This document shows positions 1 through 64,000 of a stretch of DNA of 64,000 nt, in pieces. Each line of letters begins with the position of its first letter. The stretch's first letter is position 1. The position numbers and the translations under genes were made by a program. The stretch is from Methylotuvimicrobium alcaliphilum 20Z (GTDB lineage Bacteria; Pseudomonadota; Gammaproteobacteria; Methylococcales; Methylomonadaceae). Location of the stretch: contig NC_016112.1 in the NCBI RefSeq assembly GCF_000968535.2, positions 1,860,001 through 1,924,000 on the forward strand, written 5' to 3'. The notes under the pieces are model-generated. The model had not been told where the DNA came from. It ran no database searches and saw only the letters and a program-made list of their open reading frames with translations.

Positions 1-50
1 CGAGCTACCGAACCCTCCATAAAATAAGGAAGTTATTTTCGACCAAATCC
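1..50 (-). repeat. Truncated end of family A palindromic repeat
   Basis: The first 50 bases resemble the end of the element at 29721-30055: a run like CGAACCCTCC, then AAGTTATTTT and a CCTTAG end. The rest lies outside the window. Between here and folP there is only a short hairpin-like stretch (CTCCCCC...GAGGAGG around 102-125) that resembles one at about 29110-29130. Confidence 0.5.
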
Positions 51-170
51 TTAGTAAAAATTTTGAAAAAGAGGGGTTAGGCGAGGTTATTTAAATAAAT
101 CTCCCCCTTTTTCAAGAGGAGGTAAATTAACAATCCATTTTAAATGCAGGGGTCTGAACAGTTACATCGC

Positions 171-1007
171 TTATAAATTATTAGAGCATCGCTGTTGTTT
201 GATCGCCCAAGCGACGTCGACTGCCTGCCTATTTTCTTTGATATCGTGGACGCGGAATAGCTTGACGCCGGCCATGACGCCCAATGCCGTGGTGACGGCT
301 GTGGCGGTGATCAATTCGGTAGGTTCGGCGACATCCAAAATCGAACCCATGAAGCGCTTACGGCTAGTGCCCAGCAAAACCGGATAACCGCTTTCGACGA
401 AGCGATCCAAGTGCGCCAATAAATCCAAATTGTCTTGTTTACGTTTACCGAAACCGATGCCGGGGTCGATCGCAATAGTGCTTCGATCAACGCCTTGTTC
501 GATTGCTTGATTGATGCGCTGCATCAAATGATTCAGCACTTCGCCTACGACGTCTTGGTAATGAGGCTTATCCTGCATCGTTTTGGGTGTGCCTTGTTTG
601 TGCATCAAGATGATAGGAACCTGATGTTTTGCGGTCAGCTCAAAAATCATGGCGTCGTCTTCGCCGGCCGAAATATCGTTGATGATATCGGCGCCGGCCG
701 ACAGTGCCGCTTCGGCGACCGGGCTCTGTGTCGTATCGATGCTGATTAGTATATCCGAGGCAAGATGCTTCCGGATGGCTTCGATGACCGGCACGACGCG
801 GTCGATTTGTTGCGCGGCGCTCACCGGGTCGGAGCCGGGGCGGGTCGATTCGCCGCCGATATCGATGATGTCGGCGCCTTCGGCGAGCATTTTACGGCAT
901 TGCTCCAATGCGTTATCAAGGCTGTAATGCCGCCCGCCGTCGGAAAAGCTGTCGGGCGTGACATTTAAGATGCCCATGATCAGCGGTTTTTCTATCGTGT
1001 TAAACAT
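171..1007 (-). CDS. folP: Dihydropteroate synthase
   Basis: Joins p-aminobenzoate to the dihydropterin pyrophosphate to give dihydropteroate, the folate precursor, in the cytosol. At 278 residues it has normal family length. The start carries the hallmark MGILNVTPDSFSDGG, followed by IDIGGESTRPG, a SIDTT strand and the INDIS motif, and it ends with a GTSRKRF-like stretch. It is transcribed away from the methanopterin-type cofactor operon that starts 80 bases away, so the two C1-carrier pathways share one divergent promoter region. The usual neighbours ftsH and glmM are not visible; they could only lie beyond position 1. Identification is secure from motifs. Confidence 0.97.
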   Translation of the reverse strand: MFNTIEKPLIMGILNVTPDSFSDGGRHYSLDNALEQCRKMLAEGADIIDIGGESTRPGSDPVSAAQQIDRVVPVIEAIRKHLASDILISIDTTQSPVAEAALSAGADIINDISAGEDDAMIFELTAKHQVPIILMHKQGTPKTMQDKPHYQDVVGEVLNHLMQRINQAIEQGVDRSTIAIDPGIGFGKRKQDNLDLLAHLDRFVESGYPVLLGTSRKRFMGSILDVAEPTELITATAVTTALGVMAGVKLFRVHDIKENRQAVDVAWAIKQQRCSNNL

Positions 1008-1026
1008 AAATAAAATTTCGGCTGTA

Positions 1027-1057
1027 TTCGAAGTGGCCTTTGAGGATCGGGTATAAT
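1027..1057 (+). promoter_or_regulatory. Putative sigma70 promoter of the cofactor operon
   Basis: A perfect TATAAT at 1052-1057 lies 29 bases before the ATG at 1087. The best upstream box is TTCGAA at 1027-1032 with a 19-base spacer, so the -35 is weak. It sits in the 79-base gap shared with divergent folP. Confidence 0.4.
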
Positions 1058-1086
1058 AGCGGACTATTTAAATTTTGATCGAATAA

Positions 1087-1632
1087 ATGGATAAACCGCG
1101 TTTAGCTTGGGCTGTCACCGGCTCCGGGCATTATATCGAAGAATGCCTGGAATTTTTGATGACATTGGATAGTGTCGACCTTTACCTGAGCCAAGCCGGC
1201 GAGGAGGTTTTAAAGATGTACGGCATCAAACTCGAAGAGGTTCGCGCCAGAATGCCGGTTTTTCGCGATAAGGCTGCTTCGTCGCCGCCGGTCGGTCGTT
1301 TTTATACCGGCTATTATCATAGCTTCGTGATGGCGCCGACGACCTCGAACACCGTAGCCAAATGCATATTGGGCATTGCCGACTCGCTGGTGACCAATCT
1401 TTATTCTCAGGCCGGAAAATGCCGCGTCCCCAGCATCGTCTATCCGTGCGATATCGCGCCAGAAATGGAAACCACCGCGCCGGGCGGTAAGAAGGTCATG
1501 GTATATCCGCGTCCGGTCGATCTGGATGCGACCGATAAACTCCGCGTCTTCCCTTATACACAAGTCGTCGAAAGCGTCGACGAATTGATCGAGGCGGTCA
1601 ATCGGCGCCTGAAATCATTGGGTGTGGCATGA
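1087..1632 (+). CDS. HFCD-family flavoprotein, AfpA/DmrB-like (methanopterin pathway)
   Basis: A 181-residue flavoprotein of the homo-oligomeric flavin-containing Cys decarboxylase fold. The N-terminus WAVTGSGHYIEE matches the FMN-binding start of the group that includes archaeal dihydromethanopterin reductase DmrB and the archaeoflavoprotein-like AfpA of methylotrophs. MAPTTSNTVAKCILGIADSL is the characteristic second FMN-site segment. Known members reduce dihydromethanopterin or act beside that reaction; the exact reaction here is inferred from family and context. It heads a tight operon: its stop overlaps the next start by four bases (ATGA). Iron-sulphur cysteine motifs of larger DmrB proteins are not seen, so an electron donor must be separate. 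Confidence 0.75.
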   Translation: MDKPRLAWAVTGSGHYIEECLEFLMTLDSVDLYLSQAGEEVLKMYGIKLEEVRARMPVFRDKAASSPPVGRFYTGYYHSFVMAPTTSNTVAKCILGIADSLVTNLYSQAGKCRVPSIVYPCDIAPEMETTAPGGKKVMVYPRPVDLDATDKLRVFPYTQVVESVDELIEAVNRRLKSLGVA

Positions 1633-3017
1633 GCGAGCACATCTTGTTTTTGACCGGAAAATTGGCCGAAAAACAATTACACCAGATTCTGGAAAAAATG
1701 CAGCCGGAGTTTACCTATACGGTGCATCAGTTGGGTATTAAAGTTGCCGCGTTGATGACCACGGACATGATTTGCCGTCGGTTAAAGGAAACCTATCAAG
1801 CCGACCGAATGATTCTGCCCGGACGATGTCGGGGCGATCTGGATAAGGTGATACAACAATTCGGTTTACCGGTCGAGCGTGGCCCCGATGAGTTAAAAGA
1901 CTTACCTTTATTTTTCGGCAAGGAAGCGCACAAGCCCGACCTCAGCGACTATCGCGTGAAAATATTTGCCGAAATTGTCGATGCGCCGAATGTTTCTGTC
2001 GATGAGGTCGTCGAGCGAGCTCATTATTACCGGCGTCACGGCGCCGATGTGATCGATATCGGCTGTTTACCGGGAACGCCGTTTCCGCACATGGAAGCTA
2101 TTATCCGAACATTAAAACAGGAAGGTTTTACGGTCAGCATCGATTCGCTCGAAGCCGACGACTTGCTCAGAGGCGGCAAGGCCGGCGCCGATTTCATGTT
2201 GAGCCTGCACGAAGGAACGCTCTGGGTCGCCGATGAAGTCGAAACGACGCCGATTCTGATTCCGGAAATACATGAAGACTTGGCGTCGCTCGATCGTGCG
2301 ATCGAAGCCATGCAGGCTAAAAACCGCCCATTCCTGGTCGACCCTATTTTGGACCCGTTGCATTACGGTTTTACGCAATCGGTCGTGCGTTATCATCAGG
2401 TACGGCAAAAATATTTCGATATCGAGATCATGATGGGCGTCGGTAATATCACCGAATTGACGCATGCCGATACGGTCGGCATGAACGCGCTATTATTGGG
2501 TATTTGCTCGGAGCTCGAGATCAATGCGATTCTCGCGACTGAAGTCAGCAAACATGCTTGCAGGGCGGTCAAGGAAGCCGATTTGGCGCGGCGTATCATG
2601 CATGCCGCTAAACAAAACAACATGTTACCCAAGCATATCGATTCGGGTTTGATGGCGCTGCACGAAACCGCGCCGTTTCCCTATACGCTCGATGAAATCA
2701 AAGAACTGGCCGGCGAGATCACCGATCCGAGCTACCGTATTCAAACCAGCACCGAAGGGCTGCATATTTTTAATCGTGACGGTTTTCATTCGGCGACCGA
2801 CCCGTTCGATTTATATCCGAAACTCGGCGTCGAAAACGACGGCGGTCATGCCTTTTATTTAGGTGTCGAACTGGCGCGCGCCGAAATTTCCTGGCAACTC
2901 GGCAAACGTTTCAATCAAGACGAGGCCTTGAGTTGGGGCTGCGCGACTGATCTAACCGAGTCGACAGTCGATTTGCACAGCTTTAAACCGGCCGGCACGA
3001 CGCTAAAGAAAAATTAA
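1629..3017 (+). CDS. Dihydropteroate-synthase-like protein (DUF6513 + pterin-binding domain)
   Basis: A 462-residue two-domain protein. About residues 1-110 match the N-terminal DUF6513 type region. Residues 115-340 form a pterin-binding TIM barrel with HGADVIDIGCLPGTP, SIDSLEADDLL and FLVDPILDP, which echo the DHPS motifs but are clearly diverged. It belongs to the dihydropteroate-synthase-related family known from methanogens and H4MPT-using methylotrophs, where it is thought to act in tetrahydromethanopterin assembly. It should not be read as a second folP: true folP lies at 171-1007. It overlaps the flavoprotein gene by four bases and is followed after four bases by the DUF447 gene. Confidence 0.8.
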   Translation: MSEHILFLTGKLAEKQLHQILEKMQPEFTYTVHQLGIKVAALMTTDMICRRLKETYQADRMILPGRCRGDLDKVIQQFGLPVERGPDELKDLPLFFGKEAHKPDLSDYRVKIFAEIVDAPNVSVDEVVERAHYYRRHGADVIDIGCLPGTPFPHMEAIIRTLKQEGFTVSIDSLEADDLLRGGKAGADFMLSLHEGTLWVADEVETTPILIPEIHEDLASLDRAIEAMQAKNRPFLVDPILDPLHYGFTQSVVRYHQVRQKYFDIEIMMGVGNITELTHADTVGMNALLLGICSELEINAILATEVSKHACRAVKEADLARRIMHAAKQNNMLPKHIDSGLMALHETAPFPYTLDEIKELAGEITDPSYRIQTSTEGLHIFNRDGFHSATDPFDLYPKLGVENDGGHAFYLGVELARAEISWQLGKRFNQDEALSWGCATDLTESTVDLHSFKPAGTTLKKN

Positions 3018-3021
3018 ACCG

Positions 3022-3585
3022 ATGATTTTAGAAACGATAGTCACCACACAAAACCAGCAAGGCAGGGCGCATATTGCACCAATGGGTATTCATCGGCACG
3101 ATGATGAATTGATCATTTTGCCGTTTTGCCCGTCGACCACGCTCGACAATCTCATGACGAGCAGTCATGCCGTGATCAATTATTGCGACGATGTCAGGGT
3201 GTTTGCCGGTTGTTTGACGGGGCGGCGCGATTGGCCTTTGATCGAGGCCGAGAAGATTAACGGTAAGGTCTTGGCATGCGCATTGGCGCATAGCGAAGTC
3301 GAAGTGGTTCGTGTCGAAGAAGACCCGATTCGGCCGAAACTGTTTTGCAAAATTATTCATACGGTCAACCATGCGCCGTTCATGGGTTTCAACCGGGCTC
3401 AGTATTCGGTCTTGGAAGCGGCGATTTTGGTCAGTCGGCTGGGTATGTTGCCGCAAGAAAAAATCGATGCGGAATTGGACTATCTTAAAATCGGCTTAGA
3501 AAAAACCGCAAGCCCGAAGGAGCTCGAGGCGTGGTCTTGGTTAATGGCGGTCATCGAACAGCACAAACGAGAGAAAAACGCATGA
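3022..3585 (+). CDS. DUF447 family protein, probable FMN-binding split barrel
   Basis: A 187-residue protein starting with an ILETIVTTQNQQGRAHIAPMGI strand pattern typical of DUF447 proteins, which have a flavin-reductase-like split barrel. DUF447 proteins occur almost only in archaea and in bacteria with the H4MPT pathway; their reaction is not established. The gene sits between the DHPS-like gene and mfnB, with a four-base overlap into mfnB, so co-translation is likely. A role in H4MPT or methanofuran synthesis is inference from this context. Confidence 0.75.
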   Translation: MILETIVTTQNQQGRAHIAPMGIHRHDDELIILPFCPSTTLDNLMTSSHAVINYCDDVRVFAGCLTGRRDWPLIEAEKINGKVLACALAHSEVEVVRVEEDPIRPKLFCKIIHTVNHAPFMGFNRAQYSVLEAAILVSRLGMLPQEKIDAELDYLKIGLEKTASPKELEAWSWLMAVIEQHKREKNA

Positions 3586-4262
3586 CAGGGATGCTCGCGA
3601 GTGTCAGCAAGCTTGATGAAGCGCTGAGGATCTTGAATTTCGAAGTCGACATCATTGATTTGAAGCAGCCTTCCCAAGGCGCGTTAGGTGCGCTGGATAC
3701 CATGACGGTTGCACGTATCGTCAAGGCAATCAATGGGCAATGCCCAATTAGCGCGACGGTCGGCGATTTGCCGATGATTCCGGAAGTCATCGTGAGCGCG
3801 GTAACGGATATGGCGGCGACCGGCGTCGATTATATCAAGATCGGTTTTTTTCCCGGCGGCGATTGGCAAGGCACGCTGGATGCATTGGCGCCCTTGGCTC
3901 AAGCCGGCCTAGCATTAATCGGAGTATTATTTGCCGATAACGAACCCGAATTACATACCGTAGCCGCTTTCAAAAAAGCCGGTTTCAAGGGTGTAATGCT
4001 GGATACGATGGACAAAAGTTCGGGTTCGTTGCCTCATGTCTTGCCTGATGATGCGATTGCGGAATTTGTGTCTAAATGTAATGAACTCAACCTGTTGTGT
4101 GGTCTTGCCGGGTCGCTAAGGGCCGTGGATATACCTGATTTGTTACGCCGTAAACCCGATTATTTAGGTTTTCGAGGCGCTTTGTGTCGGCGGCACGATA
4201 GAACCTCGCATTTGGATGATGATGCGATACTTGCGGTTAAAAAAGCGTTTTTACAGGGTTAG
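3582..4262 (+). CDS. mfnB: (5-formylfuran-3-yl)methyl phosphate synthase
   Basis: MfnB condenses two glyceraldehyde-3-phosphate molecules to 4-HFC-P, the furan precursor of methanofuran, a C1 carrier in formaldehyde oxidation. The product is 226 residues. The active-site lysine segment VDIIDLKQPSQGALGALD is the family signature, and a second conserved part is VDYIKIGFFPGG. I chose the ATG at 3582, which overlaps the DUF447 stop as ATGA, because an upstream in-frame extension lies inside the DUF447 gene and has no family similarity. It is the last cofactor gene of the operon; the symporter follows after 28 bases. Confidence 0.9.
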   Translation: MTGMLASVSKLDEALRILNFEVDIIDLKQPSQGALGALDTMTVARIVKAINGQCPISATVGDLPMIPEVIVSAVTDMAATGVDYIKIGFFPGGDWQGTLDALAPLAQAGLALIGVLFADNEPELHTVAAFKKAGFKGVMLDTMDKSSGSLPHVLPDDAIAEFVSKCNELNLLCGLAGSLRAVDIPDLLRRKPDYLGFRGALCRRHDRTSHLDDDAILAVKKAFLQG

Positions 4263-4290
4263 GCGGAAGTGGGTAGGTCGAGCGTAAATC

Positions 4291-5520
4291 ATGAAGAATA
4301 AAATGCCGATCACCACAAAAATTTTGATTGCGATGTGCTTGGGATTATTGGCAGGAAGCGCGATCAATGCGTTCGGACATGACAATGGGGCGATTCGGGA
4401 ATATCTGGTCGATGGCTTGTTTTATGTGGTCGGCGCTTCGTTTATCAATGCCTTGAAAATGCTGGTCGTGCCGTTGGTCAGCTTTTCTCTGATTTGCGGC
4501 GTATGCGGCATCGGCGATATCGCCGCGCTAGGCCGAATCGGCATAAAAGCCTTTGGCTTGTATTTGTTGACGACCGGCCTTGCGATTGCCTTGGCCTTGT
4601 TGCTTGCCGTTTCGGTCGGTCCCGGTCGCGATTTCGAACGTAGTGGCGAAGTTGCCGAATTTAGCGCACCCGAAGCGCCCGGTTTGACCGAAGTACTGAT
4701 CGGGATCGTGCCGAGCAATCCGGTTAATGCGTTCGCCGAAGGCAATATGCTGCAGATCATTTTTTTTGTGATTCTTTTTGCGATCGCGATGATGATGGCG
4801 GGCGAAGTCGGTTTGCAATTGTTGAGAACCGCCGAGCAGTTGAACGAAGTCATGATGAAACTCGTAATGCTGGTCATGGAGTTTGCGCCGATCGGTGTTT
4901 TTTGTTTAATCGCGAAGAGCTTTTCCGAACAGGGCATAGGTTTGATCCTGCCGATGCTGGGTTATTTTTCGGTGGTTATTGCTAGTTTGTTTCTCCATAC
5001 TTCGGTAACGTTGTGTTTGCTGTTATGGCTCATGACGCGGATGAATCCATGGGAATTCATGAAAAAAATGCGTCCGGTGCATATCTTCGCCTTTAGCACG
5101 GCCAGTTCCAATGCGACGATTCCGGTCAATTTGCGTGTCGTCGAACACGATTTGGGCGTGCCGAACTCGACCGCGGCTTTTACGATCCCGCTCGGCGCGA
5201 CGATCAACATGGACGGTACCGCGATCATGCAAGGTGTCGCAACAGTCTTTATCGCCAATGTCTACGGGATCGAATTGGGTTTGATGCAATATTTAACCGT
5301 GATCGGCATGTCGATATTGGCATCGGTAGGCACGGCCGGCGTACCCGGCGTCGGATTGATCATGCTGGCGATGGTATTCAACCAAGTCGGGCTCCCGGTC
5401 GAGGGGATTGCCTTGATTTTAGGCGTGGACCGGCTTTTAGACATGCTTCGAACGGTCGTCAACGTGACCGGCGATGCGGCGGTGACCTGTATCGTCGCAA
5501 AGGGAGAGCATCGTCGCTAA
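4291..5520 (+). CDS. Dicarboxylate/amino acid:cation symporter (DAACS family)
   Basis: A 409-residue inner-membrane transporter of the GltP/DctA fold. It is hydrophobic throughout, with the serine-rich re-entrant loop STASSNATIPVN and the transport-site motif GATINMDGTAIMQG followed by a second loop with SVGTAGVPGVG. These bind substrate and sodium or protons in the family. Which substrate it carries (glutamate, aspartate, C4-dicarboxylates) cannot be read. It follows mfnB by 28 bases on the same strand and may be read through from the cofactor operon, but nothing links it to that pathway by function. Confidence 0.9.
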   Translation: MKNKMPITTKILIAMCLGLLAGSAINAFGHDNGAIREYLVDGLFYVVGASFINALKMLVVPLVSFSLICGVCGIGDIAALGRIGIKAFGLYLLTTGLAIALALLLAVSVGPGRDFERSGEVAEFSAPEAPGLTEVLIGIVPSNPVNAFAEGNMLQIIFFVILFAIAMMMAGEVGLQLLRTAEQLNEVMMKLVMLVMEFAPIGVFCLIAKSFSEQGIGLILPMLGYFSVVIASLFLHTSVTLCLLLWLMTRMNPWEFMKKMRPVHIFAFSTASSNATIPVNLRVVEHDLGVPNSTAAFTIPLGATINMDGTAIMQGVATVFIANVYGIELGLMQYLTVIGMSILASVGTAGVPGVGLIMLAMVFNQVGLPVEGIALILGVDRLLDMLRTVVNVTGDAAVTCIVAKGEHRR

Positions 5521-5597
5521 TCGATATCTTGGCTAATAGTCCGTCGAAGGCAATAATCGATAAGTCATTTTTCGTTGCTGAAATCGGAGGGACCTCA

Positions 5598-5981
5598 TTA
5601 AGGAATATGCATAAAATAACTTGTACAAGTAGTAGGCTTTGTGGTGGTTTGGTGACTCGTTTGACAGGACGCCGTGAATACGTCCATGTAGGCTTGACGG
5701 CGGAATCTGATTGCCATGGATGGCATGAATGCAGATTTTGCATTACGCCATGGATGGCGTGTATTAGGGCAATGCAGGGCAGAAAAATGCTCCTGCATTT
5801 TCTGCATTCATTACATCCATGTAACTCAGCAATTGCCGAGGAGCAAAAATCTGCAAACGCCATGGATGGCGTGAATGCAGATTTTGCAGGAGCAAAAATC
5901 TGCCCTGCCGCCGACACCTGTCAATCGAGCCACCAAACTCCCTTCCAACAGTTGTCTAAGTTATTTCATACTCGCACCTAA
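5598..5981 (+). repeat. Family A palindromic repeat, long copy (fills 5521-6082)
   Basis: The element starts TTAAGGAATATGCA...AAATAACTT and ends with AAGTTATTTCATACTCG, imperfect inverted ends of about 25 bases. Inside are nested arms: GACAGGACGCCGTGAATACG pairs with the CCTGTC side, and a CCATGGATGGCGTGAATGCA module occurs more than once. Open frames through it are by-products of the repeat. Related copies lie at 29721-30055 (reverse) and 43187-43374. Apart from the gpmI Shine-Dalgarno (GGAG at 6072) nothing else was seen in this gap. Confidence 0.8.
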
Positions 5982-6082
5982 GCTTTCACAAATAATTTTG
6001 GCGCGCTTGATGTAGTGGGTGGAGGCGCTAACTGACTACCCCTCTTTGTTTTATATAAATGACCTGTAATTTGGAGTTTTAA

Positions 6083-7735
6083 ATGAATGAATTAAAAAAG
6101 AATAAGGATTTTGCAGGGCCTAAGGGTCCTGTGGTGTTGGCCATTATGGATGGGATAGGAATTGGTAAAAATCCGGAAAGCGATTTTGTGCTGCAATCCG
6201 CGACGCCAAATTTGGATTGGCTGCGTGAACACGCCTTATACACTGAGTTGCGTGCTCATGGCGTTGCAGTCGGGCTCCCCGATGACGGCGACATGGGTAA
6301 TTCGGAAGTCGGCCATAACGCCATTGGTTGCGGACGTGTTTTTTCTCAAGGGGCATCCTTGGTTGGCAAGGCGATCGAATCCGGGGCTATGTTCGCGCCC
6401 GAGTCGGTTTGGGATGAATTGATTCGAAACGTCATTAACAAAGAGTCGACTTTACATTTTATAGGCTTGTTTTCGGACGGCAATGTGCATTCCAATCTGA
6501 ATCACTTGGAAACGATGTTGCGGAAAGCCAAGGAACAAGGCGTTAAAAAAGCGCGAATTCATGCCTTGATAGACGGGCGCGATGTGCCGCCGACCTCGGC
6601 GCTGGAATATGTCGAGCGCTTCGAAACCTTTTTGAACGAGATCAATGCCGACGGGAGCGTCGATTATTGTGTCGCATCCGGCGGCGGACGCATGAACATT
6701 ACGATGGATCGTTACAATGCCAATTGGGATATGGTGCGGCGCGGTTGGGATACCCATGTGAAAGCCGAAGGCCGGCGCTTTGCGTCGATGAAGGAAGCAA
6801 TAGAAACCTTCCGTAAAGAAAAACCCGGTATTTTGGATCAAGATTTACCCGCGTTCGTCATCGAGCGTAACGGAGCGCCGGTCGGACCGATTGTCGATGG
6901 CGATAGCGTAATCTTCTTTAACTTCCGAGGCGATCGGGCGTTGGAAATTACCAAGGCCTTTGAAGCGGACGAATTGACCGAGTTTGATCGTGGTCCGAAA
7001 CCGGATGTGTTATATGCGGGTATGATGCAATACGACGGCGATCTTGGCGTGCCCGAGCATTATTTGGTAACGCCGCCCGCGATCGATCGTACGATGAGCG
7101 AATATTTGTCGAACGCCGGTATAAAACAGTTGGCGATTTCCGAAACGCAGAAATTCGGCCACATGACCTATTTTTTCAATGGTAATAATTCCGGAAAATT
7201 CCCGACTGAAACCTGGGTGGAAATTCCGTCGGATTCTTGTCCGTTCGAGGAAGCGCCGCGAATGAAAGCGGATGAAATCACCGATGCCGTCGTGCGAGCG
7301 ATCGAGAGCGGGGATTATCGATTTATTCGTCTGAATTATCCGAATGGCGACATGGTCGGTCATACCGGCGATGTAAATGCGGTCAAGGTGGCTGTCGAAG
7401 CCGTCGACCAAGGGATCGGCAGGATTATCGAGGCGCTGAAAAAGACAGGCGGAATTCTAGTATGTTCGGCAGACCACGGCAATGCGGACGACATGTGCGA
7501 GCTGGATAAAAAGACAGGTAAGCTGGTTCTTGACGATGAAGGCAAGTTCAAGCCCAAAACGGCTCATTCATTGAACCCGGTGCCGGCAATTATTTACGAT
7601 CCTTCAGGGGAGGCCCATGCGAGTTTGGCCGATGTGCCAAACCCCGGAATTGCGAATCTGGCGGCGACTTGTATCTCGTTGTTAGGGTTCGAGCCGCCGG
7701 AAGATTATGTTCCAAGCCTCGTGAAAGTAGGTTGA
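6083..7735 (+). CDS. gpmI: 2,3-bisphosphoglycerate-independent phosphoglycerate mutase
   Basis: Interconverts 3- and 2-phosphoglycerate in glycolysis/gluconeogenesis using two metal ions and a serine phospho-enzyme. The product has 550 residues, slightly above the usual 510-520. The N-terminus PVVLAIMDGIGIG carries the first metal aspartate. The catalytic serine lies in GDMGNSEVGHNAIG, further substrate-site parts are IHALIDGRDVPP and ASGGGRMNITMDRY, and the C-terminal metal site is SADHGNADDM with a histidine in KTAHS. A good ribosome site (GGAG) precedes the ATG. The TGA stop lies within the first bases of a family A repeat end (GAGGAATGAG...). Confidence 0.95.
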   Translation: MNELKKNKDFAGPKGPVVLAIMDGIGIGKNPESDFVLQSATPNLDWLREHALYTELRAHGVAVGLPDDGDMGNSEVGHNAIGCGRVFSQGASLVGKAIESGAMFAPESVWDELIRNVINKESTLHFIGLFSDGNVHSNLNHLETMLRKAKEQGVKKARIHALIDGRDVPPTSALEYVERFETFLNEINADGSVDYCVASGGGRMNITMDRYNANWDMVRRGWDTHVKAEGRRFASMKEAIETFRKEKPGILDQDLPAFVIERNGAPVGPIVDGDSVIFFNFRGDRALEITKAFEADELTEFDRGPKPDVLYAGMMQYDGDLGVPEHYLVTPPAIDRTMSEYLSNAGIKQLAISETQKFGHMTYFFNGNNSGKFPTETWVEIPSDSCPFEEAPRMKADEITDAVVRAIESGDYRFIRLNYPNGDMVGHTGDVNAVKVAVEAVDQGIGRIIEALKKTGGILVCSADHGNADDMCELDKKTGKLVLDDEGKFKPKTAHSLNPVPAIIYDPSGEAHASLADVPNPGIANLAATCISLLGFEPPEDYVPSLVKVG

Positions 7736-7755
7736 GGAATGAGTATGAAATAACT
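7731..7755. repeat. Family A repeat end overlapping the gpmI stop
   Basis: TTGAGGAATGAGTATGAAAT followed by AACT matches the TTAGGAACGAGCATGAAATA end of the element at 29721. The gpmI stop codon TGA (7733-7735) is part of it. Confidence 0.55.
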
Positions 7756-7760
7756 GAGTT

Positions 7761-7920
7761 ATACCCTTTGCTGGTCAAATTTCGGCGCCGAAGAGTCCGT
7801 CAAAGGACGCCGTGAATACGTCCATGTAGGCTCTGTGACAGCATCCCTGCTGTCAAAGCCTTTGCCGAACACCCCGGCGCCTCCATGTGTCAATGCCGAA
7901 ATTTGAAGTGCGATGGGTAT
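7761..7920. repeat. Family B MITE-like repeat
   Basis: A 160-base element with imperfect 26-base inverted ends: ATACCC at the left, TCAAATTTCGGC inside, and GCCGAAATTTGAAGTGCG to GGGTAT at the right. The middle holds the GGACGCCGTGAATACGTCC core also found in family A, plus a GACAGCATCC/GCTGTC hairpin. A second full copy is at 14260-14468. Confidence 0.7.
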
Positions 7921-8192
7921 ATGATTCCCTCACCTCACGCTAGGTGAGGGAAAGCCGCTGACGTTCAATATCCGCGGATTTATCAAACAACTTCGTTCCA
8001 AAATATTCGATAACCTCTGTTCAGCGAGATTAATACTTGGTGACAAAAGCTCCTATCCTAAATTCGACAGGTTAACCATGATGCGCATGAAGTTCATGAT
8101 GTATTTCGAGAGATTACCTAAAAAATAAGCACAAAATAAATTAGACTTTTGATTCCCGCATCCAATCCTCTCTCAGTGAATAAAAAGATGAG

Positions 8193-8280
8193 CGCATCGT
8201 TCCCACGCTCCGCGTGGGAACGCATCCCGAGCCGCTCTAGCGTCCCCGTCCAGGTTCCCACGCAGAGCATGGGAACCATT
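8193..8280. repeat. GTTCCCACGC palindrome repeat
   Basis: GTTCCCACGC and GCGTGGGAAC pair around TC at 8199-8221, followed by a second arm with GTTCCCACGC and CATGGGAACC to 8280. This type of dispersed palindrome is common in methanotroph genomes (general knowledge). A fragment of its right arm recurs at about 14632-14655. The remainder of 7921-8400 holds only a short AGTTATTTCATGCTCG piece (8286) and a repeat of the CATGAAGATC type (8336-8386, reverse). Confidence 0.65.
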
Positions 8281-8402
8281 TGTAGAAGTTATTTCATGCT
8301 CGTTCTTAAGTTTACTTTCTAACCTCTTAGATGAACGAAGACGCTAATTCTTCATGATCTTCATGGTGAAATGCTTGTTCTAGGTATATGCCCTCAGGCA
8401 TT

Positions 8403-10352
8403 CTATCGACCGATCAAATCCAGATATTCGGCTTCGCTCAGTATGCGTACGCCGTGTTTTTCGGCGGCATTTAATTTGGTTGCCCCTACCTTTTCCCCTA
8501 TGACCAAATAGTCGGTTTTCCCGCTAACCGCGCTACCGACTTTTGCGCCCATTGCTTTGGCTTCGCGAATCATATCCTCGCGCGAGCCTTGTTGCATCGT
8601 GCCGGTGAACACCAAGGATTTGCCGGCTATGGGGCTTTGTCCCGCAGGCATTTCCTTGGTTTTGGTTTCGTTCAATACAAAGCCTAAACGATATAATTGG
8701 TTGAACAACGGTTCGATTTTTTTCAAACCTTTCAGTACGATATCGGCAGTTTTCTCGGCGAAGCCTTCGAGCGCGACGATTTCTTCTTCGCTCAGCGAAA
8801 AGATTTCCGGTAAACGGTAGTGTGCGAGCAGTTTTTCGCAGTTGCCAAGCCCCATTCGGAATACGCCGAACGCGGCCAGAAACCGCCAGTCCTCGATCGG
8901 TTCGGATAAACTACGCTGCAATTGATCGACCAAATTTTGCGACTGCTTCGGGCCGAAACCCATCGCTTCGAAATCCGATGCGTTAAGTTGGTAGATCTTA
9001 TCGATCGTTCGGATATCGTTATCGTAAAGTTTGGCGATCGTCGCCGGGCCGAAACCGTCGTTATTGCCGAGTACCCGAAAAAAATGTTCTATCGAATGAC
9101 TGACCTGGGCGGGGCAATCGAAATTGTTTGTGCAATACAAAAAGTCGCCGTCCCAAACCAACTCGCTGCCGCAACTCGGGCATTGTTCCGGAAGATCCGG
9201 TTCGGCCGGCGTGATGACTTCCTCGATTTTCGGAATGACCTCGCCGCTTCGGGCGAGCTTGATCACCGCGCCGGGACCGATCCCTTTGTCGACGACCATC
9301 TTATAATGGTGAGCGGTCGCCCGTTGCAACAGTGCGCCGCTCAGACGGATCGGTTCGACTTCGACGACCGGTGTGATGCGGCCTGAGCGCGAAGTTTGCG
9401 GTACGACTTGGAGGATCTTGACTTCGGCGGTCGCGACATTTTCCTTGTAGGCGATTTGCCAACGATGATGATGGCGGGTGGCGCCCATATGGGTTTTTAT
9501 TCGCTCGTCGGTAATTTCGAGTATTACGCCGTCGACGTCATAATCTACCGCATGCCAGATTTGTTTTACGATCTCATCGAAGCGCTCGGCAAGTTCCGTC
9601 CAACTGCCTTGCCAAGCGGGCAGTTTCGCAAAAGGAAAAAATACTGCGGCTTGATCTTTAATCGCCTGTTCCGCATGTTGCTCCAGATCTTTTTCCTTGA
9701 TGACGCTGGCCTGAAAATTACGCGTGTTATCGAAAAACTCGGACAGATAACGCTGAAAATAGGTTTTGCCGACGACGATTTCGCCGGCACCCAGGCCGCG
9801 GGAGCCATTATCCGCGACTTGTAAGCCGCGCTCGAAGACGCGTGTGATGTCGGTGCCTTTTCTGCCGTCGCCGCGCGTATAAAACCGTTCGCCGTCGTCA
9901 TAGGCCGCATAGCCGTCCAGTTTCGGCGTTACCTTGAAAACGAGAGAATCGAAGGCTATGTTTAGTTCGTCGGCCGCTTTTTGGATGCGTTTGGCCCAAC
10001 TCTCGATTTCGCTCTGGCTATAAGCCTTGTCGGTCGATAGCATTCTAACCGGTAATTCAACCGTCTTACCGGCGAAAACCGATTCCGGTTCGACGCGCGT
10101 TACGAAAGAGTGCTTCGGATGACGGCGTTTCAGTTCGGCGATAAAAGTAAAGTCGTATTCGGCATCGCTAATCAGCGCCTCGCCGCCTCGATACAAGGCA
10201 TTGGCTATCTCGATGAATTCGAGGAGCTCTTCGTCGTTGAGTTTCGCTTCGTCGACCGCGCGCGAGGCGATTGCTAATAGTTTTTCTTCGCTCAGGTGTT
10301 TTAGATTAAGGTTTGAGCGCTTGAGAATGTCTTTCTGATTATCGGTCAACAT
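8403..10352 (-). CDS. Divergent NAD-dependent DNA ligase (LigA-like)
   Basis: A 649-residue protein with LigA architecture. Residues 1-80 form a domain Ia (ALYRGGEALISDAEYDF) for NAD+ binding. The adenylation site is TPKLDGYA with Lys144. A later VDGVILEI motif is present, then an OB-fold, a zinc finger CPSCG...C-N(4)-C-PAQ, a helix-hairpin-helix region and a C-terminal BRCT domain (GKSLVFTGTMQQGSREDM). It seals nicks using NAD+ in the family. It is unusual: where typical LigA has the NPRNAAAGSLRQ stretch, this protein has NTRNFQASVIKEK, so it may be a second, specialised ligase rather than the housekeeping one. No operon partner; it stands alone on the minus strand. Confidence 0.8.
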   Translation of the reverse strand: MLTDNQKDILKRSNLNLKHLSEEKLLAIASRAVDEAKLNDEELLEFIEIANALYRGGEALISDAEYDFTFIAELKRRHPKHSFVTRVEPESVFAGKTVELPVRMLSTDKAYSQSEIESWAKRIQKAADELNIAFDSLVFKVTPKLDGYAAYDDGERFYTRGDGRKGTDITRVFERGLQVADNGSRGLGAGEIVVGKTYFQRYLSEFFDNTRNFQASVIKEKDLEQHAEQAIKDQAAVFFPFAKLPAWQGSWTELAERFDEIVKQIWHAVDYDVDGVILEITDERIKTHMGATRHHHRWQIAYKENVATAEVKILQVVPQTSRSGRITPVVEVEPIRLSGALLQRATAHHYKMVVDKGIGPGAVIKLARSGEVIPKIEEVITPAEPDLPEQCPSCGSELVWDGDFLYCTNNFDCPAQVSHSIEHFFRVLGNNDGFGPATIAKLYDNDIRTIDKIYQLNASDFEAMGFGPKQSQNLVDQLQRSLSEPIEDWRFLAAFGVFRMGLGNCEKLLAHYRLPEIFSLSEEEIVALEGFAEKTADIVLKGLKKIEPLFNQLYRLGFVLNETKTKEMPAGQSPIAGKSLVFTGTMQQGSREDMIREAKAMGAKVGSAVSGKTDYLVIGEKVGATKLNAAEKHGVRILSEAEYLDLIGR

Positions 10353-10601
10353 CTGCGGATTGATTGAATAATGTTCTATGGCGGATCCGGCCGAAATTAT
10401 AACCGATAACGCAATATGGCGTTTGTATAGCTAATGATCATTATGCGGAAGGCATTATTTGAAGCAATTTGCGGGTTAGTACTCAAAATGCCGAAAAAAA
10501 TATCCACAATAGTTATGCGGCACTTGTTTTTGTGTGTTAGATTTGATGGAAATTTCAGGTGCTTGGAAGTTTTTAGCGCTCTACCTCATTTCCCCTCATC
10601 C

Positions 10602-11714
10602 ATGAGCCTGTCAATGCCGGAAAACTCTAACGCTAAAATACTGATCGTCGACGACTCGCCGGAAAATTTGTGCGTTCTCAGCGATTTACTGCAAACTCAA
10701 TTTCAAGTACGCGTTGCCACGTCTGGAGAAAAGGCCTTGCGTATTGCCGGCACTGCGCCGCATCCCGATTTAATTTTGCTCGATGTGATGATGCCGGGTA
10801 TGGACGGTTATCAAGTATTCGAGCATTTGCGTGCCGATTCGGCCACGAAAGATATTCCGATTATTTTCGTCACCGCGATGGACAGTGACGAAGCGCAATT
10901 CCAGGGTTTGGAATTCGGTGCTGTCGATTATATTACCAAACCGATTTCGCCCCCGATCGTCATGGCGCGCGTCCGAATTCAATTAGAGCTTAAACAAGCG
11001 CGCGATCGCTTGTCGGCTCAAAATTCTTGGTTGGAGGCCGAGATTGCGCGGCGTATGGCGGAAAACGAGCTGATACAAGAGGTCAGTATCAGGGCTCTCG
11101 CTCATCTGGCCGAAGCGCGCGATCCTGAAACCGGCAATCATATTCTGCGAACCCAAGGTTATGTGCAAGAGTTGGCCTTGGCTTTGCGCGATTCCCCTGG
11201 ATTTTGCGATATGCTGACCGATAAATTTATCAAACTATTGAGTCGTTCGGCGCCGTTACACGATATCGGCAAGGTCGGTATTCCCGATGCCATCTTGCTC
11301 AAGCCGGGGCCATTGACATCCGCCGAATGGGCCGTGATGAAGACGCATGCCCGTATCGGTAGCGAAGCGATTGAAATGGCTGAACAAGAAGCCGCGGGGC
11401 AAGTCGAATTTTTGTCGTTGGCTAAGGAAATAGCCCATTGGCATCATGAAAAATGGAACGGTTCCGGTTATCCGGATGGCTTGTCCGGCGAAAGCATACC
11501 GGTTTCGGCGCGCATCATGGCGCTGGCCGATGTCTTCGATGCTTTGATTTCTCCGCGTGTTTATAAGGCGCCGATGAGTTACGGTGAGGCCAGGGACATT
11601 ATTGCTTTGGGGCGCGGCAGTCATTTCGACCCGGTCATGGTCGATGTGTTTTTGAAGCATTTCGATGTCTTTTGCGAAATAGCCGACCGATATAGCGATT
11701 CGGTAATGGCATAA
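10602..11714 (+). CDS. Response regulator with HD-GYP domain (probable c-di-GMP phosphodiesterase)
   Basis: A 370-residue response regulator. The receiver domain (residues 8-125) has the acidic patch VDDSP, phospho-acceptor Asp61 in [11 protein letters not shown], and the KP lysine near the end. After a coiled-coil linker comes an HD-GYP domain with His220-Asp221 in HDIGKVGIP and Gly289-Tyr-Pro in GSGYPDGLSG. HD-GYP proteins hydrolyse cyclic di-GMP, and all catalytic signature residues appear kept. I chose the ATG at 10602 rather than the longer frame from 10434 because the receiver domain starts just after it. It is followed after four bases by the PAS protein, so both are probably co-expressed. 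Confidence 0.88.
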   Translation: MSLSMPENSNAKILIVDDSPENLCVLSDLLQTQFQVRVATSGEKALRIAGTAPHPDLILLDVMMPGMDGYQVFEHLRADSATKDIPIIFVTAMDSDEAQFQGLEFGAVDYITKPISPPIVMARVRIQLELKQARDRLSAQNSWLEAEIARRMAENELIQEVSIRALAHLAEARDPETGNHILRTQGYVQELALALRDSPGFCDMLTDKFIKLLSRSAPLHDIGKVGIPDAILLKPGPLTSAEWAVMKTHARIGSEAIEMAEQEAAGQVEFLSLAKEIAHWHHEKWNGSGYPDGLSGESIPVSARIMALADVFDALISPRVYKAPMSYGEARDIIALGRGSHFDPVMVDVFLKHFDVFCEIADRYSDSVMA

Positions 11715-11718
11715 CAAA

Positions 11719-13974
11719 ATGTTTCGTCGACACCCTCGGGCGGAAATCATCCGTGTCGTATTGACTTATGCGTTGTACGCCGCGTTGTGGATATTCTTTT
11801 CCGATAGCTTGTTATCAAGTCTTATTGATGAGCCGGATAACATAGCGTTAATTAGCACCATTAAGGGGTGGATCTTCGTTATTGTCACATCGTTGCTGCT
11901 GTTTCAATTAATGCACCGCTTGGTGGACCGGGAAGCCATTGCAGAAAATACCGAAAAAAATCGTTTCGGTACAGGCGTGCATTGGACGTTATTGATTGTC
12001 GCCGTTTTCTTATTCGTATTTGCTTATAGCCAATATGGATCTTTCGGCAATCAACCATTGCAATTATCGCCAATACGACCGGCAACGATGCAAGACTCGG
12101 CTTGGTTGGGACTTGCCGGTTTAATCTCGATATTTACAATTGGGACGGGATTCTATCTGTTACGCCAACAGGAACGTTTAGCCGAGTCTCAAGCAATACA
12201 ACGGGCTCAAGCGGAGCGGTTAAAGGCGCTCGGTTTATTAGCCGCAATCGCCGATAGTTCAAACGATGCGATTTTCGCAAAGGATTTGGAAGGTCGTTAT
12301 ACGCTTTTTAATCCCGCTTCGGAGCGTTTTACCGGAAAAAAGGCCGTCGATGTTCTGGGGCTTGACGATACGGCGCTTTTTTCACCCGAACAGGCCGAAA
12401 TGCTTATCGCGAACGATAGGGCTGTTTTGGAAGAAGGTCGAGTCATTACTTACTACGAGGATCTCGAAGTTTCGAACGAAAAACGCACATTTCTTGCCAC
12501 TAAGGGGCCTTTGTTCGATAACGACAATAATGTCATCGGGATATTCGGGATTTCCCGCGACATTAGCGAGCTAAAACAAGCGGAACGGTCGTTACGAAAT
12601 AGCGAGGAGCGTTTTCGGGCATTGGTGGAGCAATCGCTAGCCGGTATTTATATCATTCAGGATAATCGATTTCGCTACATTAACCCGGCGTTTGCATCGA
12701 TTTTAGGATATGACTCTACACAGCATATTATCGACACATTGGCGGTCGACGATTTAATCAGCCCTGAGTATCGTGAGGAAGTCACCAATAACATCGCTAG
12801 CTTGATCAATGGAACGGTATCCTCGATCAGTAATTACCGTTTTACCGCATTACGCCGCGACCGAAGTCCTGTATATATCGAAGCGCATGGCAGTGCCTTC
12901 GACTATCAAGGCCGGCCGGCCGTCATAGGGCTCTTTCTCGACATCAGCGCGCGCAAAGCCGCCGAAGACGCGCTTCGTGAAAGCGAGCGGCGTTTTTACG
13001 ATATCGCAAATGTTTCTGCGGACTGGATTTGGGAAATCGACACAAACGCGCGTTACATTTACTCATCCGACGGCGTATTCGAAATGCTTGGATATGCGCC
13101 CGAAGAAGTGCTAGGTAAGACACCCTTCGATTTTATGCCTTCCGAAGAAGCCGACAAGCTACGTGAATGGTTTGCAGGCATTAAGACCCATCGTAAATCG
13201 TTTCGTGACATTGAGAGCATAAATTGTCACAAAGACGGCGCCTTGCGTTATATCATGTCTCACGGTACGCCGATTCTCGATGATGGTGGTCAATTGCTCG
13301 GTTTTCGAGGCCTCGATCAAGATATCACGGAACGAAAGCAAGCGGAATTGGCTGTGCGGCAAAGCGAAGCGTTTAAGCGTGCGATTTTGGATTCGGTTAA
13401 TGCGCATATCGCTGTATTGGATAAACAGGGAATCGTTGTAGCGGTCAATCAACCGTGGCGGCGCTTTGCTCATGACAACGGACTGGCGTCCGGAGAGGCG
13501 TTTAATTCAGTTGATGTCGGCGTAAATTATTTGGACGTTTGTCAAAAAAGCACCGGCTCATCGTCCGAAGGCGCGATGACGGCAAGAGACGGAATTTTAG
13601 CGGTTTTGGAAGGCCGTGTTCCAGTTTTTTACTTGGAATATGCCTGCCATTCGCCGGAACGGCAGCGCTGGTTTATGATGACTGCCACTCCATTGGAGAC
13701 AGAGGAGCAGGGCGTGGTCATCGCTCATACCGATATCACCGCTCGTAAGGCCGTTGAAGAGACGCTTCGCCGGCAAACCGAAGAGCTAGAGGATCGTAAT
13801 CAGGAATTGGAGCGCTTTAATCGCGCGACGGTTGGGCGTGAGCTCGATATGATTGCTTTAAAGCAGAAAATCAATGAACTTTCTAAGCGGCTAGGGCAGA
13901 GTCCGCCTTATCCGCTAGCTTTTCTCGATAATTCTCAGCAAGATACGCAATTTAACGAAACCGGTAAGGAATGA
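11719..13974 (+). CDS. Membrane multi-PAS sensor protein without a kinase domain
   Basis: A 751-residue protein. Four hydrophobic segments lie in the first 165 residues (around 13-35, 42-66, 87-105 and 128-147). About four PAS/PAC units follow between residues 165 and 655, each ending in a PAC-type motif such as GISRDISELKQAE, DISARKAAE, DQDITERKQAE and HTDITARKAVE. The last 85 residues are a coiled coil with the segment ELERFNRATVGRELDM, a tail I recognise from other PAS proteins that likewise stop without a kinase. There is no His box, ATPase, GGDEF or EAL domain. Its output is presumably by contact with the neighbouring kinases or HD-GYP protein; that is inference. Its stop lies in a family A repeat end. 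Confidence 0.8.
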   Translation: MFRRHPRAEIIRVVLTYALYAALWIFFSDSLLSSLIDEPDNIALISTIKGWIFVIVTSLLLFQLMHRLVDREAIAENTEKNRFGTGVHWTLLIVAVFLFVFAYSQYGSFGNQPLQLSPIRPATMQDSAWLGLAGLISIFTIGTGFYLLRQQERLAESQAIQRAQAERLKALGLLAAIADSSNDAIFAKDLEGRYTLFNPASERFTGKKAVDVLGLDDTALFSPEQAEMLIANDRAVLEEGRVITYYEDLEVSNEKRTFLATKGPLFDNDNNVIGIFGISRDISELKQAERSLRNSEERFRALVEQSLAGIYIIQDNRFRYINPAFASILGYDSTQHIIDTLAVDDLISPEYREEVTNNIASLINGTVSSISNYRFTALRRDRSPVYIEAHGSAFDYQGRPAVIGLFLDISARKAAEDALRESERRFYDIANVSADWIWEIDTNARYIYSSDGVFEMLGYAPEEVLGKTPFDFMPSEEADKLREWFAGIKTHRKSFRDIESINCHKDGALRYIMSHGTPILDDGGQLLGFRGLDQDITERKQAELAVRQSEAFKRAILDSVNAHIAVLDKQGIVVAVNQPWRRFAHDNGLASGEAFNSVDVGVNYLDVCQKSTGSSSEGAMTARDGILAVLEGRVPVFYLEYACHSPERQRWFMMTATPLETEEQGVVIAHTDITARKAVEETLRRQTEELEDRNQELERFNRATVGRELDMIALKQKINELSKRLGQSPPYPLAFLDNSQQDTQFNETGKE

Positions 13975-13992
13975 GCGTGAAATAACTTAAGC
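13967..13992. repeat. Family A repeat end overlapping the PAS-protein stop
   Basis: TAAGGAATGAGCGTGAAATA plus ACTTAA is the family A terminal sequence. The TGA stop of the PAS gene (13972-13974) lies inside it. Confidence 0.5.
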
Positions 13993-14259
13993 TTTTGATA
14001 CCCCAATATGCTCCCGGAGGACTTGTAGTGTATTCATCGTCGCCACGCTCCGTGCCTGTCGTTATGCACATTTCTTTTTCGATACGCTGCCGGCCATCCA
14101 GCGCGATGGCAAAATCATGCAAGCGCTGGAACTCTGTAGGGTACGCTGTGCGTACCAGGGTAACCCTGCCAATTTCGACACAAGACCTTATGGTTCGATC
14201 TAGGTAGAGATTCGATACTTAACGGCATGAAGGTATGCGCAGCGTATCCTACAATATAT

Positions 14260-14468
14260 ATACCCTTTGCTTGTCAAATTTCGGTGCCGGGGTGCCCGTC
14301 AAAGGACGCCGTAAATACGTCCATGTAGGCTCTATGATAGCATCCATGCTATCAAAGCCTTTGCGAGCGCCATGGATGGCGTGAATGTCGATTTTGCAGG
14401 AGCAAAAATCGACCTAACACCCCGGCACCTCCATAGGCTAATGCCGAAATTTGAAGTGCGAAAGGTAT
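14260..14468. repeat. Family B MITE-like repeat, long copy
   Basis: The ends are ATACCCTTTGC...TCAAATTTCGG and CCGAAATTTGAAGTGCG...AAAGGTAT. It carries the GACGCCGTAAATACGTCC core, a GATAGCATCC/ATGCTATC hairpin and the GCCATGGATGGCGTGAATG module also present in family A copies. With the next entry it accounts for most of the 13975-14787 gap. Confidence 0.7.
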
Positions 14469-14489
14469 ATAAGGACGAGGACAGAGAGT

Positions 14490-14631
14490 CACTGCCATTA
14501 AGTTAAGCCGTCATAAAAATAAGTACTTCTTGCATTCAGGCTCTAATGTACTTTAACAGCTTGCCATCCATGGCACTGGATTCCGCCAGTCCATGGCGGA
14601 ATGACGGGTTACCCGTTCCTTAATGGCAGTG
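14490..14631. repeat. Family D MITE-like repeat
   Basis: The left end CACTGCCATTAAGTTAAG and right end CCTTAATGGCAGTG form inverted ends of 13 bases. Flanks GACAGAGAG and GGGCAGAGC look like a decayed target duplication. A second copy is at 28934-29067. The remaining bases to 14787 contain a GTTCCCACGC remnant and no gene. Confidence 0.6.
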
Positions 14632-14787
14632 GGGCAGAGCGTGGGAACCATTTGAAGAGTCTATTCAAGCCCATGCCCGATTGCGTAGCCTACGCTATGC
14701 TTTAACGACCCAGTTTAGATTTGAGTCTCAGGATCTATTGAAATATGTTAAATACAATCCATTTTTTAGCCTTGATTCGGTGGCGTC

Positions 14788-16404
14788 ATGATCGATGAAC
14801 TGAGCCAATTTCTGTCAACAAAGGGATTGCTTCCTCACGGTTATTGTTTAAGTTGGTCGCCGCCTTTAGTGATGACTTATGTTGTTAGCGAAACATTGAT
14901 TTTTCTCGCTTATTTTTCCATGCCGGCCGCGTTGTCTTATTTCGCGAGACGACGCAAGGACTTTCCTTATCAATGGGTGCTGTGGATGTTCGCCACGTTT
15001 ATCATGGCTTGCGGAATGACTCATCTGCTCGGGGCCGTCTTACTGTGGCAACCTTGGTATGGCTTGGATGTTATTTTCAAGTCGGCTACCGCTCTGATTT
15101 CGATCGGCGCCGCCGTGTCACTCTGGTATGTACTTCCCGATGCTCTTAGATTACCCAGTCCCTCGCAATTGCGTCGAGTCAATGAGCAATTACAAGCTGA
15201 AATCATCGAACGAAGAAGGGTCGAAGAACAGTTAAGGCAAGCAAAGTCTGAAATCGAACTAAGCTTGCATAAGGAACGAATACTTCGTGCGGCTATTGTC
15301 GAGTTTTCCGATGATGCGATTATTGGCGGCAGTGCCGATGGAATCATAACGGATTGGAACAGGGCGGCTGAGGCGATGTTTGGCTATACCTCAAAGGAAG
15401 TTTTAGGGCAATCGCTGCTCTCGCTGATGGCACCCACACAGCGTAATCAAGAGCAGATGCTAGTCGAAGCGGTCGGCAGGGGGCAATCGGTCAGGCAGCA
15501 CGAATTAAAGTGTTTACATAAGAATGGCAATTTGTTCGATGTGGCGATGACTATTTCACCTATTTTCGATAAAGAGAAAAAAGTGGTGGCTTCTTCCACG
15601 ATTGCTCGGGATATAACCGAGCGGAAGCATTACGAGTTAGAGATACTCAGGCTCAATGCCGATTTAGAACGGCGCGTAGAGGAAAGAACCGAAGAACTGA
15701 CCTTGGCGAATCAGGAATTAGACAGCTTCGCTTATGCGGTCTCCCATGATTTACGGGCTCCGATCCGAGCATTGAATGGTTTTAGTTGGGCCTTAATCGA
15801 AGACTATGCGGATGAACTGCAAGACCAGGCAAAAGAATATTTGCAGCAGATCGGAGTTGCGACCCGCCGTATGAATGATTTGATCGACGGCTTATTATCG
15901 TTATCGCGAAATACCCGCGGCGAGCTAAGCCGTGATCGGGTTGATGTTTCTTCGCTGGCGGTTCGCGTGCTCGCCGAACTGTCCGATAGTAATCCCGGGC
16001 GTCATGTCGATGTGCGGGTCGAACAAGGCCTGAATGCCAGTTGTGATAAACGCATGATCGAGTCGGTCATATCAAATTTGCTCGAAAATGCTTGGAAATA
16101 TACGGCTAAACAAAAAGCGGCGAGCATTCGCGTGTTTGCCCAAGATCGAGAAGGCGTTCGCTATTTTTGTGTGGCCGACAATGGCGTCGGCTTCAATATG
16201 GCAAATGCCGAACGCTTATTTCAACCTTTCCAACGCTTGCATCATCAAAATGAATTTCCCGGAATTGGTATCGGTTTGGCTACCGTTAAACGCATCATCA
16301 ATCGGCATGGCGGCGTAATCGAAGTCGATAGCCAGCCGGGTAAAGGCGCTGAGTTTTGCTTTTCATTGCCTGAAATTGCAGTCGAAGGAAACAAGTCGTC
16401 ATGA
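14788..16404 (+). CDS. Sensor histidine kinase with ethylene-receptor-like membrane domain
   Basis: A 538-residue kinase. Residues 25-125 hold three membrane helices that match the ethylene-binding domain of plant ETR1 and cyanobacterial homologues: [12 protein letters not shown] (helix 1), then [22 protein letters not shown] (helix 2, written in two overlapping parts: [10 protein letters not shown] and [13 protein letters not shown]) and a third helix ending in VLPDAL. Cys75 and His79 correspond to the two Cu(I) ligands of ETR1. A coiled coil, one PAS domain (about 165-275), a HisKA domain with His320 in [10 protein letters not shown] and a HATPase domain ([28 protein letters not shown]) follow. 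There is no GAF domain. Ligand could be ethylene or copper; family knowledge supports ethylene binding, not proof of it here. Its stop overlaps the hybrid kinase start by four bases. Confidence 0.88.
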
Positions 16405-19400
16405 ATGATGTGCAAAAAATTCTTGTTATTGAGGATAGTGCGGCAGATTTTTTGTTGTTGGAGCGCTATTTGCGAAGGCATGGACTCGCGTCTGTGTGTT
16501 ATTGCGTAAACTCCAATGCGGAGTTGCAGCGGGCCTTGCAAAACGAATGGGATGTGGTGCTCTCCGATTATAATGTACCCGGCATGAATTTTCGTTCGAC
16601 CCTCCAATCTATCAAATCGTACCGGGATGACTTGCCGGTAATTTTAGTGACGAGTGCGATCGGCGAAGAAGTCGCCGTGGACTTGTTATGGCAAGGCGTC
16701 AGCGATTTCGTACTCAAGGATAATCTTGCCCGCTTGCCTTCGTCCATCCATCGTGCTCTAAATGAAGTCAAAGAGCATCGAGCTCTGCAACATGCCGAAG
16801 TCGCGTTAAAGCAAAGCCAGGCGAAAGCCCTCGAGGAGCAACGCCAAGCGCGTCTGGCCGCGTTGAACTTAATGGAGGATGCAATCGTTGCGCAAACCAG
16901 GGCTGAACAGGCGCATGCCGCATTGTTGGAGTCGGAAGCCAAATTTCGGTTGTTGGCCGAGAATTCTTCGGATTGTATTTTTTGGCTCAATCCTGATGGG
17001 CAATTCAATTATATTTCGCCGGGGTGTGCGCAAATAACAGGTTACCCCGCCGATGCGTTTCTTGAAAATGCCAAGCTCATGGACGAGCTTGTGCATGAAG
17101 AGGATCGGGATAGATATTGGCACTATCTGATGAGCGATAGCAAAGACAAAAAGGGCTATTTGGAATTTCGAATCGTACACAAGAATGGCACTATCCGTTG
17201 GATCAGTCATCAGAATAAGGCTATCCATGACGAGAACGGGGTTTATCTAGGCAAGCATGGATACCATCGCGATATTACCGCGCAAAAATCGATGGAGCAA
17301 GAGTTGCGCGATAGTGAAGCGCGTTTCCGGGTGGCGGTGGAGAACATTCGGGATGCCTTTATTTTAATGGATGCAAACGATAGGATAGTTATTTGGAACC
17401 CCGCGGCCGAGACAATATTCGGTTATACGCAAGACGAAGTGAAGGGGAAGTTGCTTCATGCTACGATTGCGCCTTCCCGTTTACATGATTCAGCCTCAGC
17501 CGGGTTATCGCATTTCAAACAAACAGGGGATGGACCTGTTGTCGGCCGTACTTTGGAATTGCCTGCCGTTCGCCGAAACGGCGAGGAGTTTTTGGTCGAG
17601 CTTTCTCTCTCGGCTGTCAAATTGGACGGGCATTGGCATGCTGCCGGTATTGTCCGCGATATTACCGAGCGTAAACGAACCGAGGAGCAGTTGCGCAAGC
17701 TTGCACAGGCCGTCGAGCAGAGTCCCGAAAGCATTGTGATCGCTAATTTGGATGCCGAGATCGAATATGTCAATCAGGCTTTTGTGGCGAATACTGGCTA
17801 TAGCTTTGACGAGGTAATCGGTCGTAATCCTAAAATTTTACACTCCGGTAAGACGCCGCCTGAGACGTTCATTCAATTTTGGGATGCAATGATGCGCGGT
17901 GAAACTTGGAAAGGCGAATTTATTAACCGGCGCAAGGACGGCAGCGAATATATCGAGTTCGCGATCGTTTCGCCGCTCCGTCAACCGGATGGTCGTATTA
18001 CGCATTATGTGTCGGTCAAAGAGGATATTACCGACAAAAAACATAACGGCGAGGAATTGGACCGCTACCGTCATCATTTGGAAGAACTGGTCGCCGATCG
18101 AACGGCGGAGCTGGAAAAAGCGCGTGCCGCGGCGGATGCGGCAAACAAGGCCAAGAGCTCGTTTCTGGCGAATATGAGTCATGAAATCCGTACGCCGATG
18201 AATGCGATTCTGGGATTGACATATTTATTAAAACAAAGCCCGTTGTCGCCCGTGCAAGGCGAACGCCTGACTAAAATCGAGGTTTCCGCTCAACATTTAT
18301 TGTCGATTATTAATGATATTTTGGACTTATCCAAAATCGAGGCAGGGTGTTTGGAATTGGAGCAAACCGACTTCGCGCTCGAGGCCGTATTGGATCATAT
18401 TAAGTCGTTGGTTGCCGATCAAGCCAAGCTCAAGGGCTTGTCGGTTATTTCGGATAGCGACGGCGTTCCTCATTGGCTTAGAGGCGATCCGACACGTCTG
18501 CGTCAAGCGATGTTGAACTATGCGGGCAATGCGGTGAAATTCACCGAACAAGGTTCGATTGTCTTGCGCGCCAAACTGTTGCAAGAGAACGAGCAAGGCT
18601 TGTTAGTACGTTTTGAAGTTCAGGATTCGGGAATCGGCATCGCCGAAGAGCATTTGCCGTTATTGTTTGAATCTTTTTCTCAAACCGATGTGTCGATTAC
18701 CCGAAAATACGGCGGTACCGGTTTGGGATTGGCGATTACCAAAAGGCTTGCGACCATGATGGGCGGGGACGTCGGCGTTGAAAGCCGGATTGGGCAGGGT
18801 AGTACATTTTGGTTTACCGCTTGGCTTCGGCGCGGGCGTGGAGTGATGTCGGCGGTACAGATTGGAACAAGCAAAGCTGTCGATGATCTATTGCGTCGCC
18901 GATATGCCGGCGCGCGTTTGCTAGTGGCGGAAGACAACCCGATCAATCGAGAAGTCGTTTTGGAGTTATTACATAGTGTCGGTTTGTCGGTGGATACCGC
19001 CGAAAATGGCCGTGTGGCATTGGATAAAGTCCGATCGAAACAGTACGATTTGATATTGATGGATATGCAGATGCCAGAGATGGACGGTTTGGCTGCTACT
19101 CGGGCGATTCGTTCTCAAACGGAGTATGTGCGGTTGCCGATTTTGGCGATGACCGCTAATGCTTTCGACGAAGATCGTCGTGTTTGTTTTGACGCCGGAA
19201 TGAATGATTTCATCGCCAAGCCAGTGATTCCGGAGGTACTTTATACCGTGGTGTTGCGTTGGTTGGCGCGCGAAAAACATGACTTGCCGGAGCTCGATAA
19301 TCGGTCTGAGGAGTCTCGAATGGTGTTCGATCAATTGAATAGCCAAAGCGAGCTAGGGGATATACCGGGCGTGGATACGGTTAAGGGCCTGCAAATGGTC

Positions 19401-19961
19401 AACGGCGATATCGGTAAGTATCGACGGCTTCTACGCATGTTTGCGCAATCGCATCGACAAGACATGAGTCTGGCACGGAAACAATTAGCTTCCGGCGATA
19501 ACGAAGCCGTTCGTCGCTTAGCGCATGGTCTGAAAGGCGTAGCCGCGACTTTAGGCGCTAGGGTTGTCGCCGATTGTGCGGCAGCATTGGACAATGCCTT
19601 ACGTGCGGATGCCGGGTCGGACGATTGTATGAAATTGGCGCTTGCATGCGAACATGAATTAACACAGTTGGTCGAGGCAATTCAGTCTTTGCCCGAAGCA
19701 ACCGAACAGGATGATCTCGAGTCGATTGATATCGATCCTGAGCGTTTGAGGAGCCTCATCCAAGACCTTGAGCGCTTACTGGATGAGAGCAATGTTAAAG
19801 CCGGCAGTTTAAGCCGTGAATCGGCGGCGATGTTGCGGGTCTATTTGGGCGATCGTTATGCGATGTTTAATCGGTGTATTGATCGGTTCGATTATGATGA
19901 GGCTTTACGGATATTGAGAAGTGTATCGGATAACGATAATGACGGTTTGTCTATATCCTAA
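16401..19961 (+). CDS. Hybrid sensor histidine kinase (REC-PAS3-HK-REC-Hpt)
   Basis: A 1186-residue soluble phosphorelay protein. Order: receiver domain with Asp56 (LSDYNVPG); coiled coil; three PAS units at about 175-300, 300-425 and 425-550, each closed by a PAC-type motif ([33 protein letters not shown]); HisKA with His594 in [13 protein letters not shown]; HATPase ([18 protein letters not shown]); second receiver with Asp888 ([11 protein letters not shown]); Hpt with His1042 ([13 protein letters not shown]). No membrane segment is seen, so the upstream ethylene-receptor-type kinase, translated with it through a four-base overlap, is a natural membrane input; its phosphoryl group could pass to the N-terminal receiver. 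The stop codon falls within the inverted-repeat block that begins at 19954. Confidence 0.9.
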
Positions 19962-20188
19962 CGATCATGAAGACCTCGCCATCGCCCCGGTAAATGAAAG
20001 CTCTCTGGGGTGGGGAGGGTGCGGTCACTCGCCCGACAGGACGCCGTGAATACGTCCATGTAGGCTCGACGGCGGCTCCCTGCCGCCGACGCCTGTCGAT
20101 CGAGCAACCGCCCCCTCTTCGGAACCGGCATTGTGTTGAATATCGAAAAACTAGATTAAGATTTCAAATCCGCGAACTTTCACAGTAA
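19954..20188. repeat. Left copy of a ~235-base inverted repeat bracketing the REC-kinase gene
   Basis: It starts TATCCTAACGATCATGAAG, includes AAATGAAAG, the palindromic core GGTCACTCGCCCGACAGG...GACGCCGTGAATACGTCC and CCTGTCGATCGAGC, then GGAACCGGCATT, ATATCGAAAAACTAGATTA and ends at GAACTTTCACAGTAA. The same blocks appear in reverse order and strand at 21903-22148. Confidence 0.75.
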
Positions 20189-20231
20189 GCGTTCGGTATT
20201 CGATTAATGCGCGGCTTGATAAGTATGAGAA

Positions 20232-21509
20232 ATGAGCATGGATAATAAAAAAAAGATACTGATCATCGACGATATGCCGGCTAATCTTGAATTGATGGCT
20301 GAAGTTTTAAAGGATGATTATAGCGTTCAAGTTGCCACATCCGGTGAAAAAGGCTTGAAATTGGCGCGTGAGTATATGCCTGATTTGATATTGCTTGATG
20401 TGATGATGCCGGGGATAAGCGGTTACGATTTGTGCCGTCGACTGAAAGCCGAACCGGAATGTTGTGAAATCCCGGTGATTTTCGTGACGGCGCTAGACGA
20501 TCAAGCCGATGAGGCGTTCGGTTTGCAATTGGGGGCCGTCGATTATATCGTTAAACCGATTGTGCCGGGCATCGTCATGGCTCGAGTTAAAAGCCAATTG
20601 GCGCTAAAAAACGAGCGCGACTTACTGGAAAGTCAAAATGTATGGCTAAAAAGCGAAATCGAACGCCGCATGGGCGAATTAAAAGAGGCTCAGGCGTTTT
20701 TATTTCAATCCGAAAAAATGGCATCATTAGGCTTGTTGGCGGCCGGTATTGTTCATGAGATCAATAACCCGCTGAGTTATGTATATGCGAATTTGGAAGG
20801 CTTAAAAGATCGCTTACAGTCAGTGTTGTCTATTTTCGAATTGGCCGAAAAATTTTCCCGGCAGTTGCCGCAAGACCACCCCGATGTGTTGTTTTTCCAG
20901 AAGCTTAAAGAAGAATTGGATTACGATGATTTTAAAGCCGATTTAGCCGATTTGATCGAGGAGTCGATCGAAGGGGCAGTGCGAGCAAGAAAAATCATTC
21001 AGAATCTTCGCGAGTTTTCGCATATGAATGAGAACGAAAGCGGTCTGCATGACCTTGAGTCGGGCATCGATGCCACACTTAACATCGTGAATAACGAATT
21101 AAAATATAAGGCGGAAATTATCAAGGAATATGGGGGGCTTGCACCGATTAACTGCGTCGGCTCACAGATCAATCAAGTCGTGATGAATTTGCTGGTGAAT
21201 GCCGCCCAAGCCATCGAAAAATCAGGAAAAATAATTATAAGAACGGGCGGTCAAGGTAACGATAGGGTATGGATAGAGGTTGAAGATACCGGTTGCGGCA
21301 TGTCCGAGGAGGTTAGGCGGAAAATATTCGACCCGTTTTTTACGACTAAGCCGGTCGGTAAGGGGACGGGCTTGGGTTTATCGCTGTCTTATAAGATCAT
21401 CAAGGAGCATGGCGGGACGATCGATTTGACATCGGAATTAGGTAAAGGAACAAAATTCCGTGTCTATCTGCCGGTCAATAAAGAGGCCGGAGCTGGGGCT
21501 CCGTTATAA
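20232..21509 (+). CDS. Receiver-domain histidine kinase (REC-HisKA-HATPase)
   Basis: A 425-residue soluble protein. The receiver domain has IDDMP and Asp56 in [12 protein letters not shown] coiled coil leads to a HisKA domain with His175 in [13 protein letters not shown], the NtrB/ZraS-like type with an EINNP box. The HATPase domain has [17 protein letters not shown] and [13 protein letters not shown] receiver at the N-terminus of a kinase usually means that it is itself controlled by an upstream kinase, so it may sit between the hybrid kinase and a final output; this is inference. Two in-frame ATGs (20232 and 20238) are possible. The gene lies between two inverted copies of a repeat, unlike any other gene in the window. 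Confidence 0.88.
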
Positions 21510-21521
21510 ATCCATAAAAAG

Positions 21522-21738
21522 CATTTTGTCCACGAAACACACGAAAATCACGAAAATATTTAATTATACCTTTCATGCTTCAAATTTCGGCAGCGCCTGA
21601 GCAGGCATCGGTGTGTGCGGTCCCTCACCTAACGCCCGGTGAGGGACCAGAATGGAGCTGGCCTGTCGGGTGAGTGATCGTACCCTTCGCCACGCCTTGC
21701 ACTTTCACTTGCCGGGCCTTCATGAATCGTTAGGATAA
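21522..21738. repeat. Mosaic of partial repeats after the REC-kinase
   Basis: 21522-21561 is a CACGAAACACACGAAAATC element shared with 60211-60245. 21566-21590 is a family B left end (ATACC...CTTCAAATTTCGGC). 21608-21655 is a TGTGCGGTCCCTCACC/GGTGAGGGACC hairpin like that at 35495-35525. 21660-21738 repeats one end of the inverted-repeat family (CTGTCGGGTGAGTG...GTTAGGATA). No gene is seen in 21510-22217. Confidence 0.6.
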
Positions 21739-21739
21739 A

Positions 21740-21905
21740 CCTAAAAAGAGCAGTTGAGAGCCTCAAACTACCGTTCGCCCTGAGCCCGTCGAAGGGTCAA
21801 CGGTAGTTTGAGGCTTCACCACGACGGTGAAAGTGTTGTATACCCTTCATGCTTCGACTTAGCTCAGCACGAACGGTCTACAACACATGTCAACTGCTCT
21901 TTTTA
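21740..21905 (-). repeat. Family C MITE-like repeat
   Basis: Inverted ends CCTAAAAAGAGCAGTTGA and TCAACTGCTCTTTTTA enclose a GCCTCAAACTACCG/CGGTAGTTTGAGGC hairpin and a GTGTTGTA/TACAACAC hairpin. The copy at 43438-43629 is in the opposite orientation. Confidence 0.7.
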
Positions 21906-22148
21906 CTGTGAAAGTTCGTAAATTTGGATTCATTATCTAATTTTTCGATATACAAATCTCTGTTCTGGCAATGCCGGTTCCGGAGAGGGTGCGGTTGCTC
22001 GATCGACAGGCGTTGGCGGCAGGATAGCCGCCATCGAGCCTACATGGACGTATTCACGGCGTCCTGTCGGGCGAGTGACCGCGCCCTCCCCACGTCTCGT
22101 ACTTTCATTTGCCGGGGTGATTGCCGGGCTTTCATGAACGTTAGGATA
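21903..22148. repeat. Right copy of the ~235-base inverted repeat
   Basis: Reverse-complement counterpart of 19954-20188: TTACTGTGAAAGTTCG at the left, AATGCCGGTTCCGG, the GACAGG...CGTATTCACGGCGTCCTG core, GGGCGAGTGACCGCGCCCTC, then TTTCATGAACGTTAGGATA at the right. Confidence 0.75.
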
Positions 22149-22217
22149 AAGCTTAGAGCTGACACATATTGACTCTGTTCAGAAAGCAACTGGATACCGT
22201 TAATAAATTTCTTATTA

Positions 22218-23153
22218 TCAAACTGCGTTACGATGGCTCGATTCAGTCAGTTTGACAAAAACGTCTTCAAGCGATTGTTTCATTTCGGTAATTTCCAGTA
22301 GTCCCCAACCTAGGCGAACGGCAGTTTCGGTAATATGTTCGTTAAGATTTTGCGTATTATCGTGGTGTAATCGCGTAATGTTTCCGGGTAAGCCTTCGAC
22401 TGACAATATGCCGGGTATCGCTTTCAAGCTATTGAAATCGGCCGGTAGTCGCGTTTTGATTTGTAGCGTACTTGTCTTTAACTGCCGATTGAGCCCTTCG
22501 ATCGTTTCGTGAAAAATCAATTTGCCGTGCTGAATAATTTGTACATGTGTGCAGGATTCTTGGACTTCCGGCAGAATATGGGTGGACAGAATGACGCCGT
22601 GGTCTCGGCCCAGTTCACGGATCAGGTTTCGAATTTCTCGGATTTGTATCGGGTCAAGACCCACGGTCGGTTCATCGAGAATAACGACGTCAGGATTGTG
22701 CAAGATGGCTTGAGCGATGCCGACCCGTTGTTGAAAGCCTTTGGAAAGATTGCCGATGAGCCGGCTCGCGACTTCTCTTAAGCCGCATCGCTCCTTGGCT
22801 GTTGCGATGGCTTTTGAGATATGTCCGCGCGTTAGACGATGGAGTCGCGCGCAATAATGCAAAAATTCATCGACGGTCAATTCACGGTATAGCGGAGGTG
22901 TATCCGGTAAATAGCCGAGTTTCAACTTAGCCGATTTCGGTTTATCGAGTATGTCGTAACCGTTGATAGTAATGAGTCCGGCGCTGGGAGCGAGATTGCC
23001 GCAGAGCATCTGCATCGTCGTGGTTTTACCGGCGCCGTTCGGTCCTAAAAAGCCTAGTACTTCGCCTTTAGACAGGGTAAAACTGACATCGTCGACCGCG
23101 CAAAGTTTGCCGTAATAACGGTATAAATGTTCGGCTATTATCAGATGACTCAT
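22218..23153 (-). CDS. ABC transporter ATP-binding protein (GldA-like)
   Basis: A 311-residue ABC ATPase. Walker A is GPNGAGKTTTMQ, the signature is LSKGFQQRVG and Walker B is VVILDEPTVGLDP, followed by the ILSTHILPEVQ switch region. The C-terminal 90 residues are the extension typical of ABC-2 exporters. Relatives (gliding-motility-type, GldA) normally lie before a membrane permease gene and an auxiliary gene. Here none follows: downstream is repeat sequence. It starts 12 bases after hflD, so it belongs to the rhodanese-hflD transcription unit. The permease partner must be elsewhere or lost. Confidence 0.85.
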   Translation of the reverse strand: MSHLIIAEHLYRYYGKLCAVDDVSFTLSKGEVLGFLGPNGAGKTTTMQMLCGNLAPSAGLITINGYDILDKPKSAKLKLGYLPDTPPLYRELTVDEFLHYCARLHRLTRGHISKAIATAKERCGLREVASRLIGNLSKGFQQRVGIAQAILHNPDVVILDEPTVGLDPIQIREIRNLIRELGRDHGVILSTHILPEVQESCTHVQIIQHGKLIFHETIEGLNRQLKTSTLQIKTRLPADFNSLKAIPGILSVEGLPGNITRLHHDNTQNLNEHITETAVRLGWGLLEITEMKQSLEDVFVKLTESSHRNAV

Positions 23154-23165
23154 AACGCAATTCGG

Positions 23166-23795
23166 TTAGATTCTTTGGAGCAGTGCTTCGACTTCCGTTT
23201 GTAGTTTTTTCCGGAAGAACAAAAATTTCCAACGCGATCCGCCGCATTGCTTCCATAGGATTGCCGAGCGTATGCCAGCTAGCAGCAGGGCTCTGATTTT
23301 ATTGACGGTATCGGGTCTCGATAAATAATGTTGTTCGCCGTTGACCATGATCCTCGGTTGTAGCGTACTGATCGTGTTGTGATAAATGTCGCCGAGGTTG
23401 GCTAATACGTTTTCGTGCAAAAGCCCGAAAGTTTCGCTTTGGTGTTGGGCTTTTTCGATGCCTTTACCGATGACTTCCATTAAATCGGGACGGTTTGATA
23501 CCTGTTTTTCTAAAAATACTAGCGATGCCGCATATCGTGCTTGTTCGGGATCTGCGATATCGAAACCGGTCATTTGCCGGTTGAGTTGTTCCAATCCGAA
23601 TTTGATACCGGCTAGGCCGCCATAAATGTCTTCAACCGTATCCGAGTCGATTTTAAGAATGCTGGCGATACTGGCTTCGGTTGCATCGGGATCCGATTTG
23701 CCGGTTGTTGCCAATTGCCTGACCAGCGCGGCCGCTTGGGCGATGCCTGCGAGTGCGATTGCTTGGTTGGTGATGGTGTTGAGATTTTTTGTCAT
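23166..23795 (-). CDS. hflD: High frequency lysogenization protein HflD homologue
   Basis: A 209-residue helical, membrane-associated protein. The N-terminus NQAIALAGIAQAAALV and the segment DIYGGLAGIKFGLEQL are the HflD signatures; length equals the E. coli protein. In E. coli HflD binds the phage lambda CII activator; its cell role is unclear. It usually lies between mnmA and purB; here it overlaps the rhodanese gene upstream by four bases and precedes an ABC ATPase by 12, so the neighbourhood is rearranged. Confidence 0.9.
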   Translation of the reverse strand: MTKNLNTITNQAIALAGIAQAAALVRQLATTGKSDPDATEASIASILKIDSDTVEDIYGGLAGIKFGLEQLNRQMTGFDIADPEQARYAASLVFLEKQVSNRPDLMEVIGKGIEKAQHQSETFGLLHENVLANLGDIYHNTISTLQPRIMVNGEQHYLSRPDTVNKIRALLLAGIRSAILWKQCGGSRWKFLFFRKKLQTEVEALLQRI

Positions 23796-24232
23796 TGTTT
23801 ACAAGCCAATAGACCAGGGCAATGTTGAGTGGTGGCATAGCCGGCTTGAATCCAAGGCTGAATACCGTTTTGTAGATGGTTAATATTGTCTAAACCGAAT
23901 GTTTGCACTAGGAGATTACCGGCTTTTTCACTTCGATTGCCGGATCGGCATACCAGCACGACGGGTTGATTCGGTGAAGTGCGTAATTTTTCCATTTCGC
24001 TTAGCCATTGTTCTGCATCGTAGCTGCCTCGACTATCGAAAAATTGAAGCCTTACACTGTGAGGTATCGTTCCAGTCTCGGCCCATTCTTTTTCGGTACG
24101 GATATCGATGATCAAAGCATTTTGTCTGTTTTTCATTTCGAGCATTTGCGGTATATCGATAGCCCCAAGCTCACTCGCCGATAGTAACTGCGTATGGATC
24201 ATCAATGAAAATAAAAATAAAAGTTTGTTCAT
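23792..24232 (-). CDS. Periplasmic rhodanese-like protein
   Basis: A 146-residue protein with a short signal peptide (MNKLLFLFSLMIHTQLLSAS) and one rhodanese domain. The active loop is VLVCRSGNRSEKA with the catalytic Cys that carries persulphide in sulphurtransferases; IDIRTEKEWAETGTI is the conserved first half. Substrate is unknown. Export suggests a periplasmic role in thiol or sulphur handling. It overlaps hflD by four bases and follows the EAL-HDOD gene after eight, so all four minus-strand genes from 25440 to 22218 look like one unit. Confidence 0.85.
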   Translation of the reverse strand: MNKLLFLFSLMIHTQLLSASELGAIDIPQMLEMKNRQNALIIDIRTEKEWAETGTIPHSVRLQFFDSRGSYDAEQWLSEMEKLRTSPNQPVVLVCRSGNRSEKAGNLLVQTFGLDNINHLQNGIQPWIQAGYATTQHCPGLLACKQ

Positions 24233-24240
24233 GGAATCGG

Positions 24241-25440
24241 TTATTCGATGTTGTTCATGATTTGATTCGCCCAGTCGATGCTTTCCAGATACGCAGTGTT
24301 AATCATCGCCGGAGTTAAAGCTTTGAAGTGTATCGCTTGCGGCAACCATTGCTCGAAACCGAGCACGAATTGAAGAATTTCTCCGCCTAATCCATTCTTT
24401 TCCAAAATAGCAATCGCGACATCGGCCGTCAATGGTAATTGACCGAGCGCTTCATCGATCGGCAAATCTAGGATACTGTCGAGACTCGATAGTATACCGA
24501 TTAAAAAGTAATGTTCGGGTTCTTCGCTAAGGTGCCGGGCTAATAGTTCGCACATTTTAGCTCGAATCAAGGCTGTTTGAAGTAGGGCTTTCGGTTTATT
24601 CGATAATGAGGCGAAGGTTAGAATATTACACCATCGTTTGATTTCATTCAGGCCAAGATAAGAGACGGCATGCCGGATCGATTCGATGCGTCGTGGAATC
24701 GCAAAAAAAGCCGAGTTAATGTAGTGCAATAATTTAAAGCTTAATGTGACATCTTGCGAAATGATTTGTGTTAGTTCGAGAAATTCTACGTTGGGATTAT
24801 TGACTGCAGCCAACAATCTGATTGCCGCTGTTTGGTTTATACCCAAACGCCGGCCTTCGACGATGTTCGGTTTGCTGAGAAAAAAACCTTGAAAATAGTC
24901 GCAGCCAAGTTCGAGTAGTTGTTCGTATTGTTGGTGGCTTTCGACTTTTTCGGCCAATAACTTAACGGGGTAATGTTTGAGTTGTTTGATTATGTCGAGG
25001 GTTTCTTGCTCGGACATTTGCAAGACATCGAGTTTGATGATGTCAACGTACTCTAGTAAAGGCCGCCATTCGTCAGTCAACACAAAATCATCCAGTGCTA
25101 AGGTATAGCCGAGTTGCTTTAGCTCTTTAATGTTGTTGATGATTCTTAAGTCGACTTTGATGTCTTCTAGTAGCTCAATAACAATGCGTTCTTTGGGAAG
25201 GCTTAACGGTGTTTTTTCAAGGATATTTTGGCCGGTAAAGTTAATGAAAGCCCTGTGGCTTTCGACCAATTGATTAATGCCGAGTTCGAGTATCGTATCG
25301 GTAACGATTTGGTTGGTCGCTTGCGTGGCTTGGCTTTCTTGCGCCAAGTCGTATTCATGACCTCGAAAAAGAATTTCATAGGCATAGATTTCAAGTTTTC
25401 TATTGAAAATTTGTTGACGACCAATCAAAAAGTTTGTCAT
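24241..25440 (-). CDS. EAL-HDOD signalling protein (YuxH family)
   Basis: A 399-residue soluble protein. Residues 1-200 form an EAL-like fold in which the EAL motif reads YEILFRG and the later metal-site part reads ALDDFVLTDEW, with AEKVESHQQYEQ and GCDYFQGFFLSKP at the end. The glutamate position is kept but much of the catalytic loop 6 is not, as usual for YuxH-type proteins, so c-di-GMP hydrolysis is doubtful. Residues 200-399 are an HDOD domain (SFKLLHYINSAFFA, HAVSYLGLNEIKRW). Such proteins act as adaptors in motility or c-di-GMP signalling. It is first in the minus-strand unit, divergent from copZ. Confidence 0.85.
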   Translation of the reverse strand: MTNFLIGRQQIFNRKLEIYAYEILFRGHEYDLAQESQATQATNQIVTDTILELGINQLVESHRAFINFTGQNILEKTPLSLPKERIVIELLEDIKVDLRIINNIKELKQLGYTLALDDFVLTDEWRPLLEYVDIIKLDVLQMSEQETLDIIKQLKHYPVKLLAEKVESHQQYEQLLELGCDYFQGFFLSKPNIVEGRRLGINQTAAIRLLAAVNNPNVEFLELTQIISQDVTLSFKLLHYINSAFFAIPRRIESIRHAVSYLGLNEIKRWCNILTFASLSNKPKALLQTALIRAKMCELLARHLSEEPEHYFLIGILSSLDSILDLPIDEALGQLPLTADVAIAILEKNGLGGEILQFVLGFEQWLPQAIHFKALTPAMINTAYLESIDWANQIMNNIE

Positions 25441-25655
25441 TTAGATATGCCCATTGCTGAATATCCCGGTGCTTCTTTAAACCGGCGCCAAAATTCGAGT
25501 ATAAAACAAAGTATGAAAGCATTGTATTTGGTTGTATTGTATTTGAGCGTTAGACTATTTTTTTGAATTAGTTTATATCATGTTTAACAAATATGCGTCG
25601 AGCGGTGCATAGTGCGTTTTAATTTAATATTATGACTAGAATCAGTGGAGAGGAC

Positions 25656-25865
25656 ATGAGCGAGACAATTGTGCTGACGGTAACAGGTATGAAATGCGGC
25701 GGTTGCGAAACCAATATCAGCGATAAATTAAAAACACTGGATGGTGTGTTATCGGTTTCCGCAAGCCATAAAGACAATAAAGTGGAGGTGGGCTACGATC
25801 CGGCTAAGATCGAGGTCGAAGAAATAGAAGATGCCGTGATCGATGCGGGTTTTTCTGTGGAATGA
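25656..25865 (+). CDS. copZ: Copper chaperone, heavy-metal-associated domain
   Basis: A 69-residue single-domain metallochaperone with the metal site GMKCGGCETN (the two Cys bind Cu(I)). It delivers copper to the CopA ATPase encoded 160 bases downstream. I start at 25656 because a clear ribosome site (GGAGAGG) lies just before this ATG; an earlier in-frame ATG at 25632 would add eight residues with no site. The CxGGC spacing has two glycines rather than the commoner CxxC residues of CopZ but fits the family. No CueR-type operator was recognised upstream. Copper handling suits an organism with particulate methane monooxygenase (inference). Confidence 0.88.
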   Translation: MSETIVLTVTGMKCGGCETNISDKLKTLDGVLSVSASHKDNKVEVGYDPAKIEVEEIEDAVIDAGFSVE

Positions 25866-25874
25866 GGGATTGGT

Positions 25875-25958
25875 AAGGTTCAAGGTTCAAGGTTCAAGGT
25901 GAAAGGTGAAAGATGAAAGATGAAAGATGAAAGATGAAAGATGAAAGATGAAAGGTGC
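25875..25958. repeat. Heptanucleotide tandem repeat between copZ and copA
   Basis: Twelve consecutive 7-base units: three AAGGTTC, two AAGGTGA, six AAGATGA and one AAGGTGC. Directly after come three spaced copies of a TTGCCCCTTAAGC-like unit to about 26000. The array ends about 70 bases before the copA start. Confidence 0.9.
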
Positions 25959-26029
25959 TTTGCCCCTTAAGCTCCTTGCCCCTTAAGCCTTGCCCCTTTA
26001 ACCTTATTCACTTCTATTCGGAGATTATT

Positions 26030-28285
26030 ATGAGCACACAAAACGAATCCGAGATGACGATGCCCGAACTGCGCCTGTCGATTTTGGGCATGCGTTGTGC
26101 CGGGTGCGTTGGAGCCGTTGAAACCGCCTTGGCGGAAGTTGAAGGCGTGGCCGAGGTTTCGGTCAATTTTGCCGATCATTCGGCTCAAGTCAAAGGCGAT
26201 GCCGATCCGGACGCATTGACCAAGGCGGTAAAAGCGGCGGGTTACGATGCGGCCGTCATGGAAGGTTTGGATGAAGATCCCTCCGAACAGGAAGAACTCG
26301 AACTCAAACGCTATCGTTCGTTGATGAAAAAAGCCGCGGCGGCTGCCGCGTTGGGTATTCCGTTGATGTTGGGCGATCATTTCAACTGGCTGCCCGAAAT
26401 CGGTTCGGAAGCCGGTCAATGGTTTTGGCCACAGCTTTCCTTGATGACCTTGGGTATTTTGATTTATTCAGGCTGGCATTTTTATAGCGGCGCGATCAAG
26501 TCGCTGTCTCACGGTCAGGCCAATATGGACACCTTAATCGCGCTGGGAACCGGTTCGGCTTGGTTGTATTCGTCGATCGTGATCGATTATTCCGATGCCT
26601 TGCCGTCGCTCGCCAAGCATGCTTATTTCGAAGCGGCCGTGATTATCTTGGCGTTCATCAATTTAGGTTCCGGTTTGGAAACCTTAGCGCGCGGCAAAAC
26701 GTCGGGTGCGATTCGTCAGTTGATCGGGCTTCAACCGCGTACCGCGAGAGTCATCCGTGAAGGCAAGGAAATCGATATTCCGATTCACGATGTCGGGCTC
26801 GGCGAAATCTTGCGGGTCCGCCCCGGCGAAAAAATTCCGGTGGACGGAACGGTGACCGAAGGGCATTCGTCCGTCGATGAATCGATGTTGACAGGCGAAC
26901 CCTTGCCGGTCGAAAAAACCGAAGGTTCATCGGTTGCCGCGGGCACGATGAATCAAAAAGGGAGTTTTATTTTTAAGGCGACGCGAATCGGCCGCGACAC
27001 CGCGTTGGCTCAGATTATTAAAAGCGTGCGTCAGGCGCAAGGCAGCAAACCCGATATCGCGCGTTTGGCCGACAGGATTTCGAGTATTTTTGTGCCGGCC
27101 GTAGTTGCCTTATCTGTATTGACATTTCTTATATGGTTAGGCTTCGGTCCCGAGCCGTCCCTGGGGTATGCCTTCGTGACTTCGATGACGGTACTCGTCA
27201 TCGCGTGTCCATGCGCATTGGGCTTGGCAACGCCGATTTCAGTCATGGTTTCGGTCGGACGGGCGGCACAAATGGGAATTTTGATTCGTAACGGGGAAGC
27301 CTTGCAGACGGCAGGTAAAATGACTTGTGTGATTCTCGATAAAACCGGCACGGTTACCGAAGGTAAACCGTCGGTTTCAACAATCGAGGCTGTGAACGGT
27401 TTTTCCGAAGAACAAGTGCTGCAAATCACTGCCAGTATCGAATCGGGTTCCGAGCATCCTTTGGCGGGAGCTATTTTGGCCGAAGCGGAGCGACGCGGTA
27501 TCAAGCCGTCACGGGCACGGCGTTTCCAAGCCGTTGCAGGCCACGGAGTTTGCGCTGAAATCGATAAACGTCAGGTTTATTTCGGCAATACTGCGCTAAT
27601 GGCGCAAAAAGATGTCGATTGCGCGGCTTATTCGGAGCCAATGCAAGCATTATCGAAGCAGGGCCAAACGCCGATGCTGTTGGCGGTCGATAACGAAATC
27701 GCCGGAATTGTCGCGGTGGCCGATCCGATTAAAAAAGATTCCGAACAAGCGATTAAACAGCTTAAAGAGCAAGGCATACGCATTATTATGGTGACCGGCG
27801 ATAACGAAGTTACGGCAAAAGCAATTGCCGGTCAGGCCGGTATTTCCGAAGTTAGGGCGCAAGTGTTGCCGCAGGACAAAGCCGCCGTCGTCAAGGAATT
27901 ACAAGAGAGAGGAGAAAAGGTCGGCATGGTCGGTGACGGCATTAACGATGCGCCGGCTCTGGCGCAAGCCGATGTCGGTATCGCGATCGGTACCGGCACC
28001 GATGTCGCGATTGAAAGTGCGGATGTCGTGATTTTACAAGGTTCATTGATGAAAGTGCCCGAAGCCATCGAATTGTCCAAGGCGACAGTCATCAATATTA
28101 AACAAAATTTGTTGGGCGCGTTTTTTTATAACACAATCAGTATTCCGGTCGCGGCCGGCTTGTTGTATCCGTTGTTCGGTATTTTATTGAACCCGATGAT
28201 TGCTGGTGCCGCGATGGCAATGTCGTCGGTCACTGTTGTGATGAATGCCAACCGGCTTCGGTGGGTGAAATTAGGAGGAAGGTGA
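26030..28285 (+). CDS. copA: Copper-translocating P1B-type ATPase
   Basis: A 751-residue inner-membrane pump exporting Cu(I). One N-terminal metal domain carries [12 protein letters not shown]. The membrane ion site is CPC (Cys393-Pro-Cys395) in [12 protein letters not shown]. Phosphorylation is at Asp437 in [18 protein letters not shown] is the actuator loop, [11 protein letters not shown] the HP motif and [16 protein letters not shown] the hinge. [10 protein letters not shown] near the end matches the Cu-ATPase M7-M8 region. I start at 26030, with a GGAGATT site before the ATG; the longer frame from 25955 is read from the tandem repeat. The stop overlaps the following lipoprotein start (TGATG). 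Confidence 0.95.
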
Positions 28286-28797
28286 TGAATAATTTATTTA
28301 AGCTTATTTTTTGTGCGGCCATTGTGTCGGTAGTCGTGGCTTGCGGTGATTCTTCCAGTAGCGCGAAACAAGTCGGGATCAGCTCTACGCATGTTATTGA
28401 GGGCACCGTGACCGATCGAGACGAATTGATTGTTAGTGGAAAAATTCTCGCGAAGGACAAAAATGGATCGACGATTGCTACTGCCGAACCCGATCAAGAA
28501 GCCCACTATTCGATAGCATTGCCGCCTGGATCCGCTTATCCGGTGACGCTCGAGATTGCCGTAGACGAGAATACATTACTGGAAGCGGTTGTGATGGATT
28601 CGGCATTGGCGATGCAGGATATTTCGACGATGTCGACGCTGGTCGTCGAATCGGCTAGAAATTTGGGCGGTTTGACCAAGCAAAATATGGCTCAGGCAGC
28701 TATTAATGCGATTCGGCAAAACAAAAAAGCCAGCGGCAAAGGAACCTCCACCGGGTTTAAAGGTGACCCGACTAAGCAATACGGTGGCTGGCATTAA
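28285..28797 (+). CDS. Hypothetical lipoprotein coupled to copA
   Basis: A 170-residue protein with a lipoprotein signal: [20 protein letters not shown], the lipobox Cys at residue 20 followed by GDSSSS. The middle looks like a small beta domain (IEGTVTDRDELIVSGKI, then DQEAHYSIALPPGSAYPVTL), similar in style to carboxypeptidase-regulatory or transthyretin-like folds; the last 40 residues are lysine/glycine rich. No metal-binding motif is seen. The start overlaps the copA stop as TGATG, with a GGAGGAAGG ribosome site, so it is translationally coupled. Function unknown; an envelope role near copper export is only guilt by association. Confidence 0.7.
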   Translation: MNNLFKLIFCAAIVSVVVACGDSSSSAKQVGISSTHVIEGTVTDRDELIVSGKILAKDKNGSTIATAEPDQEAHYSIALPPGSAYPVTLEIAVDENTLLEAVVMDSALAMQDISTMSTLVVESARNLGGLTKQNMAQAAINAIRQNKKASGKGTSTGFKGDPTKQYGGWH

Positions 28798-28933
28798 TGG
28801 AGTACGAGCGCTTACTGATTGGTTATCCTGGCCGGGGTTTACTCCTCGGCAATTGCTCCTACATTGCCCTAATACACGCCATCCGAGGCGTAATGCATTC
28901 TAGTCCCTCAGCAGTTGCCGAGGGACTAGGGGG

Positions 28934-29067
28934 CACTGCCATTAAGTTAAGCCGTTCGTGGTGAGCCTGTCGAACCATGGACGGCTTAACTTATCGACCC
29001 AGGATTTTTCCATTCACCCTTCGACAGGCTCAGGGCGAACGGAAAAATCCTTAACTTAATGGCAGTG
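28934..29067. mobile_element. Family D MITE with 12-base target duplication
   Basis: Inverted ends CACTGCCATTAAGTTAAG and CTTAACTTAATGGCAGTG are perfect over 18 bases. GGGACTAGGGGG is present directly on both sides (28922-28933 and 29068-29079). Inside is a GCCTGTCGAACC / GACAGGCTCAGGGCGAACGG hairpin set. It is inserted in an older TAGTCCCTC...GAGGGACTA hairpin at 28900-28930. No gene is seen in 28798-30300. Confidence 0.7.
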
Positions 29068-29265
29068 GGGACTAGGGGGGGGATTGTTAAAAAATCCCCT
29101 TTCAATCTCCCTTTTCTAAAGGGAGGCTAAATCAGCAACTTGTTTTATGGAAAGACCACCGGAGGGTGCCGTAGAACCTTTTTATGGTTTTTGTTGCTAT
29201 TTTTGCGCTGTCGAATATTTTTTTTACTTCCATTGTAATTATTCAGCATAAGTCATGTATGAGAA

Positions 29266-29365
29266 GGTGTCAGGCATTGATTTATAAGGCTGTCTGTAAC
29301 AGGACGTTGCAGTCAGAACTTACAGGGATGTATTCACGCGTCCTTAGAAATCAATGCCTGACACC
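29266..29365. repeat. 100-base element with perfect 18-base inverted ends
   Basis: GGTGTCAGGCATTGATTT at the left and its exact complement AAATCAATGCCTGACACC at the right. The inside contains a CAGGACGT...ACGCGTCC fragment related to the common core. No transposase is encoded. Confidence 0.65.
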
Positions 29366-29720
29366 AACCTACCGCATGTGCTGAATAGTTACCTTCCATT
29401 TTTTGAATCGATTTCGTCAATTCATGCCGGAATGATAGGTTTCCGATAAATTAGTAGTAGCTTGATTGAATAAAAAGGTTATACTCTATCCGTTAGGATT
29501 TATTGCTTCGAATACCCTGCTATCATATTGTTTCGAGATTACGCGCGCATTATTTTTGTAACTAATTGATTTATTTTTCTTATTTCTTTCGAAAATAAAT
29601 TAAACCAATTCAATTGTCTTTAATCCTGGAAACAGAAGAGACGGAAAGCGCGAAGTAACACCGTAGGGTTAAATAGGGTAAAAAGCGCTAAACTGCCGAT
29701 TTTTGTTAAAACTTAATCAG

Positions 29721-30055
29721 TTAGGAACGAGCATGAAATAACTTAGACAACTGTTGGAAGGGGGCTCGGTGGCTCGATTGACAGGTGTCGGCGGCAGGGC
29801 AGATTTTTGCTCCTCGGCAATTGCTGAGTTACATGGATGTAATGAATGCAGAAAATGCAGGAGCATTTTTCTGCCCTGCATTGCCCTAATACACGCCATC
29901 CATGGCGTAATGCAAAATCTGCATTCATGCCATCCATGGCAATCGGATTCCGCCGTCAAGCCTACAGGGACGTATTCACGGCGTCCTGTCAAGCGAGTCA
30001 CCGAACCTCCGCAAAGCCTACTACTTGTAGAAGTTATTTTGTGCATATTCCTTAA
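29721..30055 (-). repeat. Family A palindromic repeat, reverse copy
   Basis: Reverse-complement counterpart of 5598-5981: TTAGGAACGAGCATGAAATA at the left, AAGTTATTTTGTGCATATTC and CTTAA at the right, with the GACAGG and CCATGGATGGC modules inside. Overlapping open frames on both strands here are repeat artefacts. Confidence 0.8.
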
Positions 30056-30300
30056 CTATTTTCAAATAGTTATATTCCTAATGTTTTAATTGCTCAATTG
30101 AAGTAATTCGGTCGGCATTACCTTGTGTAGCCGGCTACGATAAGCCAAGCAATAGTTTTCGGCAATGGTCAGGTTGCTCTCGAATAGAGTATTTATTTCA
30201 GTTGAATCCGACGGCACATTTTTTATGTCGTTCACCTTATGCGGAGTCATAATATTCAGGTTATAGAGGTGTTTATGTCATGGTTTGATTGGTAAGTTCG

Positions 30301-33096
30301 ATGGATGAAGCCCCTTTTTTCAGTTTGCGCTGGAAATTATCGATTTTATTCGGCATAGGAATGTTGTTCGTGTATGGCGCTTATTTCTATTATGCTTATA
30401 ACGAAGTGAACCGGGTTTTCAAGCTCGAACGCGAACATATTCAAAGCAAGCAATTTGACACCGCTCAGGTATTATCCAACGAAGCATTCCAAACTTTAGA
30501 CCAGCTCGCCGAAGGTTTAGCTTTCTCGGTAGAGGGTGCTGATAAAGAAAAAAAACTGTTCGAAATGTTGGAACGAAATGGAGAGCAATTACAATTAATT
30601 TGGGATATTGAAAATGTTACTTTATTCGATGAGAGTGGGCGACTCATTGGTGTATGGGGACGTAAACTGGCAATATCCAATGCTGATGTGCATCAGGTTT
30701 TAAATACCGAAGAACCGGTTCACCGAATTGTATGCCCCGATGCTTGTTTTCAACAAGCGATGATTCCAATGTTGGGACAGTCAAAGTCGGCCGGTGTATT
30801 GAGCGTATCCCAGTCATTAGCAGACATAATCATCAAATACAAAAAGCTAACGAATAACGATATCGGCATTTTAGTCGAAGACTCCCACACGTCTGAAGAC
30901 CCGAATTATACGGTCAAATTAACCGCTAAAACATTTTCCGGTTTGGATTTCGATATCTTAGGTATTTTATCCAAGAGCGACGCAGTCAGCCGTTTTGCCG
31001 ACCGTAACGAACGGTTGTCTTTCGGAGACCGCTACTATGAGCTCGGTATGAGACGCATGAATCACTCGGAGACAAATCGTGCGCCATTTTTTGTTTTTGT
31101 TAACGATATCACTCACGATATAGATGTTTTAAATGCCAAGCGGAGATCAATTTGGATTCAAGCTTTGATGAGTTTTTTCTTATCGCTACTGATGTTATTG
31201 ATTGTTCTCCGGTTTTTTATTGGTCGCGTGGCCAGGTTGTCAAAAGCGATTCCGTTATTGGCCAATCGGCAATTTCCGGCATTCAGGCAGCAAGTAAAGT
31301 CTAAAAGATTGTTTCCATTTTTTCATGACGAAATCGATCGACTAAATCATTCCGTATTAGGATTGGCTCAGCAGCTTGAGTTGGTGGAACAAATCGTAAA
31401 TACTAATACCCTTGAAATCATAGAGCATAACCGGAATTTAGCCGAAGAAAGAGACTTTATTAATCGTATGGTGAGTACCGCCCCGGTCATAATGATTACG
31501 CAACGGATGAATGGATTGATTGCGAGTGCGAATCAGGCGGCTGCGGATGTATTAGGCGAAGAAAGAGATTCGATTATCGGTAAGTTATTTGATCTCTATT
31601 TGCCGTCCTCCGAGGAGCATCATCGGGCTCAATTGGCCAGGCTAAGAAGCGATAGGCATGCGCAACGGCTGCAAATAGAAGGCAGTTTGTTGTCGAAGTT
31701 AGGTGGGAGTCACGACATATTTTGGATTCATGCGCCGTTTTATCAGGATGGCGAAAACCAAGAAGCGTTTGTGCTTTCGATGGGCGTTGATATGAGTGTC
31801 GAACATATCGTTGAGCAAAAGCTATTAACCATGGCAAATTACGATCCGGTTACCGGTCTGGGCAATCAGAGAAGCTTTGAATCCGAATTAGCCGATCGGC
31901 TCGCATCGGCTAAAAGACATGGCGGCAAGTTGGCCTTGTTGGTATTTGATATGACTCCGCGCGGCACCGGCGATTTACGTTTCGATAAATCTTACATGCT
32001 TCGTGTCGCAAGCAGACTTAAGCCCATTCTGCGATCTTCCGATCGATTGTATCGTATTGGCGATAATCGTTTTGCCTTGATCATGCCGAATTGTCAACAA
32101 CGAGGGATTATTATATTAGCGAATAAAATCATTGATGAAGTTGAATCACTCAATGTGGAAATTGATTCGCCAAACCTTTTCTTATCAACGGGTATCGGAA
32201 TAGCGCTCTATCCGCAGCATGGCGATACTGTCGATCAATTAAGGGCTAATGCTCATTCGGCGATGCATCATGCAAAAAAAGACGGCTTCTATTTATTTTT
32301 CGATCAGCAACGTAATAGTCAAGGCAACGGCAAAGGGCGAAGCGAATGGCAAGTTTTATTCGATATCGCTTTCGATAGGGATCGATTTGTGTTGAGTTAT
32401 CAGCCGGTTTGGGATATCGATCAACGTTGCGTAAGCTATTTTAACAGTCGCTTATGTATACGGCGAGATGACCGTAGTTTGATTTCGCCGGAGGAATATT
32501 GGCTTTATGCTGAGCAATTAGGACTGGCGGCTCGACTGGAGCGCCTTCTGGTCGTTACGGCAATTAATGAACTCGCTTTTTATAATCAATCGGGGAATCG
32601 GATTAACATCTCGGTCGGTTTATCCGGCGCTTTGTTTTTAGATCCCGACTTTTGCTCGGATATGGCAGGATTATTAAACAAAAACGCGGTTGATCCGAGT
32701 CAAATCATATTTGAAATCAGTGAATCTTCGGTGGTTGGTCAGTTCGTTATTGCACAACGTTTTGTACGGCGCATTAAAGAATACGGCTGCCGGTGCGCAT
32801 TAAACGATTTCGGAAGTGAATTTTCATCGTTTTTTTACCTTAAGCATTTGGCGGTCGATTTTGTCAAAATCAATGGGCAATTAGTTGAGCAAATTAAAAA
32901 GAACAAAGGCAACAGCAAAAATTTACAGATGATGGTCGAACTGGCTCAAGCCTTTGATAAAGTAACTGTTATTGAGTCTGTGAATACGCCTCGGATTTTC
33001 GATGTGGTTAAGAAAGCGGGTGTTAATAATGTCGCTGGAGACCTAATCGGTAAGCCTAGCGAAAGCCCAATCATTCAAGCGAATCGAGTTGGGTGA
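30301..33096 (+). CDS. Membrane GGDEF/EAL protein with both active sites degenerate (CsrD/LapD-like logic)
   Basis: A 931-residue inner-membrane protein. A first helix (about 10-32) and a second (about 285-307) enclose a periplasmic sensor region of some 250 residues. A PAS domain follows at about 385-500, then GGDEF-like and EAL-like domains. The GGDEF motif reads GDNRF (587-591). In the EAL domain the signature glutamate site reads NSRL (715-718) and DDFG reads NDFG (835-838), so neither synthesis nor hydrolysis of c-di-GMP is expected. It is more likely a c-di-GMP receptor or an RNA-decay adaptor like CsrD. I start at the ATG 30301; a TTG four codons earlier is possible. A tiny frame MSWFDW with a better ribosome site begins at 30275 just upstream. 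Confidence 0.82.
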   Translation: MDEAPFFSLRWKLSILFGIGMLFVYGAYFYYAYNEVNRVFKLEREHIQSKQFDTAQVLSNEAFQTLDQLAEGLAFSVEGADKEKKLFEMLERNGEQLQLIWDIENVTLFDESGRLIGVWGRKLAISNADVHQVLNTEEPVHRIVCPDACFQQAMIPMLGQSKSAGVLSVSQSLADIIIKYKKLTNNDIGILVEDSHTSEDPNYTVKLTAKTFSGLDFDILGILSKSDAVSRFADRNERLSFGDRYYELGMRRMNHSETNRAPFFVFVNDITHDIDVLNAKRRSIWIQALMSFFLSLLMLLIVLRFFIGRVARLSKAIPLLANRQFPAFRQQVKSKRLFPFFHDEIDRLNHSVLGLAQQLELVEQIVNTNTLEIIEHNRNLAEERDFINRMVSTAPVIMITQRMNGLIASANQAAADVLGEERDSIIGKLFDLYLPSSEEHHRAQLARLRSDRHAQRLQIEGSLLSKLGGSHDIFWIHAPFYQDGENQEAFVLSMGVDMSVEHIVEQKLLTMANYDPVTGLGNQRSFESELADRLASAKRHGGKLALLVFDMTPRGTGDLRFDKSYMLRVASRLKPILRSSDRLYRIGDNRFALIMPNCQQRGIIILANKIIDEVESLNVEIDSPNLFLSTGIGIALYPQHGDTVDQLRANAHSAMHHAKKDGFYLFFDQQRNSQGNGKGRSEWQVLFDIAFDRDRFVLSYQPVWDIDQRCVSYFNSRLCIRRDDRSLISPEEYWLYAEQLGLAARLERLLVVTAINELAFYNQSGNRINISVGLSGALFLDPDFCSDMAGLLNKNAVDPSQIIFEISESSVVGQFVIAQRFVRRIKEYGCRCALNDFGSEFSSFFYLKHLAVDFVKINGQLVEQIKKNKGNSKNLQMMVELAQAFDKVTVIESVNTPRIFDVVKKAGVNNVAGDLIGKPSESPIIQANRVG

Positions 33097-33116
33097 TCGC
33101 TTTCTTATATTGTAAT

Positions 33117-33656
33117 TTACGCGTAAAACTCATAGGGGTTATCGACTGATTCTTGTTCGATAGACATGACGGCTTGATTCAATGCGATCAATTTTTTCTC
33201 TTCCTCGATTTGCAGGCCGATCATATAGAAAATAGGCATCCACAAAGGGTTGATTAATAATCCGCCGAGCACTGATTTAACGGTACGCTTGATATTTTTA
33301 AAAGGATTAAAAGATTGACCTAGCGATTCATAAGGGGATGCTTTAAACACGGCTTGAATCGGTCTGAGTTTAGATTGTTCCGGTTCTTCAATCATCACTA
33401 GGAAATTCGTCAACTTCCGTTCGATTTTTCGATAATTTAGTCTTGCCAGTCCCGCCGATACTGCAAAAGTAACAGCGACAAAAGGCAATAATACTGCCGG
33501 AGGCGCTACCGGTGCAAAAAAAGTCGACATCATTACGATACATAAGCCTGCCATCACAATATCCTCTCCTCGTTCGACATCGCGATCAATGGACTCAACG
33601 ATTTTAGTTACGTTTTCGTCTAGACGATTAGCTGAATTGTCTGTTTCTCGATTCAT
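33117..33656 (-). CDS. Hypothetical two-helix membrane protein
   Basis: A 179-residue protein I do not recognise. The first 35 residues are polar (many Asn, Asp, Arg). A long hydrophobic stretch at about 36-73 probably forms a helical hairpin, and a second hydrophobic part lies at about 133-150 (GGLLINPLWMPIFYMIG). The end is acidic and polar. It faces the GGDEF/EAL gene tail-to-tail with 20 bases between, so they are not co-transcribed. Confidence 0.6.
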   Translation of the reverse strand: MNRETDNSANRLDENVTKIVESIDRDVERGEDIVMAGLCIVMMSTFFAPVAPPAVLLPFVAVTFAVSAGLARLNYRKIERKLTNFLVMIEEPEQSKLRPIQAVFKASPYESLGQSFNPFKNIKRTVKSVLGGLLINPLWMPIFYMIGLQIEEEKKLIALNQAVMSIEQESVDNPYEFYA

Positions 33657-34099
33657 TTTGCATACTCCACAAGAAGGGTTAAACGGAGAGTGGTCAAATA
33701 AAGCTTAACTCTTTCAAAGAGTATCATCAAAGTTTCAACGAACAAGTTGCGCTATGAAAAATTATATCAATAAGAAAGGTTACGGCATTCGTAAATTTTT
33801 ATTTTACTGCTAATCTTAATGTGCGAACTGTAGAGATGATTATTGCTCCTTATCCGAGTGGAAAACGTCTAGTTTTCAGGTGGTTTGGGGCGCGTTTGTC
33901 GGGAATGACGGTAGTAAGTAGGTCGCTTTTTGCTCCAGCAAAATCGCTATTTCCGTTATCCTTCGCGGTTAGGATCTGCCGTCAAGTTCCCTTAAGATGA
34001 GTTTTTTCCGGCTCCTAAATCTTTCCATCTTTCTTATTGGATCGAATTTCGCTAAAACATCGAACAGTGTTATTAATAGGGGAGTAGGGCTTTTTATTA
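33657..34099. other. Gene-free stretch upstream of the diguanylate cyclase
   Basis: I see no gene, repeat or clear terminator in this AT-rich gap. It must hold the promoters for the flanking divergent genes. A purine-rich GGGGAG at 34078-34083 serves as ribosome site for the gene at 34100. Confidence 0.5.
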
Positions 34100-35248
34100 A
34101 TGAGAGATTTAGCTTTGGAAGAAGATTTAACGACCGATTTGTCGATATTGCAAAGTCATTTAGATGGCATGATCAATCGGGTTCAACAGAACAGTAACGC
34201 CTTAAGGCGATTTCAAGCATTTGAAAGACGTTTGCTTAACTTAAATTCTTTATCCGAAATGATTGTTCATATTCTTGAAGGCGGGAAGGCATTTTTCGAC
34301 CTCGATGCCATCAGTCTATGTTTGGTCGATAAAGAAAACGAATTGTCGGAATATTTGATACAGGACGGTTTCGATATCAAGACCACAAAGCAATTAACTC
34401 TGCTTAAAGACCGTCATCAGTTAAAAGCATTGTTCGGTTTTGCCGTAAAGCCCTATATTGGCGCCTATCATCCAAAGTGTTCCGAATTCTTTAACTATAC
34501 CGATAGAAAGCCGGTTAGTGTCGCATTGATTCCGTTAATCCGCCGTGGAAAGTATCTAGGATCATTGAATTTCGGTAGCTTTCAGCAGGAACGGTTTATC
34601 GATACAATGGCAACCGATTTTATCGAGCATATGATTTCGGTGGTCAGTATTTGTTTGGAAAATAATCTGAATTTCGAGATGATGCGCAGGACCAGTTTTA
34701 TCGACACACTGACCGGCGTCAACAACAGACGTTTTCTTGAGCAAAGGCTTGTAGAAGAAATCGATCGCTGCCAACGAAGCGGCGAGCCATTGTCTTGTTT
34801 ATTTCTCGATATCGATTATTTTAAGTTAATCAACGATACCCACGGACATCAAGCAGGAGATTATATACTGAAACAAGTGGCCGGATCGGTAAAAAATCTG
34901 CTACGTAATAATGACGTTCTGGCTCGATACGGTGGCGAGGAGTTTGTGGCGTTGTTGTCAAATCTTGATGAAAGTAAATTAATGGCTATCGCCGAACGAA
35001 TAAGATGTACGGTTGAATCACTTAATATGGTTTTCGATGGTAAACCGATTCAGGTGACTATTTCGATAGGCGCCGCGTCTTACTCGGCACCCAAGCATAT
35101 ACTTTCGAACGCAGCCGATATTGCGATGCGGCTAATTGAATCGGCCGATGCCGCCTTATATCAAGCTAAGCACAATGGTCGCAATCGGATTGAGAATAAT
35201 GGCTTTATTATTGATCGAGCGTTGATGGAAAGCGCAGCATCCTATTAA
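34100..35248 (+). CDS. Diguanylate cyclase with N-terminal GAF/DUF484-like domain
   Basis: A 382-residue soluble protein. Residues 1-200 resemble the DUF484/GAF type (LLNLNSLSEMIVHIL, VALIPLIRRGKYLGSLNFGS). Residues 208-372 form a GGDEF domain beginning DTLTGVNNRRFLEQRL, with the intact catalytic motif GGEEF (278-282) and a product-inhibition I-site RNND (269-272) in the correct spacing. It should make cyclic di-GMP and be feedback-limited. Start supported by GGGGAG upstream. It stands alone and, with the degenerate protein before it and the HD-GYP protein, gives this window both making and sensing of c-di-GMP. Confidence 0.9.
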   Translation: MRDLALEEDLTTDLSILQSHLDGMINRVQQNSNALRRFQAFERRLLNLNSLSEMIVHILEGGKAFFDLDAISLCLVDKENELSEYLIQDGFDIKTTKQLTLLKDRHQLKALFGFAVKPYIGAYHPKCSEFFNYTDRKPVSVALIPLIRRGKYLGSLNFGSFQQERFIDTMATDFIEHMISVVSICLENNLNFEMMRRTSFIDTLTGVNNRRFLEQRLVEEIDRCQRSGEPLSCLFLDIDYFKLINDTHGHQAGDYILKQVAGSVKNLLRNNDVLARYGGEEFVALLSNLDESKLMAIAERIRCTVESLNMVFDGKPIQVTISIGAASYSAPKHILSNAADIAMRLIESADAALYQAKHNGRNRIENNGFIIDRALMESAASY

Positions 35249-35253
35249 CCTAA

Positions 35254-35590
35254 AAAGTATTTCACCATGAAGATCATGAAGAATAAGAAGTTAAGTTTGT
35301 CATGCATTTGCAAAACAGTTTCGCTATCCTTAAAGGCTACTCAAATTTTATGAGTATCCTATTGAAATAATTCAATAATCCCTCCAATCTATCACTAGCC
35401 TAAGGGTTTGGTCGTAAATAACTTCCCTATTTTAGGGAGGGTTCGGTACCTTTCGTACTTCAAATTTCGGTAGTGCCTGAGGAGGCACTGGGGTGTGCGG
35501 CCCCTCACCTAATGCTGGTGAGGGGCCGGCATAGAGCCTACACGGACGTCTTCACTGCGTCCTGCCAAGCGAGTTACCGAACCCTCAACA
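35254..35590. repeat. Mosaic of partial repeats before the ATPase operon
   Basis: 35256-35295 is a TTTCACCATGAAGATCATGA element also at 8336-8386 (reverse) and 50895-50930. 35415-35440 is a family A end piece (AAATAACTTCC), 35446-35475 a family B left end (CTTCAAATTTCGG), 35495-35525 a CCCCTCACC/GGTGAGGGG hairpin, and 35535-35590 a family A core (GGACGTCTTCACTGCGTCCTG). No gene is seen in 35249-35779. Confidence 0.55.
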
Positions 35591-35739
35591 AAGCCCATAG
35601 TTTCAGGACGTTGTTTATCACGAAATCCTAAAGTATAAAATCACAACTTCCACTCGGTGTGTTCAATTTAGTTTCTCTATGCCAAAAATAAGGCTCTTTA
35701 TGGGCTTGGACTTGTTATCATAATGTCATCTAACAATAT

Positions 35740-35745
35740 TATAAT
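35740..35745 (+). promoter_or_regulatory. Candidate -10 box of the V-type ATPase operon
   Basis: A perfect TATAAT lies 34 bases before the ATG at 35780. No good -35 lies at 16-18 bases; TTGTTA at 35712 is 22 bases away, so the assignment is tentative. Confidence 0.35.
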
Positions 35746-35779
35746 CCGCTTATATTTAGCCTATTTTTCGGGGTAACGC

Positions 35780-37141
35780 ATGATCGAACATATGGTCAGA
35801 CATTACAATATTTTGTCCATTGTCGGTAATATCATTACTGTAAACGTTGACAGTACCTTCGCAAACCAAGAAATTACGACTCGGTTCGGGGATTTAGCCG
35901 AAGTCGAGGACGTTAATGGCAGCGAGTCGTTGGCGCAAGTCATCAAAATCGATGGCAACAAGGTTTCCTTACAAGTTTTTTCGGGAACCCGAGGAATTTC
36001 GACTGCGGCTTCGGTGCGCTTTTTAGGTCATTCGATGCGAGTGACTTATTCGGCGAATATTCTCGGTCGGATTTTTAATGGTACGGGGGAGCCGATGGAT
36101 GGCGGTTCGATGCTTAAACCCGACCCGAAAGTGACGATTAACGGTGCGTCGGTGAACCCGATGAAACGGGTCCTAGCCTCTAAAATGATCCGAACGCAAG
36201 TGCCGATGATCGATTTGTTCAATTGTCTGGTCGAGAGCCAAAAAATACCAATTTTCTCGATTTCAGGTGAACCGTTTAACGCATTTTTGGCTAGAATCGG
36301 TATTCAAGCCGATGCCGATATCGTGGTTTTTGCAGGACTTGGCCTGATTTTCGATGATTTTCATTATTTTCGAGCGCAATTCGAGGAGGCTGGCGTATTC
36401 GCGAGGACCGTGATGTTTTGCAATCTAGCTTCCGATCCTATTGTCGAACGGCTTTTGGTGCCCGATATGGCATTGGCGGTCGCGGAACGCTTTGCGGTTG
36501 AAGAGGGCAAACGTGTCTTGGTCTTGATGACCGATATGACTGCCTATGCCGATGCGATGAAAGAGGTCGGTATTTCGATGGAACATGTACCGTCGAATCG
36601 CGGTTACATGGGGGATCTCTATTCGCAGTTGGCGCGCCGATACGAAAAAGCCTGCGATTATAAAGGTGCCGGTTCCGTTACGATTTTGTCGGTGACAACG
36701 ATGCCGGGTAACGATGTGACGCATCCGGTTCCGGACAATACCGGTTATATTACCGAGGGCCAGTTTTATTTGCACGACGGCATGCTCGATCCTTTCGGTT
36801 CGTTGTCTAGGTTGAAGCAACATGTCATCGGTAAGGTCACGCGCGAGGATCATGCGCAAATCATGAATACGATGATCCGTTTTTACGCGGGCTCGGTCGA
36901 CGCCGAACAAAAGCAGGCAATGGCTTTCGATTTGTCCGATTACGATAAAAAATTGCTTCGATTCGGGCAATTATTTAAAAAACGTTTCATGGACATCAAT
37001 GTCTCTATTTCATTGGAACAGGCCTTGGATTTAGGATGGCAAACCTTGGCCGAATGTTTCGAGGAAAGCGAGTTATTAATGAAACAAGCCTTGATCGATA
37101 AATATTTCCCGAAGAAAAGTCATGGCCAGACTCTCGCTTAA
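35780..37141 (+). CDS. ntpB: V/A-type ATPase subunit B
   Basis: The non-catalytic nucleotide-site subunit of the soluble V1/A1 head. It has 453 residues, the usual length. The N-terminal beta-barrel is followed by ILGRIFNGTGEPMDGG, and the P-loop position reads FSISGEPFNAFLARIG, i.e. no functional Walker A, as expected for B. Later motifs are RGYMGDLYSQLARRYE and a conserved GSVTILSVTTMPGNDVTHPVPD. It is first in a seven-gene operon, an unusual place because B normally follows A. It overlaps the D gene by 20 bases. Confidence 0.95.
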   Translation: MIEHMVRHYNILSIVGNIITVNVDSTFANQEITTRFGDLAEVEDVNGSESLAQVIKIDGNKVSLQVFSGTRGISTAASVRFLGHSMRVTYSANILGRIFNGTGEPMDGGSMLKPDPKVTINGASVNPMKRVLASKMIRTQVPMIDLFNCLVESQKIPIFSISGEPFNAFLARIGIQADADIVVFAGLGLIFDDFHYFRAQFEEAGVFARTVMFCNLASDPIVERLLVPDMALAVAERFAVEEGKRVLVLMTDMTAYADAMKEVGISMEHVPSNRGYMGDLYSQLARRYEKACDYKGAGSVTILSVTTMPGNDVTHPVPDNTGYITEGQFYLHDGMLDPFGSLSRLKQHVIGKVTREDHAQIMNTMIRFYAGSVDAEQKQAMAFDLSDYDKKLLRFGQLFKKRFMDINVSISLEQALDLGWQTLAECFEESELLMKQALIDKYFPKKSHGQTLA

Positions 37142-37724
37142 CAAGGCTTCATTGCATAAGGAAAGCGCCAAACTTAAACGCTACCGGCAATATTTGCCTT
37201 CGCTCGATCTCAAACGAAGACAGTTGATGGCCGAGCGGGCCAAAGGCTTGGCGCAGCTCAAAACTACCGAACTGCAAATCGAACAGTGCCGGCAAAAAGT
37301 GAGCGAAACATTACCGATGGTGTCCTATCGGGATATTAATTTAAACGATCTGGTTAAAGTCTCGGCGGTCGAAATAGGCGAGGAGAATATTGTCGGTATT
37401 ACGGTGCCGATATTAAGGAAGGTTGACCTAGTGACGATGACCTACTCGTCTTATCTGAAGCCGCACTGGGTCGATGCGTTGGTCGTGCAATTGAAACTTA
37501 TGCTGGAGTTGAAGTTACGGCAACAGGTCGACAGACGTCGATTGACGATTTTGGAAGCGGCGGTCAAAAAAGTGACACAAAAGGTTAATTTGTTCGATAA
37601 GGTGTTGATTCCTAAAACGGAGCGCAATATACGCAAAATCCGTATTTATCTGTCCGATGCCGAACGAGCCGATGTTGTTCGGGCAAAAATGACCAAACAA
37701 CTCCGTATTAAACAAGGTGTCTAA
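37122..37724 (+). CDS. ntpD: V/A-type ATPase subunit D
   Basis: The central rotor shaft subunit that links the catalytic head to the membrane ring. It is 200 residues. The N-terminus LNKASLHKESAKLKRY and the KRRQLM segment begin the long antiparallel coiled coil, and the C-terminal helix has KKVTQKVNLFDKVLIP followed by IRKIRIYLSDAER, the standard D signature. The gene starts inside the B gene (20-base overlap) and stops directly before the I gene (TAA then ATG), so it is tightly coupled on both sides. Confidence 0.93.
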   Translation: MARLSLNKASLHKESAKLKRYRQYLPSLDLKRRQLMAERAKGLAQLKTTELQIEQCRQKVSETLPMVSYRDINLNDLVKVSAVEIGEENIVGITVPILRKVDLVTMTYSSYLKPHWVDALVVQLKLMLELKLRQQVDRRRLTILEAAVKKVTQKVNLFDKVLIPKTERNIRKIRIYLSDAERADVVRAKMTKQLRIKQGV

Positions 37725-39521
37725 ATGGCAATCGTCAAGCTGAAAAAGATTACTTTTTGCGGCATGTTGTCCGATAAGCGTCGGATATTGGAGCAAGTGC
37801 AAGCCTTAGGCGGTCTGCACTTGATTCCTTTAGCCGAACCGCCTGGGCAGGAGTTCGGCGCGCCTAAAAATACCGAAGGCGTGGTCGAAGCGCTTAAATA
37901 TCTTAATGCCTGCGCGAACAAAAGACATCAAATCAAAGACGCGACGCGTTTCGATCTTGAAAGGATTACCGAGGAAGTTTTGGCCATTAAGGCGAAAGTT
38001 CGCGAGTTGACCGATATTTACGACGCCTTGTCGAAACGAATCGATGAGGTTGAACCGTGGGGCGACTTCCAGTTACCGGAAACCGCGCAATTGGCCGGTT
38101 ACCGATTATGGTTTTACATTATTCCCAAAAGAATGATGAAAAAGCTCGAGGACTGCGACTGGGTTTGGCAGACGGTTTATCAGAATAATTTATATTGCTA
38201 TGTCGTCGTCGTTGCCGAATCCGAGCCGCCCGAAAACAGCATGCCGGTGGCAAGAACTCATACCGGCTCGATACCGCTTTCGACATTGAAAACTCAGCGA
38301 AGCCAGGTCGAATTGACGCTCGAGGATTTACAGGCCGAACGAGAGTCCTTGACTCGCTGGATTACCTTGATGACGGTGCATTTCAGTGAGGCGCTGGATC
38401 AGGCCGATTTGGCCAAGGCGCAAACAATTACACGCGACGAGGCCGGCGTGTTCGCCTTGCAAGGCTGGTTGCCGGAAGCACATACCGAAAAATTTCTTCG
38501 TTTTGCCGAACATCATGGTTTGGCCGTATTGGTCGAAGACCCGGATCCCGGCGACAATCCTCCGACCTTGCTCGATAATCCTCGGCAACTGGCCGGCGGC
38601 GAAGATATCGTCAATTTTTATCAAACGCCGAATTATTACGGTTGGGATCCGTCTATTGTCGTGTTTTTTTCATTTAGCGTTTTTTTTGCGATGATTCTGT
38701 CCGACGCCGGTTATGCCGCGGTTTTCGGGTTAATACTGATGTTCAAATGGCGCAGTCTCGGACAAAGCCTCAAAGGTCGCAGGCTAAGGGTATTAGCTGC
38801 TAATACGGTGGTTATCTCGCTCGTCTGGGGCGTTATTTCGGGGGGGTATTTCGGCTATAGTCCGCCTGAAGAAAGATTGGTTTCCGCATTAAAGATCATC
38901 GATATTAACGATTTCGACGGCATGATGCGCTTGTCGATCGCGGTCGGCGTCGGGCATATTGCCTTGGCCAATGCGATTCGAGCCTATCGCCGATACCCTT
39001 CCTTAACGGCATTGGCCTCTATCGGCTGGCTGTTGGCAGTTGTCGGCGGTTTTTGTTTTTGGCTTTCGGCGACAACGGATAATGACGGGTTGCGTCAAGT
39101 AGGCATTATTTTGCCGGCTACGGGCGGCGTTTTGTTGTTGCTGTTCAGCAGCGAACGAGGTTTAAAACGCTGGAGCGACTTGTTTTGGCGTTTGCTGGAC
39201 GGTGTCAAGAGCTTGATCGGCATTACTCAATTATTCGGCGATGTGCTCAGTTATATGCGTCTATTCGCATTGGGTTTGGCTAGCGCATCGTTGGCGCTGA
39301 CTTTTAATCAATTGGCGGTGCAGGTTTATCATGCCTTACCCGGTCCCGGGTTGTTGTTCAGTATTTTGATCTTAATCGTCGGCCATGTCTTGAATCTGAT
39401 GTTATGTTTGATGAGCGGGTTGGTTCATGGTTTGCGTCTGAATTTTATCGAATTTTATAACTGGAGCGTTTCCGATGAAGGTTATCCCTTTAAAGCATTT
39501 TCCAAAAAAGGAGTCCGTTGA
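37725..39521 (+). CDS. ntpI: V/A-type ATPase subunit I (a-subunit)
   Basis: The membrane stator subunit that forms the ion half-channels. It has 598 residues: a cytoplasmic N-terminal half with coiled coils (to about 310) and a C-terminal membrane half with about seven or eight helices. The essential arginine region is seen in LFGDVLSYMRLFALGLAS, and GYFGYSPP and GHVLNLMLCLMSGLVHGLRLNFIEFY are typical. It follows D without a gap and ends in TGATG with the K gene. Confidence 0.93.
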   Translation: MAIVKLKKITFCGMLSDKRRILEQVQALGGLHLIPLAEPPGQEFGAPKNTEGVVEALKYLNACANKRHQIKDATRFDLERITEEVLAIKAKVRELTDIYDALSKRIDEVEPWGDFQLPETAQLAGYRLWFYIIPKRMMKKLEDCDWVWQTVYQNNLYCYVVVVAESEPPENSMPVARTHTGSIPLSTLKTQRSQVELTLEDLQAERESLTRWITLMTVHFSEALDQADLAKAQTITRDEAGVFALQGWLPEAHTEKFLRFAEHHGLAVLVEDPDPGDNPPTLLDNPRQLAGGEDIVNFYQTPNYYGWDPSIVVFFSFSVFFAMILSDAGYAAVFGLILMFKWRSLGQSLKGRRLRVLAANTVVISLVWGVISGGYFGYSPPEERLVSALKIIDINDFDGMMRLSIAVGVGHIALANAIRAYRRYPSLTALASIGWLLAVVGGFCFWLSATTDNDGLRQVGIILPATGGVLLLLFSSERGLKRWSDLFWRLLDGVKSLIGITQLFGDVLSYMRLFALGLASASLALTFNQLAVQVYHALPGPGLLFSILILIVGHVLNLMLCLMSGLVHGLRLNFIEFYNWSVSDEGYPFKAFSKKGVR

Positions 39522-39970
39522 TGGCTGAGGTATTAGTGATTTTAGGATGGATCGGTTTATATGCGCCGATGGCCTTGGGTGCGATCGGCAGCATTATTGG
39601 TTGTGCGGTTGCAGGCCAAGCCGCGATCGGCGCGATGCTCGATACCGAAACCGGGCACGGTCGCTATGTCGGCGTTTCGGCGATGCCGTCTTCTCAGGTG
39701 ATTTATGGCATTGTCGTGATGTTTACGCTGAATCGGCCGATTACCGAAGCGAATGCTTCCGGTATTTTTGCCGTTGGCGTCTTGGCCGGATTCGCACTGA
39801 TGTTCAGTGCGATTTATCAAGGGCAATGCTGCGCCTCGGCGATTCATGCCTCGAAGGCCAAACCCGAGATTTTCGGTTTATCGGTAGCCCCCGCCGCGAT
39901 CGTCGAAGGCTTTGCCGTCTTTGCATTTATTTTCGCCCTAGTGATTAGCGGCGGAATTCCTCAATCTTAA
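39521..39970 (+). CDS. ntpK: V/A-type ATPase subunit K (c-ring proteolipid)
   Basis: The rotor-ring proteolipid: 149 residues, four helices (two fused hairpins). Only the second hairpin has the ion-binding glutamate, Glu129 in AAIVEGFAVF. Ser58-Gln59 in MPSSQVIYG, Gln100 in SAIYQGQ and Glu129 line up with Thr64, Gln65, Gln110 and Glu139 of Enterococcus hirae NtpK (alignment from memory), which bind sodium. A sodium pump is therefore likely. I start at the ATG 39521, overlapping the I stop as TGATG, with AAGGAG upstream; a TTG one codon earlier is less likely. Confidence 0.92.
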   Translation: MAEVLVILGWIGLYAPMALGAIGSIIGCAVAGQAAIGAMLDTETGHGRYVGVSAMPSSQVIYGIVVMFTLNRPITEANASGIFAVGVLAGFALMFSAIYQGQCCASAIHASKAKPEIFGLSVAPAAIVEGFAVFAFIFALVISGGIPQS

Positions 39971-39981
39971 GAGTCGAGAGT

Positions 39982-40671
39982 ATGAAAGCGGAAAAAGCGG
40001 AAGTCGCATCGAGCGGCGTCGAGAAATTGATCGAGCGCTTGAGAGAGGAAGCGATTAATGCCGGACAAGCTAAAGCCGAGGATATCGTCCTTAACGCACA
40101 AAAACGAGCCGCTTGGATTGTCGAGGAAGCCGAGCAAGAGGCGCAATTATTGCTTGAAAAAGCACGAGCCGAAGCCGAAGCGCTTAAATCTTCCGGTGTC
40201 GATGCGTTGCGCTTGGCGGGGCGGGATGCGTTACTTAAATTACGCGATACTTTGCTCGGTAGCTTTAGTCAGGAAGTCATGCGCGTGGTCGGTAAACAAA
40301 TGGCCAAATCCGAATTTATCGAGCAATTGATACTGGCATTGGCGGGCCGAGTACGAGAAAAAACCGGGCTCGATCAAAATTCTAAAATCATTTTTCAATT
40401 ACCCGAGGATATCGTCGGCGTCGAGGATTTGCGAAGAAACCCGGAGGAGCTTAAGCAAGGAGCCTTGTCGCATCTGACCGCCGCGATCGCATCGGATTTG
40501 TTGCGCGATGGCGTATCCTTTGAAGTTTCGGATCAAATCAAATCGGGTATCGTAATCAAGCTTGAAGAGAACAACATGGTCATCGATTTTACCGATGAAG
40601 CCGTTGCCACTTTGTTTTTGGAGCATTTACAACCGCGTTTTAGAGCGCTCTTGCAAGGCATCGTCAAGTGA
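39982..40671 (+). CDS. ntpE: V/A-type ATPase subunit E (peripheral stalk)
   Basis: A 229-residue stalk protein. The first 80 residues are a charged Ala/Glu/Lys-rich coiled coil (EEAEQEAQLLLEKARAEAEAL), and the C-terminal domain holds the head-binding fold (VVGKQMAKSEFIEQLI, ending FRALLQGIVK). It fits subunit E of the Chlamydia/Bacteroidetes-type enzymes better than the archaeal one by position next to the DUF2764 gene. No separate G/H subunit gene is present. It overlaps the next gene by four bases. Confidence 0.85.
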   Translation: MKAEKAEVASSGVEKLIERLREEAINAGQAKAEDIVLNAQKRAAWIVEEAEQEAQLLLEKARAEAEALKSSGVDALRLAGRDALLKLRDTLLGSFSQEVMRVVGKQMAKSEFIEQLILALAGRVREKTGLDQNSKIIFQLPEDIVGVEDLRRNPEELKQGALSHLTAAIASDLLRDGVSFEVSDQIKSGIVIKLEENNMVIDFTDEAVATLFLEHLQPRFRALLQGIVK

Positions 40672-41354
40672 GCGGCGAAAATTATAAATATACGCTTTTA
40701 CTTAGCAGCCTTCCTGTCCATCCGACGGAACTATTCGAGACCCGTCAGCCGCCGATTTCGCGCATTCAGTTGGATAAGCGTTTGGCCTTGCTAGATAACG
40801 AAGATGCCGACGATTTGGCAAGAATTGAAGCCTTGCTGCATTGGTCGAAAATGAAAGAACTCGATGACGAAGCCGTCGTTAAACAAGGGATGGTCATGTG
40901 GCGTGCAATCAGGAACCCGTTTCTAAAAGAGGTCGTCATGTGGCGTTTGGAATTAAGGACTATTTTGACGGCGCTCAGAAGAAGGCGCGACGGCGAAAGT
41001 TTAACCTTGGGCGCGCCTTTTGACGGTTTTGGCGAGCGTTTACGCTTTATCAAAAAACATTGGCGCGAATCGGCTTTCGGAATGGATGCCTTATTGCCTT
41101 GGGTTAGGCAAGTCAGCGAGCTGATTGAACAAGATAGTCCGCTGGAGTTGGAAAGACTGATTCTCGAGTTGATTTGGCGGCATTATCAGAGAGTCGGGCA
41201 GGGGCATTATTTCGATTTTCCCGCAGTCGTCATTTATGTATTGAAATGGGATGTCATTAACCGTTGGACCCATTACGACAAAGAGCAGGCCGTTTTACGA
41301 TTTGACGAATTAGTCTCGGCCGGATTAGACGGCGTTTCGATTGAATTTGGATAA
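40668..41354 (+). CDS. DUF2764 family protein of the V-type ATPase operon
   Basis: A 228-residue, mostly helical protein with a GTG start overlapping the E stop. It opens with NYKYTLLLSSLPVHPTELFE and has a LLHWSKMKELDDEA segment followed by FLKEVVMWRLELRTILTALR, the DUF2764 pattern. DUF2764 genes occur almost only between E and A of bacterial V-type ATPase operons, such as in Chlamydia. Because subunit C is missing from those operons, and from this one, DUF2764 is a candidate for its role as the socket between rotor and ring; that is inference. Confidence 0.82.
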   Translation: MSGENYKYTLLLSSLPVHPTELFETRQPPISRIQLDKRLALLDNEDADDLARIEALLHWSKMKELDDEAVVKQGMVMWRAIRNPFLKEVVMWRLELRTILTALRRRRDGESLTLGAPFDGFGERLRFIKKHWRESAFGMDALLPWVRQVSELIEQDSPLELERLILELIWRHYQRVGQGHYFDFPAVVIYVLKWDVINRWTHYDKEQAVLRFDELVSAGLDGVSIEFG

Positions 41355-41363
41355 ATTTCTACG

Positions 41364-43190
41364 ATGAATGAAAGCACATTGACAACGGGTTTGGATCAGG
41401 CTTCGGCGAGAGTCGTCTCTGTTCAGGACGATATTGTATCGATCGAATCGGTTGCTGACACGCCGCTGACGAAGAATGAAGTCATTTATATTTTGCCGAG
41501 CCGAAGCGAAGCTAAACATAAAGAGCGGCTTAAAGCGGAAGTATTGCGTATTTACGGCAACCGCGCCGACGCACAAGTTTATGAAAACACGACAGGAGTC
41601 GGTGTCGGCGATCCGGTTGTGCAGACCGGCGAATTGTTGTCGGTCGAACTAGGGCCGGGGTTATTGGGACAGGTTTATGACGGCTTGCAAAATCCCCTCG
41701 ATTTATTGGCGACCGAATTCGGCTATTTTTTGCCTCGAGGCGTCGATTTGCCGGCGTTGGATCAAAATACCAAATGGGCATTCACGCCGTGTGTGCAAAC
41801 CGGTGCAAAACTCTATGCCGGTTGTGCGATCGGTGCCGTGCAGGAGCGACGCTTCAGCCATAAGATTATGGTGCCGTTCGACATCGTTGGCGAGGTCGAA
41901 GTCACTTGGATTCAGGAAGGTAATGTTACGGTCGATGAAGCTGTCGCAAAAATCAAACTGGCCAACGACAAAGAGCAAATCATTACGCTCAAACAACGTT
42001 GGCCGATTCGCTTGCCGTTATCGCAACAATTGCTGCGCAATAATGTGGTGCAACGCCAATATCCATCTGACCCCTTGATAACGCATTTACGTTTGATCGA
42101 TACTTTTTTTCCGATTGCCAGAGGCGGTACCGGCTGTATTCCCGGGCCTTTCGGCGCAGGTAAGACGGTTTTACAGAGTTTGATATCGAGAAATTCGGAG
42201 GTTGACATTGTCATCGTAGTCGCCTGCGGCGAGCGAGCCGGCGAAGTGGTCGAGACCATTACCGAGTTTCCGTTGACGATCGATCCAAAAACCGGCGGAT
42301 CGTTGATGGACCGCACGATCATTATCTGTAACACTTCGTCGATGCCGGTTGCGGCTAGGGAGGCATCGATTTATACGGGAATCACGCTCGGTGAATATTA
42401 TCGGCAAATGGGTTTGAATGTATTGCTGCTGGCCGACTCGACGTCGCGTTGGGCGCAGGCGATGCGCGAAACGTCGGCGCGACTCGAGGAAATTCCGGGC
42501 GAAGAGGCTTTTCCGGCCTATTTGGACTCGGCGATCAAAAACATTTACGAGCGGGCCGGCGTAATTAAAAATCGTGACGGCGGAACCGGTAGTCTCACGA
42601 TGATCGGCACCGTTTCGCCGGCCGGCGGTAATTTCGAAGAACCGGTTACGCAATCGACCTTGAGTACGGTCAAGACCTTCTTGGGTCTCAGTGCCGACCG
42701 GGCATATAAACGTTTTTATCCGGCCGTCGATCCGTTGCTGTCCTGGTCTCGTTATTTAGAGCAGCTTAGGTCTTGGTATGATCGTGAGCTTATTTCAGGG
42801 TGGACTGAACGCGTATCCAAAGTTTTAGATTTGCTTGTTCGGGGCGATAGTGTCTATCAAATGATACAAGTCGCCGGCGAGGAAGGTGTGACCTTGGAAG
42901 ATTTTGTGCTGTATCAGCAAGCCATGTTTATCGACATGATCTATCTGCAACAGGATGCTTTCGACGATGTTGACGTGTCGGTGCCGCTTGATCGGCAAAA
43001 AGAAATATTTATGCTCATTATCAAGTTGGTTGATGCGGAGTATCGCTTTACCGATCAAAACCATGCGCGGGATTATTTTACCCGGCTGACCGGACTCTTC
43101 AAAAATCTTAATTATGCAGTTTGGCGTTCAGCCGAGTATAACGATTTACTCGCTAAAATAGAGAATTTGTATAAATCGGTCGATAATTAG
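41364..43190 (+). CDS. ntpA: V/A-type ATPase catalytic subunit A
   Basis: The catalytic head subunit, 608 residues. The Walker A loop is GPFGAGKTVLQSLISRN, the catalytic arginine-finger region is on B, and CGERAGEVVETITEFP, ADSTSRWAQAMRETSARLEEIPGEE (two overlapping motifs: ADSTSRWAQAMRE and SARLEEIPGEE) and GSLTMIGTVSPAGGNFEEPV are hallmarks of A. The A-specific insert region (about 120-190) is present. It is last in the operon, after DUF2764, instead of before B. Its TAG stop (43188-43190) falls inside the terminal bases of a family A repeat, so the repeat inserted exactly at the gene end. Confidence 0.95.
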   Translation: MNESTLTTGLDQASARVVSVQDDIVSIESVADTPLTKNEVIYILPSRSEAKHKERLKAEVLRIYGNRADAQVYENTTGVGVGDPVVQTGELLSVELGPGLLGQVYDGLQNPLDLLATEFGYFLPRGVDLPALDQNTKWAFTPCVQTGAKLYAGCAIGAVQERRFSHKIMVPFDIVGEVEVTWIQEGNVTVDEAVAKIKLANDKEQIITLKQRWPIRLPLSQQLLRNNVVQRQYPSDPLITHLRLIDTFFPIARGGTGCIPGPFGAGKTVLQSLISRNSEVDIVIVVACGERAGEVVETITEFPLTIDPKTGGSLMDRTIIICNTSSMPVAAREASIYTGITLGEYYRQMGLNVLLLADSTSRWAQAMRETSARLEEIPGEEAFPAYLDSAIKNIYERAGVIKNRDGGTGSLTMIGTVSPAGGNFEEPVTQSTLSTVKTFLGLSADRAYKRFYPAVDPLLSWSRYLEQLRSWYDRELISGWTERVSKVLDLLVRGDSVYQMIQVAGEEGVTLEDFVLYQQAMFIDMIYLQQDAFDDVDVSVPLDRQKEIFMLIIKLVDAEYRFTDQNHARDYFTRLTGLFKNLNYAVWRSAEYNDLLAKIENLYKSVDN

Positions 43191-43374
43191 GAATATGCAC
43201 AAAATAACTTCTACAAGTAGTAGGCTTTGCGGAGGTTCGGTGACTCGCTTGACAGGACGCCGTGAATACGTCCCTGTAGGCTTGACGGCGGCTATCCCTG
43301 CCGCCGACACCTGTCAATCGAGCCACCAAACCCCCTTCCAGCAGTTGTCTAGGTTATTTCATGCGCGTTCCTTA
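43187..43374 (+). repeat. Family A palindromic repeat, short copy across the ntpA stop
   Basis: Starts TTAGGAATATGCACAAAATA and ends ATTTCATGCGCGTTCCTTA; inside GACAGGACGCCGTGAATACG and GGCGGCTATCCCTGCCGCC. It lacks the CCATGGATGGC module of the longer copies. 43374-43430 (AGCAATTCCCAGTTTGAACA...) recurs at 46513-46565. Confidence 0.8.
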
Positions 43375-43437
43375 GCAATTCCCAGTTTGAACATGTTCTC
43401 GCGGTTTTAGGGTGGGGTATGGAGCATGCCCGTTTAA

Positions 43438-43629
43438 CCTAAAAAGAGCAGTTGACATGTGTTGTAGACCGTTCGCGCTGAGCCAAGTCGAAGCATGAAG
43501 GATCTACAACACTTTCACCGTCTTGGTGGAGCCTCAAACTACCGTTTACCCTTCGACGGCGCTCTCCTGAGCGCAGCCGAAGGGCTCAGGGCGAACGGTA
43601 GTTTGAGGCTCTCAACTACTCTTTTTAGG
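43438..43629 (+). repeat. Family C MITE-like repeat
   Basis: Ends CCTAAAAAGAGCAGTTGA and TCAACTACTCTTTTTAGG are 18-base inverted repeats with one mismatch. Inside are TGTTGTAGA/TCTACAACA and CTCAAACTACCG/CGGTAGTTTGAG hairpins. Opposite orientation to 21740-21905. Confidence 0.75.
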
Positions 43630-43662
43630 ATGATTGCTTTCCAATACACTGAGCGTGGAAGA

Positions 43663-43840
43663 GGGTGCGATTACTCGCTTGACAGGACGCCGCGAACCCA
43701 GCACCTAAATTCCATAGGTCTTTGGCAATGATTCAAAATCATGGCTTATTTAGGTGCTGGGTAAATACATCCCTGTAGGCTCTATGCCAGCACCCCGGCG
43801 CTTCCTTAGGCACTGCCGAAATTTGAAGTGCGAAAGGTAT
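43663..43840. repeat. Chimeric repeat with nested 67-base hairpin
   Basis: A GGGTGCGATTACTCGCTTGA/CAGGACGCC core is split after CCGCGA by a 67-base unit (43696-43762) with perfect 14-base inverted ends ACCCAGCACCTAAA / TTTAGGTGCTGGGT; the core resumes as AATACATCCCTGTAGGCT and ends in a family B right end (GCCGAAATTTGAAGTGCG to 43840). Confidence 0.65.
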
Positions 43841-43854
43841 GTTTTTGCATGTTC

Positions 43855-45606
43855 CTAGGTTTTAAATTGGCCAACCATTTCTTTTAATTGACTGGCTAAG
43901 GTCAGCAATTCTCGGCATGCGGTCGTTGTGTTTCTAGCGCCGACCGAAGTTTCATTGGAAACCGAGCTGATATTGCTGATGTTGCGGTTGATTTCCTCGG
44001 CGACCATACTTTGTTGTTCGGCGGCGCTCGCGATTAAATTGTTCATGTCGTTGATTGTATCGATTTTATCGCTGATGCTGGCGATCGCCTCGCCGGCCGA
44101 TGCAGCTTGATCAACGCTGGTCGTGGCTTGTTTTTTTCCGTTTTCCATAACTTTAACAGCTTGTTCGGCGCGGGTTTGTAAGCGTTCTATCGTTTTTTGG
44201 ATTTCCAATGTTGAATTTTGCGTGCGGCTTGCCAGTGTTCTGACTTCGTCGGCGACAACCGCGAATCCTCGGCCTTGTTCGCCGGCTCTAGCCGCTTCGA
44301 TTGCGGCATTCAATGCCAGGAGGTTGGTTTGTTCGGCGATACCTTGAATGACGCCTAATACTTCGCCGATGCTATTGCTATCCGACTGCAGTTCATGGAT
44401 GACATGCGCGGCATTTTCCACTTCGGATGCCAGCCGGTTAATGTCTGCAACGGCAGCCGTCACAACATTTTTGCCTGTCAACGCTTCGGCGTCTGCTTTT
44501 GATGCGGCCTCTGAGGCTTTAACAGCATTGCGAGCGACTTCTTGAACGGTGGCTGTCATCTCTTCCATTGCTGTCGCTACTTGTGTGGTTTCCGATTGTT
44601 GCCTATCGACACCGTGTTCGGTTTCTTCGGAAATATTAGCAAGTCGTTGCGAGGCTTGAGTCAGTTGCTCGCTGGTCGTGCTGATGTGGTCGACGGTTTT
44701 GGCTATTTTTTTCACGAAATTGTTGAAACTATGCGCAACCCAAGCAAATTCTGTTTTTCCTTCGGTTTTTAGCCTGGCTCTCAGGTCGCCTTCTCCGCTG
44801 GCAATATCTTGTAGTTTCAGTGCCAGATCGGTTAACGGTGCAATGATGATGCGGTTCATCGAAATATAACCGGCTGCCCCTATTACGATCAACGTGATAA
44901 TCGTAAAGCCTATTGCGTACAATACATGGGTTCTTAGTTGTTCATTGACACGGTTCAGCGGTGTAATGATTTCAAAGGCGCCATGAAGGTCGCCGGCACG
45001 CTTGTTTTCCATTCGATAACCAAGAATATCGCTTCCTGCATAATTGCCCCACAGTTCGCTAGAAGTTGCCGGATCGCCATGGCAAAATTCGCATTGCTTG
45101 GCCAATCTTACCGGTCTAAAATAGCGGATTTCTTGGGTTTCTTCGTCGATGTAAGAGTATTCGGTGGATTGCGGGTTATTTTGGAAGAATTGAAGGGCTT
45201 TTTGTTCCAGCGCATCGGCTTCGTTAGCAGGATTCCGGGCGCCGACTCGGGGTGCTTTGAATCGGAAGTTGCCTTCTTTGGCTTTGGCTTCGACGACATC
45301 CATTGCATTCATAACCGGGACCGTAGCTAATATTTTTGCTCTGCGTTCGGGGTTTATGCTGTCGCCGGCCATTATTTTTACTAGCTCGACAGAAAAAATG
45401 CCGCTTTCCCATTTTTGATTGGTATTTTCCCTAACCGATTCGGAAACCAGTAGCAGGTTCTTGGCATTTTGAATTTCGGATTCGATCAGTTTTTGTTTTT
45501 CCGATATCCCGTACGTTACCAATAAGCCACAAGCTATGATTGCCAGTCCCGTAAGAGTGATAGCCACTACTTTAACGCCAACAGAGTTCCAATTCATCAT
45601 TATCAT
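43855..45606 (-). CDS. Methyl-accepting chemotaxis protein with c-type haem sensor (DUF3365/Tll0287-like)
   Basis: A 583-residue chemoreceptor. Helix 1 is at about 12-32 and helix 2 at about 231-253. The periplasmic part is a Tll0287-like DUF3365 domain carrying one haem-c motif CEFCH (Cys172, Cys175, His176) in [17 protein letters not shown] domain and the signalling hairpin follow, with the conserved tip [20 protein letters not shown] and [15 protein letters not shown]. It probably senses redox state or a gas ligand such as oxygen, NO or CO and steers motility through CheA/CheW. No CheR-docking pentapeptide is seen at the end (MVGQFKT). Stands alone on the minus strand. Confidence 0.9.
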
Positions 45607-46730
45607 TTTTGTTCTCCAGCATATCCTGAGTAAGTATTATATGCGATATGCATTGTCAATTGGCCGTACAGTTCAAGCCTGGTTACGGATTTAGTTGTTA
45701 AAAAGTAATTCTTCGACGTAGGTTATTTATTCATGGACAAGCTTGACCCGATGCGCCGATTAGCTCGAAGTCGGTATTGCAAACTTTAACCCAATCGACT
45801 TAAGTGCTTGTCTATGGGCTGATTACAAATCCGACTGCTGGAATAGCGGGTTTTGCATATACCCATCATAGATCAAAATTCGACACCGGGGCGATCACCG
45901 GCGCCATCTTAGGAGCTGACGAACTTTGAAGTGCGAAGGGGGTGTATATCAAAAGAGCTGTTTAATAGAGTGGTCGCGAAGACTACACCGTTAATTAGAA
46001 TAGCTTATAAATCGGCTAATGAGTATTTTACTTTAATAATAGTAAGGTTATATTGCTAAAAACGAATTTTATGAATTAAATCATAAAAATAACCTGCGTC
46101 ATCATGCGCGTAAACATGAATCCGGAAACGGTTTGTCGCTTTTTTATCATGAATACTGTCTTAACCTAAGTTTTAATAATTGTAGAGCCTGTAGACTAAC
46201 ATATTGAATTATTTGAGTTAAAAGTTATCCCAGTTGTTGACCCAACCTTTAAAAACATGGCTGGTCTCTATACGGAACTATGATGTTTATTTTTAGTTAT
46301 TCAATGCTTTATAAGCGAAAGGTGATAAAGCTTGGTTGGTTTGCTAAAGAAATCGCTGGTATGCGTCGTACAGAGTATGATCGCGGAAGTAGGGTCATTC
46401 GCGCTTAAAATTGCGGCATTGTCTGAGTCGCCTGCCCCACCGTGCCCGGTTTTTATCGGCTTGAAAGTATACATTGGATGAGATCAAATCGATACTCCAA
46501 AGAGTTATTGCCAGCAATTCCCAGTTTGAACATGTTCTCGGAGTTTAGTGTGTGGAGCATGCCTATTGCAACTTCGCTAGCCATGCACCATACCTTAATT
46601 TAATTTTTGAGTGCAAAGAGAGTAGTGGCGCTGTTCATAACAGAGGTAAAGTTAAGAGGATTCGATCCTTCAATCGTGATCAAGCTAATGTAAACTATAG
46701 GGCGTTTTAATCAAAAAAGATCGAACAGCT
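45607..46730. other. Long gene-free stretch with two diverged repeats
   Basis: I see no convincing gene in these 1.1 kb. 45859-45946 is a diverged family B element (ATACCC...ATTCGACACC; GACGAACTTTGAAGTGCGAA). 46513-46565 repeats the AGCAATTCCCAGTTTGAACA block of 43374-43430. The rest is AT-rich with no recognised RNA or regulatory motif. Confidence 0.5.
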
Positions 46731-47213
46731 ATGAAAAAAATCAAAGTTCTTTTTGTTTGCATGGGTAATATTTGCCGTTCTCCGACTGCCGAAGGAGTGT
46801 TTACCAAGCTAATTGAAGAGGAAGGGCTTAGGCACTTATTCGAAATCGATTCAGCAGGAACGCATGCCTATCATGTTGGCGAGCAGCCCGATTTAAGGGC
46901 TCAAAAAGCCGCAAGAGAGCGTGGTATCGAATTGCAACATTTGCAAGCCAGGAAAGTTATTTATGGGGATTTCGAGGGCTATGATTATTTGCTGGCGATG
47001 GATGACGACAATTATTCGATTCTGCTTGAAGCTTGTCCCGAAGTTCATCGGGACAAGATAAGTTATTTGTTGGATCATGCGCCGCATGTTGGTACGCGTG
47101 AGGTGCCGGATCCATACTACGGCGGTCGGTATGGATTTGAACGAGTGTTGGATTTGGTTGAAGAAGCTGCGGCGGGTTTTTTGAATCGCTTAAGAGAGAA
47201 AGGGGAGATATGA
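46731..47213 (+). CDS. Low-molecular-weight protein-tyrosine phosphatase
   Basis: A 160-residue cytosolic phosphatase. The phosphate loop VCMGNICRSPTAEG has the CX5R-S catalytic motif near the N-terminus, and the general acid Asp is in EVPDPYYGG. It removes phosphate from protein tyrosines; in bacteria members near polysaccharide export genes act on tyrosine kinases, but no such genes are near, so this is the stand-alone type. Length and motifs are complete. Confidence 0.93.
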   Translation: MKKIKVLFVCMGNICRSPTAEGVFTKLIEEEGLRHLFEIDSAGTHAYHVGEQPDLRAQKAARERGIELQHLQARKVIYGDFEGYDYLLAMDDDNYSILLEACPEVHRDKISYLLDHAPHVGTREVPDPYYGGRYGFERVLDLVEEAAAGFLNRLREKGEI

Positions 47214-47261
47214 CCCGGAAAAATTTAAATCCAAGTTGTACTGGTTTGGCTTAGGATTTCG

Positions 47262-47330
47262 TGAAAAATAACTTCCTGGTGCTATGAGTTTTATAGCGGG
47301 TTCGGTAACTCGCTTGACAGGACGCACCTG
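47262..47330. repeat. Partial family A repeat
   Basis: GTGAAAAATAACTTC at the left and GGTTCGGTAACTCGCTTGAC / AGGACGC at the right match the first half of the short family A copy; the second half is missing. Confidence 0.5.
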
Positions 47331-47389
47331 CGCGGAATTTAGATTTAAGATTGGTGTAATCTATAAATTCAATCAACGAGGAGAAAAAT

Positions 47390-48112
47390 ATGGCGATTGT
47401 GTCGAATACTGTCGACTATCTAGATGGCGATGCGGTTTTAGAGGGTTTTTTTGCCTATGACGATGCATTGAAAGGTCGGCGGCCTGCTGTGTTGATTAGT
47501 CATGCTTGGGGTGGGCGAGACGAATTTGTTGCCGTTAAGGCAAAAAAACTTGCAGAGTTAGGTTATGTCGGTTTCGCATTGGATATTTACGGTAAAGGTA
47601 AGCGAGGGGGTAGTGTCGAAGAAAATTCTCAATTGATGCAGCCATTTATGGATGATCGCGCGATGTTGCAAAGACGCATTGCTGCAGCATTGTCGGCGGT
47701 TAAATTATTGCCTTGGGTCGACGATCAAATGATTGCGGCTATCGGGTTTTGTTTTGGTGGTTTATGCGTGCTCGATTTGGCTAGGACGGGTGTCGATCTA
47801 AAAGGCGTGGCCAGTTTTCATGGTTTGCTGATTCCGCCGGACAATCTGTCTGCAGTTGATATCAAGGCTAAGGTATTAGTGATGCACGGTAATGACGACC
47901 CGATGGTGCCGGTCGACCATGTCGTGGCGTTGGAAAAGGAATTGACCGACGCAGGTGCTGATTGGCAAATGCATGTATACGGCAATACCGTTCATGCGTT
48001 TACAAACCCGGTGGCTAACGATCCTGGTTTCGGAACCGTTTATAACGCTCTTGCCGATAAGCGTTCATGGAAAAGTTTGGTTGCGTTTTTGCAAGAAGTT
48101 TTCGTGCGATAG
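47390..48112 (+). CDS. Dienelactone hydrolase family protein
   Basis: A 240-residue alpha/beta hydrolase. The nucleophile elbow reads GFCFGGLCV, with Cys as nucleophile as in dienelactone hydrolase; the acid is in HGNDDPMVPV and the base in NTVHAFTNP. HAWGGRDEFV near the start is the oxyanion region. Natural substrate unknown; many such proteins in non-aromatic-degrading bacteria are general esterases. A ribosome site GAGGAG lies before the ATG. Confidence 0.9.
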   Translation: MAIVSNTVDYLDGDAVLEGFFAYDDALKGRRPAVLISHAWGGRDEFVAVKAKKLAELGYVGFALDIYGKGKRGGSVEENSQLMQPFMDDRAMLQRRIAAALSAVKLLPWVDDQMIAAIGFCFGGLCVLDLARTGVDLKGVASFHGLLIPPDNLSAVDIKAKVLVMHGNDDPMVPVDHVVALEKELTDAGADWQMHVYGNTVHAFTNPVANDPGFGTVYNALADKRSWKSLVAFLQEVFVR

Positions 48113-48209
48113 GTATGAGCCAAATTGACTAAGCGTTCTAAGCAACAGGATGATACATTGATATTGCTGATTATCTTAACGCGCTTACCCTGAGAGAGTG
48201 AGCAATCGC

Positions 48210-48238
48210 TTGCCTGGTATGGGTAAAACATTTATAAT
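48210..48238 (+). promoter_or_regulatory. Sigma70-type promoter of the ribosomal operon
   Basis: TTGCCT (48210-48215), 17-base spacer, perfect TATAAT (48233-48238). A start near 48245 gives an 80-base leader before rpsF, with a hairpin CCATCT/AGATGG at 48278-48298; this leader could hold the autoregulatory S6:S18 site, but I cannot see its consensus clearly. Confidence 0.6.
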
Positions 48239-48324
48239 CGTTGGTTTTGGCGCATTCCGTGCCATATCCTTGCTTTACCATCTTTACGACAGAGATGGAA
48301 GGCTTTTTCCCGAAAGGAGTAATC

Positions 48325-48762
48325 ATGCGACATTATGAAATTGTCTTTTTAGTCCATCCCGACCAAAGTGCTCAGGTTACGGCGATGGTTGATCGTTACA
48401 AAGCGACCATTGAGGCTGCGTCCGGCAAAATTCACCGTCTTGAAGATTGGGGTCGTAGACATTTAGCTTATCCCATCAACAAGATTCATAAAGCTCATTA
48501 CGTGTTGATGAACATCGAATGCGATCAACCGACTCTTGAAGAACTGGAAAGCGGTTTTCGTTTTAACGATGCAATTTTGCGGAGCATGACGTTGCTGAGA
48601 AAGGAAGCCGTCACCGAGCCTTCTAAAATCGCGACTTCGACAGCGGATGAAAATAAAGCGGCCGAATTAAAGGCTAAAGCCGACGCTGACGACTCCGATG
48701 CCGAAGAAGTCAAAGACTCGGCAAAAGATGATAAGGCCGACGAAACAGTATCCGAAGAATAA
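48325..48762 (+). CDS. rpsF: 30S ribosomal protein S6
   Basis: A 145-residue protein that pairs with S18 on the small subunit. The start [14 protein letters not shown] and the segment [17 protein letters not shown] are standard. The last 45 residues are an acidic Ala/Asp/Lys-rich tail that extends past the folded core; such tails occur in several gammaproteobacterial S6 proteins and in E. coli receive glutamates from RimK. I start at 48325 (AAAGGAGT site), not at the earlier in-frame TTG. First gene of rpsF-rpsR-DUF2232-rplI. Confidence 0.96.
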
Positions 48763-48786
48763 CCGTTATTGAATCGAGAGAATATT

Positions 48787-49014
48787 ATGGCACGTAACAT
48801 GAGACGTAAAAAACTAAGCCGCTTTAGTACGGATGGATCAAACGAAATCGATTACAAAGATATCGATACTTTGAGCGAATATATTACCGAAACCGGAAAA
48901 ATCGTTCCTAGTCGCATCACCGGAACTAGCGCCAAGCATCAAAGACAACTGTCGACGGCAATTAAGCGCGCGCGGTTTATCGCATTATTGCCGTATTGCG
49001 ACGCACATAAATAA
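48787..49014 (+). CDS. rpsR: 30S ribosomal protein S18
   Basis: A 75-residue basic protein of normal length, binding partner of S6. It has [18 protein letters not shown], then [15 protein letters not shown] and [12 protein letters not shown], all signature parts. The start ATG at 48787 opens [10 protein letters not shown]; an in-frame TTG before it is in the spacer. It follows rpsF after 24 bases. Confidence 0.96.
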
Positions 49015-49030
49015 AATTTAAACCGGGCGT

Positions 49031-49930
49031 ATGAAATTTTTAGCGGAATACATCATGCGAGGGAGGATGCAGGCCATCATGATTGCATCGACCTTGGCTT
49101 TAATATCGCTGATCATTCCCCCGGTAAGTATTGTAAGTTCGGCCACTGTTGCATTGGTGACGTTGCGCCGAGGCGCGTATGAAGGGCTATGGGTGCTATT
49201 ATTTTCCAGCGCCGCAGCTGCTGCATTGGGCCTTTTGGTTTTAGGCGGATATCAATTTGCACTGCTATACGGTTTGGTGATGTGGTCGCCAATCTGGATT
49301 ATCTCAATCGTTCTGAGAGAAGGCAGGCATTTGTCTCTTGCGGTTGAAATAGCGATATTGCTCGGTGCGCTTGGCGTGCTGGGGTTTTATCTTTATCAAG
49401 CCTCTCCGTCCGAATTTTGGCGGCCGATGCTGGAACAGATGATTAAGCCAATGCTGGAGTCATCGCCGGATGTGCCTGTTGACAATATCGAGCAATCGGT
49501 TCAGGCCATGGCTCATTATATGACAGGCGTTGTTGCTGCAGGTACTATATTTAGCCTTTTATTTGGGCTTTTTTTAGGCAGATGGTGGCAATCGATACTC
49601 TATAATCCCGGAGGCTTCAGGGCTGAGTATTTGTCCTTGAGTACTCATCCTCGTCTGGCTATAGGTAGCATCATCGTGATAGCAGTTGCGTGGTTTGGCA
49701 GCGGCATATTTTCGGAAGTCGCGTGGAATATCACAATTCTATTGTTTGTGCTATATACCTTCATCGGGGCTGCGGTATTGCATTTGATGCTATCAAGGAT
49801 GAGCTCCGGGCGTTTTTTGGTGCCGATGTTTTACGTCACGTTATTGATCATACCTCATGTCATGTTTCCGGTTGCCGGTATAGGCCTGGCTGATGCGTGG
49901 TTGAACTTACGAAATAAATTTTCCAAATAA
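49031..49930 (+). CDS. DUF2232 integral membrane protein
   Basis: A 299-residue membrane protein with about eight helices, starting with MKFLAEYIMRGRMQ then long hydrophobic runs. DUF2232 genes are often found between rpsR and rplI in gammaproteobacteria and related lineages, exactly the position here. The family has an S-component/YybS-like membrane fold of unknown substrate. The location within a ribosomal operon is conserved but not explained. Confidence 0.85.
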   Translation: MKFLAEYIMRGRMQAIMIASTLALISLIIPPVSIVSSATVALVTLRRGAYEGLWVLLFSSAAAAALGLLVLGGYQFALLYGLVMWSPIWIISIVLREGRHLSLAVEIAILLGALGVLGFYLYQASPSEFWRPMLEQMIKPMLESSPDVPVDNIEQSVQAMAHYMTGVVAAGTIFSLLFGLFLGRWWQSILYNPGGFRAEYLSLSTHPRLAIGSIIVIAVAWFGSGIFSEVAWNITILLFVLYTFIGAAVLHLMLSRMSSGRFLVPMFYVTLLIIPHVMFPVAGIGLADAWLNLRNKFSK

Positions 49931-49987
49931 TCCGGCGCCTGATGGCGCACAATAATTCGGCGATAGCCGAAACAGAGGTAGATAACG

Positions 49988-50434
49988 ATGGAAGTGATTC
50001 TTCTTGAAAAAATTGCAAAACTAGGCAATCTAGGCGACAAAGTCAGCGTAAGGCCCGGTTACGGTAGAAACTTTTTATTGCCGAAAGGCAAGGCTGTTGC
50101 AGCGACCGCTTCAAAAATAGCTGAATTCGAAGCGCGCCGAGCCGAATTAGAAAAAGCGGCCGCCGAGAAATATTTGGCGGCTCAAACGAGAGCGGAAGTA
50201 TTGAATAACCTATCGGTAACCGTTACTCATAAAGCTGGAGACGAAGGCAAATTGTTTGGCTCCGTCGGTACTCAAAACATTGCCGATGCATTGACAGAAG
50301 CCGGTGCAAAGATTGAAAAACATGAGGTGCGCCTGCCTGAAGGGGCGATTCGTCAAGTCGGCGAATATGAAATCGATATTGATTTGCATTCGGATGTTGT
50401 TGCAACCGTTAAATTGATTGTCGCAGCCGAATAA
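49988..50434 (+). CDS. rplI: 50S ribosomal protein L9
   Basis: A 148-residue protein with the typical N-terminal domain [30 protein letters not shown], a connecting helix rich in Ala/Glu and the C-terminal domain with [16 protein letters not shown]. It binds 23S rRNA near the L1 stalk. Last gene of the operon; a strong hairpin terminator follows. Confidence 0.96.
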
Positions 50435-50449
50435 ATCTCAAGTTCGTTT

Positions 50450-50487
50450 AACCAAGGCAGGACCTTTCTGCCTTGGTTGCCTTTTAA
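50450..50487 (+). terminator. Rho-independent terminator after rplI
   Basis: Perfect 11-base stem AACCAAGGCAG / CTGCCTTGGTT with a seven-base loop, followed by GCCTTTTAAT. The T-tract is short but the stem is strong and lies 16 bases after the stop. Confidence 0.8.
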
Positions 50488-50520
50488 TCATTGGTCTTCT
50501 ATCACCCACCGTTCACCGGT

Positions 50521-50883
50521 CTAATGCTCCGGTGCCTTGATATCACCATCGTCTTTCGCAACTTGGTAGAAGTTAATGAATGAGGCAATGGCTTTTTTTA
50601 AGTCCTCCGATGCCGCTTGTTCATCAACAATGCCTGTCACGATCGCATAAGCAACGTTAAGATGAATATCTCCGTAGTTATATTTTTTATATAGAGATTT
50701 TGATGCGCTTGTTTCATGACGATGCACGCGATGACTTAATTCGCTACTGCTAATCGAACCATTGCGCCATTCAACAAAGCTTTTCTCCAGTTTCTTGAGC
50801 TCAAAAGCAAGTTCGTTTTCATAGGCTTGTGCGGCTAATTCTCGTAACTCGCGTTTTACCTTTTTAGAATAATTGTTGATCAT
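50521..50883 (-). CDS. Hypothetical small helical protein
   Basis: A 120-residue protein, charged and predicted helical, starting MINNYSKKVKRELRELAAQAYENE and containing LEKSFVEWRNGSISSSELSHRVH. I do not recognise the family. It resembles small cytosolic proteins that pair a helical N-half with a conserved EWRNG-type turn, but no function can be given. It converges on rplI and its own upstream side carries a CATTTCACTATGAAGAATAA repeat (50895-50935). Confidence 0.65.
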   Translation of the reverse strand: MINNYSKKVKRELRELAAQAYENELAFELKKLEKSFVEWRNGSISSSELSHRVHRHETSASKSLYKKYNYGDIHLNVAYAIVTGIVDEQAASEDLKKAIASFINFYQVAKDDGDIKAPEH

Positions 50884-51200
50884 GGTTTTTAACCTAGAAA
50901 AAGCATTTCACTATGAAGAATAAGAAGTTAATTCAATAGCTTGTTTAATGTTTGTACAAAGCTTTCATTCATCAAAGTGGTTTGCGGGAATGTTTAGGTG
51001 ATCTTCCGGAATACCTTATATTCTTCATGGTTAATTAAAGCATTTTTATATTGAAAATGCGCGATTGAATCCCGCCAATTTCCGTTTGTCTTGAGCATAA
51101 TCGAAAGTCTTCTACACGATTGGCGGATTTTATATTGCATAATATTTTTTTAAGTTTGCGCTAGAATTGACGGAAATATAATGATTTTATCGTAATCCAT

Positions 51201-51707
51201 ATGAGTTTTCCTATGCGCTTCTTAACTAGTGATTTAAAAATTATTGTTTTAGTTTTTGCGCTCGCGCTGTTAACTGCTTGTTCGGGAGGCCAGAAAAAAA
51301 ATTCCTCAATAACTACTATGCCTAATTCCGAAACGGCATTAAAGCAAACGCTCTATGGCCATTACCGCGAATGGGCGTCGATTCCTTATCAATATGGTGG
51401 GCTTTCGAAATCCGGTATCGATTGCTCCGGTTTCGTTTATCTGACTTTCGCGAAAAAGTTAGGTGTTCATTTGCCTAGAACATCCGACCGCCAAGCGCAG
51501 CATGGGAAACCTATACCACAGCAGCAATTGAGAACCGGAGATTTGGTATTTTTTAATACGGGTCCTCAACAGCATCATGTCGGCATTTATATCGAGCAAA
51601 GAAGGTTCTTGCATGTCTCGACGATCAAAGGAGTTGCGATTTCCAGTTTAGATAATCAATACTGGTCCGATAGATATTGGAAGTCGGTGCGTGTGCTCAG
51701 TTCGTAA
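51201..51707 (+). CDS. NlpC/P60 family lipoprotein (cell-wall hydrolase)
   Basis: A 168-residue lipoprotein with signal and lipobox LLTAC near residue 28, then an NlpC/P60 domain. The catalytic Cys is in SGIDCSGFVYLTF, the His in QQHHVGIYIE and a third polar residue in RFLHVSTIKGV. Members such as Spr/MepS cut peptidoglycan cross-links or stem peptides. LPRTSDRQAQHGKPIP after the first motif is the usual Spr-type segment. Two ATGs (51201, 51213) could serve as start; both leave a signal peptide. Confidence 0.92.
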   Translation: MSFPMRFLTSDLKIIVLVFALALLTACSGGQKKNSSITTMPNSETALKQTLYGHYREWASIPYQYGGLSKSGIDCSGFVYLTFAKKLGVHLPRTSDRQAQHGKPIPQQQLRTGDLVFFNTGPQQHHVGIYIEQRRFLHVSTIKGVAISSLDNQYWSDRYWKSVRVLSS

Positions 51708-52016
51708 TGAGCAACGAATTAAGCAATCCTAATCCGCTCATCGCGATTCAAATGGCTCTTACGGGGAGCGGTCCGACTATGGGGTACGAGTAGTTACCCT
51801 AATGTTTTGTTTGCCGACGGTAAAAGTACTTGTTTAGAACCTACCCCTGATCCCTTGTTGGTTGTCGATCGGAGTTAGATCGGGTCATGCAATAACGCAT
51901 GACTACAATATCTGAGTCCATCAAGTAAACGCTCAGATTTCTTCTGATGCATTGCTGAAATTATTTGAGTGAGATAGGTATATATCGGAACGTTAACCTC
52001 GTTTATTAGTCAGATG

Positions 52017-52040
52017 TACGGTCAAACGTGTTTGACCGTA
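52017..52040. promoter_or_regulatory. Palindrome upstream of the ICMT-like gene
   Basis: TACGGTCAAAC and GTTTGACCGTA form a perfect 11-base inverted repeat with a two-base centre, 36 bases before the next ATG. It could be an operator or part of a repeat. The rest of 51708-52075 shows no gene. Confidence 0.4.
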
Positions 52041-52075
52041 CTATCCGAATCTAATATTCTTTACCTTTTTACTAT

Positions 52076-52525
52076 ATGTTTATTCAAGCGCTGTTGGCCT
52101 TTTTAGCATTGCCGGGTGTTGTTGCTTTCGTCGTTCCGGTGACTTGGCTTTGGCTGAGCGACCACACTAAGCTGGTTCAACCCTTAGGGATAGCGCCTTT
52201 ACTTACAGGTGTCGTGGCTTTGTTTTGGTGTGTGTGCGATTTTTATGTCTCGGGCAAGGGCACTCTAGCCCCTTGGGCGCCGCCAACTCGTCTGGTCAAT
52301 GTCGGTCTTTATCGCTATACCCGAAATCCAATGTATATTTCAGTTTTGCTGATTCTTCTGGGATGGGTGTTGTGTTTTGGCGCACCCGGACAGTTAATTT
52401 ATACTGTTATTTTGGCTGTCGGTTTTCATCTTCGAGTTATATTGGGCGAGGAGCCGCTATTGGCGCGAAAGTATGGAGAGGAATGGGGTCATTATTCAAG
52501 TTGTGTTCCTCGCTGGTTTTACTGA
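52076..52525 (+). CDS. Isoprenylcysteine carboxyl methyltransferase-like membrane protein
   Basis: A 149-residue membrane protein with four helices. The C-terminal half shows the ICMT/PEMT-like SAM site: GLYRYTRNPMYISVLLILLG and EEPLLARKYGEEWGHYSSCVPRW. Bacterial members methylate unknown small lipids or proteins. No partner gene is near, and it is convergent with the multicopper oxidase gene. Confidence 0.85.
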   Translation: MFIQALLAFLALPGVVAFVVPVTWLWLSDHTKLVQPLGIAPLLTGVVALFWCVCDFYVSGKGTLAPWAPPTRLVNVGLYRYTRNPMYISVLLILLGWVLCFGAPGQLIYTVILAVGFHLRVILGEEPLLARKYGEEWGHYSSCVPRWFY

Positions 52526-52611
52526 AAATTGAGCTTTAATGGTGGCGTCTGGATTGGAAGTTACACATTTCAGAATCGAATACCAGATCACGGCCTCAGC
52601 TACAGCAATTC

Positions 52612-52690
52612 CCAATTTGGGGATCAAAAAGGGTATGGGGGTGTACTTGGCGAGCATCTCGGCGCCGAATTTTGACCTGCAATGGGTATA
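52612..52690. repeat. Diverged family B repeat
   Basis: The right end GGCGCCGAATTTTGACCTGC followed by AATGGGTAT resembles the family B terminus; the left side (GGGTATGGGGGTGTACTTGG) is poorly kept. Confidence 0.35.
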
Positions 52691-52738
52691 ATTGTTCGCT
52701 AGCAATATTCCGTGATAATTCGTACCGAGATTTTCGGG

Positions 52739-54163
52739 TTATTGAATGCGTATCGTAGTCATCATACCGGCTTCGGCGTGTTCGAGAATATGGCAGTGTA
52801 GCGCCCAGAGTCCTTTGTCGATCGGCACCAAGCCTATATCGATCGATTGCTTGGGACCAATTAATACCGTGTCGCGCCAAAAGCCTTCCCGCACCGGCCG
52901 GCCGTCGACCGCAATGACTTGGAAGAATTGGCCGTGCAGATGCATCGGATGCAAGCGATAAGAAAGGTTGGTAAAGCGCAGGCGGTAAAAGCGTTGGGCT
53001 TGCAGTTTTTGCGCGATAATGTCGTGACCGCTGTGGCCGTCGATTGTCCAGGTGATGCCGTGCTCGCCTCCGCGCATTGCGTTCAACATGAACTCGTGCG
53101 TGACCGGAGCGTCGATGGCCGATCGCCAGTCCGGAAAATGCTTGGCCTGGATGGGTTTGAAGGTCGGTGTAGTTACGGCTGTCGTGTTTTTCACTTGTAA
53201 CACGGCCAAGGTGTTGGTTTTTTGGCCGAAGCTATCCAAAACAGCGAATGTTTTTCCGGCCGCGTTTTTAGGAATGGTTAGGTCCAGATCGATGCGGTTG
53301 CCGGGAGCCAAATAAAAGTTTTGTAACCGTATGGGGCTTTGGGTCGGTAAACCGTCAACGGCGATAATCTGGGCTTCGATACCTTCCACGGCCGGCGCGA
53401 ACACGCGGCCGTTGGCGGAATTCACCATTCTGATTCGAATGCGTTCGCCGGGTTTTACCGGAATCGACGGCCGGTACTGGCCGTTGACCGTCACGACGTT
53501 GCCCCAGCGCCCGTCATGCATCAAATCGTGACCGGTGACGAAACGATCGTGAATTCTTGCGCCTTTTTCCAATAGCCAGTCATCCACGATCCAGGCGAGA
53601 TCTTGTGAATATTTCGGCTCGTCCGGGTTTTCGACAATCAATAGTCCTTGCAAGCCACGTTCGATTTGTTCGGGAGAATTGGCATGTGGATGAAACCAGA
53701 ACGTGCCGGCGTCTTTCGGGGTAAATTCGTAGGTGAAGCTTGCGCCGGGTTCGATGGCCGGCTGGGTGACGCCCGGCACGCCGTCCATGGCATTTGGCAG
53801 TCTTACGCCATGCCAATGAATCGAGGTCGCTTGCGGTAACTTGTTGTGCAGTGTCAGCTTGAGCGTTTCGCCCAGCTTAATGCGGATAATGGGGGCGATT
53901 TTGCCGTTATAGGTCCAAACCGTAGTCTGGTAAGGCGGCAGGATTCCCCATTCGGCTTCGGCGGCAACCAGTTCTTGGCTTTGAACTTTATTCGAAGGCG
54001 AGGCAGTTTCCGGATAAGAACCGTGAAATTCTTGTTGCAATTGCTCGATCACCGCTTCGTTATCGACGGATAAGGTTTCTTCGGCATGCGGCAGCTTTGC
54101 AATCAATAGGCTCAGGCTGCAACATAACGATAATGGCAGCGAAAATGATAAAGATGATCTCAT
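52739..54163 (-). CDS. Multicopper oxidase
   Basis: A 474-residue exported enzyme with three cupredoxin domains. A signal peptide starts MRSSLSFSLPLSL. Copper sites are visible: IHWHGVRLPNAMDG (domain 1), FWFHPHANSPEQ, HPMHLHGQFFQV (domain 3) and the T1/T3 motif HCHILEHAEAGMM with Met as axial ligand. It oxidises phenols, Cu(I) or other metals with oxygen reduced to water. Methionine-rich CueO inserts are not seen. I start at 54163 (AGGAAC ribosome site); the longer frame to 54325 lies in non-coding-like sequence. Confidence 0.9.
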   Translation of the reverse strand: MRSSLSFSLPLSLCCSLSLLIAKLPHAEETLSVDNEAVIEQLQQEFHGSYPETASPSNKVQSQELVAAEAEWGILPPYQTTVWTYNGKIAPIIRIKLGETLKLTLHNKLPQATSIHWHGVRLPNAMDGVPGVTQPAIEPGASFTYEFTPKDAGTFWFHPHANSPEQIERGLQGLLIVENPDEPKYSQDLAWIVDDWLLEKGARIHDRFVTGHDLMHDGRWGNVVTVNGQYRPSIPVKPGERIRIRMVNSANGRVFAPAVEGIEAQIIAVDGLPTQSPIRLQNFYLAPGNRIDLDLTIPKNAAGKTFAVLDSFGQKTNTLAVLQVKNTTAVTTPTFKPIQAKHFPDWRSAIDAPVTHEFMLNAMRGGEHGITWTIDGHSGHDIIAQKLQAQRFYRLRFTNLSYRLHPMHLHGQFFQVIAVDGRPVREGFWRDTVLIGPKQSIDIGLVPIDKGLWALHCHILEHAEAGMMTTIRIQ

Positions 54164-54387
54164 GCTTGTTCCTAAAGTAGTACTTGGACGAATTTGCACG
54201 TTGGATAACGGCAATCCGTGCGGGCTAACGACTATATAAATTAGTGAAATATTGGCTGAAAAACCTACGGAATCAGGAGCCGCGTTATTATGAGAGCGCT
54301 TACACGATATATCAAGATTGACCAAATACTAAGAACTAGTCTATTTTTAAAGCGAAAATTTTTTGATTTGATCATTGCTGGGGGAGC

Positions 54388-54762
<375 letters not shown>

Positions 54763-54769
54763 TAGAAGC

Positions 54770-55993
54770 TTGTTTAATACCACGCAACAAAATTTATTAA
54801 GCACTTTTTTTAACCTTTGTGATTCAGACACCAATCTTTCGGCTAATATGAGGGCGCGTTGTAATGCCTTTAGTGGTTTGTCGTTCGATTCTGCGAGGAC
54901 GCAAGGTATTGTTCGGGCCGTTTCTCCCGAACAAGTCGTGCAACAAGGTACGCAGGCGACTCGAATCACTGCCGGCCAGGTCGGGTTAGTTGAAACAACT
55001 GTGAAGAACCGGATTTCCAATTTGCACGCCAGTCTTAACGCGAGGAGTCAATACGCCGGAGGTCTTAAGTTTTACCAAAATGGTCGGCCCATAAACGGAT
55101 TAGGGGGGGCGGCTGGCGATGATCTTGGATTCGGTAGCAACTTAGGCGTTTGGCTGAATATGAATATTCGGGTTGGCGATGTGAATACAACGTTTGAGCA
55201 GCTCGGCTTTAGATATGACAATTACGGATTTACCGGGGGCGCCGACTACAAGCTAACCGATAATTTAGTATTGGGTTCCGCTTTCAGTTATCTGCGCTCA
55301 AATTCCGTGTTTGGTCTAAATATGGGTGAAACCACTACAGATACTTATACAGGATCAATTTACGGGACTTATTATTTTTGGGATAACTTTCATCTTGATG
55401 CGATTGCTTCTTATGGTGGCAATGAATATCAAACGACTCGAAGGATTTCTTATACTATTCCCGGAGTTGAAACTTTTAGCGCGGAAGCCACTGCAACGCC
55501 TGGCGGTAATCAGCATGCCTACAGCCTTGGCGTCGGATATGACTTTTCATACGGCCCTTTCAGCTTGACGCCCTATTTCAGGGGTAATTATATCGGACTG
55601 TCGGTCGATTCTTACCGGGAAAGCGGCGGTGCCGGTTGGGGGATGGCATTTAGCGATCAGAATGTTGAGTCTTGGACTACAACTTTAGGAGGAGAAACCT
55701 CCTATGCGATCAGTTTGCCTTTCGGTGTCATTTTGGCTCAATTTAGGGCCGAATGGCATCATCAATATAAAGATGGGAGCAGAACGATTGGGGCTAGTTT
55801 CATAGATGATCCGAGTGGACAACGATTTAATGTGGTAAGCCAATCCCCTGATCGTAATTTTGCGACGCTAGGAACCAGCCTTTCCGGAACCTTTGCCGAT
55901 GGGTTGTCTGGATTTATCTCCTACGATGTGATGCTCGGCTACCAAGATATAAGTAGTCACAGTATCAATTTTGGTGCCAGAATGGAGTTTTAA
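54770..55993 (+). CDS. Autotransporter beta-barrel domain (C-terminal part of the broken gene)
   Basis: From TTG 54770 the frame encodes 407 residues. The first 100 are a helical linker ([22 protein letters not shown]), the last 300 form an autotransporter-type outer-membrane barrel: [56 protein letters not shown] and a C-terminal Phe in FGARMEF as signal for BAM insertion. It lacks its own signal peptide, which is in the upstream frame. Intact it would be a small surface protein held by a barrel with a proline-rich spacer. Confidence 0.85.
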
Positions 55994-56049
55994 TTTTTCA
56001 ACCGACCGAAAAGGAGGTTAGTTGAATCATATGTAACCCTCCATAGAAT

Positions 56050-56227
56050 CATAGGTATCTACACAAGTTTTCAGCTTTATAAGGCAATTAGTTAAGTTAA
56101 TTTTTCTGTAATCTAGGATAAAAAAGTAGACTAAAAACTTCAATTTTTAGTCTTTATCTTCATGAAAAACCAGAAGAAACTTTATAACAGCATGATTTTA
56201 AATGATAAAGATGTGTAGATACTTATG
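56050..56227. mobile_element. MITE with 16-base inverted ends and 9-base target duplication
   Basis: CATAGGTATCTACACA at the left and TGTGTAGATACTTATG at the right are inverted repeats with one mismatch. CCATAGAAT flanks it directly on both sides (56041-56049 and 56228-56236). Inside is a GACTAAAAA/TTTTTAGTC hairpin (56129-56152). No coding capacity. Confidence 0.8.
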
Positions 56228-56266
56228 CCATAGAATAGGGGGGGTATTCATGATCAAATCCTAAAC

Positions 56267-56300
56267 GATTATACCTTTCGCACTTCAAATTTCGGCAGTA
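56267..56300. repeat. Family B left end abutting the glcF remnant
   Basis: GATTATACCTTTCGCACTTC followed by AAATTTCGGCAGTA is the family B terminus; its partner end is missing. Confidence 0.55.
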
Positions 56301-56432
56301 CTATTGTGAATAGGTGTCGGCTGAGTCGTAGCAGAGATAAGCATCGGCGACGCGGGTCAAACGAAAGCCGGCCGTTTGCAGAATGCTTTCTACGATGCCG
56401 ATGGGGTGCTGTCTTAGGATTAAAGGAGTCAT
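56301..56432 (-). pseudogene. glcF-derived 43-codon remnant directly after the ligase gene
   Basis: An ATG one base after the ligase stop opens a 43-residue frame. Its middle (VESILQTAGFRLTRV) is the same as residues of GlcF, and 29 bases (56362-56390) are identical to 60600-60628. The GlcF cysteine pair CCGSAG has become CYDSAD, so the iron-sulphur function is lost. The remnant ends at a TAG next to a family B repeat end. It may be translated by coupling, but it is best read as debris of a duplication. Confidence 0.75.
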
Positions 56433-56433
56433 G

Positions 56434-57615
56434 TTAATCCCAATCGCATAGTTTACCCATCTCATTTCGCGGCAATTTTGAGCCTAGCGTAAAATGTTTG
56501 GGTATCTGTGTACTAGGCAGTCGAGTCGATAACCATGAAAACAGTTCGTCTATCAACATAGATGAGTTTAGTTGGCTGTCTTCATTTGGTACGATGTATG
56601 CCTTCAGTCGTTTTCCGTCGAACCTAACGACCGATTCGTGGATGGCAGCATGCTGTTTGATCTCTGAGGCAATCGCTTCGAGACTAACATTGGTTCCGGC
56701 GACTTGGATTTGTCCGTCTTTACGTCCTTGAACAATAAAGTGTTTTTTATCTAGCCAGTGTAGTTTGTCTGGAATGTTAGCGCTATGAAGATGGTTGCGA
56801 ATCGAATCGTTAACGATTTGCCAATAAGGGAACAAAGAAAACGGCTCATCAGGCTTTTTTCGATAGCCAATGCCTCCAGTTTCGGTTGCTCCGTAGATTT
56901 CAATGGTATCTGCGTTTTGCGCTAATAAAGCAGCGAGTATTTTGGACGTACAAGGTGCGCCGGCCATAACAATCGTAACCGAACGCGGCAACCTAAGACC
57001 CGAACTTATCCAATGTTGCCAAAAGTCAGGTATTGAGACAATCATGTCGCCATCCTGTAGGGTTTTTTCTAATGAAATCGGTAAACGTTGGCGCCCATCT
57101 ATCACTTCCGGCCGATTGATTAATCTGCTCGGCAATGCCATTGTAAAAATAAAGCCGTAGATATGTTGAGCCGGAATCAAAGTCCAGATTCGACGAACAG
57201 CGCTATTGCCGGTTAACAAATGCTGAGCGATAAAATCGACTTCCTGCTGAATATGAGCAAGGGGTATTGTCGTAACGACAGGAGGGGATGTCGATCCTGA
57301 GCTGGAAAAGCTGATGAAGTGATGAAAATTTTCAAGACTCGCTGTCGCGATCTCTTTCCAGCCGTTGACCGAAGGTTTTGCAAGTAAGAAATCTTCCAGC
57401 CCGGAATCCGCAATATGCAACATTTGTGCGAATGCTGTTGCGCAATCCACTAATTCCAATGAGTCAATGTTTAGCGGTGAAGCCAACCAGTTCTCTGAAA
57501 GCATAACTGCTTGCGGAGACGGCAAGTGAGCGCCAGGGCGTAATCGACTTATATGTCCAAGTACGAAATCGACAATCAATCGGCGCATATTGGCGCCGTT
57601 TTGCCACCACATCAT
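56434..57615 (-). CDS. Adenylate-forming ligase, probable p-coumarate:CoA ligase for PYP
   Basis: A 393-residue ANL-superfamily enzyme, shorter than plant 4CL. The P-loop is [10 protein letters not shown] (104-112), the A5 motif YGATETGG (241-248), the A8 motif [11 protein letters not shown] (297-307) and the C-terminal lysine Lys388 in PRNEMGKL. Residues 48-68 ([12 protein letters not shown]...) look like a carrier-protein-type motif. It overlaps the PYP-chemoreceptor gene by four bases. PYP needs p-coumaroyl-CoA to load its cysteine, and known PYP loci carry such a ligase (pCL), so this role is well supported by context. An alternative is the aryl-polyene-type AMP ligase, but no such pathway is near. 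Confidence 0.82.
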
Positions 57616-59219
57616 ACACGTTTAACAAAAATCCAATAGGTATCGCCACTCAGTGATTTTTTCATATGCACTTTAACTTTGGTCGGACGCATGTTGTAAT
57701 CAAAAGTGTATTCGAATTTTTTGTTGAGAAAGCCCATACGAGCCCCTTTGTCGAACTCGCCTTTAAATAGGGGAGTGTCTGTACAGGGGGCGACTTCGGT
57801 GAAAAAGTTTCGACCGATGACTTCTTTCGGATTACGTCCGGTTATGTCGCCTTCTGCGGAGTTATATCGCAAAATGCGGCCGTTTTTATCCAATTCGATT
57901 GCACCGAATGCAATGCTATCCAGCTCTTCGCTGCTCATTTTACGCATAGCGCTTTCGATATCGTCGCGTCCGAATTCGACAATGCTGGATGATAGTGTGT
58001 TGGTTTTAAAGTTGGAAACCAATTTTTCCAGTTTTTGCGCGCGCTGTGACAGGGCTTGACTCACTTCTTGATTTTGATTCATCGCCTGAGCGTTTGCCTC
58101 GGCGAGTTCATTAATACGAAGCATGCTTTGGCTAATATCGGTTGCTACGCTATTTTGATCGCGAGCGGCTAAAGCGATTTGTTTTCCCATATCGTAAACC
58201 GAATCCACTCGATGGTCGATTGTATGCAGAGATTCTCCGGCCTTATTGGCTTGTTCTACACAGTTATGCGCTTGTGTCGTACCTTGTTCAATCGCACCGG
58301 TTACTGCTTGTGCTGATTCTTGCAGGTCGGCAATGATGGCATGTATTTGTTGAGTGGCTTCTTGCGTATCAAAAGCGAGTTTTCGAACTTCATCGGCAAC
58401 AACGGCAAAACCGCGACCGTGTTCGCCGGCTCGAGCGGCCTCGATAGCAGCGTTCAATGCTAAAAGATTCGTTTGATCGGCAATTTTAGCGATAGTGTCG
58501 ATTACGTCGCCGATGTTGTGACTGCCCTGGTCGAGTCGACTGACCGCCGATTGCATGGATTCCATTTGATTTGCCAACATGCCGATCGAGGACATTGTTT
58601 CATTGACTACTTGTAATCCCATTTTGGTTTGTTCTTTAGCGTCGGAGGCGACTTTTTGAGTCGCCTCGGCATGCTCGGCCGTTTCATTTGATGAAACAGT
58701 CATCTGAGCACTCGCTTTGACGACCTGATCGGTCTCTTGTTGTTGGGAATGTGCAAGACCGATACTTTGGTGAGTATTACCGGCAAATTGCTCGACAGCA
58801 ACGTTAAGGTCGTCCGAGGTTCTTGCGACTTCTTCTATGATTTGATGCAATTGGCTTGAATAATCGTTGAAGGCGGAAAATAAATTTCCCAGTTCATCTT
58901 CATTTGGATATTCAAAGCGAATATTCAAATCTTTTTGCATGTTTTCCAGTCGCGAAATGCCTTTTTTAATCGGAGCGGCGAGGTTTTTCTCTAACAGTAT
59001 ATTGAGCATAATAACGACCAGCGCTATAAATGCTATCAGTATGCCGAGAAAAATATAAGCGATTTGCAAAACCTGAGATCGTACTTCTACCGATAATGTA
59101 TTAAAAACGTCATGGTTTTGCAGAGAGAAAGTAAAGATTAGGCTCGCTATAAAGAAAAAAACACTGCATAAAAAGACAGGGACAGTTAATCGAGACTTCA
59201 ATGTGTCAGATTTTGGCAT
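57612..59219 (-). CDS. Chemoreceptor fused to photoactive yellow protein (MCP-PYP)
   Basis: A 535-residue membrane chemoreceptor. Two helices (about 11-33 and 52-76) are joined by only about 20 residues, so there is no periplasmic ligand domain. After a HAMP-like part comes the MCP hairpin with tip [20 protein letters not shown] and [13 protein letters not shown]. Residues 415-535 align end to end without a gap to PYP of Halorhodospira halophila (sequence from memory): Tyr452, Glu456, Thr460 and Arg462 match Tyr42, Glu46, Thr50 and Arg52, and Cys479 in VAPCTD matches the p-coumaroyl-bearing Cys69. Both proteins end FVKRV. The receptor should convert blue light into CheA control. It lies 80 bases after the BLUF gene and overlaps the ligase by four. 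Confidence 0.95.
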
Positions 59220-59299
59220 AGTAGTGGATTAAAGTAAGTTGCTCAGAAAGGTCAGCCGGATATTGGTGCTTGGATTCAAGATATTCTGATGGTTCCTAT

Positions 59300-59710
59300 T
59301 TAAAGTGTCGCGCTTAATTCACACAACATTGCATGAGCAGTGGCGCCGCTCATCTTGAAAGGATCAAATTCCAAATTGTTTGAAAAACGCAACAATAATG
59401 CTTGGTTTTCTTTGGTTAAACCTAGATATCCCATATGCCAATTATCAAAATCTCGGGCTATTATCTCGCGGTATTCCAACAAGGTTGTATCGAAATGGCG
59501 TTCATCTTCAAGAATATGACGGTACAATTCATTGACAGCTGTACGCGAGCCTTCCAATGATTGTAAAAAATTATAACCATTGAAACACAACATCCCAGTA
59601 ATGCCTTTTTGGGCATTGGCTTTGCGGGCAACTTCTAAAATCTGCTCGACATCGCTCGGTCCGAAACCTTTTCTTGCTCTGCTGGCGTATATCAGTCTGA
59701 CTAAATACAT
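59300..59710 (-). CDS. BLUF-domain blue-light receptor (PixD-like)
   Basis: A 136-residue flavin photoreceptor. The BLUF residues are all in place and even share PixD numbering: Tyr8 (VRLIYAS), Asn32 (KANAQKGITGML), Gln50 (FLQSLEG), Trp91 and Met93 (NWHMGYLG). It senses blue light with FAD through a Tyr-Gln hydrogen-bond switch. The short C-terminal tail is like PixD, with no enzyme domain, so it acts by protein contacts. I start at 59710 because GAGG lies in front of that ATG; an upstream frame to 59743 lacks a site. It precedes the PYP-chemoreceptor gene by 80 bases on the same strand. Confidence 0.93.
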   Translation of the reverse strand: MYLVRLIYASRARKGFGPSDVEQILEVARKANAQKGITGMLCFNGYNFLQSLEGSRTAVNELYRHILEDERHFDTTLLEYREIIARDFDNWHMGYLGLTKENQALLLRFSNNLEFDPFKMSGATAHAMLCELSATL

Positions 59711-60346
59711 TGCATACCTCGAGTTCATTGCTGGAGAAATCAACTGAATCGATTAATATAGTAATTGATTACCCAGTAAAAAGTAATCTGATTAAAAAGA
59801 AGCTTCGGCTTGTCGAGGCTAATATCTTGACGGGGTCCAATCGAAGCAGCTGCAGCTTTAACATATGTATCAGCAATAAGATATATATCAATAGCATCAG
59901 GTTGGCGGGAGCAGGGGGGATTTTTGATCCGGCGAAAAATTGGCACGAAGCAGTTATCCTAATAAAAAGCATTTCCTGATTAGCAAGATGCTTCAGCTTG
60001 CCGAAGCCAAGTGTCCGAGCAGTGACCAGTCGTAGCCACTTCTGCGGGACGGGTTATTTAACCCGTCCCCAACGTTTCGGTTTGCCCTAAACATTTCGGC
60101 TGACTTCGGCCAAAGTCAAAACGTTTAGGACGGGGTTGCAAGCCCCGTCCTGCTAGGGATATGCTGGTTTTTGGGCTTTAGCTGAAGAAAACTTGCTAAT
60201 CAGGAAGCATTTTGTCCACGAAACACACGAAAATATTCAATTGCTTAATTTTCAAGCCGACCACCCAATGGATGATTCAAGAGCTTGATATACCCCCTAT
60301 GATGACTTTAGTATATTTCGTGATTTTCGTGGACGCATTGCCGAAT
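59711..60346. other. Gene-free stretch between BLUF gene and glcF
   Basis: The right part holds dispersed repeats: GACGGGTTATTTAACCCGTC (60047-60066) and AGGACGGGGTTGCAAGCCCC/GTCCT (60128-60152) hairpins, and a CACGAAACACACGAAAATAT element (60216-60240) facing its inverted partner (60306-60335). Upstream of the BLUF start a GTAATCAATTAC palindrome (minus strand, about 59765-59776) lies near weak TTACTT and TACTAT boxes, a possible promoter/operator. No gene is supported. Confidence 0.45.
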
Positions 60347-61615
60347 TTAGGGATACCGATCTCCCGTTTCTCCGCACAAAACCCGATCCAGAATTTCGAT
60401 CCAATGCCGAATCGGTAGTTGGGTTCCGTTTTGCAAATGCATCTGACAGCCGATGTTCGCGGTGACGACGATAGCCGGATCGTCCCGGGTCAAGGCGGCG
60501 ATTTTGTTGTCGCGTAGCTGCCGGGCGATGTGCGGCTGTACTATCGAATAGGCGCCGGCTGAGCCGCAACACAAATGAGCATCGCCGACGCGGGTCAATC
60601 GAAAGCCGGCCGTTTGCAGAATGCTTTCGACAACGCCGTCGAGCCGCTGTCCGTGTTGCAGCGTGCAAGGCGCGTGAAACGCGATGGCTTCGGCGTCTGG
60701 CATCGGGCAGTTTTCCAGTAGGCGAGTCAGTTCGGGCAGTTCCGCGGCGACGATCTCGCCGATGTCTTTGGCCAGTTCCGAAACGCGGGCAGCCTTTTCG
60801 GCATATGCCGGATCGTGTCTCAGCAGATGGCCGTAATCCTTGACCGTAACGCCGCAGCCGCTCGCCGTGACGACAATCGCTTCGATCGGCTTATCGGGAT
60901 CTGCAATGTAGCGCCACCAGGCATCGATCAGACGGCGCATCGCATCCAGTCCTTCGGGTTGTGCGTCGAGATGATAGGCGAGAGCGCCGCAGCAGCCGGC
61001 TTGTTGCGCTTCGACGAGCGTTATGCCGAGTTTGTCCAGCACGCGTTTTGCAGCGTGGTTTATGTCGGGATTCAACGCGGGTTGCACGCAACCCTGCAGT
61101 ATTAGGATTCTGCGCGAATGATTGGCCGGCGGCGAGTTTTGCCGAATTTTCGGCTGGGTCGGCACCATTCTTTGCAATCGTTTGGGCAGCAAGGGCCGGG
61201 TCAATCTGGCCGATTTCAATAAAAACGCAAACAATCCTCGATTCGGCAGCACCTTACGCAACGTAAAACGGAGCATCCGCTCGATCGGTGAGCGCATTAT
61301 CGTTTGTTCGACTTCATTGCGGCCGATATCGAGCAAGCGCGCGTAGTCCACGCCTGAAGGACAGGTGCTTTCGCAGGCGCGGCAAGTTAGGCAGCGGTCC
61401 AGGTGCAGTTGCGTCTTCCGCGTGACTTGACTGCCTTCGAGAAGCTGTTTGATCAGATAAATCCTGCCGCGCGGGCTGTCGAGTTCGTTTCCCGAAAGCT
61501 GGTAGGTCGGGCAGGTCGCAAGACAGAAGCCGCAATGGACGCAGCTACGCAGTATCGTTTCGGCTTCGCGGCCTTGCGGCGTATTTTGAAATCGTTCGTC
61601 GAGTCGGGTCTGCAT
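60347..61615 (-). CDS. glcF: Glycolate oxidase iron-sulphur subunit
   Basis: A 422-residue protein with two [4Fe-4S] motifs, CVHCGFCLATCPTY and CLTCRACESTCPSG, in the first 100 residues, then two CCG domains (AGCCGALAYHLD and HLCCGSAGAYS). It passes electrons from the flavin subunits GlcD/GlcE during oxidation of glycolate to glyoxylate. It is the last gene of glcD-glcE-glcF, three bases after glcE. A stretch of its 3' part is copied at 56301-56412. Confidence 0.95.
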   Translation of the reverse strand: MQTRLDERFQNTPQGREAETILRSCVHCGFCLATCPTYQLSGNELDSPRGRIYLIKQLLEGSQVTRKTQLHLDRCLTCRACESTCPSGVDYARLLDIGRNEVEQTIMRSPIERMLRFTLRKVLPNRGLFAFLLKSARLTRPLLPKRLQRMVPTQPKIRQNSPPANHSRRILILQGCVQPALNPDINHAAKRVLDKLGITLVEAQQAGCCGALAYHLDAQPEGLDAMRRLIDAWWRYIADPDKPIEAIVVTASGCGVTVKDYGHLLRHDPAYAEKAARVSELAKDIGEIVAAELPELTRLLENCPMPDAEAIAFHAPCTLQHGQRLDGVVESILQTAGFRLTRVGDAHLCCGSAGAYSIVQPHIARQLRDNKIAALTRDDPAIVVTANIGCQMHLQNGTQLPIRHWIEILDRVLCGETGDRYP

Positions 61616-61618
61616 CGT

Positions 61619-62689
61619 TCAAAACTCCGGATACAGGCGCCGCGGATTGAAAATGCCAACCGGGTCGAATTGACGTTTCAGGCGTTGATGAATTTTCAAC
61701 AGGGCCGGCTGCAGCGGATGAAAGGCCGGAATGCTCGGGTCGTTGCCGCGGAACAGCGTCGCATGTCCGCCGGCCTTTTCGGCTTGTGCGCGAACCGCTG
61801 TCGCATCATAGTCTTTGGCCGCCGCAAACCAGCGTAGCGCGCCGCCCCATTCGATCGCTTGTTCGCAGGTGATCGAAAACGGCGGGGCAGTGGGCTTGAC
61901 TGATAAACGCCAGAGCCTTTTGTTGTCGCGAAAAAAGGGATGCGTCTGATTTTTGATCGATTCCCAAAAGCTCAGATTGTCGCCGAATTCGTCGCCGCCC
62001 AGCTTGACGTGCGCGGCATCAACGGCGGACTCGATGCCGGAGAGCCGGATATAAAGACGCCGGTCGATATGGCAGGTTGCCGAGACCGGCAGCGTTTGGC
62101 CGGCGCAGTGCCGCATCGTTTCCAGTGCCTGCTCGACCGGCAGTTCGAAACAGAGCGTTCGTTCGGTTTCCGGTTTCGGTAGCACTTTGAGCGAGACTTC
62201 GAGCAGCACGCCCAACGTGCCCATCGCGCCGGTCATCAGGCGCGAGACGTCGTAGCCGGCGACGTTCTTCATGACCCGTCCGCCGAAATTCAAAATTCGG
62301 CCCTGGCCGTCGAGCAGTTTGATGCCGAGCACGAAATCTCTGGCCGCTCCGTTATAGGCGCGCCTGGGCCCCGAAAGCCCGGAAGCGATACAGCCGCCCA
62401 GCGTCGCCGTTTCGTTGAAACCGGGCGGTTCGAAGGCCAGCATCTGGCCGTGTTCGCTCAATAGGCTTTCCAGTTCGTTCAACGGCGTTCCGGCTCGGAC
62501 ACTGACGACCAGTTCCGTCGGATCGTAATCGACGATGCCGCGATACGGTCCGGTTTCCAGCTTCGAATCGTGCAGTCCTTTAGGATTGCCGTAAAAGTCT
62601 TTGCTACCGCCGCCGCGAATGCAAAGCGCCTGTTTGTTCTCGTTCGCTTTGACGACGCATTCTGTGAGTTGTTCGACTATCGCTTCCAT
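61619..62689 (-). CDS. glcE: Glycolate oxidase FAD-binding subunit GlcE
   Basis: A 356-residue flavoprotein subunit with an FAD-binding domain of the vanillyl-alcohol-oxidase type: CIRGGGSKDFYG, VVSVRAGTPLNELE, PPGFNETATLGGCIASGLSGP and RVMKNVAGYDVSRLMTGAMGTLG. The C-terminal part is the short GlcE type, ending VGIFNPRRLYPEF. I start at 62689 (two bases after the glcD stop); the longer frame to 62935 runs through glcD and is not plausible. Confidence 0.93.
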   Translation of the reverse strand: MEAIVEQLTECVVKANENKQALCIRGGGSKDFYGNPKGLHDSKLETGPYRGIVDYDPTELVVSVRAGTPLNELESLLSEHGQMLAFEPPGFNETATLGGCIASGLSGPRRAYNGAARDFVLGIKLLDGQGRILNFGGRVMKNVAGYDVSRLMTGAMGTLGVLLEVSLKVLPKPETERTLCFELPVEQALETMRHCAGQTLPVSATCHIDRRLYIRLSGIESAVDAAHVKLGGDEFGDNLSFWESIKNQTHPFFRDNKRLWRLSVKPTAPPFSITCEQAIEWGGALRWFAAAKDYDATAVRAQAEKAGGHATLFRGNDPSIPAFHPLQPALLKIHQRLKRQFDPVGIFNPRRLYPEF

Positions 62690-62691
62690 GT

Positions 62692-64000
62692 TCAGAATCT
62701 CGGTAAATCCGGAAACTTTTCGTCGCCGCGATGGACATGCATCGCGCCGAATTCGGCGCAGCGGTGTAGTGACGGAATAGCCTTGCCGGGATTTAGCAGC
62801 GAATCCGGATCGAATGCGGCTTTGACGGCATGAAACAGGTCGCGCTCGGCGTCGCCGAATTGCAGGCACATTTGATTCAATTTTTCGATGCCGACGCCGT
62901 GTTCGCCGGTCAAGGAACCGCCGGCCTCGATGCATATTTCGAGGATTCGCGCGCCGAAGGCTTCGGCCTTTTCAAGTTCGCCGCTCCGGTTTGCGTCGTA
63001 TAGAATCAACGGGTGCAAATTGCCGTCGCCGGCATGAAACACATTCATGCAGCGCAGTCCGAATTCGGAAGACAAGTCTTCGATGCGGCGTAGAACCTCG
63101 GCGAGATGCTTGCGCGGAATTGTGCCGTCCATGCAGTAATAATCGGGCGAGACCCGGCCGGCCGCCGGAAAGGCGGCCTTGCGCCCGGCCCAAAAACGCC
63201 GGCGTTCGGCCTCACCGCGCGCGGTATCGATGCGGACCGCGCCGCTTTCGCGCATGATGTCCCGTATTTTCTCGATTTCTTCGGCAACCGCTTCGTTCGA
63301 GCCGTCGGATTCGCATAATACGATCGCGGCGGCATCGGGATCGTAGCCTGCATGAATAAAGGCTTCGACGGCCGCTATCGTCATCTTGTCCATCATTTCC
63401 AGACCGGCCGGCACGATGCCTGCCCGGATAATGTTCGCGACCGCCGCGCCGGCTTTTTTGATGTCGTCGAATGCGGCCATTACTAATTGCGCCGCTTCGG
63501 GTTTCGGCAGCAGTTTCACGGTGATTTCGGTGATGATGCCTAGCATACCCTCGCTGCCTGACATTAGAGCCAGTAAATCGAAGCCGGGACTGTCGAGCGC
63601 TTCCGAGCCGATTTCGAGCACATCGCCCTCGATAGTCAACACTCGCAGTTTCAGGATATTGTGCACGGTCAGTCCGTATTTCAGGCAGTGGACGCCGCCG
63701 GAATTTTCGGCGACGTTGCCGCCGATCGTGCAGGCAATTTGCGATGACGGGTCGGGCGCGTAATACAATCCGTAGGCTTCGGCTGCTTCGCTGATCGCAA
63801 GATTCCGCACGCCGGGTTGCACGCGCGCGGTACAGGCCACGGGGTCGATTTCGAGAATCTCGTTCAGTTTGGCGAGGGACAGCAATACGCCGTCGGCATG
63901 CGGCAGCGCGCCGCCGGAAAGTCCTGTGCCGGCCCCGCGCGCGACGACCGGAATTTTTTCCGCTTCGCAGATTTTCAGAATTTCGATGATCTCGGCTTCG
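62692..64000 (-). CDS. glcD: Glycolate oxidase FAD-linked subunit GlcD, 5' end outside window
   Basis: 435 residues are visible and the start lies beyond position 64000. The first visible part EAEIIEILKICEAEKIPVVA followed by RGAGTGLSGGALP is the FAD pyrophosphate site. Then come CTIGGNVAENSGGVHCLKYG, SGSEGMLGIITEITVKL and, near the end, NVFHAGDGNLHPLILYD and GGSLTGEHGVGIEKLN with catalytic-site His residues, and FDPDSLLNPGKAIP. It is the catalytic flavin subunit for glycolate, a product of RuBisCO oxygenation or related routes. First in the glcDEF unit. Confidence 0.95.
   Translation of the reverse strand, partial: EAEIIEILKICEAEKIPVVARGAGTGLSGGALPHADGVLLSLAKLNEILEIDPVACTARVQPGVRNLAISEAAEAYGLYYAPDPSSQIACTIGGNVAENSGGVHCLKYGLTVHNILKLRVLTIEGDVLEIGSEALDSPGFDLLALMSGSEGMLGIITEITVKLLPKPEAAQLVMAAFDDIKKAGAAVANIIRAGIVPAGLEMMDKMTIAAVEAFIHAGYDPDAAAIVLCESDGSNEAVAEEIEKIRDIMRESGAVRIDTARGEAERRRFWAGRKAAFPAAGRVSPDYYCMDGTIPRKHLAEVLRRIEDLSSEFGLRCMNVFHAGDGNLHPLILYDANRSGELEKAEAFGARILEICIEAGGSLTGEHGVGIEKLNQMCLQFGDAERDLFHAVKAAFDPDSLLNPGKAIPSLHRCAEFGAMHVHRGDEKFPDLPRF

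Follow-up and report, generated by a model that had tools for sequence, protein, structure and literature searches.

A chemoreceptor with a C-terminal photoactive yellow protein, and its ligase-like and BLUF neighbours, in Methylotuvimicrobium alcaliphilum 20Z

The stretch of DNA analysed here (the window) comprises 64,000 nucleotides of the genome of Methylotuvimicrobium alcaliphilum 20Z (NC_016112.1, positions 1,860,001 to 1,924,000), and contains three neighbouring genes on the minus strand, namely a short BLUF photoreceptor gene (59300..59728), a chemoreceptor gene (57612..59219) and a p-coumarate:CoA-ligase-like gene (56434..57615). The chemoreceptor, or MCP, is recognised from its open reading frame of 535 codons, which has no internal stops, and from profile matches. 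It begins with two transmembrane segments, TM1 (residues ~10-33) and TM2 (~50-77), which enclose a loop (~34-50) and are followed by a HAMP-like region (78-126), the MCP coiled-coil hairpin (127-405, with its tip at E266), a linker (406-414) and a photoactive yellow protein (PYP) domain that extends from residue 413/414 to the end at 535. The Pfam model MCPsignal (PF00015) matches residues 190-372 with 145.9 bits against a cut-off of 34.6, and PAS matches residues 432-531. The HAMP match at 78-126 reaches 24.2 bits, just under its cut-off of 25, and covers positions 4-53 of the 53 in the model at the expected place.

The PYP domain (57615..57983, minus strand, residues 413-535) is matched by the NCBIfam model for photoactive yellow protein, TIGR02373, over model positions 2-124 of 124 with 184 bits (E 9.4e-55), which exceeds the cut-off of 143.05. 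A phmmer search against the PDB aligns residues 414-535 with positions 4-125 of the Halorhodospira halophila PYP without a gap, with identity at 81 of 122 positions (66%), and receptor numbering is that of the H. halophila PYP plus 410. Cys479, Tyr452, Glu456, Thr460 and Arg462 are thereby equivalent to C69, Y42, E46, T50 and R52, and all 13 of the positions checked in and near the pocket are kept (I31, Y42, E46, T50, R52, F62, V66, A67, P68, C69, F96, M100 and H108). The first-pass annotation, which was made from the sequence alone, had described a chemoreceptor at 57612-59219 with a complete C-terminal PYP, had aligned it gap-free over 415-535, had named the same five pocket residues and an FVKRV end, and had proposed TIGR02373 as a check. 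Its coordinates, residues and ending are right, although it gave no strand (the gene is on the minus strand), the MCPsignal and TIGR02373 matches bear out the architecture, and the gap-free alignment holds over 414-535.

This architecture is already known. An MCP followed by a C-terminal PYP within a single ORF, which is the arrangement found here, is what defines an MCP-PYP fusion in PMC12826048, where Dohmen et al. (2025) list 12 such proteins. The annotation had allowed that such fusions might have been recorded before, as indeed they had, and its finding is a correct rediscovery. According to the available text of that paper, the first MCP-PYP is credited to Methylomicrobium alcaliphilum (G4T070_META2; Meyer et al. 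2012), and G4T070_META2 is very probably the very protein encoded at 57612-59219, or its species' copy. The published examples as described there, from M. alcaliphilum (G4T070_META2), Methylomonas koyamae and Nitrincola alkalilacustris, have the same order of MCP and C-terminal PYP, with no differences in the receptor. The PYP of the N. alkalilacustris protein has been expressed and is photoactive, with a maximum at 447 nm and a photocycle of 0.5 s (PMC12826048).

What, then, is the likely input to this receptor? The loop between the two hydrophobic segments (~10-33 and ~50-77) is only ~16-19 residues long, which agrees with the initial description of a receptor with almost no periplasmic loop, and no other recognisable input was found in the receptor, which supports the accompanying suggestion that the PYP is probably its sole input. 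When the protein is compared with four relatives the hairpin tip is identical at 57, 56, 54 and 50 of 57 positions and the PYP core at 96, 88, 78 and 70 of 97, and the identity of TM1, loop and TM2 is low in all but the closest relative. The N. alkalilacustris homologue has gaps at 14 of the 19 loop positions; such a near-loss of the loop supports the PYP as the main input. The hairpin arms, measured from E266, are 140 residues long to the HAMP end and 139 residues long to residue 405, lengths that fit the 40-heptad receptor class. This class is the usual one among the swimming-taxis receptors of Pseudomonas.

No CheR-tether-like tail (xWxxF-like) was found on the receptor, where the C-terminus is the PYP. 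Among the other nine MCPs of the genome one ends in DEWEEF and four others have an acidic stretch followed by a final F. Two weak methylation-site matches lie at 156 and 308. The best of five AlphaFold models, which is of moderate confidence and for which the input was 5 sequences, has a mean pLDDT of 70.5 and a pTM of 0.31 (the others have a mean pLDDT of 49.6-66.1), and it places the hairpin turn at 263-265, the end of the C-terminal helix at 406 and the PYP elements from 419 onwards. The linker and the PYP N-cap have a pLDDT below 50 in this model, which therefore gives no support to a coupling mechanism.

The ligase-like gene (56434..57615, minus strand) overlaps the end of the receptor gene by 4 nt. 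Its product is matched over its full length by TIGR02372, the 4-coumarate:CoA ligase of pyp loci, which is by far the best-matching family; as the score of 262.5 bits lies under the cut-off of 334.7 the gene is named ligase-like only. Its product would be expected to activate the PYP chromophore. In all eight distinct MCP-PYP loci the next gene downstream, on the same strand, is a ligase gene. The ligases of six relatives of the window type score 415-849 bits against that of the window, whereas those found next to free PYPs reach at most 246 bits, and from these scores the receptor and ligase appear to form a conserved cassette that travels as one. The genome contains a single match to an aromatic ammonia-lyase, ~2.3 Mb from the receptor.

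The BLUF gene stops 80 nt ahead of the receptor start codon. It encodes a short, stand-alone, PixD-like photoreceptor for blue light (FAD) of 142 amino acids, which Pfam BLUF (PF04940) matches with 104.8 bits against a cut-off of 25. The protein is nearest to PixD-type structures, and the Tyr, Asn, Gln and Trp of its flavin site find their counterparts in PixD in the alignment. Promoter- and terminator-like matches in the BLUF-receptor region were no more frequent than in shuffles and neither support nor contradict a shared operon. A BLUF gene adjoins the MCP-PYP gene in three of the eight loci, all within one genus (the window genome, G163 and G162, a MAG whose locus is L043), and is absent from the flanks examined of the other five, of which that of L041 spans only 3.4 kb. 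BLUF as a conserved partner of MCP-PYP is thus unsupported across loci. In the available text of PMC12826048 the only pyp operons with BLUF genes are those of Caballeronia sp. SBC2, and that text makes no mention of a BLUF gene beside the M. alcaliphilum MCP-PYP. About 1.3 kb past the window end lies a second BLUF gene (L161 12268-13152) of 294 amino acids, the product of which looks membrane-bound from its hydrophobic C-terminal half; four further genomes of the genus have similar frames.

How widespread are such fusions? Among 237 genomes of the family, that of the window included, six have a PYP above the cut-off and all six are MCP-PYPs. The presence of MCP-PYP frames of 538-565 codons in each of these six rules out an assembly or frame artefact. 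Matches of any kind at E 0.001 were found in 55 of the 237, and the other 49 score at most ~30 bits and resemble ordinary PAS domains; the control genomes gave one weak match in 14 and none in 14 past the cut-off. A search at the level of the order returned the same six genomes out of 311, and in a sample of the class seven of 369 genomes had matches at E 1e-12, six of them above the cut-off, with the genome of L041 among them. From a scan of named genomes the 80 best of 405 confirmed relatives were retained, and within these 80 MCP-PYPs occur in four: M. buryatense 5G, Methylomonas sp. SURF-1, the gammaproteobacterial MAG (G162) and N. alkalilacustris. The N. alkalilacustris protein is 57% identical to the window receptor, MCP part included.

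In L041 (412-1866), from another gammaproteobacterial family, the PYP is joined to a different MCP, in which HAMP is not visible by eye, and a ligase-like gene follows; the MCP match is 64 bits and the ligase match 110 bits. In a tree of PYP domains (88 rows, 123 columns), from which the three records that repeat others (L032, L033 and L035) had been removed, the eight fusions stand in three places, are joined in none of 200 bootstrap trees, and the starred branches require at least two changes. By the AU test neither a clade of all eight (p 0.316) nor one restricted to the seven of the window type (p 0.444) is rejected, and the PYP tree by itself is compatible with one origin of the fusion or with several. 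From their MCP and ligase parts, seven fusions seem to share one cassette, with L041 as a separate fusion that possibly arose independently. In Skermanella aerolata (L046 502-3023) a free PYP is followed by a short ORF with an MCP signalling match (64 bits) and then by a ligase; this order of genes may mirror the fusion in split form.

Within the genus the locus is subject to turnover. At the syntenic site of M. buryatense (G159) the BLUF gene is kept with 99% identity and the receptor gene is reduced to its 5' part, corresponding to window 58922-59219; this remnant (L159 8458-8985) is split by an insertion of ~143 bases that has inverted ends and a direct repeat of 8 bases, and neither the ligase nor the rest of the receptor gene was found in the 18-kb stretch compared. 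A second site in the same contig, at 3.64 Mb (the BLUF site is at 0.36 Mb), carries an intact MCP-PYP that is 73% identical to the window receptor, together with its ligase. Both flanks of this second site are present in the window genome with 96-97% identity, and between them lie 3.9 kb of other sequence, with two long open frames, that matches neither of the two cassettes. In a further genome, G160, the sequence to either side of the locus matches that of the window, yet no cassette lies there, and the genome has no PYP match. The genus supplies natural variants of presence, loss and relocation, and comparison of the loci shows which parts travel together.

With respect to chemotaxis, the genome encodes 10 MCPs, the receptor counted, and has 10 matches to the CheW domain and eight to the CheR domain; three of the CheW-domain matches are in frames of 689-764 amino acids, which on the basis of domain and length are taken to be CheA. 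Strain 20Z of M. alcaliphilum is given as motile in PMC6315193.

Observed for the window protein are its architecture, a kept chromophore pocket, a kept ligase neighbour and a chemotaxis gene set in the same genome. The gene at 57612-59219 probably encodes a membrane-anchored blue-light chemotaxis receptor, in which the ligase would activate the chromophore of the PYP, light would alter CheA activity and swimming would respond. From loading in vivo, through coupling by the N-cap, to the effect on CheA and the sign of the response, we infer the following sequence of events. The adjacent ligase would make p-coumaroyl-CoA, with which Cys479 of the C-terminal PYP would be loaded. Blue light would isomerise the chromophore and convert the PYP to a partly unfolded state that would last about half a second. 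The N-terminal cap, which takes part in the light-induced change of PYP, is connected through the linker (about nine residues) with the C-terminal coiled-coil helix at its membrane-proximal end, and the change in packing would therefore be expected where the helix meets the HAMP/adaptation end of the hairpin. The hairpin would pass this change to its tip and so modify CheA activity, and the resulting swimming response to blue light would most likely be avoidance. A partly unfolded signalling state has been described for PYP (PMC12826048), where phototaxis via CheA/CheY has also been proposed for MCP-PYPs. According to the available text, none has been seen so far, and phototaxis was not detected in N. 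alkalilacustris, the host of the homologue; in other purple bacteria inactivation of a free pyp left photomovement unaffected (PMC5812497). Counted against the light-receptor reading are the ligase score under its cut-off, the missing CheR tether and the two weak methylation matches, to which is added that the only aromatic ammonia-lyase found, at best a putative source of the chromophore, lies so far away.

Other outputs and inputs have to be weighed against this reading. A light-controlled receptor might feed a non-flagellar Che-like pathway associated with type IV pili, c-di-GMP or development, which we regard as unlikely. The receptor, at 1.92 Mb, is far from all three of the CheA-sized proteins (C2 3.29, 3.38 and 3.66 Mb), which leaves room for such a pathway, but the hairpin length matches the class usual in Pseudomonas swimming-taxis receptors, and a Pfam scan of 10 ORFs from the 51-64 kb part of the window found no GGDEF/EAL, pilus or response-regulator domain. 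PYP elsewhere has been tied to c-di-GMP and biofilms (PMC12826048). That the PYP is unloaded in vivo, or serves another sense such as redox, and is no photoreceptor in this organism, is highly improbable: the lone ammonia-lyase found is distant and only a putative chromophore source, and redox sensing has been proposed for some PYP domains (PMC9664959), yet the redox candidates described in the available text of that paper are without Cys69, whereas the window PYP keeps all 13 positions and its gene is overlapped by the ligase-like gene.

It is improbable that BLUF and MCP-PYP work as a unit in which the two chromophores would inform one receptor of different light regimes. Such a unit would accord with the shared strand and 80-nt gap, with the adjoining genes in three genomes, and with the closeness of the BLUF protein to PixD, which influences phototaxis in Synechocystis (PMC5812497). 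Against it, BLUF was not found in the examined flanks of five of the eight loci (that of L041 only 3.4 kb) and M. buryatense keeps its near-identical BLUF gene beside a decayed MCP-PYP; the promoter and terminator scan, being no better than shuffles, decides nothing. A more elaborate version for the M. alcaliphilum lineage strikes us as very unlikely: BLUF and MCP-PYP would make up one locus, the output of one chemoreceptor would be set by two unrelated chromophores for blue light, and BLUF would tune the intensity or adaptation that a tether-less receptor cannot itself supply.

The blue-light chemotaxis receptor proposed here can be placed among other photosensory systems. Blue-light avoidance is tied to PYP in H. 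halophila, and how its signal reaches the flagellar motor has been a question ever since. The H. halophila PYP has the same pocket and likewise a ligase next door, but is a free protein where that of the window is covalently joined to a chemoreceptor, and it is accompanied by both pCL and TAL, whereas the window locus has no ammonia-lyase in its neighbourhood. In Ppr and Ppd (PYP-phytochrome-kinase or -GGDEF/EAL) the PYP is also part of a multidomain signalling protein, although it stands at the N-terminus and signals through a histidine kinase or a c-di-GMP enzyme. Sensory rhodopsin-Htr shares with the window a photosensor that acts on an MCP hairpin, but there the sensor is a separate rhodopsin subunit. 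Aer, a PAS-HAMP-MCP protein, similarly brings an energy sensor to the MCP hairpin, with an N-terminal flavin PAS in place of the C-terminal PYP. In Leptospira, free PYPs lie beside sensor-less chemoreceptors, a split counterpart of the window fusion (PMC9664959, available text). The covalent fusion makes the step from PYP to motor testable in one protein, a point already made in published work. Added here are the receptor-ligase cassette, the near-loss of the loop, the 40-heptad fit and the fusion of a different MCP in another family, together with the restriction of BLUF adjacency to three of eight loci, these three all in one genus, and the decayed and relocated copies of M. buryatense.

Further features of the window and its genome were recorded alongside these genes. 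The top-scoring paralogue of the receptor in the genome is an MCP of 593 codons at 43858-45636 (minus strand), with 33% identity over 372 amino acids. An autotransporter-like gene at 54388-55993 has a beta-domain match, with its 5' part in another frame and a Glu-Pro / Ala-Arg repeat tract in between, and is possibly a slippage-prone surface protein. Finally, a repeat of ~64 bases, found when 40 of 494 candidates were scored, occurs in at least 34 places in the genome with 84-96% identity and is REP-like.
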